From Pseudophaeomoniella oleicola (Eukaryota; Ascomycota; Eurotiomycetes; Phaeomoniellales; Phaeomoniellaceae), in the NCBI GenBank assembly GCA_003868215.1, contig QWDQ01000008.1, positions 124,001 to 188,000 on the forward strand: 64,000 nt of DNA. The letters run 5' to 3'. This document shows, in pieces, positions 1 through 64,000 of this stretch. The translations under genes were made by a program, and so were the position numbers. The notes under the pieces are model-generated. The model did not search any database, was not told the origin of the DNA, and worked only from the letters and a program-made list of their open reading frames with translations. How positions within the stretch are numbered: position 1 is the stretch's first letter; every line of letters starts with the position of its first letter.

Positions 1-953
1 TGATTTGAAGATGTGAGACGAGATTTGGAAATGGGGATGATATTGAATATGTATAGGATGTAGTTCGCAAGAGACTGATCACTGATCGACCCAAATCCAA
101 CGTGAGTGATGTCGACGTAACTTACGTTGCAGGACAGGATTCCGGATCTGGTCGCAGATTGAACTGTCGGCCCAAGACTTTTCAAAGTGAGATCTTGGGT
201 ACGTCATTGGCTAGGTTTCCCCTGGTCCAGCGGCCTCGAGGCTACTACGTACACTATTTAGTAAGTTAGCTCTTTATCTCACTCTCGTCTAGTACGAAGT
301 AGTACACGACTAGTACCGAAGGTACTTTAGTGGTAGACTGTGTCTTACGTAGTAACCAGTACCGTTAGACCTAAAGTCTAGTTAAGCCACTTGTGCCTGT
401 TTTATTATAACTGACGTTATCTACCTTAACTAGCCCTATAACCATAAATACATTGACCACACCAACTGCCCTCAAGAGTACCTAAAATAGTACTGTACAG
501 TTAGGTACGGTATGCCAGATGGCTGCAATTCATTGTCTTCCTATACGTTGCTGGCAATCACCATACTGTTTCTCGTCGCCGCAACTACAAGCTGTAATTT
601 CTATCATTAATCGCACTTTTCTTTTCTAGTGCTGAGGTACGATATTGGACTCTATCGTAGGCACGAGGCACTTACCGGATGACCGGGGGTTGAATAATTA
701 TCCACGCAACCTGCCGCTCCACTTCTGACGTACCTGTTGATCCATCGGCATTTCTTCAACTCACACCAACTTGTCGGGGATGATTACAAGGCAGAGACCC
801 AAACCCGAAGACCGTTGCCAATGCTGCAATATCAAAAAGGGTTCATTGGCAACTAACCACTTAGGTTAATGAGCTTCCGACGAGCAGCAAACCGCCGGTT
901 TGATTCGTCATCCACAGATATGTGACGAAGCCTGGTCAACCAAATAAACAATC
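1..953. other. Intergenic, upstream of usb1
   Basis: I find no gene here; both strands are broken by stops. From about 240 to 370 there is a cluster of short palindromic words (TACGTA, GTAC, CTAGTAC) of the kind that recurs in other gaps of this window. The last few hundred bases presumably hold the usb1 promoter, but no motif stands out. Confidence 0.6.
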
Positions 954-2023
954 ATGCCCTTGGTGGAGTATCCAGACTCCAGTTCCGACGATGAGCCTCA
1001 AAGGCGGACGAACCCGACAACAACGGTGACTAAGAGAAGAAAGCTCAATACAAAGAAACATGACAATACCACAGCCTCGCCGCCTCCGTTGCCGGCAACT
1101 TTTCTCGATCTGTATGCAACGAACGTGAGGGCGAGTACTGCGGATGATCCGGCGTTACACAGCGGACGGAAGCGGATAACACCTCATGTCGAAGGCAACT
1201 GGCCAACGCATGTCTATTTGGAGTGTATGCTGTCCTTGAAGCTCTTCCAACCCTTTACGGTGGACTGACATGATGAGGGTGGCCGAACTTCGCAGAAAGG
1301 AAGAGGTTACAGCAGATAATCGCCCAAGTCAAAGCCAATGTGCCATCAAGCTGTGTAATACACAGTCATTTGAACAGTGATCTCGGGGGCCCACTGCCCC
1401 TCCACATCAGTCTCTCGAGACCACTCGTGCTGGCTACCGAGAAGAAAGACGTTTTTGCAGAACATCTCTCTCAAGCAATCACCGATCTCAAACTAAAACC
1501 GTACGGCTGACCCTCTCTCTCCATCTCTCTCTTCGCCAGTAATCTGTACTAAACTAAAACGTCCCGCAGTTTCCATGTACAGTCCGCAAACCTGGATTGG
1601 GCGTCTAACTGTGAAAAGACACGTTGGTTTCTTGTCCTGAGGCTCAAACGACCCAGCAACGATGAACTAAGCCGTCTCCTCGTCACGGCCAATGAAGTCG
1701 CAGCCCGTTTTCAGCAACCGGGCCTCTACACCGAATCAATCCTCGACCAGAAGGAGAAATCCCCCAGACCATCAAGACCGTCTGTTAAACCCCACGACTT
1801 CTCCTCCAGTCTCCACATCAGCATCGCCTGGACAATCACCATGCCACAAGAAAAAATCGACGGCAACGATCTCCTAGTGGCTGTCGATGATGCTGTGCTA
1901 TCACAGTCAATGTTCAATATAGCATTTGACAGTGTCAAAATCAAAATAGGCAACAGCATCATCAACATCGCGTTGAGAAACACTCTATCGCAGACAGATG
2001 ATGCTGGATTTGGGGGTAGATAG
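954..2023 (+). CDS. usb1: U6 snRNA 3'-5' phosphodiesterase Usb1 (3 exons)
   Basis: Usb1 is a 2H-phosphoesterase that trims and seals the oligo-U tail of U6 snRNA. I assemble exons 954-1224, 1278-1500 and 1570-2023 (315 residues). The first intron (donor GTATGC, CTGAC branch just before the acceptor) splits a Trp codon and gives the family sequence HVYLEW. The second (donor GTACGG, acceptor CGCAG) splits a Pro codon. Both catalytic HxS motifs are present: HIS within [10 protein letters not shown] in exon 2 and HIS within SSLHISIAW in exon 3. The N-terminus is the acidic/Ser-rich leader (SSSDDE) followed by [10 protein letters not shown], usual in fungal Usb1. Family assignment is firm; the exact acceptor of intron 1 was chosen from reading frame and motif. 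Confidence 0.88.
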
Positions 2024-2786
2024 ATTCAGGGTGCAGGCAATATTACTTGTCGAAGGACTTGTCGAAAGGAAAAGACTTTGCTGATAATTTTTGGTTCATC
2101 CATGACAGTATACCTTAAGTGGCCCAAGGTACCTACCTACCTAGGTACGATCATTGACTCAAACGCACAGGAACAGTGGTCGTCAAGAAGGTAGCTGTGT
2201 AGGCGGTAGTACGCGACGATCGTCAGAGTGAGACGATCTGATCTACCTACCTTCCTAGCCAATCTAACATGAGATAGTATTGAGAAGTAGTAGAAAAGGC
2301 TTTGGTCAGAGAAAGCTCTCAAGCAACGTAAATACATGATATATAGTGTACGTAGTATGCTCGATTGTATGAGCTAGTGTAGTTCGCATGTTGGATCTTG
2401 CTAAGGCTATCCATGTAATATATGATCTTCATATGATATCGCCCTCGTTACCATGTAAACGTTACAACTTGTGAACAGTCATCAGCACAACCATGAAGGA
2501 ATTGGTCCTGAGCGATCAAATCACTTCGGTAATATATTCTACCATGAGTGAAGAGTCTTCGAAGCTGACTGTCGAGGTGTTGGAAATATGATATGACTAT
2601 CCGGCTAATTGTTTAGATAATACTTTAGATAAGGAAGCTTTGACGTAGGACCCTCGACAGTCATCGCATGCGAAAGTTCTATTGCAACATTGACTCGAAC
2701 TTCAATTCATATTGCAACGTGCTGACGCTTCCGATTATATCACCAGGCTTGAGCCATTGCAAGTACTTTTATATGGAACACCTGCC
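2024..2786. other. Intergenic between usb1 and ssp1
   Basis: No gene is supported. Around 2125-2152 there is a GGTACCTACCTACCTAGG-type low-complexity palindromic tract. Short open frames on both strands show no family resemblance. Confidence 0.55.
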
Positions 2787-5671
2787 ATGGACCTTGTGTC
2801 CTCCCCTGTTGAGCTCGAACACAGTCAGCCCAATAGTTCGCAGCAGCAGCATCAGCAGCAAGCGCCTTCGTCTCACCCATCTGCTCTGGTTCCCTCGCAT
2901 GGCATCTCCATTGATGTTGAGCCTCCTACCAACACCGAGGCTGTTCGCCCGCGTATAATCAGCCATCTGTCAGTCATCTCGAAGTTTATGTAAGAAGACT
3001 GCTGATGGTGCACATCTAGCTCGACGCCGGCATACGAAAGTCCCCTTAGACATCATCGACGGACACCGTCCGCACCTCGAAAAGTCAAGGTCGGCAAAAC
3101 ATCTAATGATACCGAATGCAAGGCGCTGACGCAGTGATAGGAATCGCTCAACGCACGGTCCGAATATGTTACGAGCCAAGATGACGGCAGTGCGCAGCAC
3201 AGAATCAATCAGTACATCATTAAACAAGAGATAGGTCGCGGCTCTTTCGGAGCAGTCCATCTAGCCGTAGATCACACCGGGGAGGAATATGTAAGTCCAG
3301 ATCTTGTGGCCGACGATTGCGGTCGACCGCTGTCCGATGCCTCAGACTAAGGGAAACTTGCGTTGACACCAAGGCAGGCAGTCAAGGAGTTTTCCAAATC
3401 TCGATTACGGAAACGAGCCCAGTCTCATATCCTCAGAACCCCCCGAGCACAAAGGCAACGGGGCAACCTGGCGGCAGGTGACTTCAACTCTCCTTTGCAT
3501 CGCAACCCTGTTGGTGAATCGGGCGCGAAGTCACAAGCTACCAATGCTATCGACCTCATCCGGGAGGAAATAGCTATAATGAAGAAATTGAATCATCCGA
3601 ATTTGGTCTCGTTGATTGAAGTTCTCGACGACCCAACGCAGGACTCACTTTATATGGTACTAGAAATGTGCAAGAAAGGTGTTGTCATGAAAGTCGGACT
3701 CGGCGAGACAGCAGATCCTTACAGTGAAGAGCAGTGTCGATGCTGGTTTCGGGATCTCATACTAGGCATTGAATACTTGCACGCCCAGGGGATCCTTCAC
3801 CGGGACATCAAGCCAGATAATTGCCTGCTCACCAAAGAGGACGTGCTCAAGATAGTGGATTTTGGGGTATCCGAAATGTTTGAAAAAGATTCCGAGATGT
3901 TGACGGCCAAGTCAGCCGGATCACCGGCCTTTCTCCCTCCTGAGCTTTGTGTTGTACGACATGGGGGTATCTCAGGGAAGGCCGCTGATATCTGGTCTAT
4001 GGGTGTCACTCTGTACTGTTTGCGGTATGGCAAAATTCCGTTTGAGAGGACAGCGATCCTTGATCTGTACGAAGCAATCAAACATGAACCACTTGCGCTT
4101 CACGCCGGGCGCGAGGATCCATTCTGTGATTTGATGCTCAAGATTCTGGAAAAGGACCCTGAAAAAAGGATAAGCATGGCGGAATTGAGGGTAAGCAGAT
4201 TGTGTCCCAGGCAACACGTGCAGGCATGTGACAACTCTCTTAGGAACACCCATGGGTAACAAAGAATGCCACTGATCCTCTACTCTCGTATGAGGAAAAT
4301 ACGGCTGAGCTGGTGGACCCTCCAACCGATGAAGAAGTCAATCGCGCTATCACCAGCGATATGAAACATCTCATCACAGTCGTACGTGCTAAACGGACCT
4401 CATGTTACACTCAGTCTAATCTATCACAGATGAAAGCTGTCCACAAGTTCAAGGCTCTCCTTGCACAGAAGAGACCTCCAGTAATGAAATCTATTCTCGG
4501 GGACGAAGATCCACATCATCTGTCACAGCCACCGCTTAGCATGGACAACGCCCACGCGAACGATGCTCCACCACCGCGGCCGAGGTCTTCAAGTGTCGAC
4601 ATGCATGACCGAAGACCCGTTGAGGGAGCACTCGTGGCCGAAGGTGTACATCGCGAAATAGGTCTGGGTTTACCGATTCGAGGAGGGCGTCTACCAAGTG
4701 ACCGGAACTTGGGGGCAGATAGCACAGTGCTCAAGGTTGGCAACCCAGCACTTGAGCGCGGACATGCTCTAGCAGCGGTCGATTCGCCGCCGTCTCCCAT
4801 TGCCGAGGATGCGTCTCGCACGTCTACACCCACGTCCGACCGCGAGGCCTTCCCCCCGTTCTCAAGGACTGACCTACTTCTACCCATCGAGCCCGTGAAG
4901 AAGGCACAAACAGTGGACAACGTAGGGCACAGAGGACACGCGCACGACCCGTTGGAAGACCACCTATACCTGTATATCGGACCCTCCACCTTTGCCGGCG
5001 TTAGTCAAGATCAGGACCAGCCAGGGAACTTTATGCCAGAGGAGGATGATGATGGCCTCATTGTGAGCGAAAGCCCCGGAGCAGCAGACATTGATATCTA
5101 CGAAACGGCGTATAGAGATGAGATCGAGAGAATTCGCGCACGATTATTGGAAGAGGGCAAAGATGAAGAAGAACCCGAGGTGTATCTTACTCGTCGGGTA
5201 GACGCAAAATTGATGGCTCTCGGCGGGCTTGCGGGCCGTATGATGGCATACGGAGAAGAAGGTCTAGACCGGGTTCGAGAGATAAGGAGCTTGAAAGAAG
5301 GCAGGGCACGAGTAGGTGGTATCAGTAGGGCGCTACGAGCCGCCGCGAAGGAAGAGTATGAGAGAAGAAAGGCGGAACGTCGGGCGCGTGAGACGGTCGA
5401 AACGGCAAAAGCTGAGATGCACAAGTCGCATCCTGTTGAAGAAAAAAGACCCGAGAGAAAGGAGGACAGAGGCACAGTGCCACCAGGAGAAGAGCAGGAA
5501 AGCGTGCAAAGACAGGACATCCAGCCGATATCCAATCGAACTCAGTCTTCGTTGTTCTCGGGTATGAGCGGTAGAGCATGGGATCGGGGAAGACAAGCAA
5601 AAAGTTCGTTCAAGGAGCTATATGGAAAAGCACGTGAATTTGGAGCACGGCAATCGTCAGGAAACACTTAG
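2787..5671 (+). CDS. ssp1: Ssp1/CaMKK-type protein kinase, upstream kinase of SNF1/AMPK (6 exons)
   Basis: A serine/threonine kinase of the fungal Ssp1/Sak1 (calcium/calmodulin kinase kinase) class, which activates SNF1/AMPK and related kinases. Exons: 2787-2989, 3020-3089, 3141-3290, 3378-4190, 4244-4381 and 4430-5671 (871 residues). The start ATG sits in a CCATGG context. Visible features: N-terminal YESPLRHHRRTPSAPRK block; glycine loop IGRGSFGAVHLA near residue 122; Lys in AVKEF near 144; the family's RKRAQSHILR insert; HRDIKPDN near 282; DFG near 302; activation segment SAGSPAFLPPEL; and EHPWVTKN at the end of the kinase fold. The C-terminal half is disordered, then rich in charged helix and ends basic. 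The intron after exon 2 has a weak donor (GTCGGC) but a clear CTGAC branch. Kinase class is firm; pathway role is by homology. Confidence 0.9.
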
Positions 5672-6912
5672 GGAAAACATGCGGCTATTTGGATGACCGG
5701 GCTCCCCTGTTTATGGTTCTTTTCCTCTGATCGAGCTGGCATTGATCAGAATTTCCACACATACATTTGATACACCACCTTGGGATACGGATTTAGATAC
5801 GATGGGGTTTGACGAAGAGACGAACTTCACACTTGCTGCTGTCACGTCGTGTAGGATCCTTTTTTGCAATCATAACATCAGATACCTTTCTCATGGGTTC
5901 TCCTCATCCTTCGCTTGTCAGTGTCTTCTGTTACAGTAAGCGCAATTGTTTCATGGGAAGCAGCTGGAGACCGAAAGATAATTTCCCTGAGGTAACGTTA
6001 CTGGGAATGGAGACTGGAAACAGCTGAATTGGGGGCGAGAACACGGTGAGCGACAGCGGCCACAATGGTCAAGTCGAGTATCAGTTTGGGGGTAAGTTAA
6101 GGTAATTAGGTAAGGTAACTAATTAAATTCCAGGCTGAGACGGCCATTCAGTTTACAGTAAAGTACAATAACTTACCGCCATCGCTTTGTATCTTACCTT
6201 GGAATTCTCAACTCCGAGGCTTCTCGTCCTGTTTGCTTGATACCACACCTACGCCTTTTCATCCATATAATCATCCCCCATTGTCATTGTTGAGGGCAGC
6301 ATGTACTAACAGCAGCATCTTCTTACTGGATTGTTTGTCAATTTGCATTGCATCTTTTTCCTCTCGTTGCTAATTCTAATTTCCGGCCTCGATTTCTATC
6401 TTGACAGGGCAAAACATCGTCGTCCATCAAATTCAATTCTGGAATTGGTATCTCCCACTCGGGAAGGAAAAGTCATTTTCGCAGGCCGTACAGTTACATC
6501 TTGTACTCAACGCCACGATCTTCGTCCGAGGTCACACGTTGGAGAGCACAGTAATATTTCTTGGATCTATTGGCGGTTATGATCAGCTAGTTGATCGTGG
6601 TTCATTCACCTTCGGACTCTCCCACAAGCGCTTCGCCACCAACCCCTACCCTGGCCAGCCTGTCAGGATAGTGCTTGGGGTCATATCTCGATCACGACGT
6701 ATTTGGGGTTGCTGTTGAATCTGGCTGGCTGTTCTGAAGCTGTATCATTATCGTTGTACTTGTATTAGAGGGTCAGGAGCGAGTGACGGCTTGGTTGATC
6801 GCGGGTGTCGGTGCTGCTCTTGACGCTAAGTGAGGAGGAAGCTTACTTCTTTGCCTGGTGAACTTCACTTTCCTTCTCGACCACCAACCACCCTCTCAGC
6901 GCCGTGACTGTC
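5672..6912. other. Intergenic, 3' of ssp1 and leader of set2
   Basis: About 1.2 kb without a supported gene. A stretch at roughly 6085-6130 is a run of GGTAA/TTAGGTAAGG words. Two overlapping open frames at 6331-6718 look like chance frames in the set2 promoter or leader, because their peptides resemble no family and disagree in frame. Confidence 0.5.
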
Positions 6913-9900
6913 ATGCCTTCAATGTCAAATCACGGCACATCTGCCGATTCCGTAGTAGATGGAGATACCATTCAAGTCAAACAGGAGAATGGGGATGACA
7001 GGGATTTGGAGGAGAAATTGCAGGCGGTCAAGGTGGAAAACACCAAACGAGAGCCGAAGGGGAGTGGCTCAAACTCACCTTCCCTTGCACCAGCAAACTC
7101 CCAAATAAGCAGGACTTCGTCAAATGCATCTGCTAAATCGGCCAGCGCTACTGCGAGTCCCATAGAGAAGAAGGAAGAGGACGTCGTAGGCGGCGATATC
7201 ACCGTCAAGATGGAACCAGGGCAACCTCCTAAACTGTCGCGCAGCACATCGCAGAAAGTAGCACCGCGGCCATCACCGTTATTTGATCATCTACCAGATT
7301 CTACCGATGAAGCGAAGTCCACGTTCACGGTCATGGAAGCATGCACCTATTCCAACAAATGGTTGGGCTACACTGAACATGCCATGGAATGCGATTGTGC
7401 TGAGGAGTGGGGTAAGTCCGCAACTGTCACCAGTCATTGAAGCGTGCAGCGTGAGACGCGATATACTAATAGTCTGTATCTGCTATAGATTCTGTGGAAA
7501 GCAAGAATCATGCCTGCGGTGATGATTCTGATTGTATCAATCGAGCTACGAAAATGGAGTGTGTCGGAGATTGTGGCTGCGGCTCCGCTTGTCAAAACCA
7601 ACGCTTCCAAAACCGCGAATATGCCAACGTCTCAGTGATCAAGACCGAGAAGAAAGGATTCGGTCTACGGGCAGAGACTGTTCTACATCCGAATCAATTC
7701 ATCTTTGAATACATCGGAGAGGTCATTAACGAGCCACAGTTCCGCCGGCGCATGGTCCAATATGACGATGAAGGCATCAAGCACTTCTATTTCATGTCTC
7801 TCAGCAAAGGTGAGTTCGTGGATGCGACGAAAAGAGGAAACCTGGGTCGCTTCTGTAACCACTCGTGTAATCCGAATTGTTATGTCGACAAGTGGGTGGT
7901 TGGTGATAAACTCCGAATGGGTATCTTTGCCGAGAGGAGAATCAAGGCCGGTGAGGAGCTTGTCTTCAACTACAACGTCGACCGCTATGGTGCCAACCCT
8001 CAACCTTGTTATTGCGGGGAACCAAACTGTACTGGCTTTATCGGAGGCAAGACCCAGACTGAGCGTGCGACCAAACTATCCAATGCCACCATCGAAGCTC
8101 TGGGCATCGACGATGCAGATGGTTGGGATACTGCGATCGCCAAGCGACCTCGCAAGAAGAAAGTCGGTGAGGATGATGAAGAATATGTCGATAGTCTTCA
8201 ACCGAAGTCGCTGGAAGCAGAGAGTGTTACCAAGGTCATGGCGGCTCTCATGCAGTGCAAAGAAAAATGGATCGCTGTCAAACTACTGTCTCGGATACAG
8301 CGCTGCGAAGACGAACAAGTCCGAAACAGAGTGGTTAAAATGCATGGTTACCAAATTCTCAACTCGCAGCTATCGGCATGGAAAGATGATGCCAATGTCG
8401 TTCTGCAAATTCTAGATATTCTCGACAAGTTCCCACGCCTGACGCGTAACAAGATCGTTGACTCGAAGATTGAAGCGACGTTACAGCAGTTTACCAACAA
8501 CGAAGATGAGCGGATATTGAAGAAGACCACTCGCTTGCTGGATGAGTGGTCGAAGTTGGAAGTCGCTTATAGGATACCCAGGAAGAAGAGGGATCCTAAT
8601 GCCACAGCGACGCCCATAAAGTCAGAACGAAACCAGTTTGAACGGCGTGAATCATCCATGCAAGAACGAAAGCGCTCACGGTCGAGGTCGAAGTCACGTT
8701 CGAGATCGCCTCCCCGTGGGCCATCCAACGGTGTGTCAGGTCCTCGCTCAGTGCTACCGCAACGTAGCAGTAATTGGACCCGACCCCCACCTTTCCGTCC
8801 GTTCAATTCTCTGCCCAAGGGTTGGTTTCAGGCAACGGCTGATGGGAAGACGTATTACTACTCTGCCAGTGGCCAAACGCAGTGGACCCGTCCAACTGCT
8901 CCTGCTAATGAAGCGCCTCCGCCACCGCCTCCAAAGCAGCCATCGAATCAAGATGTTCTCAAGAGTATCATCGATAATATTGTTACGGCAAAGGAGAAGG
9001 AACGCGAAGCGAAGACGAGCACACCAGATACCCCAAATCCTGTCCCCAAAGAGAAAAAGGAGAAGAAGGAGGAGAAGTGGCGGTCATATGACGAGGACAA
9101 AAAAAAGAAGCTCTACGAAAATACAGTAAGTGATCCCGCCTTCATGAAATCTACAACGCTTACAAGCTCTCAGCTGTTCCCTCAAATATCTCACGTCATG
9201 AACAAGTACAAGGCGAGACTTCCCCGTGACGATCTCAAACGATTTGCGAAAGAGGTAAGTCGCACCTATCGTTGACCCTCTACACGAGACTTACGCACCA
9301 GCAGATCGCGAAGAAGCTCGTCAACTCTGACTTCAAAGGTGGCCGAGTCGATAATCCAACCAAGATTTCCGAGAAGCATGAAAAGAAAGTGAAGAAGTAC
9401 TGCAAAGAATTCTTTGACAAAGCAGTAGCCAAGCATGAGGCACATGAGAGGAAGAAAGCCAAGAAAGCGAAGATCAACGGCAAAGCCGACGGCGATGCAT
9501 CGGAGTCCATTAAAGCAGAAGCATCACCCCTGCATGACACCAAAGACGACGATGACGCTCAATCGGATGTAGATGTCAAGATGTCTGATGATGAAGATGA
9601 TGGTCCGTCGCCTAACGTTACGGGAGACCGCACCCTGAAACGAAAACGGGAAGGTGACGAGGACCCTAATAGCATCATCTCTCCAATGGACGAGAATGGA
9701 GTAACGCCACTCTCTCCGTCGAAACGTCTTCGACCACAGTCTCCGACTCCCGCCGATGCTCTTCCGCCACCCCCAGCACCACCACCTCCTCCACCAATGA
9801 CCACCGAAGACAGCGAACAAGACCAGCAGCAAAGTGGAGTAGCAGTCGCGCCCGAGGCAGACGATGCGCAGGATCATGATCATGATGCTCCGCCAACAGC

Positions 9901-10036
9901 GTTTGAAGGAAAAAGCATGGCCGACGTACTTGCCAGAGCGCAACAGGACACAGGTGAAGAAGCTACCGAAGCGGCCAAGCATGATGATGATGATGCTGTC
10001 GATGATCCTATGGTCGACGTTGTAGAAGGTAGATGA
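6913..10036 (+). CDS. set2: Histone H3 lysine-36 methyltransferase Set2 (4 exons)
   Basis: Set2 methylates H3K36 during transcription elongation, bound to the phosphorylated Pol II tail. Exons 6913-7411, 7489-9125, 9174-9254 and 9305-10036 (982 residues). Domain order: AWS cysteine cluster about 145-205 (ECDC, CGCGSAC), SET about 207-330 (NHSCNPNC and the catalytic-region FNYNVDRYG), post-SET about 339 (CYCGEPNC), a helical Set2-specific/TFIIS-like region about 416-530, an RS-rich stretch, a WW domain about 608-638 (LPKGWFQ, YYY, TQWTRP), and the SRI domain that binds the Pol II CTD, starting about 713 and split by the two small introns. The tail is acidic and proline-rich. Intron 1 has a perfect TACTAAT branch site. 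The start is the first in-frame ATG after the leader. Confidence 0.95.
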
Positions 10037-10179
10037 CACCTAACCTTGAAGTGTGAGTGTGAGAGAGAGGTGGGGGGCGCCGCAGAAGCATGTCAGTATT
10101 ATAATCCAAATCAATACAATCAGTATATACCTATCCAACTTATCTGCACTACTTCCATCATCTTTGATCCTTTTTTCCC

Positions 10180-10270
10180 TCCTCCTCCTCCTCCTCCTCT
10201 CTCTCCATAATTTTCTATTGCTCATCATTCATCAACCTTTTCTTCTTCTTCTTCTTCTTCTTCTTCCTCC
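10180..10270. repeat. CTC/TTC microsatellite
   Basis: Pyrimidine-strand microsatellite with blocks of CTC and TTC triplets, just downstream of the set2 stop. Confidence 0.8.
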
Positions 10271-10437
10271 TTCGTAGAAGTATATATCTATTATCTATTA
10301 ATTGATTCCTCCCCCGTCATATGAACACGTCAAGTAATTAATTACCTCAAATCAAGCAAATCAAGCAAAGCAAAGCAACAAAACCTAAAAAATTAAATTC
10401 ACCAAAAAAAAAAGAAGAAGAAGAATGAATTTTTACA

Positions 10438-10560
10438 ATGCCTAGCTAGGTTCCTAAGGTACCTTACCTTACCTACTTTATATACCTAGGTAGTTATTAC
10501 GTCGGAAAGTGCAAGTGCAAGCGCAAGTATACCTAGGTAAGGTAATTAGGTACTATAGTA
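10438..10560. repeat. CCTAGG/GGTACC palindromic word cluster
   Basis: A dense array of overlapping CTAGGTA, GGTACC and TTACCT words, largely self-complementary. Similar arrays lie near 2140, 16470, 29210, 42690, 49710 and 59780. Confidence 0.6.
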
Positions 10561-11125
10561 ATACTACGTACGGTGGGACCTTTGTGGTATGGAATTGATT
10601 TGCATGTGTGTAACATAGATATATATCATGTCTTGCGTACGTAGCCTTGGTATCTTTATTTCTCTTGTCTGTCTGTCTGTCTGTCTATCTGTCTGTCTAT
10701 CCAGCTCGGGATGGGCTAGCTGGCAGGGTTTTTGGAGTCAGTCACGGTATCCTCGATGATGACGACGACGGAACCGGTCTGAAGTAAATAAAACATATTA
10801 TAGCTTGTGTGCTGCTGATTTGGACAGGACAGGACGGGCCATGACATGGCCTGATGTGACGTGACTGACATGTCACTCTTGGGAATTATTCGTCTTTTTC
10901 TCTCTCTCTCTTTTTTTTGAACCCTTGCGTCGTTCTCGCAAGCAGATTCATGGGAGCTTACTCCTGTTGAAATCCATGAACCCCTTCTTTCCTATTTTTT
11001 CATGACTCCAGAGAAGATGGAAGTCATTAGGACAAAGTTTGCAGCCGTTCCTTCCCTGGAAACAAGACATGCATCACAGATCATTGTCCCGAGAAAACTG
11101 AAAAATATAAAAAAGGGTATGTCAT

Positions 11126-12025
11126 TCAGTAAAAGCTTTCGACCATGCTCTCCTTGTTCGCACCGGCAATCTGTCCTGGTCCTGCTCTTCCCTCTTCGCC
11201 CAACCTGAACACACTTTCCACGACACTTAGCTCGGTAGCTGTGGTGTCCATACCGGTCACGGCCATCCAGTCATTTACCACCATTCCCGCTCCTACGACG
11301 GGTGATCCTCGGTTCACGCTGCCTGCTACCAGGGGGACTTGTAATAAACTGCTCAATTCGTCTTGATCTTGGATTGGAGTTCGAGGATGTACTAGGCCTC
11401 CGGCGTTCGAAAGTGCCATGTAACTCCCCGTGAGAACGTTGCTGGCGATGGTTTGTCGGAATACTTCCACGCCCAGCGAGTCGGCGATGATTTCTTCGGT
11501 CTCACGTTCCAGATCTGGGTGGACGAGCGCGACGTGATCGTTACAGCAGATTACGTTCCCTAGCGCTGACAGTCGCTCTTCTATTCTTTGGATTTTCACG
11601 GTGTCTGGAAGAGTATTGCGGATGTGGGCGAGCTCTTGGTCGGTCGTAGAGGTAGGGACGAGGAGCCCTTTGCGGTTACTAAGCGACCATGGTTAGCATG
11701 TTCAGATGTACCACAGGCGAAGAAGACTTACCCAGCTGTTAATCTGCCGACAATTCTCGTTCCTGCTATCGTAGCACGGCATATGGGGATGATGTCTTGG
11801 AGTTCAGCTTCGAAAATACTGTAGAAGTTTTCTGATGCGCCAATTGCGACGAGAGCGTATGAATTTGTGAGAGTTGAGAAAACACCAACCCTAGAAGAGG
11901 AGCGCACGAGGTTAGGATGTGACACTGGAAAAGACAAGAAAAGACCGTATCGGAGGCACTATAGGGTCCACTGCAGCTGTCAATACGTACTCGTTGGAGT
12001 TCTCAAACATTGCCCGGACCGCCAT
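11126..12025 (-). CDS. tif6: Ribosome anti-association factor eIF6 (3 exons)
   Basis: eIF6/Tif6 is needed for 60S subunit maturation in the nucleolus and blocks 40S-60S joining until it is released. Exons on the minus strand: 12025-11991, 11890-11732 and 11678-11126 (248 residues, the family's normal length). The first exon codes only for [12 protein letters not shown]. The first donor is GTACGT and the second GTAAGT. Conserved blocks run end to end: [84 protein letters not shown] and [10 protein letters not shown]. Pieces and splice phases fit exactly (747 nt including stop). Confidence 0.95.
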
Positions 12026-12968
12026 GACTGCGGTATTAGATCCTACGAAGAGGGATTGAGCGTCCAAATTGACGGTAGGGTGACTTGCGGTAGCGGTGGA
12101 TGGTTGAAAGTACAACTGGCGAAGAGTAGGGCTGAAGCTGCGGAATCGAAGAAGTCAGGTCAACTGAGTGATGAGTCCCCAGGTATTGAATAGTAGAGTA
12201 ATTGTAGATATACAGCTCTGTCGAACGGAATCCAAGGAACCTTTTAAACAGATTGACAAGGACGATGTCAGCAACAGTAAGGTGCTGAAAAGGGTAAGTG
12301 GAAGTCGTACAGAAGTCAGTTCTGATTACAGCTTGTCCGTCATTATTCGGACTTTTCCCCTCCATGAATTTTCACAATTATCGAGAGTTGCTCCTCCTCA
12401 TCATTAAACTCCCCACATTTCATCCGATCGTTAGTATCTTATGCGGCCAAATGCGATGACTCTTACTTGACCCTGCGAGCCTGGTCCCTGAGTCAGACGA
12501 GAGACACAGAGAGAGAGATAGGTCGAGATCTAGGCAAGGTGTATACAGTCATTGTTGCTTCTGACGAACCGCGCCACGATCAATTATGTTTCCATTAATG
12601 AAGAATTTGATTACGTCGGTACACCTCTAACAAATGATAATGCTGAGGACAATTTGGGGACTGTGGACTGTTCTCAGTATGTATCATATGCATTGGCCAT
12701 AATCCGCACAGTGGAAGCCGAACCATACAATCAGAAAATTGTCGGTCCAAGGCGTATTTCAGCGTTTGCATTTCGAGGCACCAGTATGCTCGAGTTCAAG
12801 TAATTACTGCCGTCCACCCTCTACCCAAACGATCAGAATTGACGTCCGACTTGTTTCGCTCCTTGCAAGCCACCTAGTGTAGGCTAACCAGTAGCATAAT
12901 TCCACCTTTCGACCAGACCAGCTGGTTTCCCATCTTCGGCTCCTCAAAATCACCGTCTCGTGTCTGCC
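12026..12968. other. Intergenic between tif6 and the coiled-coil gene
   Basis: About 0.9 kb of tif6 promoter plus the 3' flank of the next gene. A 79-84 codon open frame on + (12552-12803) has no recognisable family and no conserved features, so I do not call it. Confidence 0.5.
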
Positions 12969-15368
12969 TTACTTATCACTTTCCTTGCTGTCCTTGCCTG
13001 GCTCCCCTTTCGCTGTTGCTCTGCCCTTTCGTCCTCCCTTTCCGTCTCCTTTCTTTTGCCCTGGTGTTACCATGCGAAACTCATAGTCATTTCCATTGCC
13101 CCTCTGTCCAAGCCCTTGGCCTGGAGTACCTTGTCGGCCACGGCGATTGCGGGATGCGCGACCAGTGTTGGTGACGGGTGGCGTATGGTTGCTGGTATCA
13201 GGGATAACCGTTATCGTAGACGGCGAGGAAGAAATGCTCGTAGTTCGAGTCGGTGTAGTTGGTGGAGGCTGACCAGTCACGATCGGTGGAAGCATACTGG
13301 GATACAACGGTTGCTGCAATTGTGGATATTGAGCTTGGGTTTGCAATTGAGGTGTTGGCTGGGGTTGGATGAAGGTATGTCCATCAAGATGTGCTGCAGG
13401 TGTCGAGTTGTCTTTGCCGGTAATAGCGTTTGGCGGAGATATCTGATATGGACCATTGTTTGGTTGGATGATACGGAATGGAGAGGTATCATTAGTTGGG
13501 GTAGGTTGTGCTTGATGTGCTGGAGACGTCACGAAGTGGTGATGATGAAACTGCTGGGGTGGTGGCTGATGCGGAGGAGGCAATTGTGGTGGCTGGTGGT
13601 GAAATGGAGAATGACCGTTGGGATAAGGAACGGCGGCCATTTTGCTAATCGGCGAAGCTTGAATTGGCGGATAACGTGAAGCCGATGGTGGCGTGCCGAG
13701 CATGGGGGATGGCTGCAAGGTCGGCTTCGAAGCTTGCCGACGGTGTCTAGTGACAGGGGCTGTGGGTGGTGGCGGTGGTAGATATGTGCCATTGACTTGG
13801 GTCGTGTCCGAGACCTGGTTCTTATCCGCTCTCTTGGCTCGACGTCTAGGAGGGGTCTTTTGAGATTTACGGACTTCTTCAGCAGCATCTGCAAGTCTTG
13901 ACAAGTCAACCGCGTAGACAGTGGTATCGGCATTTGGCTGCGGCTGCGTGGGAACCGAGAGCTGTTCACCAAATTCAGAGGCAGCGGCTTCAGTCAGTAG
14001 CCGCAAGTTCTCGGCAGCGATCCGTCCACGTTCTGCCGCACCCGCTTTTTCTCGTTGATCCCTGTCAAGAATAGGTCGGATGACATCAGTAAACATGACT
14101 TGCCGACGGACATGCTCTTCAAAGTCCTGTGGATTGTAGGATCCATAAGCTGCCGGTAACATTCTTCGGACCGTGTTGGAGTTGTATCCACGAGTTGATC
14201 GATTCTCGCCTTGAGGACGAATTTGGAGAGGGTCAAAGTAGTACGAGTAATCCTCGAGATCTACCACTGTATGATCGTCATCGTCGGCTGCGCGCATCAT
14301 TTGTTCCGTTTGTTGAAGGTCTCTCTTTGCAAAAGACAAATGCTCCGAGAGGCAATTTCTTGCTTGATCCTAGTAATACTATTAACAACAATCCCAAAGT
14401 GGACGTTGATGGGGAACCGAGTTTACCTTGAATTGCTCTTCGATGAGCTCCTTCTTCTGCGCCAACTCGTTCATCTCAAGCTGGACCTTGATGTCATACT
14501 CAGCTTTCAAGATCTCTTCTCTTTCCTTCAGCTTTTCCTGAAGCGTCTCAATGGTCTCGTCATAGCCTGGAACGGTCGTATGATAGTCCTTCTTTCGAAC
14601 AATTTTCGAGAGGTCACGGGAGGCTAGAACCTCCATGGCAGTCACGTGGACGGTAGCGAGCTGCTTGAAGAAAGACCTCAACTCATGCCTGCGTTTCTTC
14701 AGTGCCAATGTCTCTTCTGTGTCAAGGAGTTCGCGGTTAAGGTGAGGCCATTTTGGATCATCTCTTTCTTTCTTGCCTTTCCCACCCCTATCCTTTCCAT
14801 CCCGACCATTTTTCCCAGGACGGCCGCCGCCACGACTACCGCCTCTCCCTCCTCTTCCTCCTTTCATTGGAGACGAAGAAGCGACAGAGGCAGGAGTCGA
14901 TGCTCGGAGATTATCGAACCCATTTGCGGCAGACGTCATTGCTCGTGCGGCCTGCCCTCTGGTGCGGTAGGCGGGAACATCCTTCTCGGAAATCTCATCA
15001 AAGCTGACCCGAGCTTTCTTCGATGGCGGTTGGGTATTCAGTTTCCTAGGTCCTAATTTGGGAGATGCAGATGCAGCAATAGCAGATTGGTCATCGTCCT
15101 GACGCCTTCTCTTGAGCGGACTAGGAGTGTCAATGTCACTTGGCACAGATGATAGGGTAGAGTCCGACAAGACCGGATCAGAGAGACCATTGCTGGAGTT
15201 GACGTCAGGAGATTCCATGACCGTGCTTGCTGAGTCTCTCAGTCGACTTGATCTTCGCCGACGGAGATTCATATGGAATGGGTCTGATTCAGGACGAGAT
15301 CTGGCTTTGGGCGACGAGTCGGACGACGACGACAGGCCCACAGTCTCTTGGTCCTTCTTCCTAGGCAT
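12969..15368 (-). CDS. Nuclear-type coiled-coil protein of unknown function (2 exons)
   Basis: I do not recognise this protein by name. Exons 15368-14427 and 14369-12969 give 780 residues; the intron has donor GTAAAC and acceptor ACTAG and is in phase. Layout: a Ser-rich basic start (MPRKKD), a disordered charged region with KRRR and KKAR patches and a conserved-looking SFDEISEKDVPAYRTRGQ segment, an RGG-like Gly/Arg tract (GGRGGRGGSRGGGRPG), then a helical core about 230-330 (LKKRRHELRSFFKQL through coiled-coil heptads), an acidic stretch (DDDDHTVVDLEDYSYYFDP), and a long Pro/Gln/His-rich tail ending in a Lys/Gly-rich basic end. The make-up suggests a chromatin- or RNA-associated nuclear protein. 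That is inference from composition only. Confidence 0.8.
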
Positions 15369-15550
15369 ACTATCGAATTGAGTGTAAGTATTTGTGCTGT
15401 AGATCGCCCGTTTGTGAAATTGGGAATAGATGGAAAAGAGCACAACTTTTGCCAAGAACGGAAATAGAATAGTTTCAGATGAGAAGTCGAGATTGTGCAA
15501 CGACGATAGGAAGAAAATGTAGTAATAAATGGAATCAGGAATTTACTCAC

Positions 15551-15933
15551 TTGATATAAAAGCCTGGTGTAGTATGCTGCAGATGTTGAAGCCTGTTTTG
15601 TTCCCGGGACAAATGGTGCCTTTGTCCAACGGCGAAACGGTGGTGAGTAGGTGAAAGAGTATTTCCAGTTCTGTATGCAGAAAGAGCTTTGGTGACAGTA
15701 TCTTCAGAGACCAGCTCCAAAGTGTACCCTAGCAGCGACAGCCAGATTTGATTCTCGAGCAGATCAGGTCTGGAAGGAAATTGTGGCCGGCGTTGGTGGT
15801 GAAGCTCTGAGAAGGAAAAGGGTGATGGTGGTGGATGGCGACCATGGCCGCCCCAGGGCCCGAATTGAAAAGGCAACGGCTGGGGCCCATGGTCAAATTG
15901 AGAGAGTGAATTGCGATCTATTAAGACCTCCAT
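15551..15933 (-). CDS. Possible upstream coding exon of the coiled-coil gene
   Basis: An ATG-initiated open frame of 128 codons runs into a consensus GTGAGT donor just before its stop. If spliced to the AG directly before the annotated ATG of the downstream gene (intron 15370-15550, 181 nt), it joins in frame and would add about 128 residues. The peptide is Pro/His-rich and of no known family. The intron would be longer than its neighbours, so this may instead be a spliced 5' leader with a chance open frame. Confidence 0.35.
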
Positions 15934-16717
15934 TTTCTCATCAATCTGAATAAGGAAGATTAAGGGCGAGGGGAATTCAATCGTGGTCGTAGACGGACAG
16001 TGAAGGGGAAAGATTGGCTACTACGATTTTGCAGTTGGACAAAGCATTCGATGATCTGATCTGATTGGCGCTATTCTTCTTTCCTCACCAAAGTACTATC
16101 CGTAAATACCTCGATTCGCCTATTCTTTGCCTGACACACAATATTACATGCCACTTTCGAGCACAGAGAAGTCAGCCAGGCGGAGATCTATCCTCATCAT
16201 GATCTACTAAACCAAATATTTTCTATCATCTCCTTCTACAATCACCTGTTTTTCTCTCTTCATACTGTTCACTGCTCTGGACTTGCCAAGATCCCTAATA
16301 GACATTTGTCGAGCTATTCCTATTTCGGTAAGCGATACTCTCATTTCGTCGAAACGTGGCATCCAACGGAATTGTATCGGACATAAGTTCACCCTGTTGC
16401 GTATTTTGTTATCAATCTCTCACCATTTCTTACTTATTATGTACCTTAGGTAGATAATTACCTCCTACGTACCTACCTACTTACCTAAGGTACCCAGGTA
16501 TGTACATAGTTCATTCGTGGTGAAGCACTCGACTTGGAAAGTTGGTAAACGTTTCTCATGAACAATTCAGTACTATGCTCTCACTATCAAGGGAATGATC
16601 ATGGCCAAGGACGCCTTGCTAGATATAAACAGAAAACATGAATCAATACTGTAATGGATAGTGCCTGCAGTGGCAGTCAGCGGTATCAGTAGCCGCGATG
16701 AAAACAAACATTGAAAA
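15934..16717. other. Intergenic, promoter of the coiled-coil gene and 3' flank of the membrane-protein gene
   Basis: No gene. Positions 16440-16505 hold a GTACCTTAGGTAG/CCTACCTACTTACC palindromic low-complexity cluster like those elsewhere in this window. Confidence 0.55.
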
Positions 16718-18256
16718 TCATATACTCGTGACAAAAGGAGTGTCGTTAGAATGGCTGATGTTCGAAGATGAGGAAGCATTTGACGCTCCCCCATCGTGTG
16801 CCTCTTTCTTCACAGTCTTCCGTTTCCCATAGCAGACAAGGCTGCTACGCTGTCCCGCTGAGAGCACGAATCCGGGGAGAATTGGGGGCAATTCCTCTTC
16901 ATCGGCTATTGACGGACCAGGGCTGCCTGGTGCTGAAACTTGGCCGTTGTCTTCTCCCATGAGTGGCGACTGTTGTGGAAGGCTGCCCGATCGCATCCGA
17001 TGTAAAGTACGATGACTTATTGTCTGACCGGCGAATGGCGAAGCATGAACGATGGTCCCTGGGCTTGCATTTGGTGCCGGCGATGGGCTGTTGGCTCGGA
17101 ATAGAGGATGTATCATCTCTTCAGACGTGGGAGTTCTGAGTGGTCGAGTCAGTAGGGGTGGAACGTAACTAATGCTGTTCTGACGGGACGTCGGTCGAGA
17201 AAAGTTGGGCGGGCTGGAGGGGGGAGAAGTAAAATTGCCTATTGCTGTGCTCACTGGCGAGCTGGGGTAATACGAACTGTCACTCCCTGCCATATCATCT
17301 GTCGTCGATGTGTTTGGAGGGTGCGGCAGAAACGGTCCGTCCAGAGTCTTCGCTGGTGACTCTGGTCTGCTACCAGGGATCGTTTCTAGGGCAACTCCAA
17401 TGACAGATGGTGAGGCTTGGAGTGTTCGTCTCAACTCTTTCCCGACATCCGAAGTGTCCCAGCCATCAAAGCCATCATTGATCGAACTGGCCTCCGTCGT
17501 CGTCGTTCCACAGTCGAAAGAAGACTTTGCTGAATCTCTAGGAAGGGAGCTGTATCGAACCAACTTGGTCCGCGAACTAGTTGGTCTTAATTTTGATGAA
17601 TAGGTCGACTTCAGAGAGTTACGGACATTCGATGCTGGTGGTGTGCGTGGAGGAGTGGCAGCGATAGTTGGGTCCTGAGAGCGGAATGATCGGTTCGTGT
17701 CCCGCGTAGTTGGGCGATTTTCCATTGCCGGTTCTGAAGGCATCTCGAGATGCAGAGTCGACTCAGGTATCGGACTCGCGCGTTCTCGACAGTTTGACCA
17801 CCATAAAAGTACCCCGAAATTGAGGATGGTTGATACCAACTGAACACTCCAGACGGCCCACCATATACTGAGCATCGTATGCCTTTTTCGGCCAGCAATG
17901 ACGTGAGGCAGGTTCCGAACGCAGACCGAAGACCATATCAAGGTGCCTACAGCTATAGCCAATGCTAAGCATGCGACACTGGTCCCCATGGCGAGTGCCC
18001 TCCGAGGAAAGCCAATGTTCCATGGGCGGGGCTCTGTATTTATTCTCGGTGTGTAGTAGAGGACAAAAAAAGCAACTGAAGCTGCAGACAACCCATTGGT
18101 ACCCACGGAGATAAACCCTAGCAACCCTATGCCGGAGAGCTTGGTAGCTGACACGGCGAAGATAGCATTCAATGCCGTTGAAGTCACACCAGATGCCAAT
18201 GCGACTCCTCCAACAGTATATCCGATGACAAGCTGAGAGTTCTTTATGTGTGACAT
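16718..18256 (-). CDS. Four-helix membrane protein with long disordered cytosolic tail, unknown function
   Basis: A single-exon 512-residue protein I cannot name. The first 155 residues contain four hydrophobic segments: about 9-35 (LVIGYTVGGVALASGV), 39-69 (LLGFISVGTNGLSAASVAFF), 87-113 (VACLALAIAVGTLIW) and 127-153 (SIWWAVWSVQLVSTILNFGVL). The remaining 350 residues are Ser/Pro/Thr-rich and predicted disordered, with many SP/TP sites (for example PSSPPNFSRPTSR) that would suit kinase or 14-3-3 control. No signal peptide separate from helix 1. The layout resembles uncharacterised euascomycete plasma-membrane or vacuolar proteins; function is not inferable from the sequence. Confidence 0.8.
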   Translation of the reverse strand: MSHIKNSQLVIGYTVGGVALASGVTSTALNAIFAVSATKLSGIGLLGFISVGTNGLSAASVAFFVLYYTPRINTEPRPWNIGFPRRALAMGTSVACLALAIAVGTLIWSSVCVRNLPHVIAGRKRHTMLSIWWAVWSVQLVSTILNFGVLLWWSNCRERASPIPESTLHLEMPSEPAMENRPTTRDTNRSFRSQDPTIAATPPRTPPASNVRNSLKSTYSSKLRPTSSRTKLVRYSSLPRDSAKSSFDCGTTTTEASSINDGFDGWDTSDVGKELRRTLQASPSVIGVALETIPGSRPESPAKTLDGPFLPHPPNTSTTDDMAGSDSSYYPSSPVSTAIGNFTSPPSSPPNFSRPTSRQNSISYVPPLLTRPLRTPTSEEMIHPLFRANSPSPAPNASPGTIVHASPFAGQTISHRTLHRMRSGSLPQQSPLMGEDNGQVSAPGSPGPSIADEEELPPILPGFVLSAGQRSSLVCYGKRKTVKKEAHDGGASNASSSSNISHSNDTPFVTSI

Positions 18257-20043
18257 CTTGCGTGTTAGATAGTCCGAACTAAGGCCACCCCGAATATAAG
18301 GGTAGGGTCAATTCCAGAAATGGTCGTGGCAGAGACCGAGGGGACGAAAGGAAATGGTGACCTCAGGTTACAGCATTGAAGTCGAGACCATGGGAACATG
18401 GAGACCTCAAGAGGAAGGCGCACACCGAGGAAGCCGGCACTGAGATGAAGATGCGTTGTGAGGGAAGTGATGTGGCCTTTGGCGATACCTTACGTGCCGC
18501 TGGAGGGCAAGGTTCCCTTGAGGGACTGGATACGGGTAGGACCGACGATACAAGAGCACAAAATGAATTGAGCATGCACCGCGTCAAAGCGAACAGTGAG
18601 CCTCACACGAGGGCACAGTCAAGGATACTCGATGAACACAAGCACATGCTGAGGATCGACAAGAGGAGAGACTTATCTTGAAAGACCTCACAGACGGCCT
18701 ACAGACTTACCTAGTTCGACGCGTCGAGATTGTTTGTGTACCACCACCATCATCATAGGTGGACGCTCTGCAGCTCAGTGTTTGGAAAGTTTGGGTGAGC
18801 CGGGGTGTGGCGTACTAAGCGCGTCGTTTTGGCGCTCGATCGCCAATAGATGTCAACAAATATCTTCCGAGCTATCATGAACCTCCAGATTGGGGAACTT
18901 GTAACATGCAATAGAACAGGCCCACCTAGAGTTCATCCTGCAGGTCATTTTGGGTCGCAGATCTGGTGGCCTGGGCGAGGTGGTTCCATTGGCCGATCCT
19001 TGGGGGCAGAAAGGGAATCATCCGACGACAAGAATAGGACTCACAATAGGGATGAGATGAAGCGACAGCAAATGCAACAATAATTCTGTTTTCGCCGGAT
19101 GCCGTTGAAGCAAATGCATAGCCCATGTTGTTGATTTGACTCGAGTATGGCCTAGTTTGTTTACCTTTCCGAACCTTTTTCTTTTTTTTCAGCTAGACGG
19201 TTGCTAAAGTCGATAGCAGCGGTAGGCTTAGCATCCGCCAAATGAGCTGAGCTGTTCGTTCCCTGACAGATTCTCGCCGATCCCGATATAGCGTTCCCAA
19301 GTAAAATGGATTGCGATATTACTTAGGATCTGGCTCCATTCAAAATCCGAGATCAATTGTTTGTGTGGAGAGTAGCACTCCGAGATCCTGTACGAACTCT
19401 GACGCGATTGCTAAAAGCCCCGATCCAAGACTCAATAGTTCGAACGGGCCAATGCAGGTCGGTAATTGCCATATCAAAATAAATTGACCAATTTCGAGAG
19501 GTGCCGTTGTTCAGCTGTCAGGCCTTCATTTCGCTAAGAAAAGGGTACCTGCGGTAATCATTCATTGATTTGGTGTAACACAACCTGTCAGCCGCTGACG
19601 GGCGAAGAATCCGTCACACAAGTTCGCAGGATAGGCTGGAAGACTGAGATGCTGCGAAGTTTCACATGGAATATAGATAGACATACTCTTCATATTGCAT
19701 GCTGAAGTATGAGATGAGGTTGAAAGAAGATTTGATCATGGCTATTTTGATCCTTACAACCGCACACTGGAATGTGCCCTGTGATGCGAACCCACTGCAC
19801 GCCCATTCAATGTATTTACTACGTAGTAGAACTGACCGGAAGTCCCCCACGCATTGATAAGCATTCGATCCTCTACGGAAATCAATACGTAAGTTAACAC
19901 CAGAGTCGTATGGAACACGATGCTATCTTTGCTCAGCTTCATAACTCCATCACGCACGCCAATGTTTTGTTTCCATGAATGTAGTCCCGGGGTATCTTTT
20001 CATCCATCACGTATAACGCCATGCCTCATAAAGGTTTTGGCCC
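18257..20043. other. Gene-poor intergenic, 1.8 kb
   Basis: No supported gene on either strand. Short open frames at 18376-18681 and 18850-19083 start with non-ATG codons or lack any family feature. I see no repeat or RNA gene here. Confidence 0.5.
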
Positions 20044-20751
20044 TCAACTTGTGGCTTTGAGCTCTTCTTCCATTTCCCAGATCTCGGATCGGAGACCATC
20101 AATGCCCTTACCCATTCCGGCATTCATGGCATCAATGCTGCCTTCCAGCTCCTTCACGACTGCTTCGAGATGCTGCACCAATTGCTCGATCTCGCCTCGC
20201 TCCGTTACAATGCCTTGCATTATTTTCTCATTATCGAGTTGAGTTGCCTTGAGCTTTGTCTCCAGTTCTTTCTCTGCTGTTTGAAGGTAGGATGCCAGGT
20301 GCGCCGATTGTAATTCTTCGCCCGTAAGAGTATGCAGTCTGTACGCTGCATCAGTGGTGTGATTAGCCTATAAGTGCATCGATGCTTACGGTCTTCCCGG
20401 ACCATCGCCAATTATAGACCGGTCGCGCCGCCGTCGAGCGTCCTCGATGGCACTGTCCCATTCATTGAGCCCTTCGATGACATTGCGCTCTTTACATATT
20501 TCTTCAAATTCGCGTATACAATTCGCCTCCAGCTTCTCGTTCAGTTGCTTCCATACGCCTTCCAGTGCCGCAGGACAAGCTTGCGCTGGTGTAGGGAAGC
20601 AAGCTGAAAAGTTGGCATAATTATGGGTTTTGAGCGTGCTTTGTAAGGCTGAATTAAAGACCTTGTTGAGTGCGGTCGCTCGTGGACCAGGCGCAGCTGC
20701 CACAGGAGGAGCGGGAGGCGGCGAGGGAGATGTAGAAGTTCTTGCCGGCAT
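20044..20751 (-). CDS. nnf1: Kinetochore MIND/Mis12 complex subunit Nnf1 (2 exons)
   Basis: Nnf1 (PMF1 in animals) is one of the four subunits of the Mis12/MIND complex linking centromeric chromatin to the Ndc80 complex. Exons 20751-20390 and 20338-20044 give 218 residues. The intron has donor GTAAGC and acceptor TACAG and splits a Pro codon. The N-terminus is Pro/Ala-rich. The Nnf1 signature follows: RATALNKVFNSALQSTLK, NYANFSACFPTP, VWKQLNEKLE, REFEEICKERNVIEGLNE. The C-terminal half is a long coiled coil (LQTAEKELETKLKATQLDNEK and IDGLRSEIWEMEEEL), as expected for the rod. Identification rests on this signature and matching length. Confidence 0.9.
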
Positions 20752-21305
20752 TATATTTGACCTTGTAGGATGCCTTCAATCCAATTCAAATATCTCAGAT
20801 TGCTGGATTGGGGGATGGTTGAGACTCGTGCATACATTGACAAGACCCTGTTGCGCTTTGTTTACCATCGTTATCAGCCGCGGACCCTTGTCTGCATTGA
20901 TCTCCCACGGTAGAAAAGCACACAGTGCCAAGGCCAAGACAAACCCCCCTAATTCTCAAAGCGGTAATCCATTATGCTGCTTCTCCTCCATACTTTTGAC
21001 CGTCACGATTTACAATCGTAATTTATCATATTAACTTGCTTAGATAGGACATTTGCAGGTGCATAGATGTATTCATATCTCAGAGGTTCCCAATACTCCT
21101 CCGAGCACTTCCGTCCTGATAGAATATCCAACAAATTCTCGAGATCGGTCCCATGCCAGCTCCTTAGAACCAAGACCAAATATCTGTAATGAATGTAAAC
21201 GACAAATCATTAGACATCTCAACAGCAACGTATGACACGGCCATTTCAGATCTGGAATATGTATTACTTCCAGACAAGAACTCTCTATTAATCACGTGAT
21301 TGTCT
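20752..21305. other. Intergenic, nnf1 promoter and tRNA-Leu 5' flank
   Basis: No protein gene. A 12-bp perfect palindrome with a CACGTG core (21290-21301) ends 4 nt before the tRNA-Leu gene. Confidence 0.55.
21290..21301. promoter_or_regulatory. CACGTG palindrome next to tRNA-Leu
   Basis: The 12-bp palindrome AATCACGTGATT is a canonical E-box core for bHLH factors. It ends 4 nt upstream of the tRNA. Whether it serves the tRNA or neighbouring nnf1 cannot be told. Confidence 0.35.
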
Positions 21306-21466
21306 GGAGGGATGGCCGAGGTTCGTCTCCTTTTCCTTCCCACATAAAATTTCAATCCCCGATGCTAACAAATTCACCCAGTTGGTTATGGCGTGAGGTT
21401 AAGGTCTACCTTAACACCGCTTCCTCATGGGATTTTCCCGCGTGGGTTCGAATCCCACTCCCTTCA
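21306..21466 (+). tRNA. tRNA-Leu(AAG) with an anticodon-loop intron and an extra 61-nt D-loop insertion
   Basis: With both insertions removed this is a textbook type II tRNA-Leu. The acceptor GGAGGGA pairs with TCCCTTC (one G-U), with discriminator A. The D-stem is GCC/GGC with the GG of the D-loop. The anticodon stem TGAGG/CCTCA is perfect, with loop TT-AAG-G. The variable arm is GGGA/TCCC, and the T-arm GTGGG/CCCAC encloses TTCGAAT. The anticodon is at 21401-21403. The usual tRNA intron is 21405-21421 and contains CCTTAA, complementary to the anticodon loop. A second insertion, 21321-21381, lies between D-loop positions 15 and 16. The B-box (21445-21455) is intact. The A-box is split by the insertion and becomes perfect (TGGCCGAGTTGG) only after removal. 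A T5 terminator follows at 21472. Confidence 0.88.
21321..21381 (+). other. Spliceosome-type intron inside tRNA-Leu (D-loop)
   Basis: The 61-nt insertion starts GTTCGT, has the fungal branch-site TGCTAAC at 21363-21369, and ends CCCAG, 13 nt after the branch A. A pyrimidine-rich stretch follows the donor. Intron 1 of mde1 in this window uses the same GTTCGT donor, and pho85 intron 1 has the same TGCTAAC branch. Removal restores a perfect tRNA. I see no obvious bulge-helix-bulge that would make it a tRNA-endonuclease substrate. The splicing route is inference. Confidence 0.7.
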
Positions 21467-21471
21467 TTCTC

Positions 21472-21476
21472 TTTTT
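21472..21476 (+). terminator. Pol III T-run terminator of tRNA-Leu
   Basis: Five consecutive T residues begin 6 nt after the discriminator base, a normal Pol III stop. Confidence 0.65.
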
Positions 21477-21841
21477 GCCCGGATCGGTATAAGATCCAAC
21501 TGAGCATAGCTGGTATTATCTTTGTTTTTGGGTGAGATTAATATCAGCTCCGGTTGAAAGTAATGTGATAGAGACTTCTCTTCCTCAAGGTCTAGTCAAG
21601 GACTGCGGGTTCCCAATTGGGCGCTAAATTACAATATAGAGTTACAAGGACACTAGTTATGTCCATAAAGCTCAATAGTAGTTGACCCCGTGATACCTAC
21701 GGCTGTAGGACAATTGACAGTAGTCTTTTCTATGCAATCCAGCCAGTAGGATCATTCCGGTCTAACAGCAGACAGGATCATGATATACAAAGTCCTCATA
21801 TGGATCAACTCGTCAATTCATCTTTTCGCCGTCTGTCCCTC
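21477..21841. other. Intergenic after tRNA-Leu
   Basis: No gene or repeat seen. Confidence 0.5.
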
Positions 21842-22453
21842 TTAGTCCTTGCTGCCAGTGACTAAGAAACGATGTAAAGCTGACGTTGGTGGAGGTTGCC
21901 AAGACGGATTTCGAGTACCAACGTCAGATGCGATTTCGTCGAGCATCGAATGCCAGATCTCAGAATCGAGATGACTTGGATCCGGAGGCGCCAGTGCCGG
22001 ATTATGTTTCTCCTGCCCGAGATGCTGGTGCCATCGGCTACCACTTGCGATGATCTGCACAGCTGGCTTCTCTGTTGAACCCGAAGATTTCGAATACCGC
22101 GATTCTGGGTCGACAGGCAACTCCCTGCCGAACTCTCCAAACGAAAATGTTCTCTTTTCAGCTTTCTTGATCTTTGTCGTATCGATGCCTCTACAGTAGA
22201 GACCCTTCTCTTCGGGTGTGGGAGGTTGCAATCTTTGTGGACCTGCCTTCGAGATAGGTGACAGACAAACTTCGCCGACCGAAGACTCAGAGGGCTCAGG
22301 CGTTCTCACAGAGGCAGACTCTGGACTACGTTCACGTACGCCATATTGGCCTTGGAGTCGTCTAGTCAGCCTCTGGGGTCGAGACCCTGCGCGTGAAGCC
22401 TCGCTGCCAGATTCGCTCAACGAGTAGCGAGAGCCATTGACATCTTCTTTGTG
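21842..22453 (-). CDS. Disordered ORF overlapping the 3' end of the flavin-reductase gene, possible C-terminal exon
   Basis: An open frame, different from that of the upstream flavin-reductase-like gene, continues across its stop and reads VNGSRYSLSESGSEAS, then a Ser/Arg/Pro-rich stretch, then KAEKRTFSFGEFGRELP and a C-terminal SHLDSEIWHSMLDEIASDV helix. The codon make-up and low stop density look coding. No ATG starts it cleanly and it overlaps the end of the first frame, so it is probably the C-terminus of the same protein, reached by an intron I cannot place or hidden by a base-call indel. A separate small gene is the alternative. The limit at 22453 is arbitrary, as the frame stays open further upstream. 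Confidence 0.45.
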   Translation of the reverse strand, partial: HKEDVNGSRYSLSESGSEASRAGSRPQRLTRRLQGQYGVRERSPESASVRTPEPSESSVGEVCLSPISKAGPQRLQPPTPEEKGLYCRGIDTTKIKKAEKRTFSFGEFGRELPVDPESRYSKSSGSTEKPAVQIIASGSRWHQHLGQEKHNPALAPPDPSHLDSEIWHSMLDEIASDVGTRNPSWQPPPTSALHRFLVTGSKD

Positions 22454-23706
22454 CTGGACAACGAATCGCGAAGGTTTGTTTTTAATGCGCCCGGTCGTCC
22501 CAGAAGCGACTTTATCTGGAACATGGCTTTTAAATCTGTCGAATTGGTCCTGCCCGCTGCATGTGAGTTGATGGACTGTATCTCCGAGAACGCATTGTGG
22601 AATTCTTGCAAGCGACTTTTCGGTGTACTCGCCGTGCTCGAGGTCGAAAAGAGGCGCCTTGCTCCCAACGTACTAGGTTGCCCTTGCATATGTGGATGCG
22701 ATGCTAGCTTCGAGTGTTTACCGTCAAAGTTGGCTTTTGCTTTCTGGCTATCGAGGAACGGCTTGATCATTTCTTCATGGAAGATCTCAGAAGATCTGAG
22801 CGAGTGTTTCAGACGACGTAAGCCATTATCAACGCTTTGTAGTGGCTCGGAACTAGCATGAGCTTGTATAATTTGGCTCAGATCTGAAATCACCTGCTGA
22901 ACACCTTCTTGTACAGCACGGAACGCCTCTGTGACCATTTCAAATTCTTTTAATTGCGTCTCAAATGACTCATGATGCTTAGTGGTTCGACTATACGTGC
23001 CATCAACATACACAAGCGCGCGGTTTCCAGGAACAGGATGCGATGACATGTCATGTTGATAGATCCTTTTGACCTGACCATACATGACGGCCACCTCACC
23101 CACCTGAACACTCAGTGATTGCATGTATACACACTCGAGCACACTGAGAAGTCCATCCAATGGTCGGTCAGTACGACACTTAAGTATTGGGGCTTTCACA
23201 TCGATGCCTTCGATGTTGCCGTTCCCGGATAAAACTTGTCCTGGTTCATAATCCCGGTCCTTCACAAGCAATCGAAATCCAGCGTCGCCGTTACCTTTCG
23301 TGAAGAGAGTCGCAAGTGTAGCACTTTCCACTCCTTCGCGTAAGACGTGAAGGTTAAATACCTTCGACTCTACTATAGCATCGTATGTTGAAGAAGGGAG
23401 TCTGAGATGAATTGATACGACAGGATCCGGATCTAAAGACACTGTATTGAAGGATGAGATGGTGGCTCCGACGTCGACTTTTCTGCTTAAAGAGGTGGAA
23501 GTAATGATCGCAACGGGATGAGCAACATGGCGCATCAGTCTTCGAACTTCCTGCCCTAGAGGTATAGTCTCTGGTACACCTGGGATAACGGGAACGGCGC
23601 TCTCTTCTCTTACTTGCTGGCCCGAGTACGCCAATGAGTCAGTCCTCTCAGGTTGTGTCCTTGATTTAGAGCTTGACAAATATCTGAGCGAATTGCGAGG
23701 GAGCAA
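22417..23706 (-). CDS. Flavin reductase-like domain protein, probably mitochondrial
   Basis: A 429-residue open frame without introns. The first 20 residues (MLPRNSLRYLSSSKSRTQPE) are basic and Ser-rich like a mitochondrial presequence. The flavin reductase-like (FMN-binding split-barrel) fold is visible at about 45-205: VRRLMRHVAHPVAIITS, GATISSFNTVSLDPDPVVSIHLR, STYDAIVESKVFNLHVL, and a later PILKCRTDRPLDGLLSVLECV strand. Proteins of this fold bind FMN and reduce free flavin or act with oxygenases; substrate unknown. The C-terminal half is a helical region with ASHPHMQGQPSTLGARRLFSTSS and DLKAMFQIKSLLGRPGALKTNL. The stop lies within a longer overlapping frame that may be the true C-terminus. 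Confidence 0.78.
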   Translation of the reverse strand: MLPRNSLRYLSSSKSRTQPERTDSLAYSGQQVREESAVPVIPGVPETIPLGQEVRRLMRHVAHPVAIITSTSLSRKVDVGATISSFNTVSLDPDPVVSIHLRLPSSTYDAIVESKVFNLHVLREGVESATLATLFTKGNGDAGFRLLVKDRDYEPGQVLSGNGNIEGIDVKAPILKCRTDRPLDGLLSVLECVYMQSLSVQVGEVAVMYGQVKRIYQHDMSSHPVPGNRALVYVDGTYSRTTKHHESFETQLKEFEMVTEAFRAVQEGVQQVISDLSQIIQAHASSEPLQSVDNGLRRLKHSLRSSEIFHEEMIKPFLDSQKAKANFDGKHSKLASHPHMQGQPSTLGARRLFSTSSTASTPKSRLQEFHNAFSEIQSINSHAAGRTNSTDLKAMFQIKSLLGRPGALKTNLRDSLSSTKKMSMALATR

Positions 23707-24267
23707 ATTGCATCGTGAGCGATGCTGTCGGTCACATTGCAGGGATTGATCACGGGATAATACTTGGGTATGGAAAGGACATAATCTTTCCTGTCGATTC
23801 TGGGCCGTTGACGTCTGGAAAGTTTGAGCTTGTGACGGTCAGCGCTTTCAAGATGGGAGAATAGTCGTTCACCTACAGTGTACGCGGAATTTAGTGGCAC
23901 GTTTTACTGCCACTATCGACTCGGAGACGAGATAACTTGACGGCTGGAAAGGTCTCTGCATGCTTGACTAGTAGTCCCTATCAAGGCCATGACATATCCT
24001 AGCTTCTCACTATAATCTTCCTCCCCTGATACTGTTGTACTGTTATAAGAAGTAATTATCTATGAATTGAAGCTGTAGCGGGTGGAGAAGCCGGGCACTT
24101 TTCTCCAAGATCTTGACCGCGGAGGTCGAATTTGTCGGATCTCGACTCCTTCTCCACGGTTCTCAAAAAACGTCCCAAGCGTGAAGAAGCGACAAGAATA
24201 TCCAGCGAAGTCCCTCTAAAATCGTCTTCTGTGTCACGCTTCATCAAAGATCATCACCAGTGACGAG
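23707..24267. promoter_or_regulatory. Divergent promoter between the flavin-reductase-like gene and bL31m
   Basis: A 561-bp gap shared by two divergent genes whose products both look mitochondrial. No specific motif is called. Confidence 0.4.
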
Positions 24268-24819
24268 ATGTCACTCCGACCTATTCTGCGGTCGACAAAT
24301 CCACCCTCAATATTTCAACCATCATCTACGACATATGTCTGCTCCCAATGTCGGCATGCTCGACTGATTCGGCGCCCGAAAAGACCGTATACGTTCACAC
24401 AACTGGTTGCGCTTACAGATGGAAGCGCTTATACCATCAGGACTAGCTCTCCTCTTCCTGTCTTCCGCTCAACAAGAGACACTCGGAATTCACCTCTATG
24501 GAACCCTAGTAGTAAGGAACTTGCCAGCGTGGAAGAGGATGAAGCGGGGAGATTAGCAGCATTTAGGGCACGGTTTGGCAGAGGATACGATGCGGCGCGA
24601 GAGGCGCAGACAGACCTAGGAGATCCTGCTGCACCTACAGGCCCTGCGGCCGATAAGATCAAAGCTGAGCAGCAATCCACGACACAAACTGGGTTAGAGG
24701 ACTCCGACTTCAATGAAGATGATGAAAGTCTGCTGGACTTGATCAGTGGTTTTGGTCAAGAGGAAGCCGCCAAAGCAACGAAAGATGGTACGCCAATGGC
24801 CAAAAAGGTCAAAAAATGA
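24268..24819 (+). CDS. MRPL36: Mitochondrial large-subunit ribosomal protein bL31m
   Basis: A 183-residue single-exon protein of the mitochondrial 54S subunit, the fungal counterpart of bacterial L31 (yeast Mrpl36). A basic targeting start (MSLRPILRSTNPPS) is followed by CSQCRHARLIRRPKRPY and the diagnostic core TFTQLVALTDGSAYTIRTSS, then PLPVFRSTRDTRNSPLWNPS and an AGRLAAFRARFGRGYD helix. The C-terminal extension is acidic and ends in Lys residues, as in other euascomycete versions. The start ATG follows an in-frame-stop-rich leader. Confidence 0.9.
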   Translation: MSLRPILRSTNPPSIFQPSSTTYVCSQCRHARLIRRPKRPYTFTQLVALTDGSAYTIRTSSPLPVFRSTRDTRNSPLWNPSSKELASVEEDEAGRLAAFRARFGRGYDAAREAQTDLGDPAAPTGPAADKIKAEQQSTTQTGLEDSDFNEDDESLLDLISGFGQEEAAKATKDGTPMAKKVKK

Positions 24820-25397
24820 TCCAGCAAAGCCGGAACGCTATGCAGTACAACAGCAATTTCTCTAGCTCTAGGTGATCGTGGGATCTTAGAATAGGATCAA
24901 CCAGAAGGTCAACATCTAGAAGAGGCTGGTCGACGATCGACCAAGACAGGCGCATTGGGTTGATTTACATAAATCCGAGGTCTCTTTCTAAGGCCATGGA
25001 CTGGGTTCAGAGGGGAGTAGAAATGCCCATTGATTAAATCTTCGTGTATAATAGCATCCAGCCTGTCCTTTTACAATAGACATCATGAATGTCATCTATG
25101 ACAATGTCACAGTTCGCAATTTGAAACTTTACGATGCAGTTGGTAGTTATGTGTACTCGAGTAAGATAAATTCTATCTTATCGAGTCTGATGGGGTTGTT
25201 ATTATTTATGCTGCCGGAAGGGAAGCTTCCCCAACTATTGTACAGTAGCTTGGCCGTAGTCACTATCTTAACGAACTTACTCCAAGGACAGCTAGGCAGC
25301 TCGTACATGCACTGGACATCAACCTGCCATCATCACTACTGTTGCCCTTCAATCCGACAAACGTATCAAGTCCCGTTTTCGCAAAGAGGGCGTAATC
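24820..25397. other. Intergenic, vps5 promoter and leader
   Basis: No gene. A 116-codon open frame (25085-25435) overlaps the vps5 start in another frame and looks like chance. A strong 13-bp hairpin sits at 25155-25186. Confidence 0.5.
25155..25186. repeat. Inverted repeat/hairpin
   Basis: Arms ACTCGA + TAAGATA and TATCTTA + TCGAGT pair over 13 bp with a single bulged G and a 5-nt loop. It lies about 210 bp upstream of the vps5 ATG. Confidence 0.6.
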
Positions 25398-27404
25398 ATG
25401 GACGATTCACCATGGGGCGGTACGTCTATTCGTAACCGATACAAATGCGCGCGACACTGACATGACTGACACAGATGTGCCGTCACACTCCGACAGCCCC
25501 GGCAAGACTGGCACTGAAGAGGAACCTAGCCTTGGAGGTAATCAGCCCATTGATATTGTATTTACAGTGCTAATATCCAGAAGACACTCTCTCACCACCG
25601 CCAACATCGCAGCCATCAGTCACTTCACCGAAGTCCCCGTCAGCTCGCGGTGCAAGGGGCCCGAAGAAGGTGGTCATCGCGCAACCGACTCGACTTGAAG
25701 CCGTCGATGATGCACAAGATCCTCTGGGACCTTTGGGTGCAGAGCCTGCCTCCGACCCAATGCTAGACCAAGGCCCTACGCCACCAAGGAAAGAAACGGT
25801 GGCATCCAGACAGACGAAAAGACAACCTTCGAGTACATCGCAACAGACAATGAGCCAGAGCATGATGTCTTCAGTCGACCTGAATGAAGAAGAACCCACC
25901 CTGGGGAAAGGACCACCTCCTGTCCAGCCTCCACAAACAGCAGTCGAATCTACTAAACGGACAACGCAGCCAAGCATGAGTGTCGAACAAGCTGCTAAAC
26001 CATCGTTTGACATAACCGTCGGCGATCCTCACAAAGTTGGAGATTTAACGAGCAGCCACATAGTATACCAAGTCCGCACGAAGGTATGTAGTGTCTCACT
26101 TATGAGTACGCCAAATACTGATTGGCCATGAAGACCACTTCGAAAGCATACAGGCAGCCAGAATTTGCGGTCAGTCGGCGCTATCGCGATTTTCTCTGGC
26201 TTTACAACTCGCTGCATAACAACAGTCCTGGTGTCGTTGTTCCCCCACCGCCAGAAAAACAGGCCGTCGGTCGGTTCGACACCAATTTCGTAGAGTCTAG
26301 AAGAGCAGCACTAGAGCGGATGCTCAACAAGACAGCCGCTCACCCAATATTGCAGCATGATGGCGATCTTAAGATATTTCTTGAGAGCGAGACATTCAAT
26401 ATTGACGTTAAGAATAAAGAAAACAAGGAGCCTGACCTCGGTCAATCCAAAGGCATGTTCAGCTCCTTGGGCATTGGAGGTTCAAGTGGCAAATTCATTG
26501 AGCATGACGATGTAAGGATCTCTAAAATCATACTGTTGTCGTTATCTTGGCTGACTAAATTACCTTGAAGTGGTTTCACGACCGCAAGATCTACCTCGAC
26601 GCACTGGAGAATCAACTTAAGGCCCTTATGCGTTCACTAGACACTGTCATCTCTCAACGAAAACTCTTGTCGGAAGCAGCAGGAGAATTCTCGGTCTCTC
26701 TTCACTCACTGTCCACGGTTGAACTATCACCACTGCTCTCTGGCCCTTTGGAGTCATTGTCGGAGTTGCAGATTCGAATCAGGGAATTGTACGACCGGCA
26801 AGCGCAGCAAGATGTACTTACGCTGGGCATCACAGTTGATGAGTATATACGTTTGATTGGAAGCGTCAAAACTGCCTTCCAACAAAGGCAAAAAGCTTTC
26901 CACGCATGGCACGCAGCTGAGACCGAACTGTTGAAACGGAAAAATACACAGGATAAACTGTTAAGGCAGGGAAAGACTCTGCAAGATAAAATCAACCAAC
27001 TCAACGCCGACGTTGCTGATGCAGAGAGGAGGGTGCACCAAGCCCGTTTGTTGTTTGAAGACATGGGCAGATTAATGCGCAGTGAGTTGGAGAGGTTTGA
27101 AAAGGAGAAAGTGGAAGATTTCAAGAGTGGAGTCGAGACATTCCTTGAAAGTGCCGTTGAGGCGCAGAAGGAGGTAAGTGCGGTTTGTCTACAGCAATGG
27201 CACCTTGACTAACAGTGTGTATAGCTGATTGAACTCTGGGAGACTTTCCTACTGCAACTAGATGCGGAGGATGGCAGTCAAGCCCTCTATAATACCTCAG
27301 GGGGGTCTGCTCCATCAGGTGATGACTCCACAAGTAAAGCAGCAGATGTGGCCCCGAGCGATACGAGTGCTGCTGCGACTGCTACTGCAGAACAGGAAGC
27401 GTAG
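25398..27404 (+). CDS. vps5: Retromer sorting nexin Vps5 (PX-BAR, 6 exons)
   Basis: Vps5 (SNX1/2 class) forms the membrane-bending sorting-nexin dimer of retromer on endosomes, recycling cargo to the Golgi. Exons: 25398-25419, 25475-25537, 25581-26083, 26134-26511, 26571-27173 and 27225-27404 (582 residues). The first exon codes for only MDDSPWG plus one base. The N-terminal third is disordered. The PX domain runs about 175-290 with FDITVGDPHKVG, FAVSRRYRDFLWLYNSL, VVVPPPPEKQ and FVESRRAALERML (the phosphoinositide-binding RRY and the PPxx loop). The BAR domain covers about 325-545, beginning at the WFHDRKIYLDALENQLKAL helix. All splice phases close and family blocks meet across each junction. 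Confidence 0.93.
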
Positions 27405-27992
27405 AGCCACTCGTGAAAGGTATATAGATAGCATGTTGAGCGTATCTGTTAATTTCCAGTATTTTACCTGCGTCGCTCCCGCCATACCCTCTCACTTTAG
27501 CAATCAACGACAGATCCATATACTATCAAGTATTGCCATAATTTAGGCTTTGCTTCCCTGCTGCCGCGCAGTGTGGCCTGTTATCTGCTGCATGGCTCTC
27601 GGCTCTCTTCTCGTCGTCTCCCGTCAACCAGCGCCAAATGTCTTATAACGACACTACGCTGATTGTTCTGATCACGAGTATAGCGTCAATACATGTACTA
27701 GTCAATTTCCTATGAGGAACGCATCGCGGCGTCATCACGTGCATTCCCTTCGGTTTTTACTCCTAGTCCACCCCCTCCCGTTCCTCGCTCAGTCATCCTC
27801 AATCTCCTCAACCCGTTGCCCTCCATCCATTCACTGCATGGTTCCTTCACCGGAGGAAAGATCTGTGAATGCTCATGCCTTGGCTTACAAGGAGTGTCTC
27901 GAAACGATTAACAGATGGGAGAGGTCTGGAGGTACGAGGCCCATATGAGTGTTGCCAAATATTGCACTCTTTTTCGCGATCGCTAGAATGTA
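27405..27992. other. Intergenic, convergent 3' flanks of vps5 and mde1
   Basis: No gene or repeat. Short + strand open frames near 27712-28078 overlap the 3' end of mde1 and are not called. Confidence 0.5.
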
Positions 27993-28808
27993 TCAAGTCC
28001 ATGAAAGGCCAAGCTTGTGCATTTCGACAGCGAGTTGGAAGATATAATCCAAACTCTCACATTGGGTCTTTGCTTTGATCCAATCGTCACCCCAAGCATA
28101 TCTACATGACGAGTCAGCGATTGCATTCTCTGATGCACAGCATTCGACTTACATTCCATGCCTTCTAACAAGGACCGCGTAACTGTCTGGATACTTTTCT
28201 ATGGCTTTCTCCAGATATTCGGTCAAGTCTTCCTCAAAAGGCGTGTTTTCGATGATGGGTATCTTCAAGGTGTCATGGAAGCCCAACCTGCCTTTGCCAG
28301 GACCGGCAGGAATGCCTTTGATTTGTTCGATGTTGCTGATCTCAAACATAGCATCCTTCCCTTGCAGCTTCTCAACAAGGAGCGTGATGAGGACAGCCCA
28401 TTGTGAGTGGGTATGTATGCAACAACCTGCACCCTTATCGAAGGCAGTCAAGAACAACGGAGTACAATCGGACGGCTTGAGCTGTAATGGTTTACGTATG
28501 TACTTCCTGGCTGATGGAGGGTACTTGGGGGTGGGATATTCCAGGACAAAGATATTTTCTGGTTTCATCATCTCCTTTTGAACTCCTGATGGAGCAATAA
28601 AAACATGATTGTCCCTGCGGATTGATGTTCCTCCGCCGGTCCCTACACAAGTCTTCAGCCTTAGCACACGAAGGAATCATCTCCATAGTGACGAACCTGT
28701 GACCCAACCCCATTGGTAAAAACGTTTACACAGCTCCGGGATCAAATTTGCTGGGTGTTCGGGGTCCGACGATTGGACCAAGTGATCATTTTCGCCAGTG
28801 TCAGCCAT
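27993..28808 (-). CDS. mde1: Methylthioribulose-1-phosphate dehydratase Mde1/MtnB (3 exons)
   Basis: This zinc enzyme of the methionine salvage pathway dehydrates 5-methylthioribulose-1-phosphate in the cytosol. Exons 28808-28697, 28642-28153 and 28101-27993 give 236 residues. The class II aldolase fold is evident: [21 protein letters not shown] at the start, [13 protein letters not shown], the zinc-binding HTHS motif after GAGCCI, and the third histidine in VLVRRHGIYAWGDDW. Intron 1 has a GTTCGT donor and splits the Gly codon of VTG|TGGGTS; intron 2 has GTAAGT. Both junctions restore conserved sequence exactly. The start is MADTGEND; an upstream in-frame extension exists but does not look like family sequence. 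Confidence 0.93.
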
Positions 28809-29741
28809 CTTGACGATATCGGCTTCACGTTTCGATACAGGATCCCACTTCGAAGAACCTACACCACAAAAAGAGATATTGCAGTTGATCAAATAGCGGA
28901 GACTCCTCAATATTTAAATGTTAACAGCACAGAATCGTACCACCTGTCGACCTTGTACGTGTTGTGCTGCTATTGCATTACAGTCGGAAAAATTGGGGCA
29001 TGGCGCCATACATGAAAGGAATATTATTGATCCGCCTTGTCCGCTCCGGTAATTACTGTAATCTGCCAGCTTGACCTCCTGGGATCTTGCCTTGCATTAT
29101 TACCGTCAACATCCAATAGTCAAGCAATTTGCGGTCGCTTCACACTAATTAGATCTGCCGGTACTTCTCGTCTAAAGATCATACTGCTAGCATTCATTAT
29201 CTAGGTACCTAAGGTAGGTACATAGAACTTACCACGGTACCTACTATTATACAACGCATAGACTTGATGAATAGCAATTTGATCCTGGCCGCCCTAATAG
29301 ACCAAATGCTGTCAATATCATAGTACTACGCATGTAGACTATCAATAATTTTGTATGTCTGAGCTGCCTATGGTGAATCTTCCAGTTGTTTGAGGATGTT
29401 ATTTGCATTATTGCATAGAACCCAATGGAATCAAGAAACAAGTGAGACGAGGTTGCTTTATCCTTGTGAGTCCACACGTTCAGCGTCCGCGTTCTCGGCC
29501 CCGTCGCTGAGAACCTTGTCGCTAATCCAAATTAGGCTGGTCCACTCTCCGAATTGGCGAAGAGGACACGTTTTGGAGATTCAGAGTGAATTGTGGTCAG
29601 CCTCTCCACATAAAGCTTCCATCGCCGTAGCTGTGTCCTCGACATTCCTTCTTCCCTCGATCGTGTCTCTTTAGAAGGAGTCAACTGTCCCTTATAAGTC
29701 GCATTCTTTGATCACTTTATTCGCTTGCTGTCTGCGTCAAC
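28809..29741. promoter_or_regulatory. Divergent promoter region between mde1 and calnexin
   Basis: No gene in 933 bp. A GGTACCTAAGGTAGGTA palindromic low-complexity cluster lies at about 29200-29250. No specific stress-response element is called. Confidence 0.4.
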
Positions 29742-31620
29742 ATGCGTGTCAACGCCGCTGTTGCTTCCGCGGTTTATACCTCCGCTGTGCTCCTTGGCTC
29801 GGTCCAGGCACAAGAGGCAGAGGCATCAACCACCGAAACTGTAGCCAAGCCAAGCTTCACAGTAAGACCAACACTGATCTAACCTATTGCCATGAGTCAC
29901 CTTGATTAACCCTTGTCTATAGCCCACAGAAATCAAGGCCCCATTCCTGGAGCAATTTACCGACGATTGGGAGACGCGATGGAGACCTTCGCATGCAAAG
30001 AAGGACGACCCCAAGAGCGATGAAGATTGGGCATATGTTGGAGAATGGGCGGTTGAGGAGCCCACAGTCTTGAAGGGTATTGATGGTGATATGGGTCTTG
30101 TTGTCAAGAATCCCGCTGCCCACCACGCCATCTCATCAAAATTCCCCAAGAAAATCGACCCCAAGGGCAAGGACTTGGTCGTCCAATATGAAGTCAAGCT
30201 TCAAAGTAAGTAGTCGAGTCCCCTCTTCATAACACGTACAATGCTCACACAGTCTCGCAGAGGGTCTTGAATGTGGTGGCGCATACATGAAACTGCTCCG
30301 AGACAACAAGAAGCTTGCAGCAGAGGAATTCTCCAATGCGTCTCCATATGTGATCATGTTTGGCCCCGATAAATGTGGTTCTACAAACAAAGTTCACTTC
30401 ATTTTCCAACACAAGAACCCGAAGACTGGCGAGTACGAGGAGAAGCACTTGACGAGCCCTCCAGCCGCACGCATCGACAAGAAATCTACACTGTACACTC
30501 TACACGTGAAGCCAGACAACACATTCTCGGTTTTGATCGATGGTAGCTACGTCAAGAACGGAAGCTTGCTTGAAGACTTTACCCCATCCGTCAACCCTCC
30601 CAAGGAGATTGATGACCCGAAGGACACCAAGCCGGATGATTGGGTCGATCAAGCTCGTATCCCAGATCCTGATGCTGTCAAGCCAGACGACTGGGATGAG
30701 GAAGCGCCATTCGAGATTGTGGATACCGAGGCCACCAAGCCTGATGACTGGTTGGAGGACGAGCCAACAAGCATCCCTGATCCAGAGGCTGAGAAGCCTG
30801 AAGACTGGGATGACGAGGAAGATGGCGACTGGATTCCACCCACCGTTCCAAACCCCAAGTGCGAAGAAGCTTCTGGTTGTGGTCCATGGGAACCTCCAAT
30901 GATCCGAAACCCAGAATACAAGGGCAAGTGGACTGCTCCCTACATCGAGAATCCGGCCTACAAGGGTGTCTGGGCCCCGAAGAAGATCGCCAACCCTGCT
31001 TACTTTGAAGACAAGACTCCCGCCAACTTCGAGCCTATTGGAGCTGTATGTGTTTCTTGGACATTGCTTTTTGTTTCTTTGGAATTTGTGAGCTAACACT
31101 GATACAGATCGGGTTTGAAATCTGGACTATGCAGGCCGATATCCTGTTCGACAACATCTATATCGGTCACTCCTTCGAGGATGCTCAAGCATTGAAGAAG
31201 GAGACTTGGGATGTGAAGCACCCACTTGAATTCGCCGAAGAAGAAGCCACCAAGCCAAAACCTGATACCAAGCCTACCTCGCCAATGGACCTCAAGTTCT
31301 CCGATGACCCAGTTCTCTACGTTAAGGAGAAGTTCAATCTCTTCGTTACCATCGCCCAACGTGACCCTGTTGAGGCTATTAGATTTGTTCCTGAGATCGC
31401 AGGCGGTCTCGGTGTCTTGGCTGTTACCATCCTTGCCGTTATCATCGGGTCTTTTGCTGGTTCATCGGCACCAAAGAAGACTAAGGAGGCGGCGAAGAAG
31501 GCCACTGATGCAGCAGCTGACGCGAAGGACAAGGCAGCTGATGCAGCTACAACCGCTACTGAGACTGTTAAGTCCGAAGCTACAAAGAGAACCACCAGGT
31601 CGCAAGCATCCACGGAATAA
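29742..31620 (+). CDS. cnx1: Calnexin, ER membrane lectin chaperone (4 exons)
   Basis: Calnexin holds monoglucosylated glycoproteins in the ER during folding. Exons 29742-29861, 29923-30205, 30261-31045 and 31108-31620 (566 residues). There is a signal peptide (hydrophobic [13 protein letters not shown], cleavage likely after about residue 23). The lectin domain has [16 protein letters not shown] and [11 protein letters not shown]. The P-domain arm carries four PDA.KPDDWDE-type repeats ([15 protein letters not shown] and so on) followed by four NPEYKGKW-type repeats. A transmembrane helix lies about 490-513 ([20 protein letters not shown]), then an Ala/Lys/Thr-rich cytosolic tail. Cys pairs of the lectin domain (KCGS) and P-domain (KCEEASGCG) are present. 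All phases close. Confidence 0.96.
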
Positions 31621-32356
31621 GCGGGAAGACTGCCGTGATACAAAAATCGTTTAGGGGGCAAAACGGAGATGATGGAAAGGGAACCATGAAGTGGGTGGGA
31701 ACGCCGCTCGCTCGTTGCGTTGGGCTCCTTAAAATGGCTGTTACCGGGTTTAGTTTTGCCGCCTATTGACGTCAACGTATTTAGCTTCTCGATTCGAAGG
31801 AGTGTCGCAAAAGCAAGTTGGCGCTCGTATCTGTACATCATCCTTATTGCTTAGCTTCGAAAATGTGACACGTGATCAAGATCTTCGGCGACCCTAATTA
31901 TAAGAGGCGAGCTTTCCCTTTGCAATGTCTCTGTATGATATAGGTTTTCAACCCGTGGGCCGTGGTTTCCGTGACGCCAAATTGGGCGAAATATCACGAC
32001 CAAGCTTAGGTAAGTTAGGGAAGTGAACCTACCAGCAACATTCGTAAATACACAGGAATTCCTTGCTGTATCAAAGGGGATCTTGGGTGCCGGTGAATCC
32101 GAGTTCTGAAACCGTTAGCCCTGTTTCTATCTACACCGCATGTCGTTCAAGTATTACTACGTCGGTATGCACTCTCTCCTGACCGCGTCGACCAATATGC
32201 AGTCTCCCGTGGGCAGAATTTCCTTTCTTTATCTCGATTTTCCACTTTCTTATAACCGCACAAAGTCCTTGTTGACCTCTCTCTCTGTATCTTCTCATGC
32301 CTGTTGATTTACCCAACCTAGTTATACCAGGGCCAGCTCCAGGGAATACCTAAAGA
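31621..32356. other. Intergenic between calnexin and the DUF4470/MYND gene
   Basis: No gene or clear repeat is seen in this 736-bp gap. Confidence 0.5.
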
Positions 32357-35300
32357 ATGGCAAGTTTCAGAAATACAGTCTTGAATTCGACGAATTTCTT
32401 CTATCCTCTTGGAAACACTCCTGCTGTCTGCCTGACCGAGGATCTACCTACAGATCATGATGCTGAGCTCTTATTGCTGGGTTGCGGTGATGCCAGGAGC
32501 ATTCTATTCACACTCTATTCCGACGATGGGTTGGGTATGACATGTACATGCAGTCCTTTCGATCATATAGCTAAAAGGCAACAGCGGATGGCAAGAAGTT
32601 CGACTTCACATGCTGTGACATAGAGCCAGCTGTACTTGGTCGGTTCTGAGCTTTGCTAGCAAAGTGAGTGCTAATCCAGTCCAGCACGAAACCTATTTCT
32701 GTTCACTTTGCTTCTCGATAATCAGGGAGATGCACTGGAATCGGAGATATGGAATATATACTACCACATCAGATTGAATGCCGCCTCCTTGGATGTTTTC
32801 TACAAACATTGCTCTAAGCTTGTTCGACTCACCAAAGACTCCCAGAGCTGGGGAAATGGTCCATATGCCCAATGCCTTCAATTGTGCGATATGAGGACGC
32901 TGTGTAAGATCAATATCGCACTCAAACAGTTCGCAGCAAGTACGTCACAAGATAAGCGTCGTCTTGCAGACGCCTTGAAGAAGGCCGAAAGTTATAAAAA
33001 GGCATACTTCGGCGAACATCAGTCATTAAGTGGCTTCAGATCAGCAGCTCCAATGGGCTCTGCGGCTTTATCAGACGTTGGGAGACTACATACTGAGTAT
33101 TGGAAGAACGGGACGACCGATGTGGATGCCCGGAGAATTCGTGAAGCTTGCCACCCCAATCCTTCATTCGCTTCCCTGGTAGCAGCCAATCAGATCCTTC
33201 ATTACGGTACAGATCCATATCTTGGTTTCCACCTCGCAACTGCATATGGAGATTTCGAGGATTCCTCGCCAGTCTATGAAAACAAGGCGGCACCCAAGGA
33301 TAAACCTAGAGTGGCTGATGCATGTAAGCTCCAGTTCAAGCAGTGGTGCAAATCCTTTCGAAAAGCTGCAAATGGGACAGTAGTCATCCGGTTCTTCACG
33401 GGCGACGCGCTGTCATTATGTTACACCCTGCAAGAGCTCTCTCGCGGTTCGCACAAACTTGTGAGCTGCTACTATGACAATTGGACTCTCCAACCTGTGA
33501 ATCTAGATCTCTCCCAACATGCCACAGAAGGAAACAAAGCACCTATCCAATTTGATGTTATAGATACCTCGAACCTTATTGACCATATTGGTCCTATGAA
33601 TATCCTTACTGCGACTGCCCCCTTACTCAAGAAATCCCCTTCGTCTTCTCTTGTTGTCGAAGGCTTGGTGCAAACCGATGAGGGCTTGGATGCAATGATC
33701 AATAACCTATTATGTGGTCACTTCCCAAGCGTTTCAATGCTTATTGGCCTTACGCCAATCGAGTATTGGACTAACACTACTTGCACCGCCATGATGGACG
33801 AGGGCATCCTATACTCTGCTCTAAAGCACCTCGAAAAGGATAGACCTGGTCAGCATCGGACGCGTATCCGCTTCAAGAAGTTGGATTTTCATGCAGTATC
33901 CGCTGAGGTCGAACCACGAGTTCACTTCGACGAGAAAGAGCTTTCTTCCTTCCTGCGTGATATCTACTTGAAGATGTTTGGTAACGAGAACGTCGCTACT
34001 CTCATGGCGAATGCCGGTTTGAGAGGAGCTGGCAAACTTTCCTTCGGGCGATTGGAGACCCCATACTACAATCGGTCCAGTTTTGCCGCCTTTCTTCGTC
34101 TACTCAAGGCAACCACTCGATTCGATATTGATGCTCTCATGGTCAATCTCATGGCAGAGCTGATTGCAGACACTTCCTTGATGCTTGGAAACAACTATAT
34201 ACAGGAGCTTTTTCTTCACCTGCACCTCTTGGGCGTCTACACGACATCATCGCTTACCGATGATTTTACGACCTCGTTGCCACCAGAAATTGCGCGCCAT
34301 ATATCCATATGGCAGGGGTCACATGCACCGCAACGTCTGCCAGCTGTGATGAGCGTAACCATCAAGCTGCCGAAAGGCAAACTAGATGATTTGTTGACTG
34401 TCTTTAGCGGCAAGGGAACCCCGACTCTTTGCGCTAGTATAGAATCATCGAAGATCGCACCAGGAGGTTCATGGTCCAATCTCTTTGCGGCTGTACAAGT
34501 GGCCGCAGGCTCTATCAAGACCAGCGGTGAGAGAAATACCGCTGGTTTTCGTCTGACAATCGAGGAAGAGGTCAACGATTGGAAGCATGGCTGTGATATC
34601 ATAGTCAGCTTCCAGGTTCCAACCTGTATCCTTTTCCAAGAAAGAGAGACTGCTGTGGTTGCTTTCGGACTTCAGGCGACACCTCATGCCACAAGGTCTT
34701 GTGCCCACGTTCTTGGACCAAATTTGAGAATATTTCAAACTGTGCTGGGGGATGAATCCTCCATATATATCACTTATGAGAGACCCAATCACGTGGATTC
34801 CGCCCACAATTACCAGACCAACTTTGAACCCTCCCCGTCGGAACAAAATTCAGCGGCTTCCGATGTCACAGTCGGAATAACAGCGGAGCTAGACGTCACA
34901 CGGTCATTTGCAAGAGGTCTGGTGGCGAAAGTGCAGTTTATCTCTTCAGAGTCCAAGTCGGAATTGGTGGACCGGACTGCAAAAGTAGAAGTCATTCAAC
35001 AGACTTCAGCGACTCTGGACTTCCAAATTGGTGGTAAAAGCCAATGTCTCTTACGTTACCCAGTACCTGTACTCGCATCACGCAGCAGGTTGCGGATTGC
35101 TCGTAAATCTTCCTATGTCGAGATCATTGCACCGCTTGCTTACCCATTAGGGGACGGCCGATTGGAGGATTTCATGCTACCGATGACCTTTGGGAATAAC
35201 GTGACTTTGGCAAGGTCAGTTCCAGTGAACCTCAATCTCACTCATGTCAATCTGGATCGCCTTCCTGTGTTGAGCGTTCAACGTCCTTCGAAGCTTGAGT

Positions 35301-36223
35301 GGCTCATCCTGCATACCACTATGCAAATGTCGCATCGCGAGCGTACTGTCAGAGAGACAGGCATGCAACCTGACTCTAGTCAGTATGGTGATCGTCGTGT
35401 TGATTTCAAGGATGGCATCTTCACCATGTTCATCCACATGAGCGGTACACAAGGCCCACGTACGCACATCTTCGGATTGAGCATTCCAGAGAGTGGAGGC
35501 GTCCATGTGATGATATTCGTCTCGGCGCTCAAACTCAATCTTGCAGATCATACAGTGGTCTTGGATGCAGCTATTCTTCCGCTCACACATGCTATGCTGG
35601 TTGGGGATACCAGGATGCAGAAATTTCTCGCAGGAGTCCAGTCGCCTACCATTCCAATAGACCGAATGGCTATGATCAAGGTCTCGGATTCTGAGATGAA
35701 TCTCTGGAAACAAACTCTACCAGCATTCGTGGAAAGATGTCGGACCTGGAAGCATAAGAACACCTGCGAATATCTAAAGACCGCTCAAATACCCCCGCAG
35801 GAGGGGCTAGAGAGTGGACAGACCCCGTTGTGCTCCTGTGGCGTCGGCAAGTTTCCTGACACATCCGACTACATGAAAAACAGCAAGATCAAGGATCTAC
35901 CTTGGGTCTTGTCCAAATACGCGACGAGAGCGGCGATATCTCCTTGTTTCTCTGTCCCATGGGTGGAAGATTGTTCACTAAATCATGACTTGGGAGGTGA
36001 TCCGGCAGGGAAGGGAAAGCTTGAGGGGACGGAGAAAGGTCAGGTGAAGGAGGGCAACTCTGGGGAGAGATGCGCAAAATGCGGCAAGACGGGACGTACA
36101 GACAGCGTCAAGGTGAATGAGCCGTTACAGCTCTGTGGTCGTTGTAAGAACATAAGATATTGTTCTATTGCCTGTCAAAAGTCGGACTGGAAGAGCCACA
36201 AAACTTCATGTACGAAAGCTTGA
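32357..36223 (+). CDS. DUF4470 plus MYND zinc-finger protein, DNAAF3-related fold (3 exons)
   Basis: Exons 32357-32534, 32585-32638 and 32685-36223 give 1256 residues. The N-terminus is a DUF4470 domain: FFYPLGNTPAVCLTEDLP, AELLLLGCGDARSILFTLYS, then KKFDFTCCDIEPAVLARNLFLFTLLLD rebuilt across both introns. This domain is also found in the dynein assembly factor DNAAF3. A long middle part (about 90-1190) shows scattered conserved-looking blocks (LAANQILHYGTDPYLGFHLAT) and no known catalytic motif. The C-terminus at about 1204-1250 is a MYND finger with CxxC...CxxC...CxxxC...HxxxC spacing (CAKCGKTG, CGRCKNIRYCSIACQKSDWKSHKTSC), a protein-protein interaction module. Similar proteins are common and often multicopy in euascomycetes; role unknown. 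Confidence 0.88.
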
Positions 36224-37043
36224 TCATGAAAGATACGAATGGCATTGATTCGTTCATTATACGCATTGTGTAATAGGACCATCCTCGAGTATGGAAGCTA
36301 TGGGACTCGGTAGTTTGGAACCCGAAGAGGTGGAGGATAGGATAGTTCTGTAGACCTTCTTCTTCTTCTTCTTCTTCGTCATTGCCTTTACACAATATGT
36401 GGTTGATTTTTTTCAAAACTCTCCGTCGGACAATTTTTTTCTTCTCGACCACTCCTGGATAATTACAGTAACGGGGGTTGAGATCAGAAAAAAGATTACA
36501 AATTGAACCTTGGCTATGGTACTTTTTTCAAAGAGAAGATTTTTCTTCCCACGTTATAATGAAGTAAAGTACTGCGGTGATGTTCCCAAAAACAAAAAGG
36601 GGGGGGGGGGGATCACGGATTTTAGTGATGATAGTAAGTTAATTAATTACTGTAATGAGTGAGGCTTGGGATTTTGAGCAAAAGGCATACTCGATTGAAT
36701 CGGTTAGCTATGATACTCATGGACTGAGTGAGACTTGGGTTCTGGACTCATGTTATATCCATCTCCATGTGTAAATAGGCAATGCTAAGTAGCAACCAGC
36801 AGTCTTGATCTCGTCATTATCATCTCCCTTTTGCTCTCTTCCCCTTAACGGTTTTAGTGGAAGTGGCTCGAGGCAGCAATGTTATTTGTGAGGATCTGGA
36901 GGGCTACGAAAGCTATTACTTTATGTGAGGAAGGTAGGCTCCCGCGTACGATCAATCTCCCCGGTCCCCCACATCAAGCTGTCCTCGGCTTCTTTCAGCG
37001 CCTTCATGGCGACAACGAGGTGTCTCTGTTTCTTCCCTGTTTG
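36224..37043. other. Gene-poor intergenic with G-run
   Basis: No gene. Contains a TTC microsatellite (about 36357-36380) and a run of 13 G residues at 36599-36611. Confidence 0.6.
36599..36611. repeat. Poly-G tract (13 nt)
   Basis: Thirteen consecutive G residues, unusual in length for this window and a possible spot for base-calling error. Confidence 0.9.
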
Positions 37044-38290
37044 CTAACCGAGCACTTTCATGGCGACAATGAGGTGTATGTCTTCCTTTCGTGTTCTTCT
37101 GATATCTTCCCTTTTTACCACTGTGTGTTTGCTTCCATCAACGTGGTGATCTGTGCCTGTAGGTGCAAGGTTGTCCTCTAGATCTTTGTTGCGACGTTGA
37201 GTGTCGGCAAGCTCGTTTCTCATACCACGAACTGCTTCGGGTCCTTGACCTTCATCTTGGCTGGTGGTTGTTTCAGCAGCATTGTGGCCTGCCCCGGCGT
37301 TGTCCCATTGTTGACCTTCATTGATTGTTTGAGGCGGATAGCTGACGTTGATTTGAGCTTGCTGTGCTTGTTCCTCCATTTTCAGGATAGCCGCTTGCGC
37401 TTGCTGCCAGTCATATTTCGGCTGGTTGACGGGCCAATGCAACTCTGGCTCTTTCGCTTCTTGGAAGTCTTGCTCTCGGGCCCACTCACCTTAGGTCTCT
37501 GCATTTCGCCCAGTGTTTGCGACTCCCGATTGAACCTTGTTTTCGCCATCACCTTCTATGGCCCAGGTTTCTTGGGTTTCGCAACCGTCTCCAGTATTCC
37601 AGTTGTCTTGGACATTGCCTTCTTCGTTGACAATCCTGGTAACGTCTTCGGTGATTGCTTTTGGGTCTACTTCTTTCAAGGTACGCTTGCCAAAATCGCC
37701 GCTATGATACCAGGTGCTTACTGGCAGGTTTGAGACTGGAAGTCTGTATGCAAGAAGGGACTCTTGCGCGACAAGGATCCAGCTCTTGTTGCAGGTGTCG
37801 ATAGCTGACTTGGTTTCTTGAACATAGAGAACGTATCTCGCGCGGGATGAGACCACATCAAGTCTTGTGAATAGACTCAGGAACCCCCCCCCCCCCCCCC
37901 CCGGACGTTGATTCATGATTGTAACATCAAGAATGACGATGTCGAACTCCAGTCCTTGGATGGCGTCTACGTTCTCAGTGAGGACGTCGCCGTACATTGT
38001 GTCCGTTTCGTGAGGTTCTCTACGGCCAACTACATCGCGCGGTTGTGAGCTTTATAGAAAGAAAGCCAGGCGATGGTTGCTTCTGGAAATTTATCGACGA
38101 GACCCTTGACCAAATTGATTCCGTGTGCCACGTTGGTGTCATTGATTTGTGAGCCTCCTTCAACTAGATTCGTCTCTGCGCCCTGAATGTCAAAATACAA
38201 GATGGCAGATCCCTTAGCATACTTGCACTCTGGTAGCGTCTGGCCCAGAAGTACGAAAGTCTCTTCCCAGGTTGTAAGTGCAAGCGTCAT
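37044..38290 (-). pseudogene. Decayed C-terminal part of a UPF1-like (superfamily 1) helicase
   Basis: Three minus-strand reading frames in succession read as the end of an SF1/AAA_12 helicase. First comes an upstream block (GQTLPECKYAKGSAILYFD, then IAWLSFYKAHNR). Then motif V (ENVDAIQGLEFDIVILDVT) and motif VI (FTRLDVVSSRARYVLYV) occur in another frame. A Gln-rich coiled tail (KYDWQQAQAAILKMEEQAQQAQ) follows in a further frame. The order is right, but the frame changes at least twice, Walker A/B motifs are missing, and a C19 run interrupts the segment between motifs V and VI. I read it as a truncated, frameshifted host helicase remnant. A short direct duplication (about 48 bp, near 37004 and 37058) lies in the tail region. 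Confidence 0.6.
37884..37902. repeat. Poly-C tract (19 nt)
   Basis: Nineteen C residues inside the helicase remnant. Read on the minus strand they give a glycine run between motifs V and VI. Its true length is uncertain in any assembly. Confidence 0.9.
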
Positions 38291-39990
38291 TTAGCCATGC
38301 AGATAGAAGATAAGCGGAGTGCTGGACCTCGAGAGCCTTGCTTGTGGAAAGTGACCTTGACATGATTAAGGTGCTGCTTGCTAAGTTCAAACTTGACTTG
38401 GCATTTCAGGTTTGCTGCGATGGCCGAGGAATTGGCAGAGTCTGAATTGTCGATCAGGTGAGCCAGATAGAGAAGAATTACAAGCTGATTGAAGGCCAGG
38501 ACAAAGAGCTGTAAGAGTGTAGAAAGATTGAAAGAGAAAGAACGTGAAGCTTCAAAAGTTGGGGGAGCGCCCTTTTAAGTCATATGGGCGAAGAAGGCAA
38601 TGGTGGTGAATATCTGCCGTTGAGGTTCCCATTTTCACTTCTGGCTGTCATTTGGCGGTGAAAGTGAATTAAAGTGATGTTTGGTGTAACAATGGCAACA
38701 AGTGAAGTCACTTTGCTGAATTTCGATATAAGATATCAACGTTGTAGGTAATGCACTGCCTCAAACGGCGGCTAGACTACATAACAATACCGTAAGACTA
38801 TTCCCTATACGCCTCGGTGACTGGTAGAGGTCACAATTGTCATTGCTGTTCTACTTTGGATTGAATCTTCATCATCTGTGCAACCATACGATGGATTTTG
38901 ATGCAGCGGCCAAGCTCAGACAGCGTAATCAAGATTGTTAGTATTGAAGAGATGTAGTCAGATGAGGAACAATTATGAGAGAAATTAGGTCGCGCGATCT
39001 GTGTGCAGTACAATTACCTGGCATGTGTACTCTTTACTAAATATACATGCATAGGTAACGACGGGGGCACCGTAAGTCTGTCATTTTTAAGGTCAGTAGG
39101 ATTACCTAGTTTGTATTGACGAGGGCACTGTAAGTCTTTCATGTTAAGATCGATATGATTACCTAGTATGTGTTGACGAGGGCACTGCAAGTCTTATATC
39201 TCGAGATTAGTGTTCTGCAGTGGAAAATCGCACCTGATGGTCTTTTTTCCCTTGCTGGAATCCATATTACACATCTGCATCCTGAAATACTTACCTATGT
39301 ACCTACTATTTGTATATATGAGAGTCGAAACCAACCTTCATTTAAGGGCTGTCGTTGTACAAGAAAACTTGGAGTCCACCTGGCTGCTCGGTCTCGAAAA
39401 TCAAACCGAATTTGGAGAAGTAGACGGGCGAAAGGACGGGACTGCAGCAGGGTACCTAGATGGGGTAAGACGGTACACGCAGAACATCTTACCGAGGAAG
39501 TTGTCTCTGTTCATCGAGATAATTACTGCCAGGTAACTTAGCACCGCCGGCGGTCCTGATTCATTCTATCCCAGTCGTTCCCAGGCTCTGACTTCTGAAA
39601 CGGAGGTTTATGATATTATCTTTCATGTAATTGACCTAGCAAGTGTCACAAACTGAACGGCTCATAGTTCGCCCGTTTTCGGCCGTAATCGCCAGAAAGT
39701 GCATCGTCCACCTAGCCGTCGATACATTGGAGAATTGCTCAACCGCTTTTCTCTACCGGAGCAGGTCGACACAACTTCAGGGTAAGCGGGGATACGCGCT
39801 TATCGGACCCATTCCCGGGATCTCTCTCCACAGGCGCATGCTCCTTCTTTAAGAGGACAGAGCTCTCCCACTCCCATACGTACATTCTTTCCTTTACCTG
39901 AGATTTGCATCCTGCAGCTCAAGCATTGTGAAGACTTTTACTTCACGTGCGCCTTGGGTTATCTCGTGAACCACTCGTTGTCTGTCATCA
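38291..39990. other. Gene-poor intergenic, 1.7 kb
   Basis: No supported gene. The 38.3-38.5 kb part may be a further-decayed upstream portion of the helicase remnant, but I cannot read a motif in it. A 57-bp tandem repeat occupies 39013-39210. A + strand open frame at 39170-39541 shows no family resemblance. Confidence 0.5.
39013..39210. repeat. 57-bp tandem repeat, about 3 diverged copies
   Basis: Units begin ATTACCTAG and contain TTGACGAGGGCACTG followed by TAAGTCTTTCATG. Copies start near 39013 (diverged, longer), 39101 and 39158. The second and third are about 90% alike over their first 40 bp. Confidence 0.75.
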
Positions 39991-41760
39991 ATGGCAACTC
40001 GACGGGCAGTCTCCGTAGTCCCCGCATTGGCGGCGGTCAATGCCGTGGGCCCTCGTGTCGTCCCTGGACGATTGGCATGTGCAGCAAGATTCAAGGCTCC
40101 TGTTCGAGTTGCGACAAGGAGGTTACACGTAACTCCCAGCCGTTTGAGACCTGCGACTGGTGCTGCTGCTTCGACTCCGCATGATTACCCGACAACACAT
40201 GAGCAGATTGCGAATCCAATCGACACCCACAACTTCTTGGACAATGAATTCGTCGCATCTAGTGCCACAGAATGGATTGATCTCCACGATCCTGCTACCA
40301 ACAACCTTGTTACTCGAGTACCCCAAAGCACCGATGAGGAACTTCGAGCCGCAGTCGCCAGCGCCGAAAAGGCCTTTCCAGCGTGGCGAGCAACTAGCAT
40401 CATAGCGCGCCAGCAGATAATGTTTAAATTTACCAACTTGATACGGCAGAACTCGGACAGACTTGCAGCTTCAATTACAGTGGAGCAGGGCAAAACATTT
40501 GCAGATGCCAAAGGCGATGTGCTCCGTGGTCTGCAAGTCGCAGAAACCGCATGTGGTATCACTACACAAATGACCGGAGAAGTGCTTGAGGTTGCCAAGG
40601 ACATGGAAACCAGGAGTTATCGGGAACCCTTGGGTGTTGTTGCTGCCATCTGTCCCTTCAATTTCCCGGCCATGATTCCATTGTGGTGCATTCCCATTGC
40701 CACCGTCACTGGTAACTGTTTGATCCTCAAACCTTCCGAAAGAGATCCCGGTGCAGCCATGATCCTTGCAGAGCTCGCAAAAGAGGCGGGCATCCCATCT
40801 GGTGTTGTCAACATCATACATGGGAGTGCCAGAGCTGTTGATTTCATCATAGACGAACCAGCTATAAAGGCCATCTCCTTTGTCGGTAGTAACAGAGCTG
40901 GCGAATACATCTTTGCCCGCGGGTCTGCTCAGGGAAAGCGGGTCCAAGCAAACCTTGGGGCTAAAAATCATGCTGCAGTTCTTCCTGATTGTAACAAGAA
41001 TCACGCGCTCAATGCTATTGTCGGCGCCGCGTTTGGTGCCGCCGGTCAGAGATGTATGGCTCTGAGCACGATTGTCACTGTTGGCGAGACGAAGGACTGG
41101 TTGCCAGAAATCGCCGAACGAGCTAAAGCTCTTAATGTTAATGGTGGCTTCGAAGAAGGAGCAGATCTTGGACCGGTGATCAGTCCCCAGAGTAAGGAAA
41201 GAATCGAGAAGTTGATTGCGAGTGCGGAAGCCGAGGGTGCTACAGTTCTATTGGACGGTAGGGGCTACAAGCCAGAAAAATACCCCAACGGTAATTGGGT
41301 AAGTCTTCTAGAACCTTTCGTTGATGCGTACTGATGGCATTAGATCGGTCCCACCATCATCACCGACGTGAAGCCGCACATGAAATGCTACACGGAAGAG
41401 ATTTTTGGTCCTGTCCTTGTCTGTCTTTCCGTTCCCGACCTTGATTCTGCTATCGATTTGATCAACGCGAATGAATACGGCAACGGCGCCGCTATATTCA
41501 CTCGCTCCGGTGCCACCGCAGGTCGCTTCCAAAAGGACATCGAAGCCGGCCAACTTGGTATCAACGTCCCTATCCCGGTCCCATTGCCGATGTTCTCGTT
41601 CACCGGAAACAAGAAGTCCGTCGCCGGTACTGGAGCAAGTAACTTTTACGGAAAGCCCGGTTTGAACTTTTATACCCAGTGGAAGACCGTGACGAGCTTG
41701 TGGAGAGCGGAGGATGCAGTCATGAAGAAGGCCGATGTTGCTATGCCGACACACAGCTAA
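39991..41760 (+). CDS. Methylmalonate-semialdehyde dehydrogenase (acylating), mitochondrial (2 exons)
   Basis: A CoA-dependent ALDH6-family enzyme of valine and pyrimidine catabolism, converting (methyl)malonate semialdehyde to propionyl- or acetyl-CoA. Exons 39991-41298 and 41344-41760 (574 residues). The first 60 residues are Arg/Ala-rich without acidic residues, a mitochondrial presequence. Family features: [32 protein letters not shown], the [22 protein letters not shown] strand, [13 protein letters not shown], and catalytic Cys in [11 protein letters not shown]. Asn occupies the place of the general-base Glu ([13 protein letters not shown]), typical of this CoA-acylating subfamily. EEIFGPVL and [12 protein letters not shown] close the protein. 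The single intron (donor GTAAGT) restores NGNWIGPTI. Confidence 0.95.
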
Positions 41761-42237
41761 TTCGGTACTTTCGGTTTGCATTTGCATCACCCTTGCAATT
41801 TCATGTGTACCTGGTGGAACGGATCCTTTGCCCTTAGGGAGGACATCTGAGCCTCATGATTTGGTGTTTCCAAAATGTCATATAACACAGGAAAAGGCAA
41901 GCAAAGAGAGCCCAAAAAAAAAGAGAAGGAATTGGAGTCTTTATACCAATTGTACATACGTACCTGCCTCATGCAGCGTATCACTTCTCTGTGTACCCGA
42001 TTATATGCTAAGAATGGTCGCCTCCCCCTTTTTTTTCCCTCATCAGCTCTCTCACTCACTCACTCCATCCATCCAGCCTTTCCTCCACCGTCTATAATTG
42101 TCCTGGCGCGCGCCTAAGTCCGCCCTGTCCGTGCCCCACCACCACCTTTGAGCACCTGCCCCGCCCACACCAAAAAAGAATAATTACGTATATATTTTCC
42201 GGGACGCAAACCCCCTGCAACAAATTACAGGCGACTT
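41761..42237. other. Intergenic, 5' flank of tRNA-Lys
   Basis: No protein gene. Homopurine and homopyrimidine stretches occur near 41910 and 42030. A TATA-like box at 42189-42198 precedes the tRNA. Confidence 0.5.
42189..42198 (+). promoter_or_regulatory. TATA-like element upstream of tRNA-Lys
   Basis: TATATATTTT lies about 40-50 nt before the tRNA 5' end, the place where upstream TATA boxes assist TFIIIB in some fungi. Functional role is a guess. Confidence 0.3.
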
Positions 42238-42376
42238 GCCGGGGTGGCTCAATCGGTAGAGCGTGTGGCTCTTATAAGTTGCTTATTACCTCAAGGTTGC
42301 GGGTTCGAGTCCCGGTGAGTTTAGATGTTAGTCTCAAGATCAAACAATTTGCTAATGTTTCAATCAGCCTTCGGCT
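42238..42376 (+). tRNA. tRNA-Lys(CUU) with an anticodon-loop intron and an extra 53-nt T-stem insertion
   Basis: Without the insertions the tRNA is complete. The acceptor GCCGGGG pairs with CTTCGGC (two G-U), with discriminator T as in yeast tRNA-Lys(CUU). The D-arm is GCTC/GAGC with AATCGGTA. The anticodon loop is CT-CTT-A (anticodon 42271-42273), the variable loop AGGTT, and the T-stem GCGGG/CCCG+C around TTCGAGT. The ordinary intron is about 42275-42287. The anticodon stem TGTGG/CCTCA has one T-T mismatch. The second insertion, 42315-42367, splits the 3' strand of the T-stem between positions 64 and 65; without its removal neither the T-stem nor the acceptor can close. A-box (42245-42256) and B-box (42302-42312) are intact. 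A T9 run at 42415 may terminate transcription. Confidence 0.85.
42315..42367 (+). other. Spliceosome-type intron inside tRNA-Lys (T-stem)
   Basis: The 53-nt insertion has a consensus GTGAGT donor, the branch motif TGCTAAT at 42350-42356, and ends AATCAG, 12 nt after the branch A. Size, donor, branch and spacing match mRNA introns in this window. Its sequence is not similar to the tRNA-Leu insertion outside these signals. Confidence 0.75.
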
Positions 42377-42414
42377 CAAATCCTAAGGCTCAGTTACTAT
42401 AACTGAAAACCCTC

Positions 42415-42423
42415 TTTTTTTTT
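42415..42423 (+). terminator. Pol III T-run terminator after tRNA-Lys
   Basis: Nine T residues, 38 nt after the reconstructed 3' end. The primary transcript would then have a longer than usual 3' trailer. Confidence 0.5.
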
Positions 42424-42658
42424 CAATTTGCTTTTTCCCTTCTCCCAGGGCTTCATCAATAAGGGTTACTTTTTGCCTTCCAATGGACCGACGCTGTCCG
42501 GGATGGAGAGAGAAAGACAGAAGAGGTGGTGGAGGAGGGGAAAGGAAAAAGTGCCAGCCTGTAAGTAAGTAGTTAGGTGTAGCATTGCTGGAGATATCAT
42601 TCCTCCCTTGCGTATAATGATATACCAATGGTGGGGTAAAGGTCGAGCCCGACCCATC

Positions 42659-42732
42659 TTGTACCTACCTCATTAGGTAGGTATCTCACCTTGTCTTCTA
42701 CAACGCCTACCTACCTACCTACCGAATAGGTA
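42659..42732. repeat. CTACCTAC/GTAGGTAG palindromic word cluster
   Basis: Runs of CTAC repeats and their complement GTAGGTA face each other across about 40 bp and could form a hairpin. Same class as the clusters at 10438 and 16440. Confidence 0.6.
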
Positions 42733-42827
42733 AGCAAGCGGACAAGCAAGAACATCGTAAAGTGAAGCGAAGCGAAGTTTTCTCAACGGGGGGCCGTTGG
42801 AAACAACTCCCTCCACCAAGGGAACAG

Positions 42828-43006
42828 AAAAAAAAAAAAAAAAAAAAGGAAGAGGACGGATAGGGACATGAAAAGAGTTATTATGATAGTTGACGATATA
42901 AGTCAGGAGTAGGAAGGAAGAAAAGGAATCTTTCCTGAATGAATGAATGAATGAATGAATGCATACGAAGGTAGATATATATATATATCTCTCTCTCTCT
43001 CTCTCT
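42828..43006. repeat. Poly-A, TGAA and TA/TC microsatellites
   Basis: Three simple repeats in under 200 bp: A20, about six TGAA units, and alternating TA passing into TC. Confidence 0.85.
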
Positions 43007-43430
43007 AATCAAAGGCCTTGTAAGGTAGGTCGGTCCTTAAGGTCTAGATGTGTAATCAAGTCTAGGTCTAGACAGATTGATGAGCGGCGGTTGCGGGGTA
43101 ATTACATGATAAGCTGAGCTTACCTGATCCAGGGTAAGGTAATAACTAATTACAGTAATATAAAATGATAACAGTGCTCACCTCGAGTAATCACCGACAG
43201 TGATAGGATAGGACACTGGTTTCTTTCTGGATTGGTAGATTATCTAGCGCCCTTTTTATGATACATTCCCAAACGAATGACAATGATTTATTGACTGACC
43301 AGGTAAGTAGGTGGTGGTTGATGTATTGTTAACGCGGTATGTACACTCCCCTATTATCTGTGATTGACAGGAGAGCCCTCTCGATACCCCATGCTTTTTG
43401 TTATCCCTTGGTGATAAATAAGAAAGTCAT

Positions 43431-45581
43431 TCATTCATCATCGTCATCCTCCTCCTCCTCTTCGCTTTTTCCCGCGCTGCCGTTCGCCTGCTCATCGTCA
43501 GAACCGTTCCCGATGCCGTCCCACTCTTCTTCTTCAGCGTCTCCCTCATCGTCCTCCTCAGATTCGCCCTCACCGCCAATACCTTGGCATCCGATCTCCC
43601 CTTTGATATCCCACCTATCACCCTTGGCATTACGGCTGACGTATTTGACGAAACGAAGGGTCCCTTCGTCGCGAAGCACGACACTGAGGGTGTTCCAACT
43701 AGGTGGGTTCGTAAACAGAATGCCCTCGTCTTCGTCCTCTTCCTCTTCGCGTTTGGCTTTGTACACAGCAGGATCGGACTTGTTCTTCCTCTTTCTCGTT
43801 GTCGAATGATGTGACGCTACTGAGGCAGCATCATCTTCATCATCAGCGGCCATGTAGACTTCTTCCCCGCCAGGAGAGTCAAAATCCTCTTCATCTTCTT
43901 CTTGCTCTTTTGCATGCCCATTAGTCTCAGCTTTACCGTCGGCGTCAGCTTTACCATCTGTCTCCCCTTCGTCATCTTCATCTGGGAAGGTCGGTTCCCA
44001 CCCTGATGAAGGAGTCAGGTTCAACGTAAGCTCAATGCGCATACCACCGTCTTCTGGGTCCGAAGGCTGACTGGCTGCATCATTTGTTTCAGAGTCCTGA
44101 TGCTCATCTCCACTGAAGCCACTCGCAAGTGCGTAATCTTCACCCTTCCTGAACCGACGAGCCAAGTAATTGTGAGACGTCATGTTTGAAGGATCAACTC
44201 CCGTTGCCGAAGCTAACCATTTTCTGAAAGCTTGACTCGGGAGCAAGACGTTGATCAATTCTTGGATTGGGTTGCTAGGCGATTGATCTGCTGTGGGCTC
44301 AAGGAAGCAATAGCGATGCTTGAACGGTGGCTCGGAGATCGGCCATTGCGAATGTTTCGAGGGATCTTGCTGCTCGACATATTCCTTCACCCTAGCGGCG
44401 AACTTGTCGCTGAGGAAGCCATCAATCTGGAGAACAGAGTCCACGGTGAAAGCCATTTCCAGCTGTTCCGTCATATCCGGTGTAAGGAAGGATGGCGCGA
44501 TGTACTTGAGTAGAAAATCAAGATCCGTCTCAGTCAGGAGCAAATCTTCATCTTCCTCTTCCGTCGCAGTTGCCTTGCCCTTGACGTCTTGCATGGGTTG
44601 TTTTGACTGCCAAGGCGCAAACTTTGGTTGCGGTAGATCAAACTCGTCGTTCCGTGATTGCAGCTGAGTCAGACTGCTTTTCACTGCTAATTGTTCCTCA
44701 AGTCCTTCTTCGTAACCGTCTTCACCTTCTTGTGGAATATGAAACCACCCACTGATAGCCATGCGGGTCCTTCCTTGATTTTCGCTTTCCGTCTCTCCAT
44801 GGTATACTTCCTCAACGTCATGATAGCTCTCTCCTGGCTGAACGGCAAAGAAACTAAGCTGATTGAATGCGGGTGGAATGCTGAGGCTAAAAGTATGGCT
44901 CGGGGTCTTGCTCAACTCGCCATCCTTTGTCTTCTTCGTAGTGGTTGGGTATAGTCGCAACGCACCACCCCATTCCGCCTGCCATGGCCGATCTGGATCC
45001 ATCAAATACAAAATGTAGCTAATCCTCCGGCTCCCGATAACATCGTCATGGCAGAGGAGATGGCATCCTGGCGTGTATACATTGATAGCCATGTCCGTCT
45101 TCTTTCCGCTGAGCTTGCCACTTCCTGTGATATGCGAGACATATTCCCGGAACTGCGACGAATACAATGCATCCCGTAGCGCAAGTAGCGAAGGAAGTTT
45201 AGCAAGCGCCGAGTCGTCCAGGCCGTCAAGGTTCGCAAGGTCGCCCGATTGGTGAATTTTATATATGTCGGTCTCTTTCGGCGTAAATTGCACATTGGCA
45301 ATGATTTCTTCACGCACCGAGCGAAGTAGAGAAGGTTCAATTAGCGATGAAATGACAGCATGTTTATAGCTAGAAATGCTCTTAGCGACATTGACATAGG
45401 TCTTGATTTCTGAGTCTTCTTACGGTTGAGACGCCTTGTACCCGCTCGTGTACTGTTCAAGAGTCTGGCTGTCGAAAAGTCCTGGTCGAAAGCATTCTTC
45501 AATAGTATTCCCATTGGCAGCACGCTTTGCTTTCGGAGAGCTTTCAGCTGCACCATCCTGAGTGTCCGCTTTGCGCTTCAT
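43431..45581 (-). CDS. ofd1: Prolyl hydroxylase Ofd1/Tpa1 (2-oxoglutarate-Fe(II) dioxygenase, 2 exons)
   Basis: A 2-oxoglutarate/iron dioxygenase of the Ofd1/Tpa1/OGFOD1 family, which hydroxylates a proline of ribosomal protein uS12 and in fission yeast links oxygen to SREBP turnover. Exons 45581-45424 and 45369-43431 (698 residues). The intron has donor GTAAGA and splits a Pro codon. The catalytic domain has NVYTPGCHLLCHDDVIGSRRISYILYL (the HxD iron ligands), the distal His in SYHDVEEVYH, and the 2-oxoglutarate Arg in RTRMAISGWFH. A second, non-catalytic double-stranded beta-helix domain follows (LAPSFL, INVLLPSQAFRKWL). The last 200 residues are strongly acidic (EEEDEDE, SEEEEEDDDDE), broken by a basic KRKNK patch, and encoded by GAA/GAC-rich simple sequence. 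Confidence 0.92.
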
Positions 45582-45896
45582 GGTCAATGGGTTAACAACT
45601 GCCGTCGCATTCAGTAGACGGTGCTCACGGTGCTCACGGACGGGCGAGAGAGCGATGTGAAACAAATTTCTCTATCTTATCGCATTTAGGGGTGCACACA
45701 ATCCCCACATACACGTAGCTCCATTGTATCTATGTACACAATATTCGCAGTTATCGTACGCCTTCGCAACTACTTGCACTGGGCTCTGTGAGTAATATCT
45801 CGTATATTCTCATGGGGCACGGCACGCATGACTGCAATAGATAATTAAGACCAAGAAATCATCCCCAAAGACCGATTACTTTTCAAGACATCCGAA
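45582..45896. other. Short intergenic, ofd1 promoter
   Basis: Nothing beyond a short duplication, GGTGCTCACGGTGCTCACGG, at about 45619-45638. Confidence 0.5.
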
Positions 45897-47420
45897 TCAA
45901 CGGCCTTTGCCGAAGAAAGTACGAACGCTTGGAGTCCGAGCTCTAGGCTCAGCGCTATTTCCGTCCTTTTCCTTCTTCGGAAGCGAGGAGGGCGCGTGCT
46001 TCAGAGCTTTCAAGTCAAGACCTTGCCATTCCCAGGGAGCAGCTTCAGTGCTTCTGGAAACGCTGACCTGTAGACCGAGCCGGCTTCTGGAGGAAATTGG
46101 ACGGTGTTCGACTTCTCTATCGCTTGGTGTCATGTCAAGAGGTGGTGGAACAGCCTTCTGCCCTTTGCTTATGACCTGTGGCTGGTTCTTCAAGTCATCG
46201 ACGTCCGAGAAATCGCTGTCATCGAGATCAAATGGTCTTGCTTCACCAGCTAGGAAGGCGTTCTGTTCTCTGTGCCTCCTTGGAAGCACATCAGAAGCAG
46301 AAGGGAAGACTATTACTTCTCTGCTTTCTCGAGCAGCGTCCGTTTTGCCTTTGTTCTCTTTTTCAGTGAAGATAGTTGCACCTTTGTTGAGATTAGGCTG
46401 TCGCGTAACGGGTGATAATTCTCTCGGGGTATCCAGCGATGCCAGTGCATCCTTTGTCCTGCTATCCGAAGGCTCGCTATGTGCAATGAGTAGTGATATA
46501 GGCATAGAGCGTTTACTGCTTTCCGCGGCGATTTTCGGCGCTGTTTGTTCGCGATGGGCAACAGAATACGTGGCGGTAGATGGAGGCTGAGTGACTGTCA
46601 GCAAATTTCGCTGCGGAATAGTTGTTCCATTAGATAGACCACGTTCCGATCTAGAGCTTAATGACTCGCTCTTCGCAGGAGTATCTCGGAGCCTGGTAGA
46701 TGAGTCTATGACGGTGCAAGGAACACGTGGGTCGGAATGGGAGAGGCTGCCACGGCTGGTGCGAGATATCTCACTTGAAGGACCGTCGCTGTCAAATGGC
46801 CGCGGTATGGAGTCTGATGAGCGATGATGAGAACTTCGTCTCGCATTAGTGTCAGTGTTCGAAGTCCTTCTCGAGCTTGAGCTTGATTTTCTCCTCTCAG
46901 ACTCGCTTTCTCGTTGTCGTCTCCCCTTTAAGCCCGATGGCAAACCATCCCATTTCGAGTTGACTTTGGGTACAGTAGGAGGCAATTTCGCGGAAGAGAT
47001 CCCAGGCATACCAACAGGGTTGATGCGGCCTCCTTCGGCCTGCTGCTTTCTGAATTGCTCCTCCATTTGCATAAGAGCGACAGTCGAAGGCTCCCGTGTA
47101 GTGAAGAGTCCCGAGAAAACAGACGACTTTTTCTTGACTATGCGAGCGTTGCCGGGTCCATCTTTGGTTGTTTTCGGAGTGCGAGGTGAGCCCCTCACAT
47201 CGCCGTTGATGCTAGTAGCCGACTTTGGACTTGGTGGCTTCTCCCAAAGGCAAGAAGCCGAAGAAGACGAACTGCCACTACGTGAATGACCATTTTGACA
47301 TCCTTCCCTGGCTGGAGAGGCAGGATGCTGAACGTGCTTCTCTTTGAAATCCGGTTTCGCTTCAGCTGCCGGTGCACCGGAGCGATATGTCAATCTGGGA
47401 ATATGCACCTGTCTATCCAT
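45897..47420 (-). CDS. Disordered Ser/Arg-rich protein of unknown function
   Basis: A single-exon 507-residue protein that I do not recognise. It is Ser/Arg/Pro-rich throughout, with no membrane helix or catalytic motif. Two stretches look constrained: about 95-165 (KKKSSVFSGLFTTREPST, VALMQMEEQFRKQQAE, then a Gly/Pro-rich link to PTVPKVNSKWDGLP) and the acidic RPFDLDDSDFSDVDDL near 395. It ends SVRTFFGKGR. Many SP/RxxS sites suggest phosphorylation. Such proteins occur across euascomycetes without assigned role. The long + strand frames opposite (45907-46590, 46849-47289) are shadows. Confidence 0.75.
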   Translation of the reverse strand: MDRQVHIPRLTYRSGAPAAEAKPDFKEKHVQHPASPAREGCQNGHSRSGSSSSSASCLWEKPPSPKSATSINGDVRGSPRTPKTTKDGPGNARIVKKKSSVFSGLFTTREPSTVALMQMEEQFRKQQAEGGRINPVGMPGISSAKLPPTVPKVNSKWDGLPSGLKGRRQRESESERRKSSSSSRRTSNTDTNARRSSHHRSSDSIPRPFDSDGPSSEISRTSRGSLSHSDPRVPCTVIDSSTRLRDTPAKSESLSSRSERGLSNGTTIPQRNLLTVTQPPSTATYSVAHREQTAPKIAAESSKRSMPISLLIAHSEPSDSRTKDALASLDTPRELSPVTRQPNLNKGATIFTEKENKGKTDAARESREVIVFPSASDVLPRRHREQNAFLAGEARPFDLDDSDFSDVDDLKNQPQVISKGQKAVPPPLDMTPSDREVEHRPISSRSRLGLQVSVSRSTEAAPWEWQGLDLKALKHAPSSLPKKEKDGNSAEPRARTPSVRTFFGKGR

Positions 47421-48344
47421 GCCATGGGTTCTCTCGACCTCTGGGCTGTGCGTGTATTAAATGGTCACGAGATGGACGGGCACCGCGTTCTGACATGTAA
47501 CTTTGGTAGAGGGGATGAGTTACAGGTGCCAGGCTCGTTGGTGTGAATATAGCACTTAGACCAGGCCGACAAGCGACCTGGATAGCAATAACAAAGTGGT
47601 TGACATCGCTTGACCTCTGTTCTACGGGATGATCAGGGTTGAATATGGTAGGAGAAACCGTATTAGTAGTGGTGGGTAAATTGTATGGATGGGAGGTGTG
47701 GCATCTGAATGGTGCTCATCATGTCAAGCCATATTATAACCCATTTTCTCCAGCAAACAGGATGTCAGGTCGCCAACTCGAGAGATATGTACAGCAGTTC
47801 ACACGGCTGGCAGACAAGCGAAAGGACACTATATACCTTCATCGTGAGAACGATAATGCGATTGGTGAGTGTGATAGGTTGAACAATTGGGTGGGCAGGT
47901 GCGGAGACCACACACTGTCAATACGTAAGATAGGTTACTCAGAACGCCACATTCGGCCGGTTGGCGCGTCGCTTATGGGTGGTCGTAAGGAGGTTACAAA
48001 ACGGGTTGGCATGGGCGGTAGGCTCATGATCTTGTCCTTACCAGGCAAAAGGCACAGAGCCATGGTACAATCTGAGAGGCACCTCGGTTCAATGGTGCGA
48101 TTGTATGCACTTCGGCATCTTGAAAGAATACTGCAACCACCTCGAGCTTCACTATGTTTGCCAAATCAATGATTTGGTGTGATTATAGTCGGAGAACCTT
48201 CCATGAAGGGAAAGATACCTGACGCGTCATTTACCGAACGCTTTCGACACATCGATAGGTAATACATTAACTAGGTAATAAGTTAGTACTCAGTCCAACC
48301 GTTCTACCCAAGTCAATGACCACTCGAAATCGGCCAATGTTATT
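47421..48344. other. Intergenic with an uncalled 175-codon ORF
   Basis: A + strand open frame from an ATG at 47645 to 48172 is unusually long for a gap, but the peptide (starting MVGETVLVVVGKLYGWEV) matches no family I know and has no domain feature. I leave it as a possible orphan gene at low confidence. Confidence 0.35.
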
Positions 48345-49049
48345 ATGAGCTCACCGAATGATCATGACTGGAGTCATGAACATGATTGTGAGTCTGCAGA
48401 GCGAGAGGAGCATCAATTATCCTCCACTCCGCCTCGCCCTTCCTATTCACCAGTAACCCCGACAATCCAACCGGCGGTCTTGGCATCTGCTCAGAGACAT
48501 CAACCAGTGTCTTGGGTCGAAGAGCCACCGTCAGAACCGGTCCGCCTTGAAGATAATCCAGATGCAATTGCAATGCGAGCAGCAATCTCAATCCTCCAAA
48601 TACAACGGCAACAAAGCCTCCAAGATGTCAAGGATCTGGACAAGATAAAAGCAGCCGCCCTTCGAGATCCACAGGGTTTCCTCAACGAGTTGAAAGCTGG
48701 CAAGCTATCTAAGGCCAACAAGAGCGATGATCCCCTCAATGAGGATGAAGGACTTGACGTGTCAAGCAATGACACAGCTTTGTCGCAGTCTACCTTTGGC
48801 ACGCTTCCCCAGCCACAAAATGTGGTGCGAGCACCTCCAGTCAATTGGGACAAGTATCACGTTCTGGGAGACCCACTCGAGAAGATGCACGAACAGCAAC
48901 GCCGTAGACCGAGTCCTGGAGACTCTGCTACTATTGAGGAAGACGATCAGCGACCTGACCATACTATTGCTGCTCCATATCGGCCATTCGTTGATAAGCT
49001 GTCGTCTACATCTGCACAAGGTCGTCGGCCTGCAAATAGCCATGGGTGA
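48345..49049 (+). CDS. Small conserved-looking fungal protein of unknown function
   Basis: A 234-residue single-exon protein. After a Pro/Ser-rich start it has a compact, apparently conserved core about 70-190: AIAMRAAISILQIQRQQSLQDVKDLDKIKAAALRDPQGFLNELKAGKL (helical hairpin), then PQPQNVVRAPPVNWDKYHVLGDPLEKMHEQQRRRPSPG. The second block, with PPVNWxKYHVLGxxLxKMHEEQ spacing, looks like a protein-interaction motif. I cannot name the family. The remaining C-terminus is disordered. Confidence 0.75.
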   Translation: MSSPNDHDWSHEHDCESAEREEHQLSSTPPRPSYSPVTPTIQPAVLASAQRHQPVSWVEEPPSEPVRLEDNPDAIAMRAAISILQIQRQQSLQDVKDLDKIKAAALRDPQGFLNELKAGKLSKANKSDDPLNEDEGLDVSSNDTALSQSTFGTLPQPQNVVRAPPVNWDKYHVLGDPLEKMHEQQRRRPSPGDSATIEEDDQRPDHTIAAPYRPFVDKLSSTSAQGRRPANSHG

Positions 49050-50294
49050 TTTGAGAGCATGTAACGTTCTTCACCCGAGTTTTATTGCAGCGCTGTAGCT
49101 TTTGCAAGCAAGTTGTCCGTTGTTGACCTTTGGACTGAACGTTTGAAGTGAGAACCATTCGTCTCAAGTCAATAAAGGACAAGACACCCTCTTCCAGTGG
49201 CTGAAGATCGCACACCCACCGGATCACCCTCAGTGGCGCATCATGACTGTCATAGAAATAGCAACAGACTTCGAGCCCACCCGATGCATTCCCGTTTGCA
49301 GAGCCATTCGTGGTTATGCTGGATCAGCGGTCAGGAATACTCAACTGACTTCTAGCTTCCATCTTAAAGAAGCAGCCAAGAGAAGCCCAACTAAGTCAAA
49401 AAGTTTTCACTGCCATTCTGTAAGTCGCCGCTGTGCATCTGTTTCTCGATACACTTTACTTTCTAGCGCTCTACAGCTTTCTGACACTTCGTATCTAGGC
49501 AGATAATCACACCCATGCATGCATGCATGGTCTGACTAGTGATCTCCCAAACAAATAGCAACATCGCTCAAAACAAACTCTCCATGTATGCATTCAGACG
49601 AAAGAGACAAATTTGCGGTGGCGGTAAAGTCATTGGTATATAGATAGAGAATATTTATCTCTTCATATCGAAGGGTATATTATATTAAATTTGTATGCGG
49701 ATAGGTACCGTAACCTAAGGTATCTAGTATATACAAGGTAGTAGTAGCAGTAGTGGTAGCAAATGAATAAGATACCTACCCCTTTTGCTCACTCGCTCAA
49801 TTGATTCACGACCAGCGTGAAAAGAAATTGAACTGAACCGAATAGAAAAAAATGCCGTCCTTGTAATGCTGGGTAGCTCGGTGTATCAACTCTGATGTAA
49901 TTTGGCTCGCGCCAGAATCTCTTTCTTTTGTCTTCTTTCCCTCCATCTCTGTCTGGGGGCCAGGGTGTGTATGTGGGGAATGTATGTACCCGTTGTGAAG
50001 TAGAGGTCGGTTGGAGACGTGGTGGGAAGAGAAGCAGGAGAAGATGAATACGCCGTCTGATGAATGCTTTTTTGTAGGGAGGAGTCGCTTCTTGCAAAGC
50101 TTTGTGAACCCATCGGATGAACCTCGAAAGAAAAGAAATGGGGGAAAATCAAATATAACTTGTTCGGCAGAAGAAATCAAGATGGGGATCAATGCGCTTG
50201 TTGCAGTCAAAAAAATATCAATTGGGCTTGCGCTGATTCGTTCAAACGTTGCATCATTTCTTCGTGACATACTTTTGGTACTCGTTATCGTTCG
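49050..50294. other. Intergenic between two gene tails
   Basis: No gene. A GGTACC/CCTAAGGTATCTAG cluster lies at about 49700-49745. Minus-strand frames at 49789-50270 overlap each other in several frames and look like 3' UTR of the methyltransferase-fold gene. Confidence 0.5.
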
Positions 50295-53200
50295 TTATAT
50301 ACTAGTATGCAAAATGGGGCGGCTGCTGGATGCCGTTGGGCCACCGGCGACGGCACCGGTGGGTTTTGTAGGCTCACTCATGGTTCTTCGCCGGGAATCG
50401 AGGGGCTTCTGAGCGTAGGCGATCAATAGCTTGAAGCCCGTACCTCGATTTTCGCATTCTTGAAGGACCTTCTTGTCGGCCCAGATGCTACGGTCGAGAT
50501 TGCCGTCCGGCAGTACTGCCCACTCATAGCAGCGGGTATACCACCACCTGCCAACTTTGGCGACCATGCGTGTTATTCGTTGATCGGACCTTGGAGAGTC
50601 ATCGGCGATGAGGTCGGAAAGGAGGAAATTTCGTTCGGAAGCGCTGGAAGACTCGGCGCGGGACCTGCGGTGACCTGTTGGCTCGGCAAACGCTGCAGCT
50701 ATGCCTGCGGGAGCAGAGAATGAATCTTGCCTGGCAGATCCTTGGCTCATACGTGAGGACGCAGAACCCACGGATCCGCTGTTGACGATACCAGCGACTG
50801 GAATGCTCACTATACATTTGTTTAGGTTCTGGTACCCGCGCCGTCCAAGCAGCTTCAGTATGTTGTCGCTCGCTGGCTTGAGTGAGATTCCTGGATCTGC
50901 CACATTCATACGGACCTTTAACGTCCGGATCGCTCGGCGAGTTCGATTTCCCATGTTCATCATGTCGAGGTCCATGACTGTCATCTCAATATAGCCGCCT
51001 GGTTGCAGTACGCGGTAGCACTCGCTTATTGTTCTTCTGAGTATGCTCTCAGGCATCGCTGCTGGAAACCGGAATACAACAACCGAGAAGTATGATTGGG
51101 GGAAGGGAAAGGTGAGAGCGGCAGAGTTGACCTTTACAGCTCGATGATTTGGAGGCGCCGGCCAAGCTGCAGCGACCGCTTCCCGAGAGACAGATGCGGC
51201 TTGCGCCATGTTGCTAAGACTGTAGATAGTGGCTGTCGTGTATGTCTCGGCGCAGTAATATGACCAGTCGTCATTCCCAAGACCGTCCAAGACGAGTACT
51301 CGCTCATTCGGGATCGATGAGATCCTGTTGTGCACTGGAGAGAATAGTACCCGACTGAACGAGAGCCATCTCGAAATCATCAGTGCACCATATCGTAGGT
51401 TCGACAGGCCAACCGGACCCTCGCGGTATCGCTCAGCAATATCCAGCAATACTGTGGATCTTTGGTGTTCAGCCGGGTCGGGTTGATCTTCCATTGCCTC
51501 TAATTCTTCATCACGCCCTTCTTCAGCCTCCTCAAATAGGAAGCTCATCCTGTCTAATAAGATCCTGCTATTTCTGTTCCGTTGCTCATACTCCGCTACA
51601 AGTTCGGCAAGCGAAGAAGGAGTCGAACCCTCTATAGACGAATGCAAAGCAGAGGCAATTTGAGAGCGTCTGAGGCGAATAGATTCCGTGGATACTGGGC
51701 TACTGAGTTCAACTGACGGAACAGCAGCGATCGAAACATGGTGCGGTGATTCAAGGTGTTGGGCAGCCGGATTGAACTCCGAAGGCTGCGCATGGAAATA
51801 GCCTAGCTGGGTATCCGGCGGACGTGAAAGATCCGGAGGTGAGAGGACATCGTCAATGAGATCATCGTACTCCTTCCACACATCTTCCTCAACGTGAGGC
51901 TGGGCCAAAGTCGATGATGCGTTGTTGCTTTGAGCCGCGCTGACGGGTACGAGATTGGATGCAGAAGATCCCGAAGATCTAGATCCATACCACGAAGGGT
52001 ACGTGAGAAATTCTGCTTGCGTGAGAGGCGGATGACCGACTGCTGCTGGTGCGCTATCTGGATGGCCACTATCTGGCCCATTAAACAGTCTACTCGGCAA
52101 AGGGTCTGTGTGCACGCCCAACGTCGGCCGAACGTCTTCTATAGAGACACGCTTTGGCGCTGATCCGTACCCATGAAACCTATTTCCAACAAATGGGCGC
52201 GAGAAAGATTGTATTGCTGGTAGATGTTGTCGAGCCGCCGACGAAGAGGCAACTGGAGGGATAGGGCCCATGTATGCCAGGCGATTTGGCCGCACACTTA
52301 CCTGTGCATCTTGGCCCATGCCTTGGAATTCGGGAACTTCGAGAGGTGGATCGCTGTCCGTAAGCTCCGCATACGGCCCAGTATTTGACTGAGACGGGAA
52401 ATCCGGCGGAGAGGGGAGGAGGATTGACTGGCCATGCTCACGTCTTAAGCCTAGACCTCTGTTTCCCTTGGACAAATAAAGCTCATCTGCGTCTTTAATG
52501 GGAGAATGCTCGACAGCATCGAACAACTCCTCAAGCATTTCTGTCCTGTTGATAGGGCCTGGAACATCCTGGTCTGAATCAAGCAAGGCATAGTAAGGGA
52601 CTGGCCGAATATCCGGGACATCTGAAATTGCAACTGGAACACGGCCGTGGTGATCACGCTTCTCGCGGACTGGTGAAGGTGTCCTCCGATTACGCATTTT
52701 CCTTGAGAACAAATTCCATCGAGAGGACTTCGCCTTCATGTGATTATCTCCTGCAGAGGATGTACTAGAAGGTGGCCCAGCACTGTCAGACCGAGCGATC
52801 GGAGAGTTTATGGTACCAGGTGCAGTGAATGGTTGAGCAGGCTCATGGGAAGTTATTCGGATAGGGCTAGGAATTCGTAAGCTCTCTTGGCTTGAATCGT
52901 ATTGGCGTAGATGTAACAACGACCGGCGAGTTGCCAAGCTCGGCTTCTGCTCCAGAGTATGGACCAATACTTCTTGTGATTCGATATTCGTTGAGACGGC
53001 AGTGTCTCGCAGAGTCGATGGATGGTTCTCCATTCCATAGATCGTGGCTTGTTCTGCGAGGTTTCCAGACGGCATCCTCCTAAGTGTATGTTCGGTCATA
53101 CGCTCTTGTGTGGTCATCGGGAGCGAGTCATGCGAGACAAAGCCTCCTCCTGGAATGATTATAGGTTCAAGTCTTTGAGAGACAAAATCGTCCAACTCCG

Positions 53201-54989
53201 ACTCGCTGCTGCTTGGATTGCTGCTCTTCCAGCTCGAGACCGAGCGCTCAGTACCATCTGAGGTAGAGACAGATTGCCCTCGACTCGTTCCAGTACTACC
53301 CAGAGACGTCCTTCTGCCCCGCTGAGCATATTTTTTATAACCCTCGTGGCCAGTGCCAGCTGCCGGACCCTTTTGCCGTTGTCCTCCTGTTTGTATGTTC
53401 TTCTCTGCATCGACGTCAGATTTTTTGTGACGACCTAAGAATCCAAAAGTCGAAGAGAACTTGGAGGGTCGGGTGGTAGACTCACGAGAGCCCGTCCGAG
53501 ACGCCGACAGTGCACCATAAGAAGGATTAGTGGAAGGCGTAGAGATCACGTCACGATCAGGAGGAGAAGGGTCTCCGACCGTAGGCGAATCATGATTTAT
53601 CAAAGTCCGTTGGGCAACAGGAGCCAACGACTTGCTCACAGAAGAAACCGTGGGTGCCATGTGACCCATATATTTTCGGTCCCCACCGGGTCTTCGTCTT
53701 CTGTCGTTTCTCAAAGCAGCGGCAGGAAGATCACTCTGAATGACTGGCGAACTCTCTACATCCAGTTCTGTTGTCCCCTGCCTGCTCGGCCGACGCGGAG
53801 GAGGAGGTCTCGTTGATTTGTGGTCATTTATCTTCTGTGGCAGTGGTTCTTTATCCATAGAGGGCGTAGACTTCCCTTTAGACATGCCGGTAGGTGATCC
53901 AGTAGAGAGCTCTACGGTTGGGCCTTTGCCAGAAGGAGACTTGAATTTCATTGATGATTTGCGAGGTGGTGGACTTGGATAAGCTAGAGTATGTTTGTTC
54001 TTCTTGAGCTTCTTGGTCAGCTTGGGTTGGCGCTGGCCATGATCTGTTGATTGCTGTCCGCCGTGGAAGCGTGATTCCTCATGATAGGTTTCATCTTGCG
54101 CTTGTGGCACATTCACCTGTCCATGTAGGTTGCCCTGTGGTGTTGAGCGGGTGTCCTTTTGTATACGCCCGCGGAAAGGACTACCGAGTTGAGGTGCAGC
54201 AACAATGCCTGGCGAGTATGAAGACACCGATATGGGGGTGGTATTTCGACTGCTCCACGCACCGATGGATTCAGAATAATAAGTTGATGGCGTACCCGTC
54301 GATAGGGGTACAGAAGTTGCCAAAGGGGATTGTGAGTAAGGGACGCTGGCGAGGGATGATAACTCCGGTATTGGCGACCGTGGGGGTATGTATGTTGCGA
54401 GAGAATCTGATGGTCGCGAAGTCGCCAGGGATGGAACATCTGGAAACGCAATTCCAAATACAGCATCATCATCGTCTTCGGACTTCAGCCAGCTTTCAGG
54501 AAGCTCCGTTCCCTCTCCCCTCGATGCCACATAGCGATCAAGTACTGGGCGTTTCCTACTCAATGTCGGAGGACCTTCAGCATGCTGGGTCATTGATGAG
54601 TCCTTCCTGCGGATTGTATATTGGAGGCCTTTAGGATTACCGCCGCTGATGGCGGTATCTGACGCATTGGCTCTAGTGTAGACACTTCGTGCCGTAGATG
54701 GCGTGCGTTTCCCAGCTTCGGAAAGTGATGCTGAGGGCAGATTCACAGCTGACATAGAATTTGGGATCCTCGTGTCTGCTAATCCGCTAGTATTATCAGA
54801 TGCAGCTCCCTGTCTGTTCCAGGAGGCCATGCCTGGTGCTTGACTTCGTGGAAGAGCTTGAGTCCTTCGTGCAGCCAAACCACTGGCCTCCCTCCGCACA
54901 TCGCCAACACCCCGGGACTGGTTATCGGAGATGACTCGAGACTGTCTTTTCTGTGGACGTTTCACGTCTCTGAAGCCGAGAGAGCTCAT
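50295..54989 (-). CDS. Large protein with C-terminal degenerate methyltransferase domain
   Basis: A single open frame of 1564 residues. Residues 1-1150 are disordered, Ser/Pro-rich and studded with basic kinase-type sites. Around 1160-1420 lies a class I methyltransferase-like fold: LRYGALMISRWLSFSRVLFSPVHNRI, then ERVLVLDGLGNDDWSYYCAETY in the place of motif I, HRAVKVNSAALTFPFPQSYFSVVVFRFPAAMPE, and the strand-5 block RTISECYRVLQPGGYIEMTVMD, followed by RMNVADPGISLKPASDNILKLLGRRGY. Motif I lacks the usual GxGxG, so S-adenosylmethionine binding is doubtful. The domain ends with a WWYTRCYEW block and a Trp-rich tail. Euascomycete proteins of this layout exist without defined function. Confidence 0.85.
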   Translation of the reverse strand: MSSLGFRDVKRPQKRQSRVISDNQSRGVGDVRREASGLAARRTQALPRSQAPGMASWNRQGAASDNTSGLADTRIPNSMSAVNLPSASLSEAGKRTPSTARSVYTRANASDTAISGGNPKGLQYTIRRKDSSMTQHAEGPPTLSRKRPVLDRYVASRGEGTELPESWLKSEDDDDAVFGIAFPDVPSLATSRPSDSLATYIPPRSPIPELSSLASVPYSQSPLATSVPLSTGTPSTYYSESIGAWSSRNTTPISVSSYSPGIVAAPQLGSPFRGRIQKDTRSTPQGNLHGQVNVPQAQDETYHEESRFHGGQQSTDHGQRQPKLTKKLKKNKHTLAYPSPPPRKSSMKFKSPSGKGPTVELSTGSPTGMSKGKSTPSMDKEPLPQKINDHKSTRPPPPRRPSRQGTTELDVESSPVIQSDLPAAALRNDRRRRPGGDRKYMGHMAPTVSSVSKSLAPVAQRTLINHDSPTVGDPSPPDRDVISTPSTNPSYGALSASRTGSRESTTRPSKFSSTFGFLGRHKKSDVDAEKNIQTGGQRQKGPAAGTGHEGYKKYAQRGRRTSLGSTGTSRGQSVSTSDGTERSVSSWKSSNPSSSESELDDFVSQRLEPIIIPGGGFVSHDSLPMTTQERMTEHTLRRMPSGNLAEQATIYGMENHPSTLRDTAVSTNIESQEVLVHTLEQKPSLATRRSLLHLRQYDSSQESLRIPSPIRITSHEPAQPFTAPGTINSPIARSDSAGPPSSTSSAGDNHMKAKSSRWNLFSRKMRNRRTPSPVREKRDHHGRVPVAISDVPDIRPVPYYALLDSDQDVPGPINRTEMLEELFDAVEHSPIKDADELYLSKGNRGLGLRREHGQSILLPSPPDFPSQSNTGPYAELTDSDPPLEVPEFQGMGQDAQVSVRPNRLAYMGPIPPVASSSAARQHLPAIQSFSRPFVGNRFHGYGSAPKRVSIEDVRPTLGVHTDPLPSRLFNGPDSGHPDSAPAAVGHPPLTQAEFLTYPSWYGSRSSGSSASNLVPVSAAQSNNASSTLAQPHVEEDVWKEYDDLIDDVLSPPDLSRPPDTQLGYFHAQPSEFNPAAQHLESPHHVSIAAVPSVELSSPVSTESIRLRRSQIASALHSSIEGSTPSSLAELVAEYEQRNRNSRILLDRMSFLFEEAEEGRDEELEAMEDQPDPAEHQRSTVLLDIAERYREGPVGLSNLRYGALMISRWLSFSRVLFSPVHNRISSIPNERVLVLDGLGNDDWSYYCAETYTTATIYSLSNMAQAASVSREAVAAAWPAPPNHRAVKVNSAALTFPFPQSYFSVVVFRFPAAMPESILRRTISECYRVLQPGGYIEMTVMDLDMMNMGNRTRRAIRTLKVRMNVADPGISLKPASDNILKLLGRRGYQNLNKCIVSIPVAGIVNSGSVGSASSRMSQGSARQDSFSAPAGIAAAFAEPTGHRRSRAESSSASERNFLLSDLIADDSPRSDQRITRMVAKVGRWWYTRCYEWAVLPDGNLDRSIWADKKVLQECENRGTGFKLLIAYAQKPLDSRRRTMSEPTKPTGAVAGGPTASSSRPILHTSI

Positions 54990-57899
54990 GGCCGATCACG
55001 CGCACGTTTCCCTCCGGCCCTAAACGTGAATGCAGTATACCCGAAATGTAATTGTCCATGAGTAATATCATAACGGTGCTAGAGACGCCGAGGTTGCATC
55101 TGGCAGATTTGTACTCTGTGGAAGTCTCCGCTTGTCAGAACCTAGCGATGCTGTGTAATGGTGATCAGTAGCTTCCAGAGCTTATGGCAACGAGCGAATT
55201 AGAGGACCGGTACAGGAGTGTATCGGCACCGGCGGCGACAGTATTAACATGTACAAGCAAAGAAAGAACAAGATTCTTTCGGGTATATCAAATTCAAGGC
55301 CAAGGAGCTTGAACTTGTCGCTGACACCCTGATCTAGGACTCCGCCTTCGGTGTGTATATGTGATTCGAGATAGATTGCACCGCCGACTACTTTTTGTAG
55401 AGGCCACAGAATACAATGTGCAATATTATATTCAGCCAGGACGTTCACTGCTTGGGAAAGAACAAAAGAGGAAGAGTGTACAATGCGTGATAGAAAAGAA
55501 GACTGTTGAGGACTGAAGAGAAGGCAAAGGGTGGCCATTTTGATCAAGTTGGCGCCTTTTGCTGTGCCTCAGGAGCAGTCTATATCCAGATCCTCCGGAA
55601 AGCCATGCGTGCGTAGTGATAGTGTTGGTGGACTCCGACGCTCAGCCTAAGGACGAAGATCGTTTTGGCGTGGATCGGAAGACCCAGTCAGCGCTTGCAG
55701 CCGAAATGGTAGCAGCCGTTGGTGGCAATTAGGTCAGCCAATGCCTGCGCTCACCTTGCATCTCTACTCTATCTTTGGTCCTTGGGATTTGGCCATGCTT
55801 GCCTCTTCCAGGTAAGCCATGGCTCGCAAGCCTGCATGGTGCTCTTGTTTGGCATGATTCAACGCCACCAGTTGCAGCCTATACTTGCCCCCTGTATCTG
55901 AAAACTCCGTGGTCACGAGCGATTGAGAGAGAAGCGCCAGGATGCTAATAATAATGGCACGTAAACCATCTTCGCCATCTATGCAACAGTCTTGCCAACT
56001 TCATGGCAGAGATGAGGATCCAGTACGGCAGTCTGGTAGAGCTGAGTTATCGTTGTTTGAACACCAATGGAGAGAGCTGTTATTGCCAACTTGGAAACCT
56101 GGCTTCTGCGTACATACGTATATTACTGTTCAAACAGCAGAGCTAAAGGAGCATGGAGAATTCGAAACGGAGATACGACTGGGGCCGTAAGTGTATTGCT
56201 CAAAGACTGAGGCAAATCATGGGGAGACCAAGTGTTGAGAAACAAGCGGCAGTGCATTGCAGAAGTCTGATTTGAGCAGAGGAGAGTACCGTAGTCGAAG
56301 GAAAGACGGTCGCCTGAAACCAACCGTCGTTCAGTGGACCAAATACTCTCGGGGCGGCGGGCGGCCCCAGAAATCCCTCGATTTCGGGCTTGTCCTTCAG
56401 CTGGAATGTCAACTTTTAGCTGGAAAGTTGCTCCCAAGCGAACTTATAGGCAGGCATATCAACGATTAGATTGGAAGGCTATCATATGCATAATAAAGAC
56501 GTATTCAAGTAGACATCGAACTTGAGTACTAGAAACCTATACTTGCTTCAATATCTATAGTTGCTTCACTTTAACAGCGGATACACAGGCGGCCTTTCCT
56601 TGATCTTTGTGCTCTATTGGCCAGCTGTGCCGGTGCCATTGTATGCACTCGATTTACCATGTCCATTAATGGAGATGAGGCTGATTCATGCATACCTGCT
56701 AGTACTTTGAGTCCACACACTTTCTGACCATTCTCAGGAACTGGTCCAAGTACTTCACATGTTGGTAACAGGTAAAAGGAGCGTGAAAGATTCCCCGGCA
56801 ATAACAAAGAGCTACAATGGTTGGACGTCGTGGAAGAGGGAATCAGATTGGTGATGGTACCGCACCCAAGGTCAGATCTGCCCTCTGTAACGGAGCAAGT
56901 GAAAGATGAGTTGCCAAATGAAGGCTTGGATGGCCTGTGAAATTCGTCGGGGAGCTTGAAATTCGTCGGGGAGCTTGAAATTGCTCGACGATGATGAACA
57001 AGAAATGGTTGACTGGAAAGCTGTCGGAGACAAATGGAAGTATTCATTAGATGAACGACGCTGCTGGACAGACGCCACCTCAACGTCGTTTTTTCTGGTC
57101 CTGCTGTAGGAAGATTTGACGGCGTGACATGATCCAAGGTGTGACTCAAGGTGTGACTCTTGCAAGACAACATAGGATCTGGAGACACAAATCTCTCTCT
57201 TGAGTCTTAACTGAACTCGTTGCTTTGAATAGGTTTTGTTACGGATGAGGGGTCTTAGAGATGGTCTCTAGGTATTGAGATACCTGGAGAGGGGATCAGG
57301 CATGCTACGTATTCAAGCCCACCTCTGGCCACCTCGTCGACTTGAACATCACGATATATCAGATAGAGAGTTGTAATTAATTATATACTACGTAGCTCAT
57401 AGTAAAATTCAGAAGCAATTGCCCCTCGCATAGGGATGTGGGGCACCTCTTGTACCTATGTACCACGTACTACTAATTAATTAATACGTACTACGTAGTA
57501 GAGCACAAATCCGTCTCGCCGTTCTCGACTCATGGACTCTTCAACTAAGTTACCGAAGTAGGAGCAACCCCAGGCACCAGATCGGCGAATAGTCTCGCTA
57601 CCTGCTGTTCCATAGTAACACTACCACCACCTTGTGCCACCAATCCTTACCGATCCCAATACCAATTCTTTACCCACTTCTTGATTGCAGTCCGAAGATG
57701 CTTCTCACTGCTTGATATGGACGTATCCCAGCGTCCTACCACCTCATCTAGGATATCGATTTCCTCGCTCCCCGCACGTCACAAAACTACCGCTCTCGCC
57801 ATTGCTGATTCCCTCGTGTCACCTCGTTCAATCCTCTTCGCACGCAAAGACCGCCCTGTGACTCAAACCACGACCCACGTTCGGACCCATTCTCAAGAT
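54990..57899. other. Gene-poor intergenic, 2.9 kb
   Basis: I can support no gene. The longest frame is 205 codons on - (56571-57188), Ser/Leu-rich and without family features. A short minus-strand peptide near 56200-56400 (KPEIEGFLGPPAAPRVFGP) looks protein-like but is isolated. Small direct duplications occur at about 56938-56982 (19 bp, twice) and 57136-57168 (13 bp, twice). At 57395-57505 there is a cluster of TACGTA/CTACGTAG palindromic words. The last part is the pho85 leader, with an in-frame ATG at 57717 that would add 61 residues to Pho85. Confidence 0.5.
57395..57505. repeat. TACGTA/ACTACGTAG palindromic word cluster
   Basis: ATACTACGTAG, CCACGTACTAC, TAATTAATTAATACGT and ACTACGTAGTAG follow one another. 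The words are self-complementary, like the clusters at 240-370 and elsewhere. Confidence 0.55.
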
Positions 57900-59007
57900 A
57901 TGGATAAACGGCATCCCAGCTCCTTCCAGCAGTTGGAAAAGGTACGGTTCGAACAGAAGCCCTGGTGCGAAAACCCACATGCTAACGACGTGTAGCTAGG
58001 TGAAGGGACATATGCTACAGTATGCTCCTGCGCTTTTCCTTCCCGAGACGAGAAATTGACACACGCAGGTTTTCAAAGGGCGCAATCGCCAAACGGGTGA
58101 ACTGGTTGCCCTCAAAGAGATACATCTTGATTCAGAAGAAGGCACGCCATCAACAGCTATCCGGGAGATCTCTCTCATGAAAGAACTCAAGCATGAGAAC
58201 ATTGTTAATCTCCACGATGTCATTCACACTGAGAACAAACTAATGCTTGTGTTTGAGCACATGGACAGAGACCTGAAAAAGCACATGGACAGTCGTGGTG
58301 ATCGTGGCCAGCTTGACTATGTCACGATCAAGTCTTACATGCAACAGCTTCTTCGCGGCATAGCGTTTTGTCACGAGAATCGAGTTTTGCACCGCGATCT
58401 GAAACCCCAGAACCTTCTCATCAACAGCAAAGGTCAACTCAAATTGGGCGACTTCGGCCTAGCGCGCGCGTTTGGTATTCCTGTGAACACGTTTTCTAAC
58501 GAAGTGGTGACACTATGGTACCGCGCTCCGGACGTCCTCCTCGGCTCCCGCACCTACAACACAAGCATTGACATCTGGTCTGCTGGCTGCATCATGGCCG
58601 AAATGTACACCGGGCGTCCTCTTTTCCCAGGCACCACAAATGAAGATCAGCTCCAAAAGATTTTCCGGCTCATGGGCACGCCATCGGAACGTTCTTGGCC
58701 CGGAATTTCGCAGTTCCCAGAATACAAGCCCAATTTTCACAACTATGCCACCCAGGATCTGAGACTGATCCTACCTCAGGTCGACGCGTTGGGCCTAGAC
58801 CTCCTCCACAAGATGCTCCAATTGAGGCCAGAGATGAGGATATCAGCAGCGGATGCCCTGAGGCATCCTTGGTTCAACGACCTTCCACAATTACAGTTGA
58901 GACAGCAGCAGCAGAGGGAACAGCAGGCTGCAGCGGCGATTGCTGGGGGCCAAGGCGGCGCTAGCGGTTACGGACAGCCAGGCGTAATGGCTCCGGGCGC
59001 CTATTAA
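57900..59007 (+). CDS. pho85: Cyclin-dependent kinase Pho85/PhoA (3 exons, 24-nt middle exon)
   Basis: Pho85-type CDK acting in phosphate, nutrient and morphogenesis control together with Pcl/Pho80 cyclins. Exons 57900-57941, 57996-58019 and 58069-59007 give 334 residues. The first exon is [14 protein letters not shown]; the 24-nt micro-exon codes for LGEGTYAT of the glycine loop, completed by VFKG. The PSTAIRE helix ([16 protein letters not shown]), [17 protein letters not shown], the regulatory [20 protein letters not shown] and the CDK insert ([16 protein letters not shown]) are all canonical. The tail is Gln-rich then Gly/Ala-rich ([13 protein letters not shown]). Intron 1 carries a TGCTAAC branch. 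The start at MDKRHPSSF is the family's usual start; upstream in-frame codons exist. Confidence 0.95.
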
Positions 59008-60302
59008 TTCTGGAGGGCAGTAAGACACTCATGTTCGCTCCATTTGGTCTTTTCTATGTGACGAATTGCTGCCAATTACGGGCACCGTTGGCTTGAATGA
59101 CTGCTCGAATGAATCAATGATTGCATGGGCGTTGCGGAGTTCGGCTGGGGTTGCTTCAGAACACCCATGGGATGATTTGGGCCGGGACCATGGTCCGGAA
59201 AGGAAGTAGTGCTGTATTTTGAGTGGGCGAGGACAAGGACAAGATTAGTATGGAAGGAACAGATACCCCCTTCCGTGTGTCTCTAAAGGTAGCGTACAGA
59301 CCTCCGCGCTCTGTGATAAGCCTTGCGACCGAGTAGAAGCACAGGAGAAAGCTTTTCGATGACCACAAGACCCTTCCCATGCATTCGGCACCATTGATCT
59401 GCCAATCGAGCACGACTTCGTAGACAAACAAGGAGATCGACGAAGGACGACCGTTACGAAGGTCAAAGCCTACCCAAATACCTATCATGTGACCGCCAGA
59501 GCCAAAAACACCAAGACAGACGAGGCAATTCACTCTATCTATCGAGAAATGGACACAACGATCCTAACCATCTTTTTCTGCTGTCACATACCAATATGGT
59601 CTTCTCGTAGCCACGGAAAACGGTGGAGGGGGCAGACACACTTCTTGAAAAGGAAAAAGAAAGGATCATCGTCATGGATCTGTTCTTTTTTCTTTCTCCC
59701 CTCCCTGAAGAGAGCTCTTGCTCGAAATTTACATGCTGTTTCGTCTTGTTCTTGAATTTTGTGATATCCTAGGTAACCTTTACCTTTATCTAGGTAGGTA
59801 GCTTTTCCCTAACATTTGCAGCAAGAACAAAGATATTGTTTTTGCATTATAAGAATTTTGTAGAAAAGCGCTTCTTTTCACTCGTAGATTTGTTCAATCG
59901 AATGGGACGTAATGGGTATCTGCCATAGCGTACCTAGGGGGTGTTGTGTATATACCTAGGTATTCGCGAAACCTGTGGGTATACTTCAGAGGCTAGGAGT
60001 TATGTATGGGTGAGGCAACTAAGTATCAAGGACCATCCTGGCTGGACGACGACGATGCACGACACGTAGAGGCAAGTAGTCAAGCAAGCAACTTGTAATT
60101 AATTCGCCTATACACATGGGGAAAAAACAAGGAACCGTTTCTGATCTTGGGGACGGCGGCTTCACGATATCTTTTAAGAAAGAAAAAAGAAGCCGTCCGT
60201 AAATTGTTAAATACACCACATTGATGGGGTTGGACTTCCTTCCCACTTTACAAACGATTAGACACAATCACCATCACCTTTTTCGATTTCTTCCCGTGTG
60301 GC
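59008..60302. other. Intergenic, convergent 3' ends of pho85 and sdh1
   Basis: No gene in 1.3 kb. CCTAGGTA-type clusters at about 59765-59800 and 59930-59965; otherwise T-rich sequence. Confidence 0.55.
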
Positions 60303-62419
60303 TTAATAAGTTCTCTTGAATGGAGGAACGGCTTTGCACTCGTTCTCGTCCAACGTGTGGCCAACGACCGCTCTGTAACCAAGGTCAACACTCTTATGTG
60401 GTGCCTTCTGCCACGTCAGGGTGTGCTTCATCCACTCTTCGTCATTTCTCTCTGTGTAGTCTTCTCTGGCGTGCGCACCTCTTGATTCTTTACGGTTAGC
60501 GGCCGCGGTGGCGGTTTGGGTTCTGGTGCCACGAAGTCAGTAAGGGTCAAAAGTAGAGTATTATGGACAGAAGGCGAGTCCAAGTTCGGATTCAACTTAC
60601 GCGCAAGTCAAAAGGTTTCGCAATTCCAAAGCCTCCACGAGATCACTGTTCCATATCATGCTTCGATCCTTGATGCCAAGTTGATCGTATGATGCATCCA
60701 CCTTTGTGATCTGTTCAACACCATGATCCAACGACTCCTGAGTTCTGAAAACGCTGACGTCTGTCTGCATGGTCTTTTGCATAGCAGAGCGGATATCGTT
60801 GGTGCTCTTTGGACCGGACGATGTCCTCACCTGGTCAAGAACGTTGATAGATTCAGCACCAGCATCGGCGCTTATTTCACCGTGTGGCTTGCCTGGGGTG
60901 AAGTTCTCGGCAATCGTATGAGATACAGCACGTCCGAAGACGATTAAATCCAGCAAGGAGTTGGCTCCGAGACGGTTGGCTCCGTGAACGGACACGCAAG
61001 CGGCTTCTCCGCAAGCAAAGAGACCTGGAACGACTTTGTCCTTGCCGTTCTCGTCGACGGTAAGCACTTCGCCAGTATACTTCGTTGGGATACCACCCAT
61101 ATTGTAATGGACTGTTGGAATAACGGGGATAGGTTGCTTTCGAACGTCGACACCGGAAAAGATAGAAGCAGTTTCAGAAATACCTGGGAGACGTTCGTGA
61201 AGGACTTCGGGTGGCAGATGGCTGAGCTGAAGGTAGATATGATCCTTGTCTGGCCCAACACCACGGCCCTCACGAATTTCCATCGTCATGGATCGAGAGA
61301 CGACATCTCGGGAAGCCAAATCCTTGGCAGTTGGAGCATAACGCTCCATGAAGCGTTCACCCTCAGAATTGAGAAGGTAGCCACCTTCACCTCGGGAACC
61401 CTCTGTAATCAAACAGCCAGCACCGTAAATACCAGTTGGGTGAAACTGCACAAATTCAAGATCTTGGTTTGGAAGACCTGCTCGAGCAACCATAGCCATG
61501 CCATCACCAGTACATGTATGTGCTGATGTACAGCTGAAGTATGCACGTCCATAGCCACCGGTAGCAAGAACAGTGTTGTGGGAGCGGAACCTGTGGAGTG
61601 TGCCGTCCTCTTGATTGTATGCAAGGACACCTTTGCACTCTCCATCTTCCATCAAAAGGTCGAGTGCAAAATACTCAATGAAGTAATTCGCGTTGTGCAT
61701 GAGCGATCGACCATAAAGAGTGTGAAGAAGGGCGTGCCCGGTACGGTCAGCGGCGGCGCAGCATCGGTAAGCTTGACCACCCTTTCCGAACTCCTTAGAT
61801 TGGCCACCGAAAGCTCTTTGGTAGATCTTTCCATCTTCTGTTCGTGAGAAAGGACAGCCGTAACTTTCAAGTTCGATGACAGACTGCGGCGCTTCTCTTG
61901 TCATGTAGTGAATCGCATCCTGATCACCAAGCCAATCTGAACCCTTTACAGTATCGTACATGTGCCACCTCCAATCATCCTCGTGCATGTTCCCAAGGGC
62001 TGCGTTGATACCACCTTGAGCGGCGACGGTGTGACTTCTGGTAGGGAATAGCTTGGTAATACATGCTGTATTGAACCCCTTCTCTGCCAAACCGAAGGCT
62101 GCTCGGAGACCAGCTCCTCCAGCGCCAACGACAACTGCATCGTACTCATGGTCCTACCGAGCTATTAGTGAAGCTGGCACACTGCCTCGGAGATATGGAC
62201 ATACGATAACAGGGTACTTAGTTGACACAAATGGCGATGCCTCCTTTGCGCGAAGCGGCTGGTTCGTTATTATTTTCGCAGCTGGTCTTGTGGAAGAAAA
62301 GTGGCGTCTGAAAGCAAACGAAGCCTAGGTGTAATCATTAGATGCGGGTTCCAATGGGAAAGGTCTGTCGGTCTTGCCTTTGATCTCGGAGCCAGGCTCC
62401 TTAGTGCTTGAGAACTCAT
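60303..62419 (-). CDS. sdh1: Succinate dehydrogenase flavoprotein subunit Sdh1 (4 exons, GC-AG first intron)
   Basis: Sdh1 carries the covalent FAD of mitochondrial complex II and oxidises succinate. Exons 62419-62378, 62324-62205, 62153-60601 and 60522-60303 give 644 residues. The presequence reads [14 protein letters not shown], then [17 protein letters not shown] across intron 1. The Rossmann loop is [22 protein letters not shown] and the FAD-linking His is in [17 protein letters not shown]. Also present are the [21 protein letters not shown] block, the capping domain, [20 protein letters not shown], and the tail [12 protein letters not shown] through [15 protein letters not shown]. Intron 1 uses a GC donor (AAG|GCAAGA) with a CTAAT branch and TAG acceptor; using it is the only way to keep the frame. 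The other introns are GT-AG. Confidence 0.96.
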
Positions 62420-63208
62420 TGTGAATAGTATATGAGTACGCCAAACACCACTTTTCAAGACCGAGAACCCCGGATTCTGGATGTGCGGAGGGATTTGGAA
62501 GGATAACTTAGACGGAATCGATGATGAATGAAGATGGGAATCCGAACGAGCTAAGCGTACCAACCGAGCCGAGCATTACCCAATCAGAACCGAGGCAATG
62601 TCAATCACAGAATTGAACCGATGTACGGACTTCACTCATTTTCAAGTGTTTTCAGACTCATTGAGAAGAAGCTGCTTGTCGATGCTGATGAGTTCGATGT
62701 TCATCGATAAAACAAATAAGGCTGTGCTCACCTTTTCCACTCTCTGGACTTCCGATTTCTCTGAAGTCGGTACCAGACTTGATGCACGTGACTCCGTTCA
62801 GCCGAGAGCGTGTCGAAGCGTGTCGAAGCGTGCAATGGTGTCGACTCAAGGGAACACAGCAATATAGATTCTATGATGATGGAATTGAAAAGCGCAATCA
62901 GTCTCTGGAATCCTCTCAATCTTGCGTAATCACAGCATACAATCTCGAAAGGTGACCTCGAGACACGAGCATCTGACACATCATGGATGCCGGAGCGTGT
63001 GAAAATGTATCTAATTAGATTGCTCGAATTGCTCTACAGCAGCAATAATAATACAGCTTAATACGTGAAATGTTCTGGTTTCTGGGACATCCGTCCTCCA
63101 TACGCCCAGCCAAACCAATATGTGGGATTTATCGACCCAGGTCTATCATCCTCTGGTCCGGGTAAATACACCTCTTTAAAAATATTTCCGACATCGTACA
63201 CAGCTTGC
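62420..63208. other. Intergenic between sdh1 and rpt1
   Basis: Promoter of sdh1 plus the 3' flank of rpt1. A 10-bp direct duplication (GTGTCGAAGC) is at about 62810-62829. No gene. Confidence 0.5.
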
Positions 63209-64000
63209 TTAGTTGTATTGCATGTATGTCGAGGTAGAGCTGAACTTGAGGTTGCCCTTGATGACCTTATCAACGGCTGCGAGGAAGTCTTTTTCTGTCG
63301 CAACTTTTCTTCGAGCACGGATAGCAAACATACTGCGCGACGTTAGTTATCTGCATGAATGATACCGGTTAAGAGATACGCACCCAGCTTCTGTGGCGAC
63401 ACTTCGCAACTCTGCACCGGTTGCATTGGGACACAACCGTGAAATGAGCTCCCATCTGATATCTCGCTCCACAGACATTGACTTTGCATGAATGCGGAGA
63501 ATGTTCGCTCTTCCATCAAGATCGGGTAATGAGAACTCGATCTTTCGATCAATACGCCCAGGCCTCATCAACGCTGGATCAAGTGTGGATGGTCTGTTGG
63601 TTGCAAACATGACTTTGATGTTGCCTCGGGAATCGAACCCATCCAGTTGTGTGATGAGTTCCAGCATAGTACGTTGGACTTCGTTATCGCCGCCGGCACC
63701 ATCATCGAAACGAGCACCTCCAATGGCATCTATTTCATCGAAGAAAATGATACACGCCTTCTTCGTTCGTGCCATCTCAAACAGCTCACGCACCATCCTG
63801 GCTCCCTCTCCAACGTATTTCTGTACCAGTTCACTCCCGATAACTCGAATAAATGTAGCATCGGTCCTGTTGGCGACAGCTCTAGCACAGAGGGTCTTCC
63901 CCGTCCCTGGTGGGCCGAACAACAATGCACCTTTGGGAGGGTCAATACCTAGATTAACAAACCGCTCAGGCGACAGCAGCGGCATCTCCACGACTTCTCG
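63209..64000 (-). CDS. rpt1: 26S proteasome regulatory ATPase Rpt1, 3' part (runs off the window)
   Basis: Rpt1 (PSMC2) is one of six AAA+ subunits of the 19S base that unfold substrates for the 20S core. Only the C-terminal 258 or so residues are here: exon 64000-63384 (continuing beyond the window) and the last exon 63332-63209. Visible: [24 protein letters not shown], Walker A GPPGTGKT, the pore loop [14 protein letters not shown], Walker [19 protein letters not shown], sensor-1 [19 protein letters not shown] with Arg fingers, and [26 protein letters not shown]. The last intron (donor GTGCGT, acceptor GCGCAG) restores [24 protein letters not shown] and the [11 protein letters not shown] end place it in Rpt1 rather than its paralogues. 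It ends in MQYN. Confidence 0.94.

Follow-up and report, generated by a model that had tools for sequence, protein, structure and literature searches.

A tRNA-Lys(CUU) gene of Pseudophaeomoniella oleicola is interrupted in its T stem by a 53-nt segment that, judged from its sequence, is very likely a U2-type spliceosomal intron gained in a gene transcribed by RNA polymerase III (Pol III); at least five segments of this type, this one included, interrupt nuclear tRNA genes of the genome, and another interrupts its U6 snRNA gene. With somewhat less assurance, we regard it as likely that the spliceosome would be obligatory in tRNA maturation here: the apparently single-copy, essential Arg-ACG and Lys-UUU tRNAs, and U6 itself, would need it, and several pre-tRNAs would be processed by two splicing machines unrelated to each other, introns having been gained repeatedly in Pol III genes. 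These findings suggest that the mRNA-splicing machine also splices tRNAs in this species. The window, that is, the whole 64-kb stretch of DNA that was analysed, corresponds to bases 124001-188000 of contig C91 in a single assembly of 26.1 Mb and 112 contigs. The gene and its surroundings contain the following features, in window coordinates:

42189-42196, plus strand: TATA-like element with TATAWW starts at -49 and -47; the -47 TATA is also present in the uninterrupted paralogue
42238-42314, plus strand: tRNA-Lys(CUU) exon 1, up to position 64 and including the 13-nt intron; 77 of 77 bases as in the paralogue
42271-42273, plus strand: anticodon CTT (CUU), from structural segmentation
42275-42287, plus strand: ordinary 13-nt intron after position 37, from segmentation and from ARAGORN on the paralogue
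42302-42312 (C91:166302-166312), plus strand: B box GGTTCGAGTCC, from the B-box pattern search
42315-42367, plus strand: putative 53-nt spliceosomal-type intron at tRNA positions 64/65, from its absence in the paralogue, its signals and the fold
42350-42356, plus strand: branch motif TGCTAAT; the branch A is predicted at 42355, 12 nt from the 3′ end of the intron
42368-42376, plus strand: tRNA exon 2 CCTTCGGCT, comprising C65, the acceptor strand CTTCGGC and discriminator T; the same in the paralogue
42415-42423, plus strand: run of nine T, likely the Pol III terminator, 38 nt 3′ of the gene

The tRNA-Lys(CUU) gene at 42238-42376 therefore carries two inserts, the 13-nt intron in the anticodon loop and the 53-nt segment between T-stem positions 64 and 65, which has the form GTGAGT..TGCTAAT..CAG (its 3′ sequence ends in ATCAG). 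A preliminary description of this DNA had reported the same gene and the same segment, and its observation was borne out letter for letter, including the GTGAGT start, the TGCTAAT located 12 nt before the end, the terminal CAG, a branch at 42355 that fits the motif at 42350-42356, and the additional canonical anticodon-loop intron. The claim that removal of the segment restores a T-stem pair, a seven-pair acceptor stem and the discriminator T agrees with the structural segmentation, in which the gene without the 53 nt forms seven acceptor, four D, four of five anticodon (with a U29-U41 mismatch) and five T pairs. Two of 360 trial excisions at the window gene reach this score, the two being offset by a single base across the same G. 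A high-scoring fold of the intact gene, which the description had named as evidence against its reading, was not found: the unspliced gene matches the Rfam tRNA model over model positions 8-63 only, with 25.1 bits against a cut-off of 29. There was no gathering-score Rfam match anywhere in the 64-kb window, and ARAGORN called nothing in the window or in the locus of this gene (L001). Since both ARAGORN and the Rfam cut-off miss the window gene, the trait may be overlooked in other genomes. The full intron signal, defined as a GTNNGN start, a [CT]T[AG]A[CT] branch motif whose A precedes the end by 12-13 nt, a YAG end and a length of 40-109 nt, has a background in the window of 47 out of 8,944,600 start/length pairs (5.25e-6). 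A frame-based list of mRNA introns in the window comprised 132 clusters and was too noisy for use.

A second copy of tRNA-Lys(CUU), located 72 kb away (C91:238812-238898, minus strand, which is 1491-1577, minus strand, of locus L002; 53.8 bits in Rfam), is the same at 86 of 86 non-insert bases and is without exactly the 53 nt. A genome search with the whole stretch as query found one other place, C91:238822-238898 on the minus strand, with 100% identity over query bases 1-77; this match ends exactly at the proposed donor, and the paralogue then runs straight into CCTTCGGCT. With the paralogue as query, the search returned the paralogue itself from end to end and the window copy over the first 77 bases, and there was no third Lys(CUU) match genome-wide at E<=10. 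Because the paralogue is otherwise identical and is without exactly those bases, the 53-nt segment is a precise insertion; it is exact within a one-base shift, with a possible target duplication of at most one base. Since the paralogue independently defines where the insert starts and stops, to within one base, the intron signal at this gene is unlikely to be a product of chance. The U29-U41 mismatch is present in the paralogue too and is therefore no sign of decay, and ARAGORN places the paralogue's 13-nt intron one base later than the position given above for the window gene. The 5′ flanks of the two copies share the TATA-like block and about a dozen gene-adjacent bases and otherwise align poorly, and some likeness persists just 3′ of the gene; the gene is kept identical by selection or gene conversion, and its surroundings have diverged. 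Both copies have long trailers, with the first run of five or more T lying 38 and 47 nt past the called gene end, a distance that ranges from 0 to 35 nt among the remaining 34 uninterrupted nuclear genes.

The genome was then scanned for further interrupted tRNA genes. The tRNA-like loci were gathered using Rfam (46 matches, with 63 of 781 candidates scored) and three B-box patterns, which gave 65, 34 and 51 sites compared to 48, 41 and 44 for the reversed-pattern controls, and all nuclear B-box sites were scanned except three chance-looking sites inside the window. Each segment bounded by intron signals was cut out in turn, and ARAGORN was run on the remainder. A first scan of 121 loci and 2544 excisions gave 18 rows, five of which belonged to four nuclear genes; the other 13 were discarded, 12 as mitochondrial tRNA clusters and one as the edge of an intact gene (L049), while reversed sequences gave no rows from 3177 excisions. 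A broad scan that dropped the branch requirement, covering 153 loci and 43,512 GT..AG excisions, yielded ARAGORN calls in 31 loci and was the first to pick up L149; among the matches listed, the calls beyond the five genes fell on fragments or on intact genes in which an edge had been replaced. In the final scan, 180 excisions were made across 149 nuclear loci, 37 of which had an ordinary call, with the branch A placed as in the known cases; five loci matched with one excision apiece. Their candidate introns, given with length, donor, branch motif, acceptor, distance of the branch A from the intron end, and tRNA position, are:

Lys-CUU, window gene on C91 (L001): 53 nt, GTGAGT, TGCTAAT, CAG, 12 nt, position 64/65
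Lys-UUU, C85 (L079): 60 nt, GTATGT, TATTAAC, TAG, 12 nt, position 19/20
Gln-CUG, C61 (L071): 60 nt, GTACGT, TACTAAC, CAG, 13 nt, position 23/24
Arg-ACG, C29 (L109): 51 nt, GTAAGT, TACTAAC, TAG, 12 nt, position 32/33
Val-AAC, C21 (L149): 57 nt, GTCAGT, TGCTAAC, TAG, 12 nt, position 17/18

For the Arg gene, unaided ARAGORN returned Arg(acg) with an intron that is exactly the 51-nt segment. The unaided call at the Lys-UUU locus, Arg(ccg), is a wrong label, and L149 was labelled Tyr in the final scan and is read as Val-AAC by segmentation. When the signals were altered, no loci matched with TG for AG, with a scrambled branch or with the complement; CA for GT matched one locus, inside that of the Gln gene, and the reversed signal matched three, namely a trimmed intact Met gene, L075 and a fragment of L079. 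The nuclear genes found number forty, five of them interrupted, in a census that is incomplete and in which several expected tRNAs (for example Phe, Tyr, Trp and Asp) were not found. For a genome of 26 Mb this is a small number of nuclear tRNA genes, and an ordinary intron is present in most of the 35 uninterrupted ones; the incomplete search may partly explain both observations. Outside this count lies L043 (about 1490-1653, minus strand; C21, near 299900), which has acceptor, D and T arms and a T run, is without a normal anticodon arm, and is called by ARAGORN as Sec with an 88-nt intron; it is either a dead or an oddly interrupted tRNA. We did not count it as a sixth case; by eye, no GT..AG solution was found. 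A further candidate, L144, was judged by eye to be due to chance, with an internal T run and its acceptor partner missing, and L096, called Lys(ttt) by ARAGORN and considered as a second Lys-UUU gene, fits structurally as Ile(UAU), its 40-nt intron lying in the usual position.

The intron positions, which were numbered by hand on the structural segmentations, fall in the D arm, the anticodon loop and the T stem, and none of the five spliceosomal-type introns is at the canonical position 37/38. An ordinary anticodon-loop intron is also present in Lys-CUU (13 nt), Gln-CUG and Val-AAC (16 nt). Precise joining of the window exons reproduces the paralogue base for base, and the other four genes regain cloverleafs, as judged from structure alone. 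In the order Lys-CUU, Lys-UUU, Gln, Arg and Val, the spliced forms have 7, 6, 7, 7 and 7 acceptor pairs, 4, 3, 3, 3 and 3 D pairs, 4, 5, 5, 5 and 5 anticodon pairs, and five T pairs each. In the same order, 2, 13, 7, 3 and 29 of 360 excisions score at least as high as the GT..AG one, and in Lys-UUU, Gln and Val some alternative excisions are 1-2 points above it in this simple fold score. Among those 54 excisions, about 3e-4 chance matches to the signal are expected (at the rate of 5.25e-6) and one was seen per gene, an estimate that is not independent for the four genes that were themselves picked by signal, the ends in Lys-CUU being fixed by the paralogue. The longest T runs within the introns are 3, 3, 4, 2 and 2, with TTTT in the Gln intron and no T5 inside any. 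Avoidance of T runs was considered as a sign of Pol III transcription and set aside, since it offers no contrast: the window's 10 strong intron-like segments are also without TTTT.

The U6 gene presents a similar picture. For U6, an RNA that splicing itself requires, a single gene exceeded the cut-off (47 of 1565 candidates scored), and it is interrupted (L098 1501-1656, minus strand; C32:203080-203235), with 56 bases of the form GTTTGG..TGCTAAT..TAG inserted after ACAGAGAAGATTAG, and it ends in a T run. Together with the five tRNA introns, this makes six introns of 51-60 nt, each with a single branch motif whose A is 12-13 nt from the end. A CTRAY-like branch motif is found in 6/6, that of Lys(UUU), TATTAAC, being read as TTAAC; the donors are near GTRNGT with GT..AG ends, and GTCAGT (Val) and GTTTGG (U6) depart from it. 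In the SRP RNA gene (298 bases compared to a model of 293 positions), a comparable insert was not seen. The spliceosomal-type reading first proposed for the window gene is thus supported by the paralogue, by four more tRNA genes and by U6, and what was first seen in one gene becomes a trait of the genome.

The interrupted genes have the sequence features of working genes, namely a cloverleaf, promoter boxes and a T run, with the A box of Val interrupted by its intron. In the window gene, both the A box and the B box are intact within exon 1; by the usual box positions, four of the introns spare both promoter boxes and the Val intron cuts the A box. A TATA element 75-20 nt upstream is present in 5/5 interrupted genes, in 32/35 uninterrupted nuclear genes and in 13% of 20,000 random window segments, and a run of at least five T within 80 nt downstream follows 5/5 interrupted and 35/35 uninterrupted nuclear genes. 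BLAST at E<=10 found no further copy of Lys(UUU), Gln(CUG) or Arg(ACG), a search that a strongly diverged copy could escape, and Val-AAC has an uninterrupted copy (L014). Because BLAST gave no second copy of Arg(ACG), Lys(UUU) or Gln(CUG), splicing of these three is probably obligatory. Lys(UUU) and Arg(ACG) are presumably essential as well, since their codons, under the wobble rules, should not be decoded by CUU or by the remaining Arg anticodons found.

In the maturation pathway that we propose, Pol III would use the internal promoter boxes to transcribe the window gene as far as the T run, and the spliceosome would then take out the 53-nt intron in the nucleus, restoring the T stem and the acceptor stem. 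The transcript ends would next be trimmed, and the tRNA endonuclease and ligase would finally take out the 13-nt anticodon-loop intron; this order is itself conjectural. We infer the spliceosome as the remover of the 53-nt and related segments from the signals that they carry. As for their origin, the most likely route is that an excised intron was reverse-spliced into a small RNA, which would have been followed by reverse transcription and recombination.

The main alternative is that the window copy is a tRNA pseudogene, whose intron-like insert stays unspliced while the paralogue alone supplies tRNA-Lys(CUU). The existence of an uninterrupted copy means that the window copy alone could be dispensable, and a recent insertion would likewise leave the exons identical. 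However, the window gene has no decayed exons, with 86/86 bases as in the paralogue, and this identity of exons and anticodon-loop intron is kept while the 5′ flanks align poorly. The window gene has also retained its TATA and T run, and a like anatomy is seen in U6 and in three tRNA genes that gave no second match of their kind, those for Lys(UUU), Gln(CUG) and Arg(ACG). The possibility of chance motifs in a dead tRNA is likewise disfavoured: the two boundaries of the insert are set by the paralogue, and U6 and four other tRNA genes show the pattern again. We therefore consider a pseudogene improbable.

Two further explanations were weighed. Removal by the tRNA splicing endonuclease at unusual positions, with accidental splice motifs, would have a parallel in the ectopic introns of red algae and nucleomorphs, which are known to be so removed in Cyanidioschyzon and in nucleomorphs according to the parts of two sources consulted (PMC3978253, PMC4090602). 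Yet donor, branch and acceptor signals are in register in 5/5 of the introns described here, and the central four-pair helix of a bulge-helix-bulge was found in 0/5 (1, 1, 2, 2 and 3 of 4 pairs, in a comparison that had no ordinary-intron positive control), which makes this explanation very unlikely. We give as little credence to the possibility that a mobile introner-like element is now spreading and has left the segments as its copies, which could be suggested by several introns of similar length in unrelated small-RNA genes. The many near-identical copies that mark such an element were not found in the genome search, which covered the introns other than those of Val and U6: the window intron has no other genome match, and thus no donor intron elsewhere, at E<=10, and whole-gene queries of Lys(UUU), Gln(CUG) and Arg(ACG) match only themselves. 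Moreover, the six introns are mutually unlike (15 pairs, z -1.9 to 2.2), and any duplication of the target at the window insertion would span one base at most. Repeated gain of U2-type spliceosomal introns remains the reading that we prefer.

Published descriptions assign nuclear tRNA splicing to the tRNA endonuclease and a ligase. Ordinary nuclear tRNA introns, which the endonuclease cuts, occupy a single place, 37/38 after the anticodon, and are without splice-site consensus, in contrast to the introns described here. Spliceosomal-type introns in genes other than those for mRNAs have several precedents. U6 is located in the active site of the spliceosome, which explains its intron insertion, and mRNA-type introns occur in the nuclear ribosomal DNA of ascomycetes, lichen fungi included, for which reverse splicing has been proposed; the latter are likewise a spliceosomal-type gain in a non-mRNA gene, but they differ in that they lie in Pol I rRNA genes. 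The preliminary description had pointed to the mRNA-type intron of fission yeast U6 as the nearest precedent, and it is indeed among the closest systems, with the U6 gene of this genome found to have an intron of its own. As described in the part of the source consulted, the U6 introns of fission yeast and other fungi are short GT..AG introns with a branch motif that are thought to originate by reverse splicing (PMC10484740). U6 resembles the present cases as a small structured Pol III RNA with a short GT..AG intron and a branch motif, whereas tRNAs are another class of RNA with a splicing pathway of their own. In fungal U3 snoRNA, the introns are GT..AG with a conserved branch motif and a short branch-to-acceptor distance, and the 2017 paper that describes them names U3 and U6 as the only small structured RNAs in which frequent interruption is known (PMC5832005). 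The U3 introns resemble those found here in these respects, although U3 is not a tRNA.

The ectopic tRNA introns of Cyanidioschyzon, nucleomorphs and archaea, like the introns reported here, interrupt the D and T arms of tRNAs. The sections consulted of two sources describe the introns of algae, nucleomorphs and archaea as endonuclease substrates via bulge-helix-bulge-like structures, and these sections make no mention of the GT..AG and branch signals that are present in the introns here (PMC3978253, PMC4090602). The main text of a 2014 review on tRNA introns contains no word starting with "spliceosom" (PMC4090602). In line with the earlier suggestion that a spliceosomal intron in a nuclear tRNA gene is undescribed, we found no report of one in the open-licence full-text literature, among the matches listed and judged by title and start of abstract, and prior work elsewhere is possible. 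If our reading is true, tRNA supply would be tied to the spliceosome, and the spliceosome would prove able to process Pol III transcripts that are short and tightly folded. The two Lys-CUU genes would also offer a clean before-and-after case for intron gain, outside protein genes and U6.

Near the window gene, we also observed a single-exon protein whose similarities point to an ascomycete close to Chaetothyriomycetidae: identity is 33-43% to its best named database relatives, from Endocarpon, Pyrenula, Cladophialophora, Fonsecaea, Capronia, Exophiala and kin, and 54-60% to four further relatives, among the best 120 of 176 matches, with the 8000 best candidates scored.
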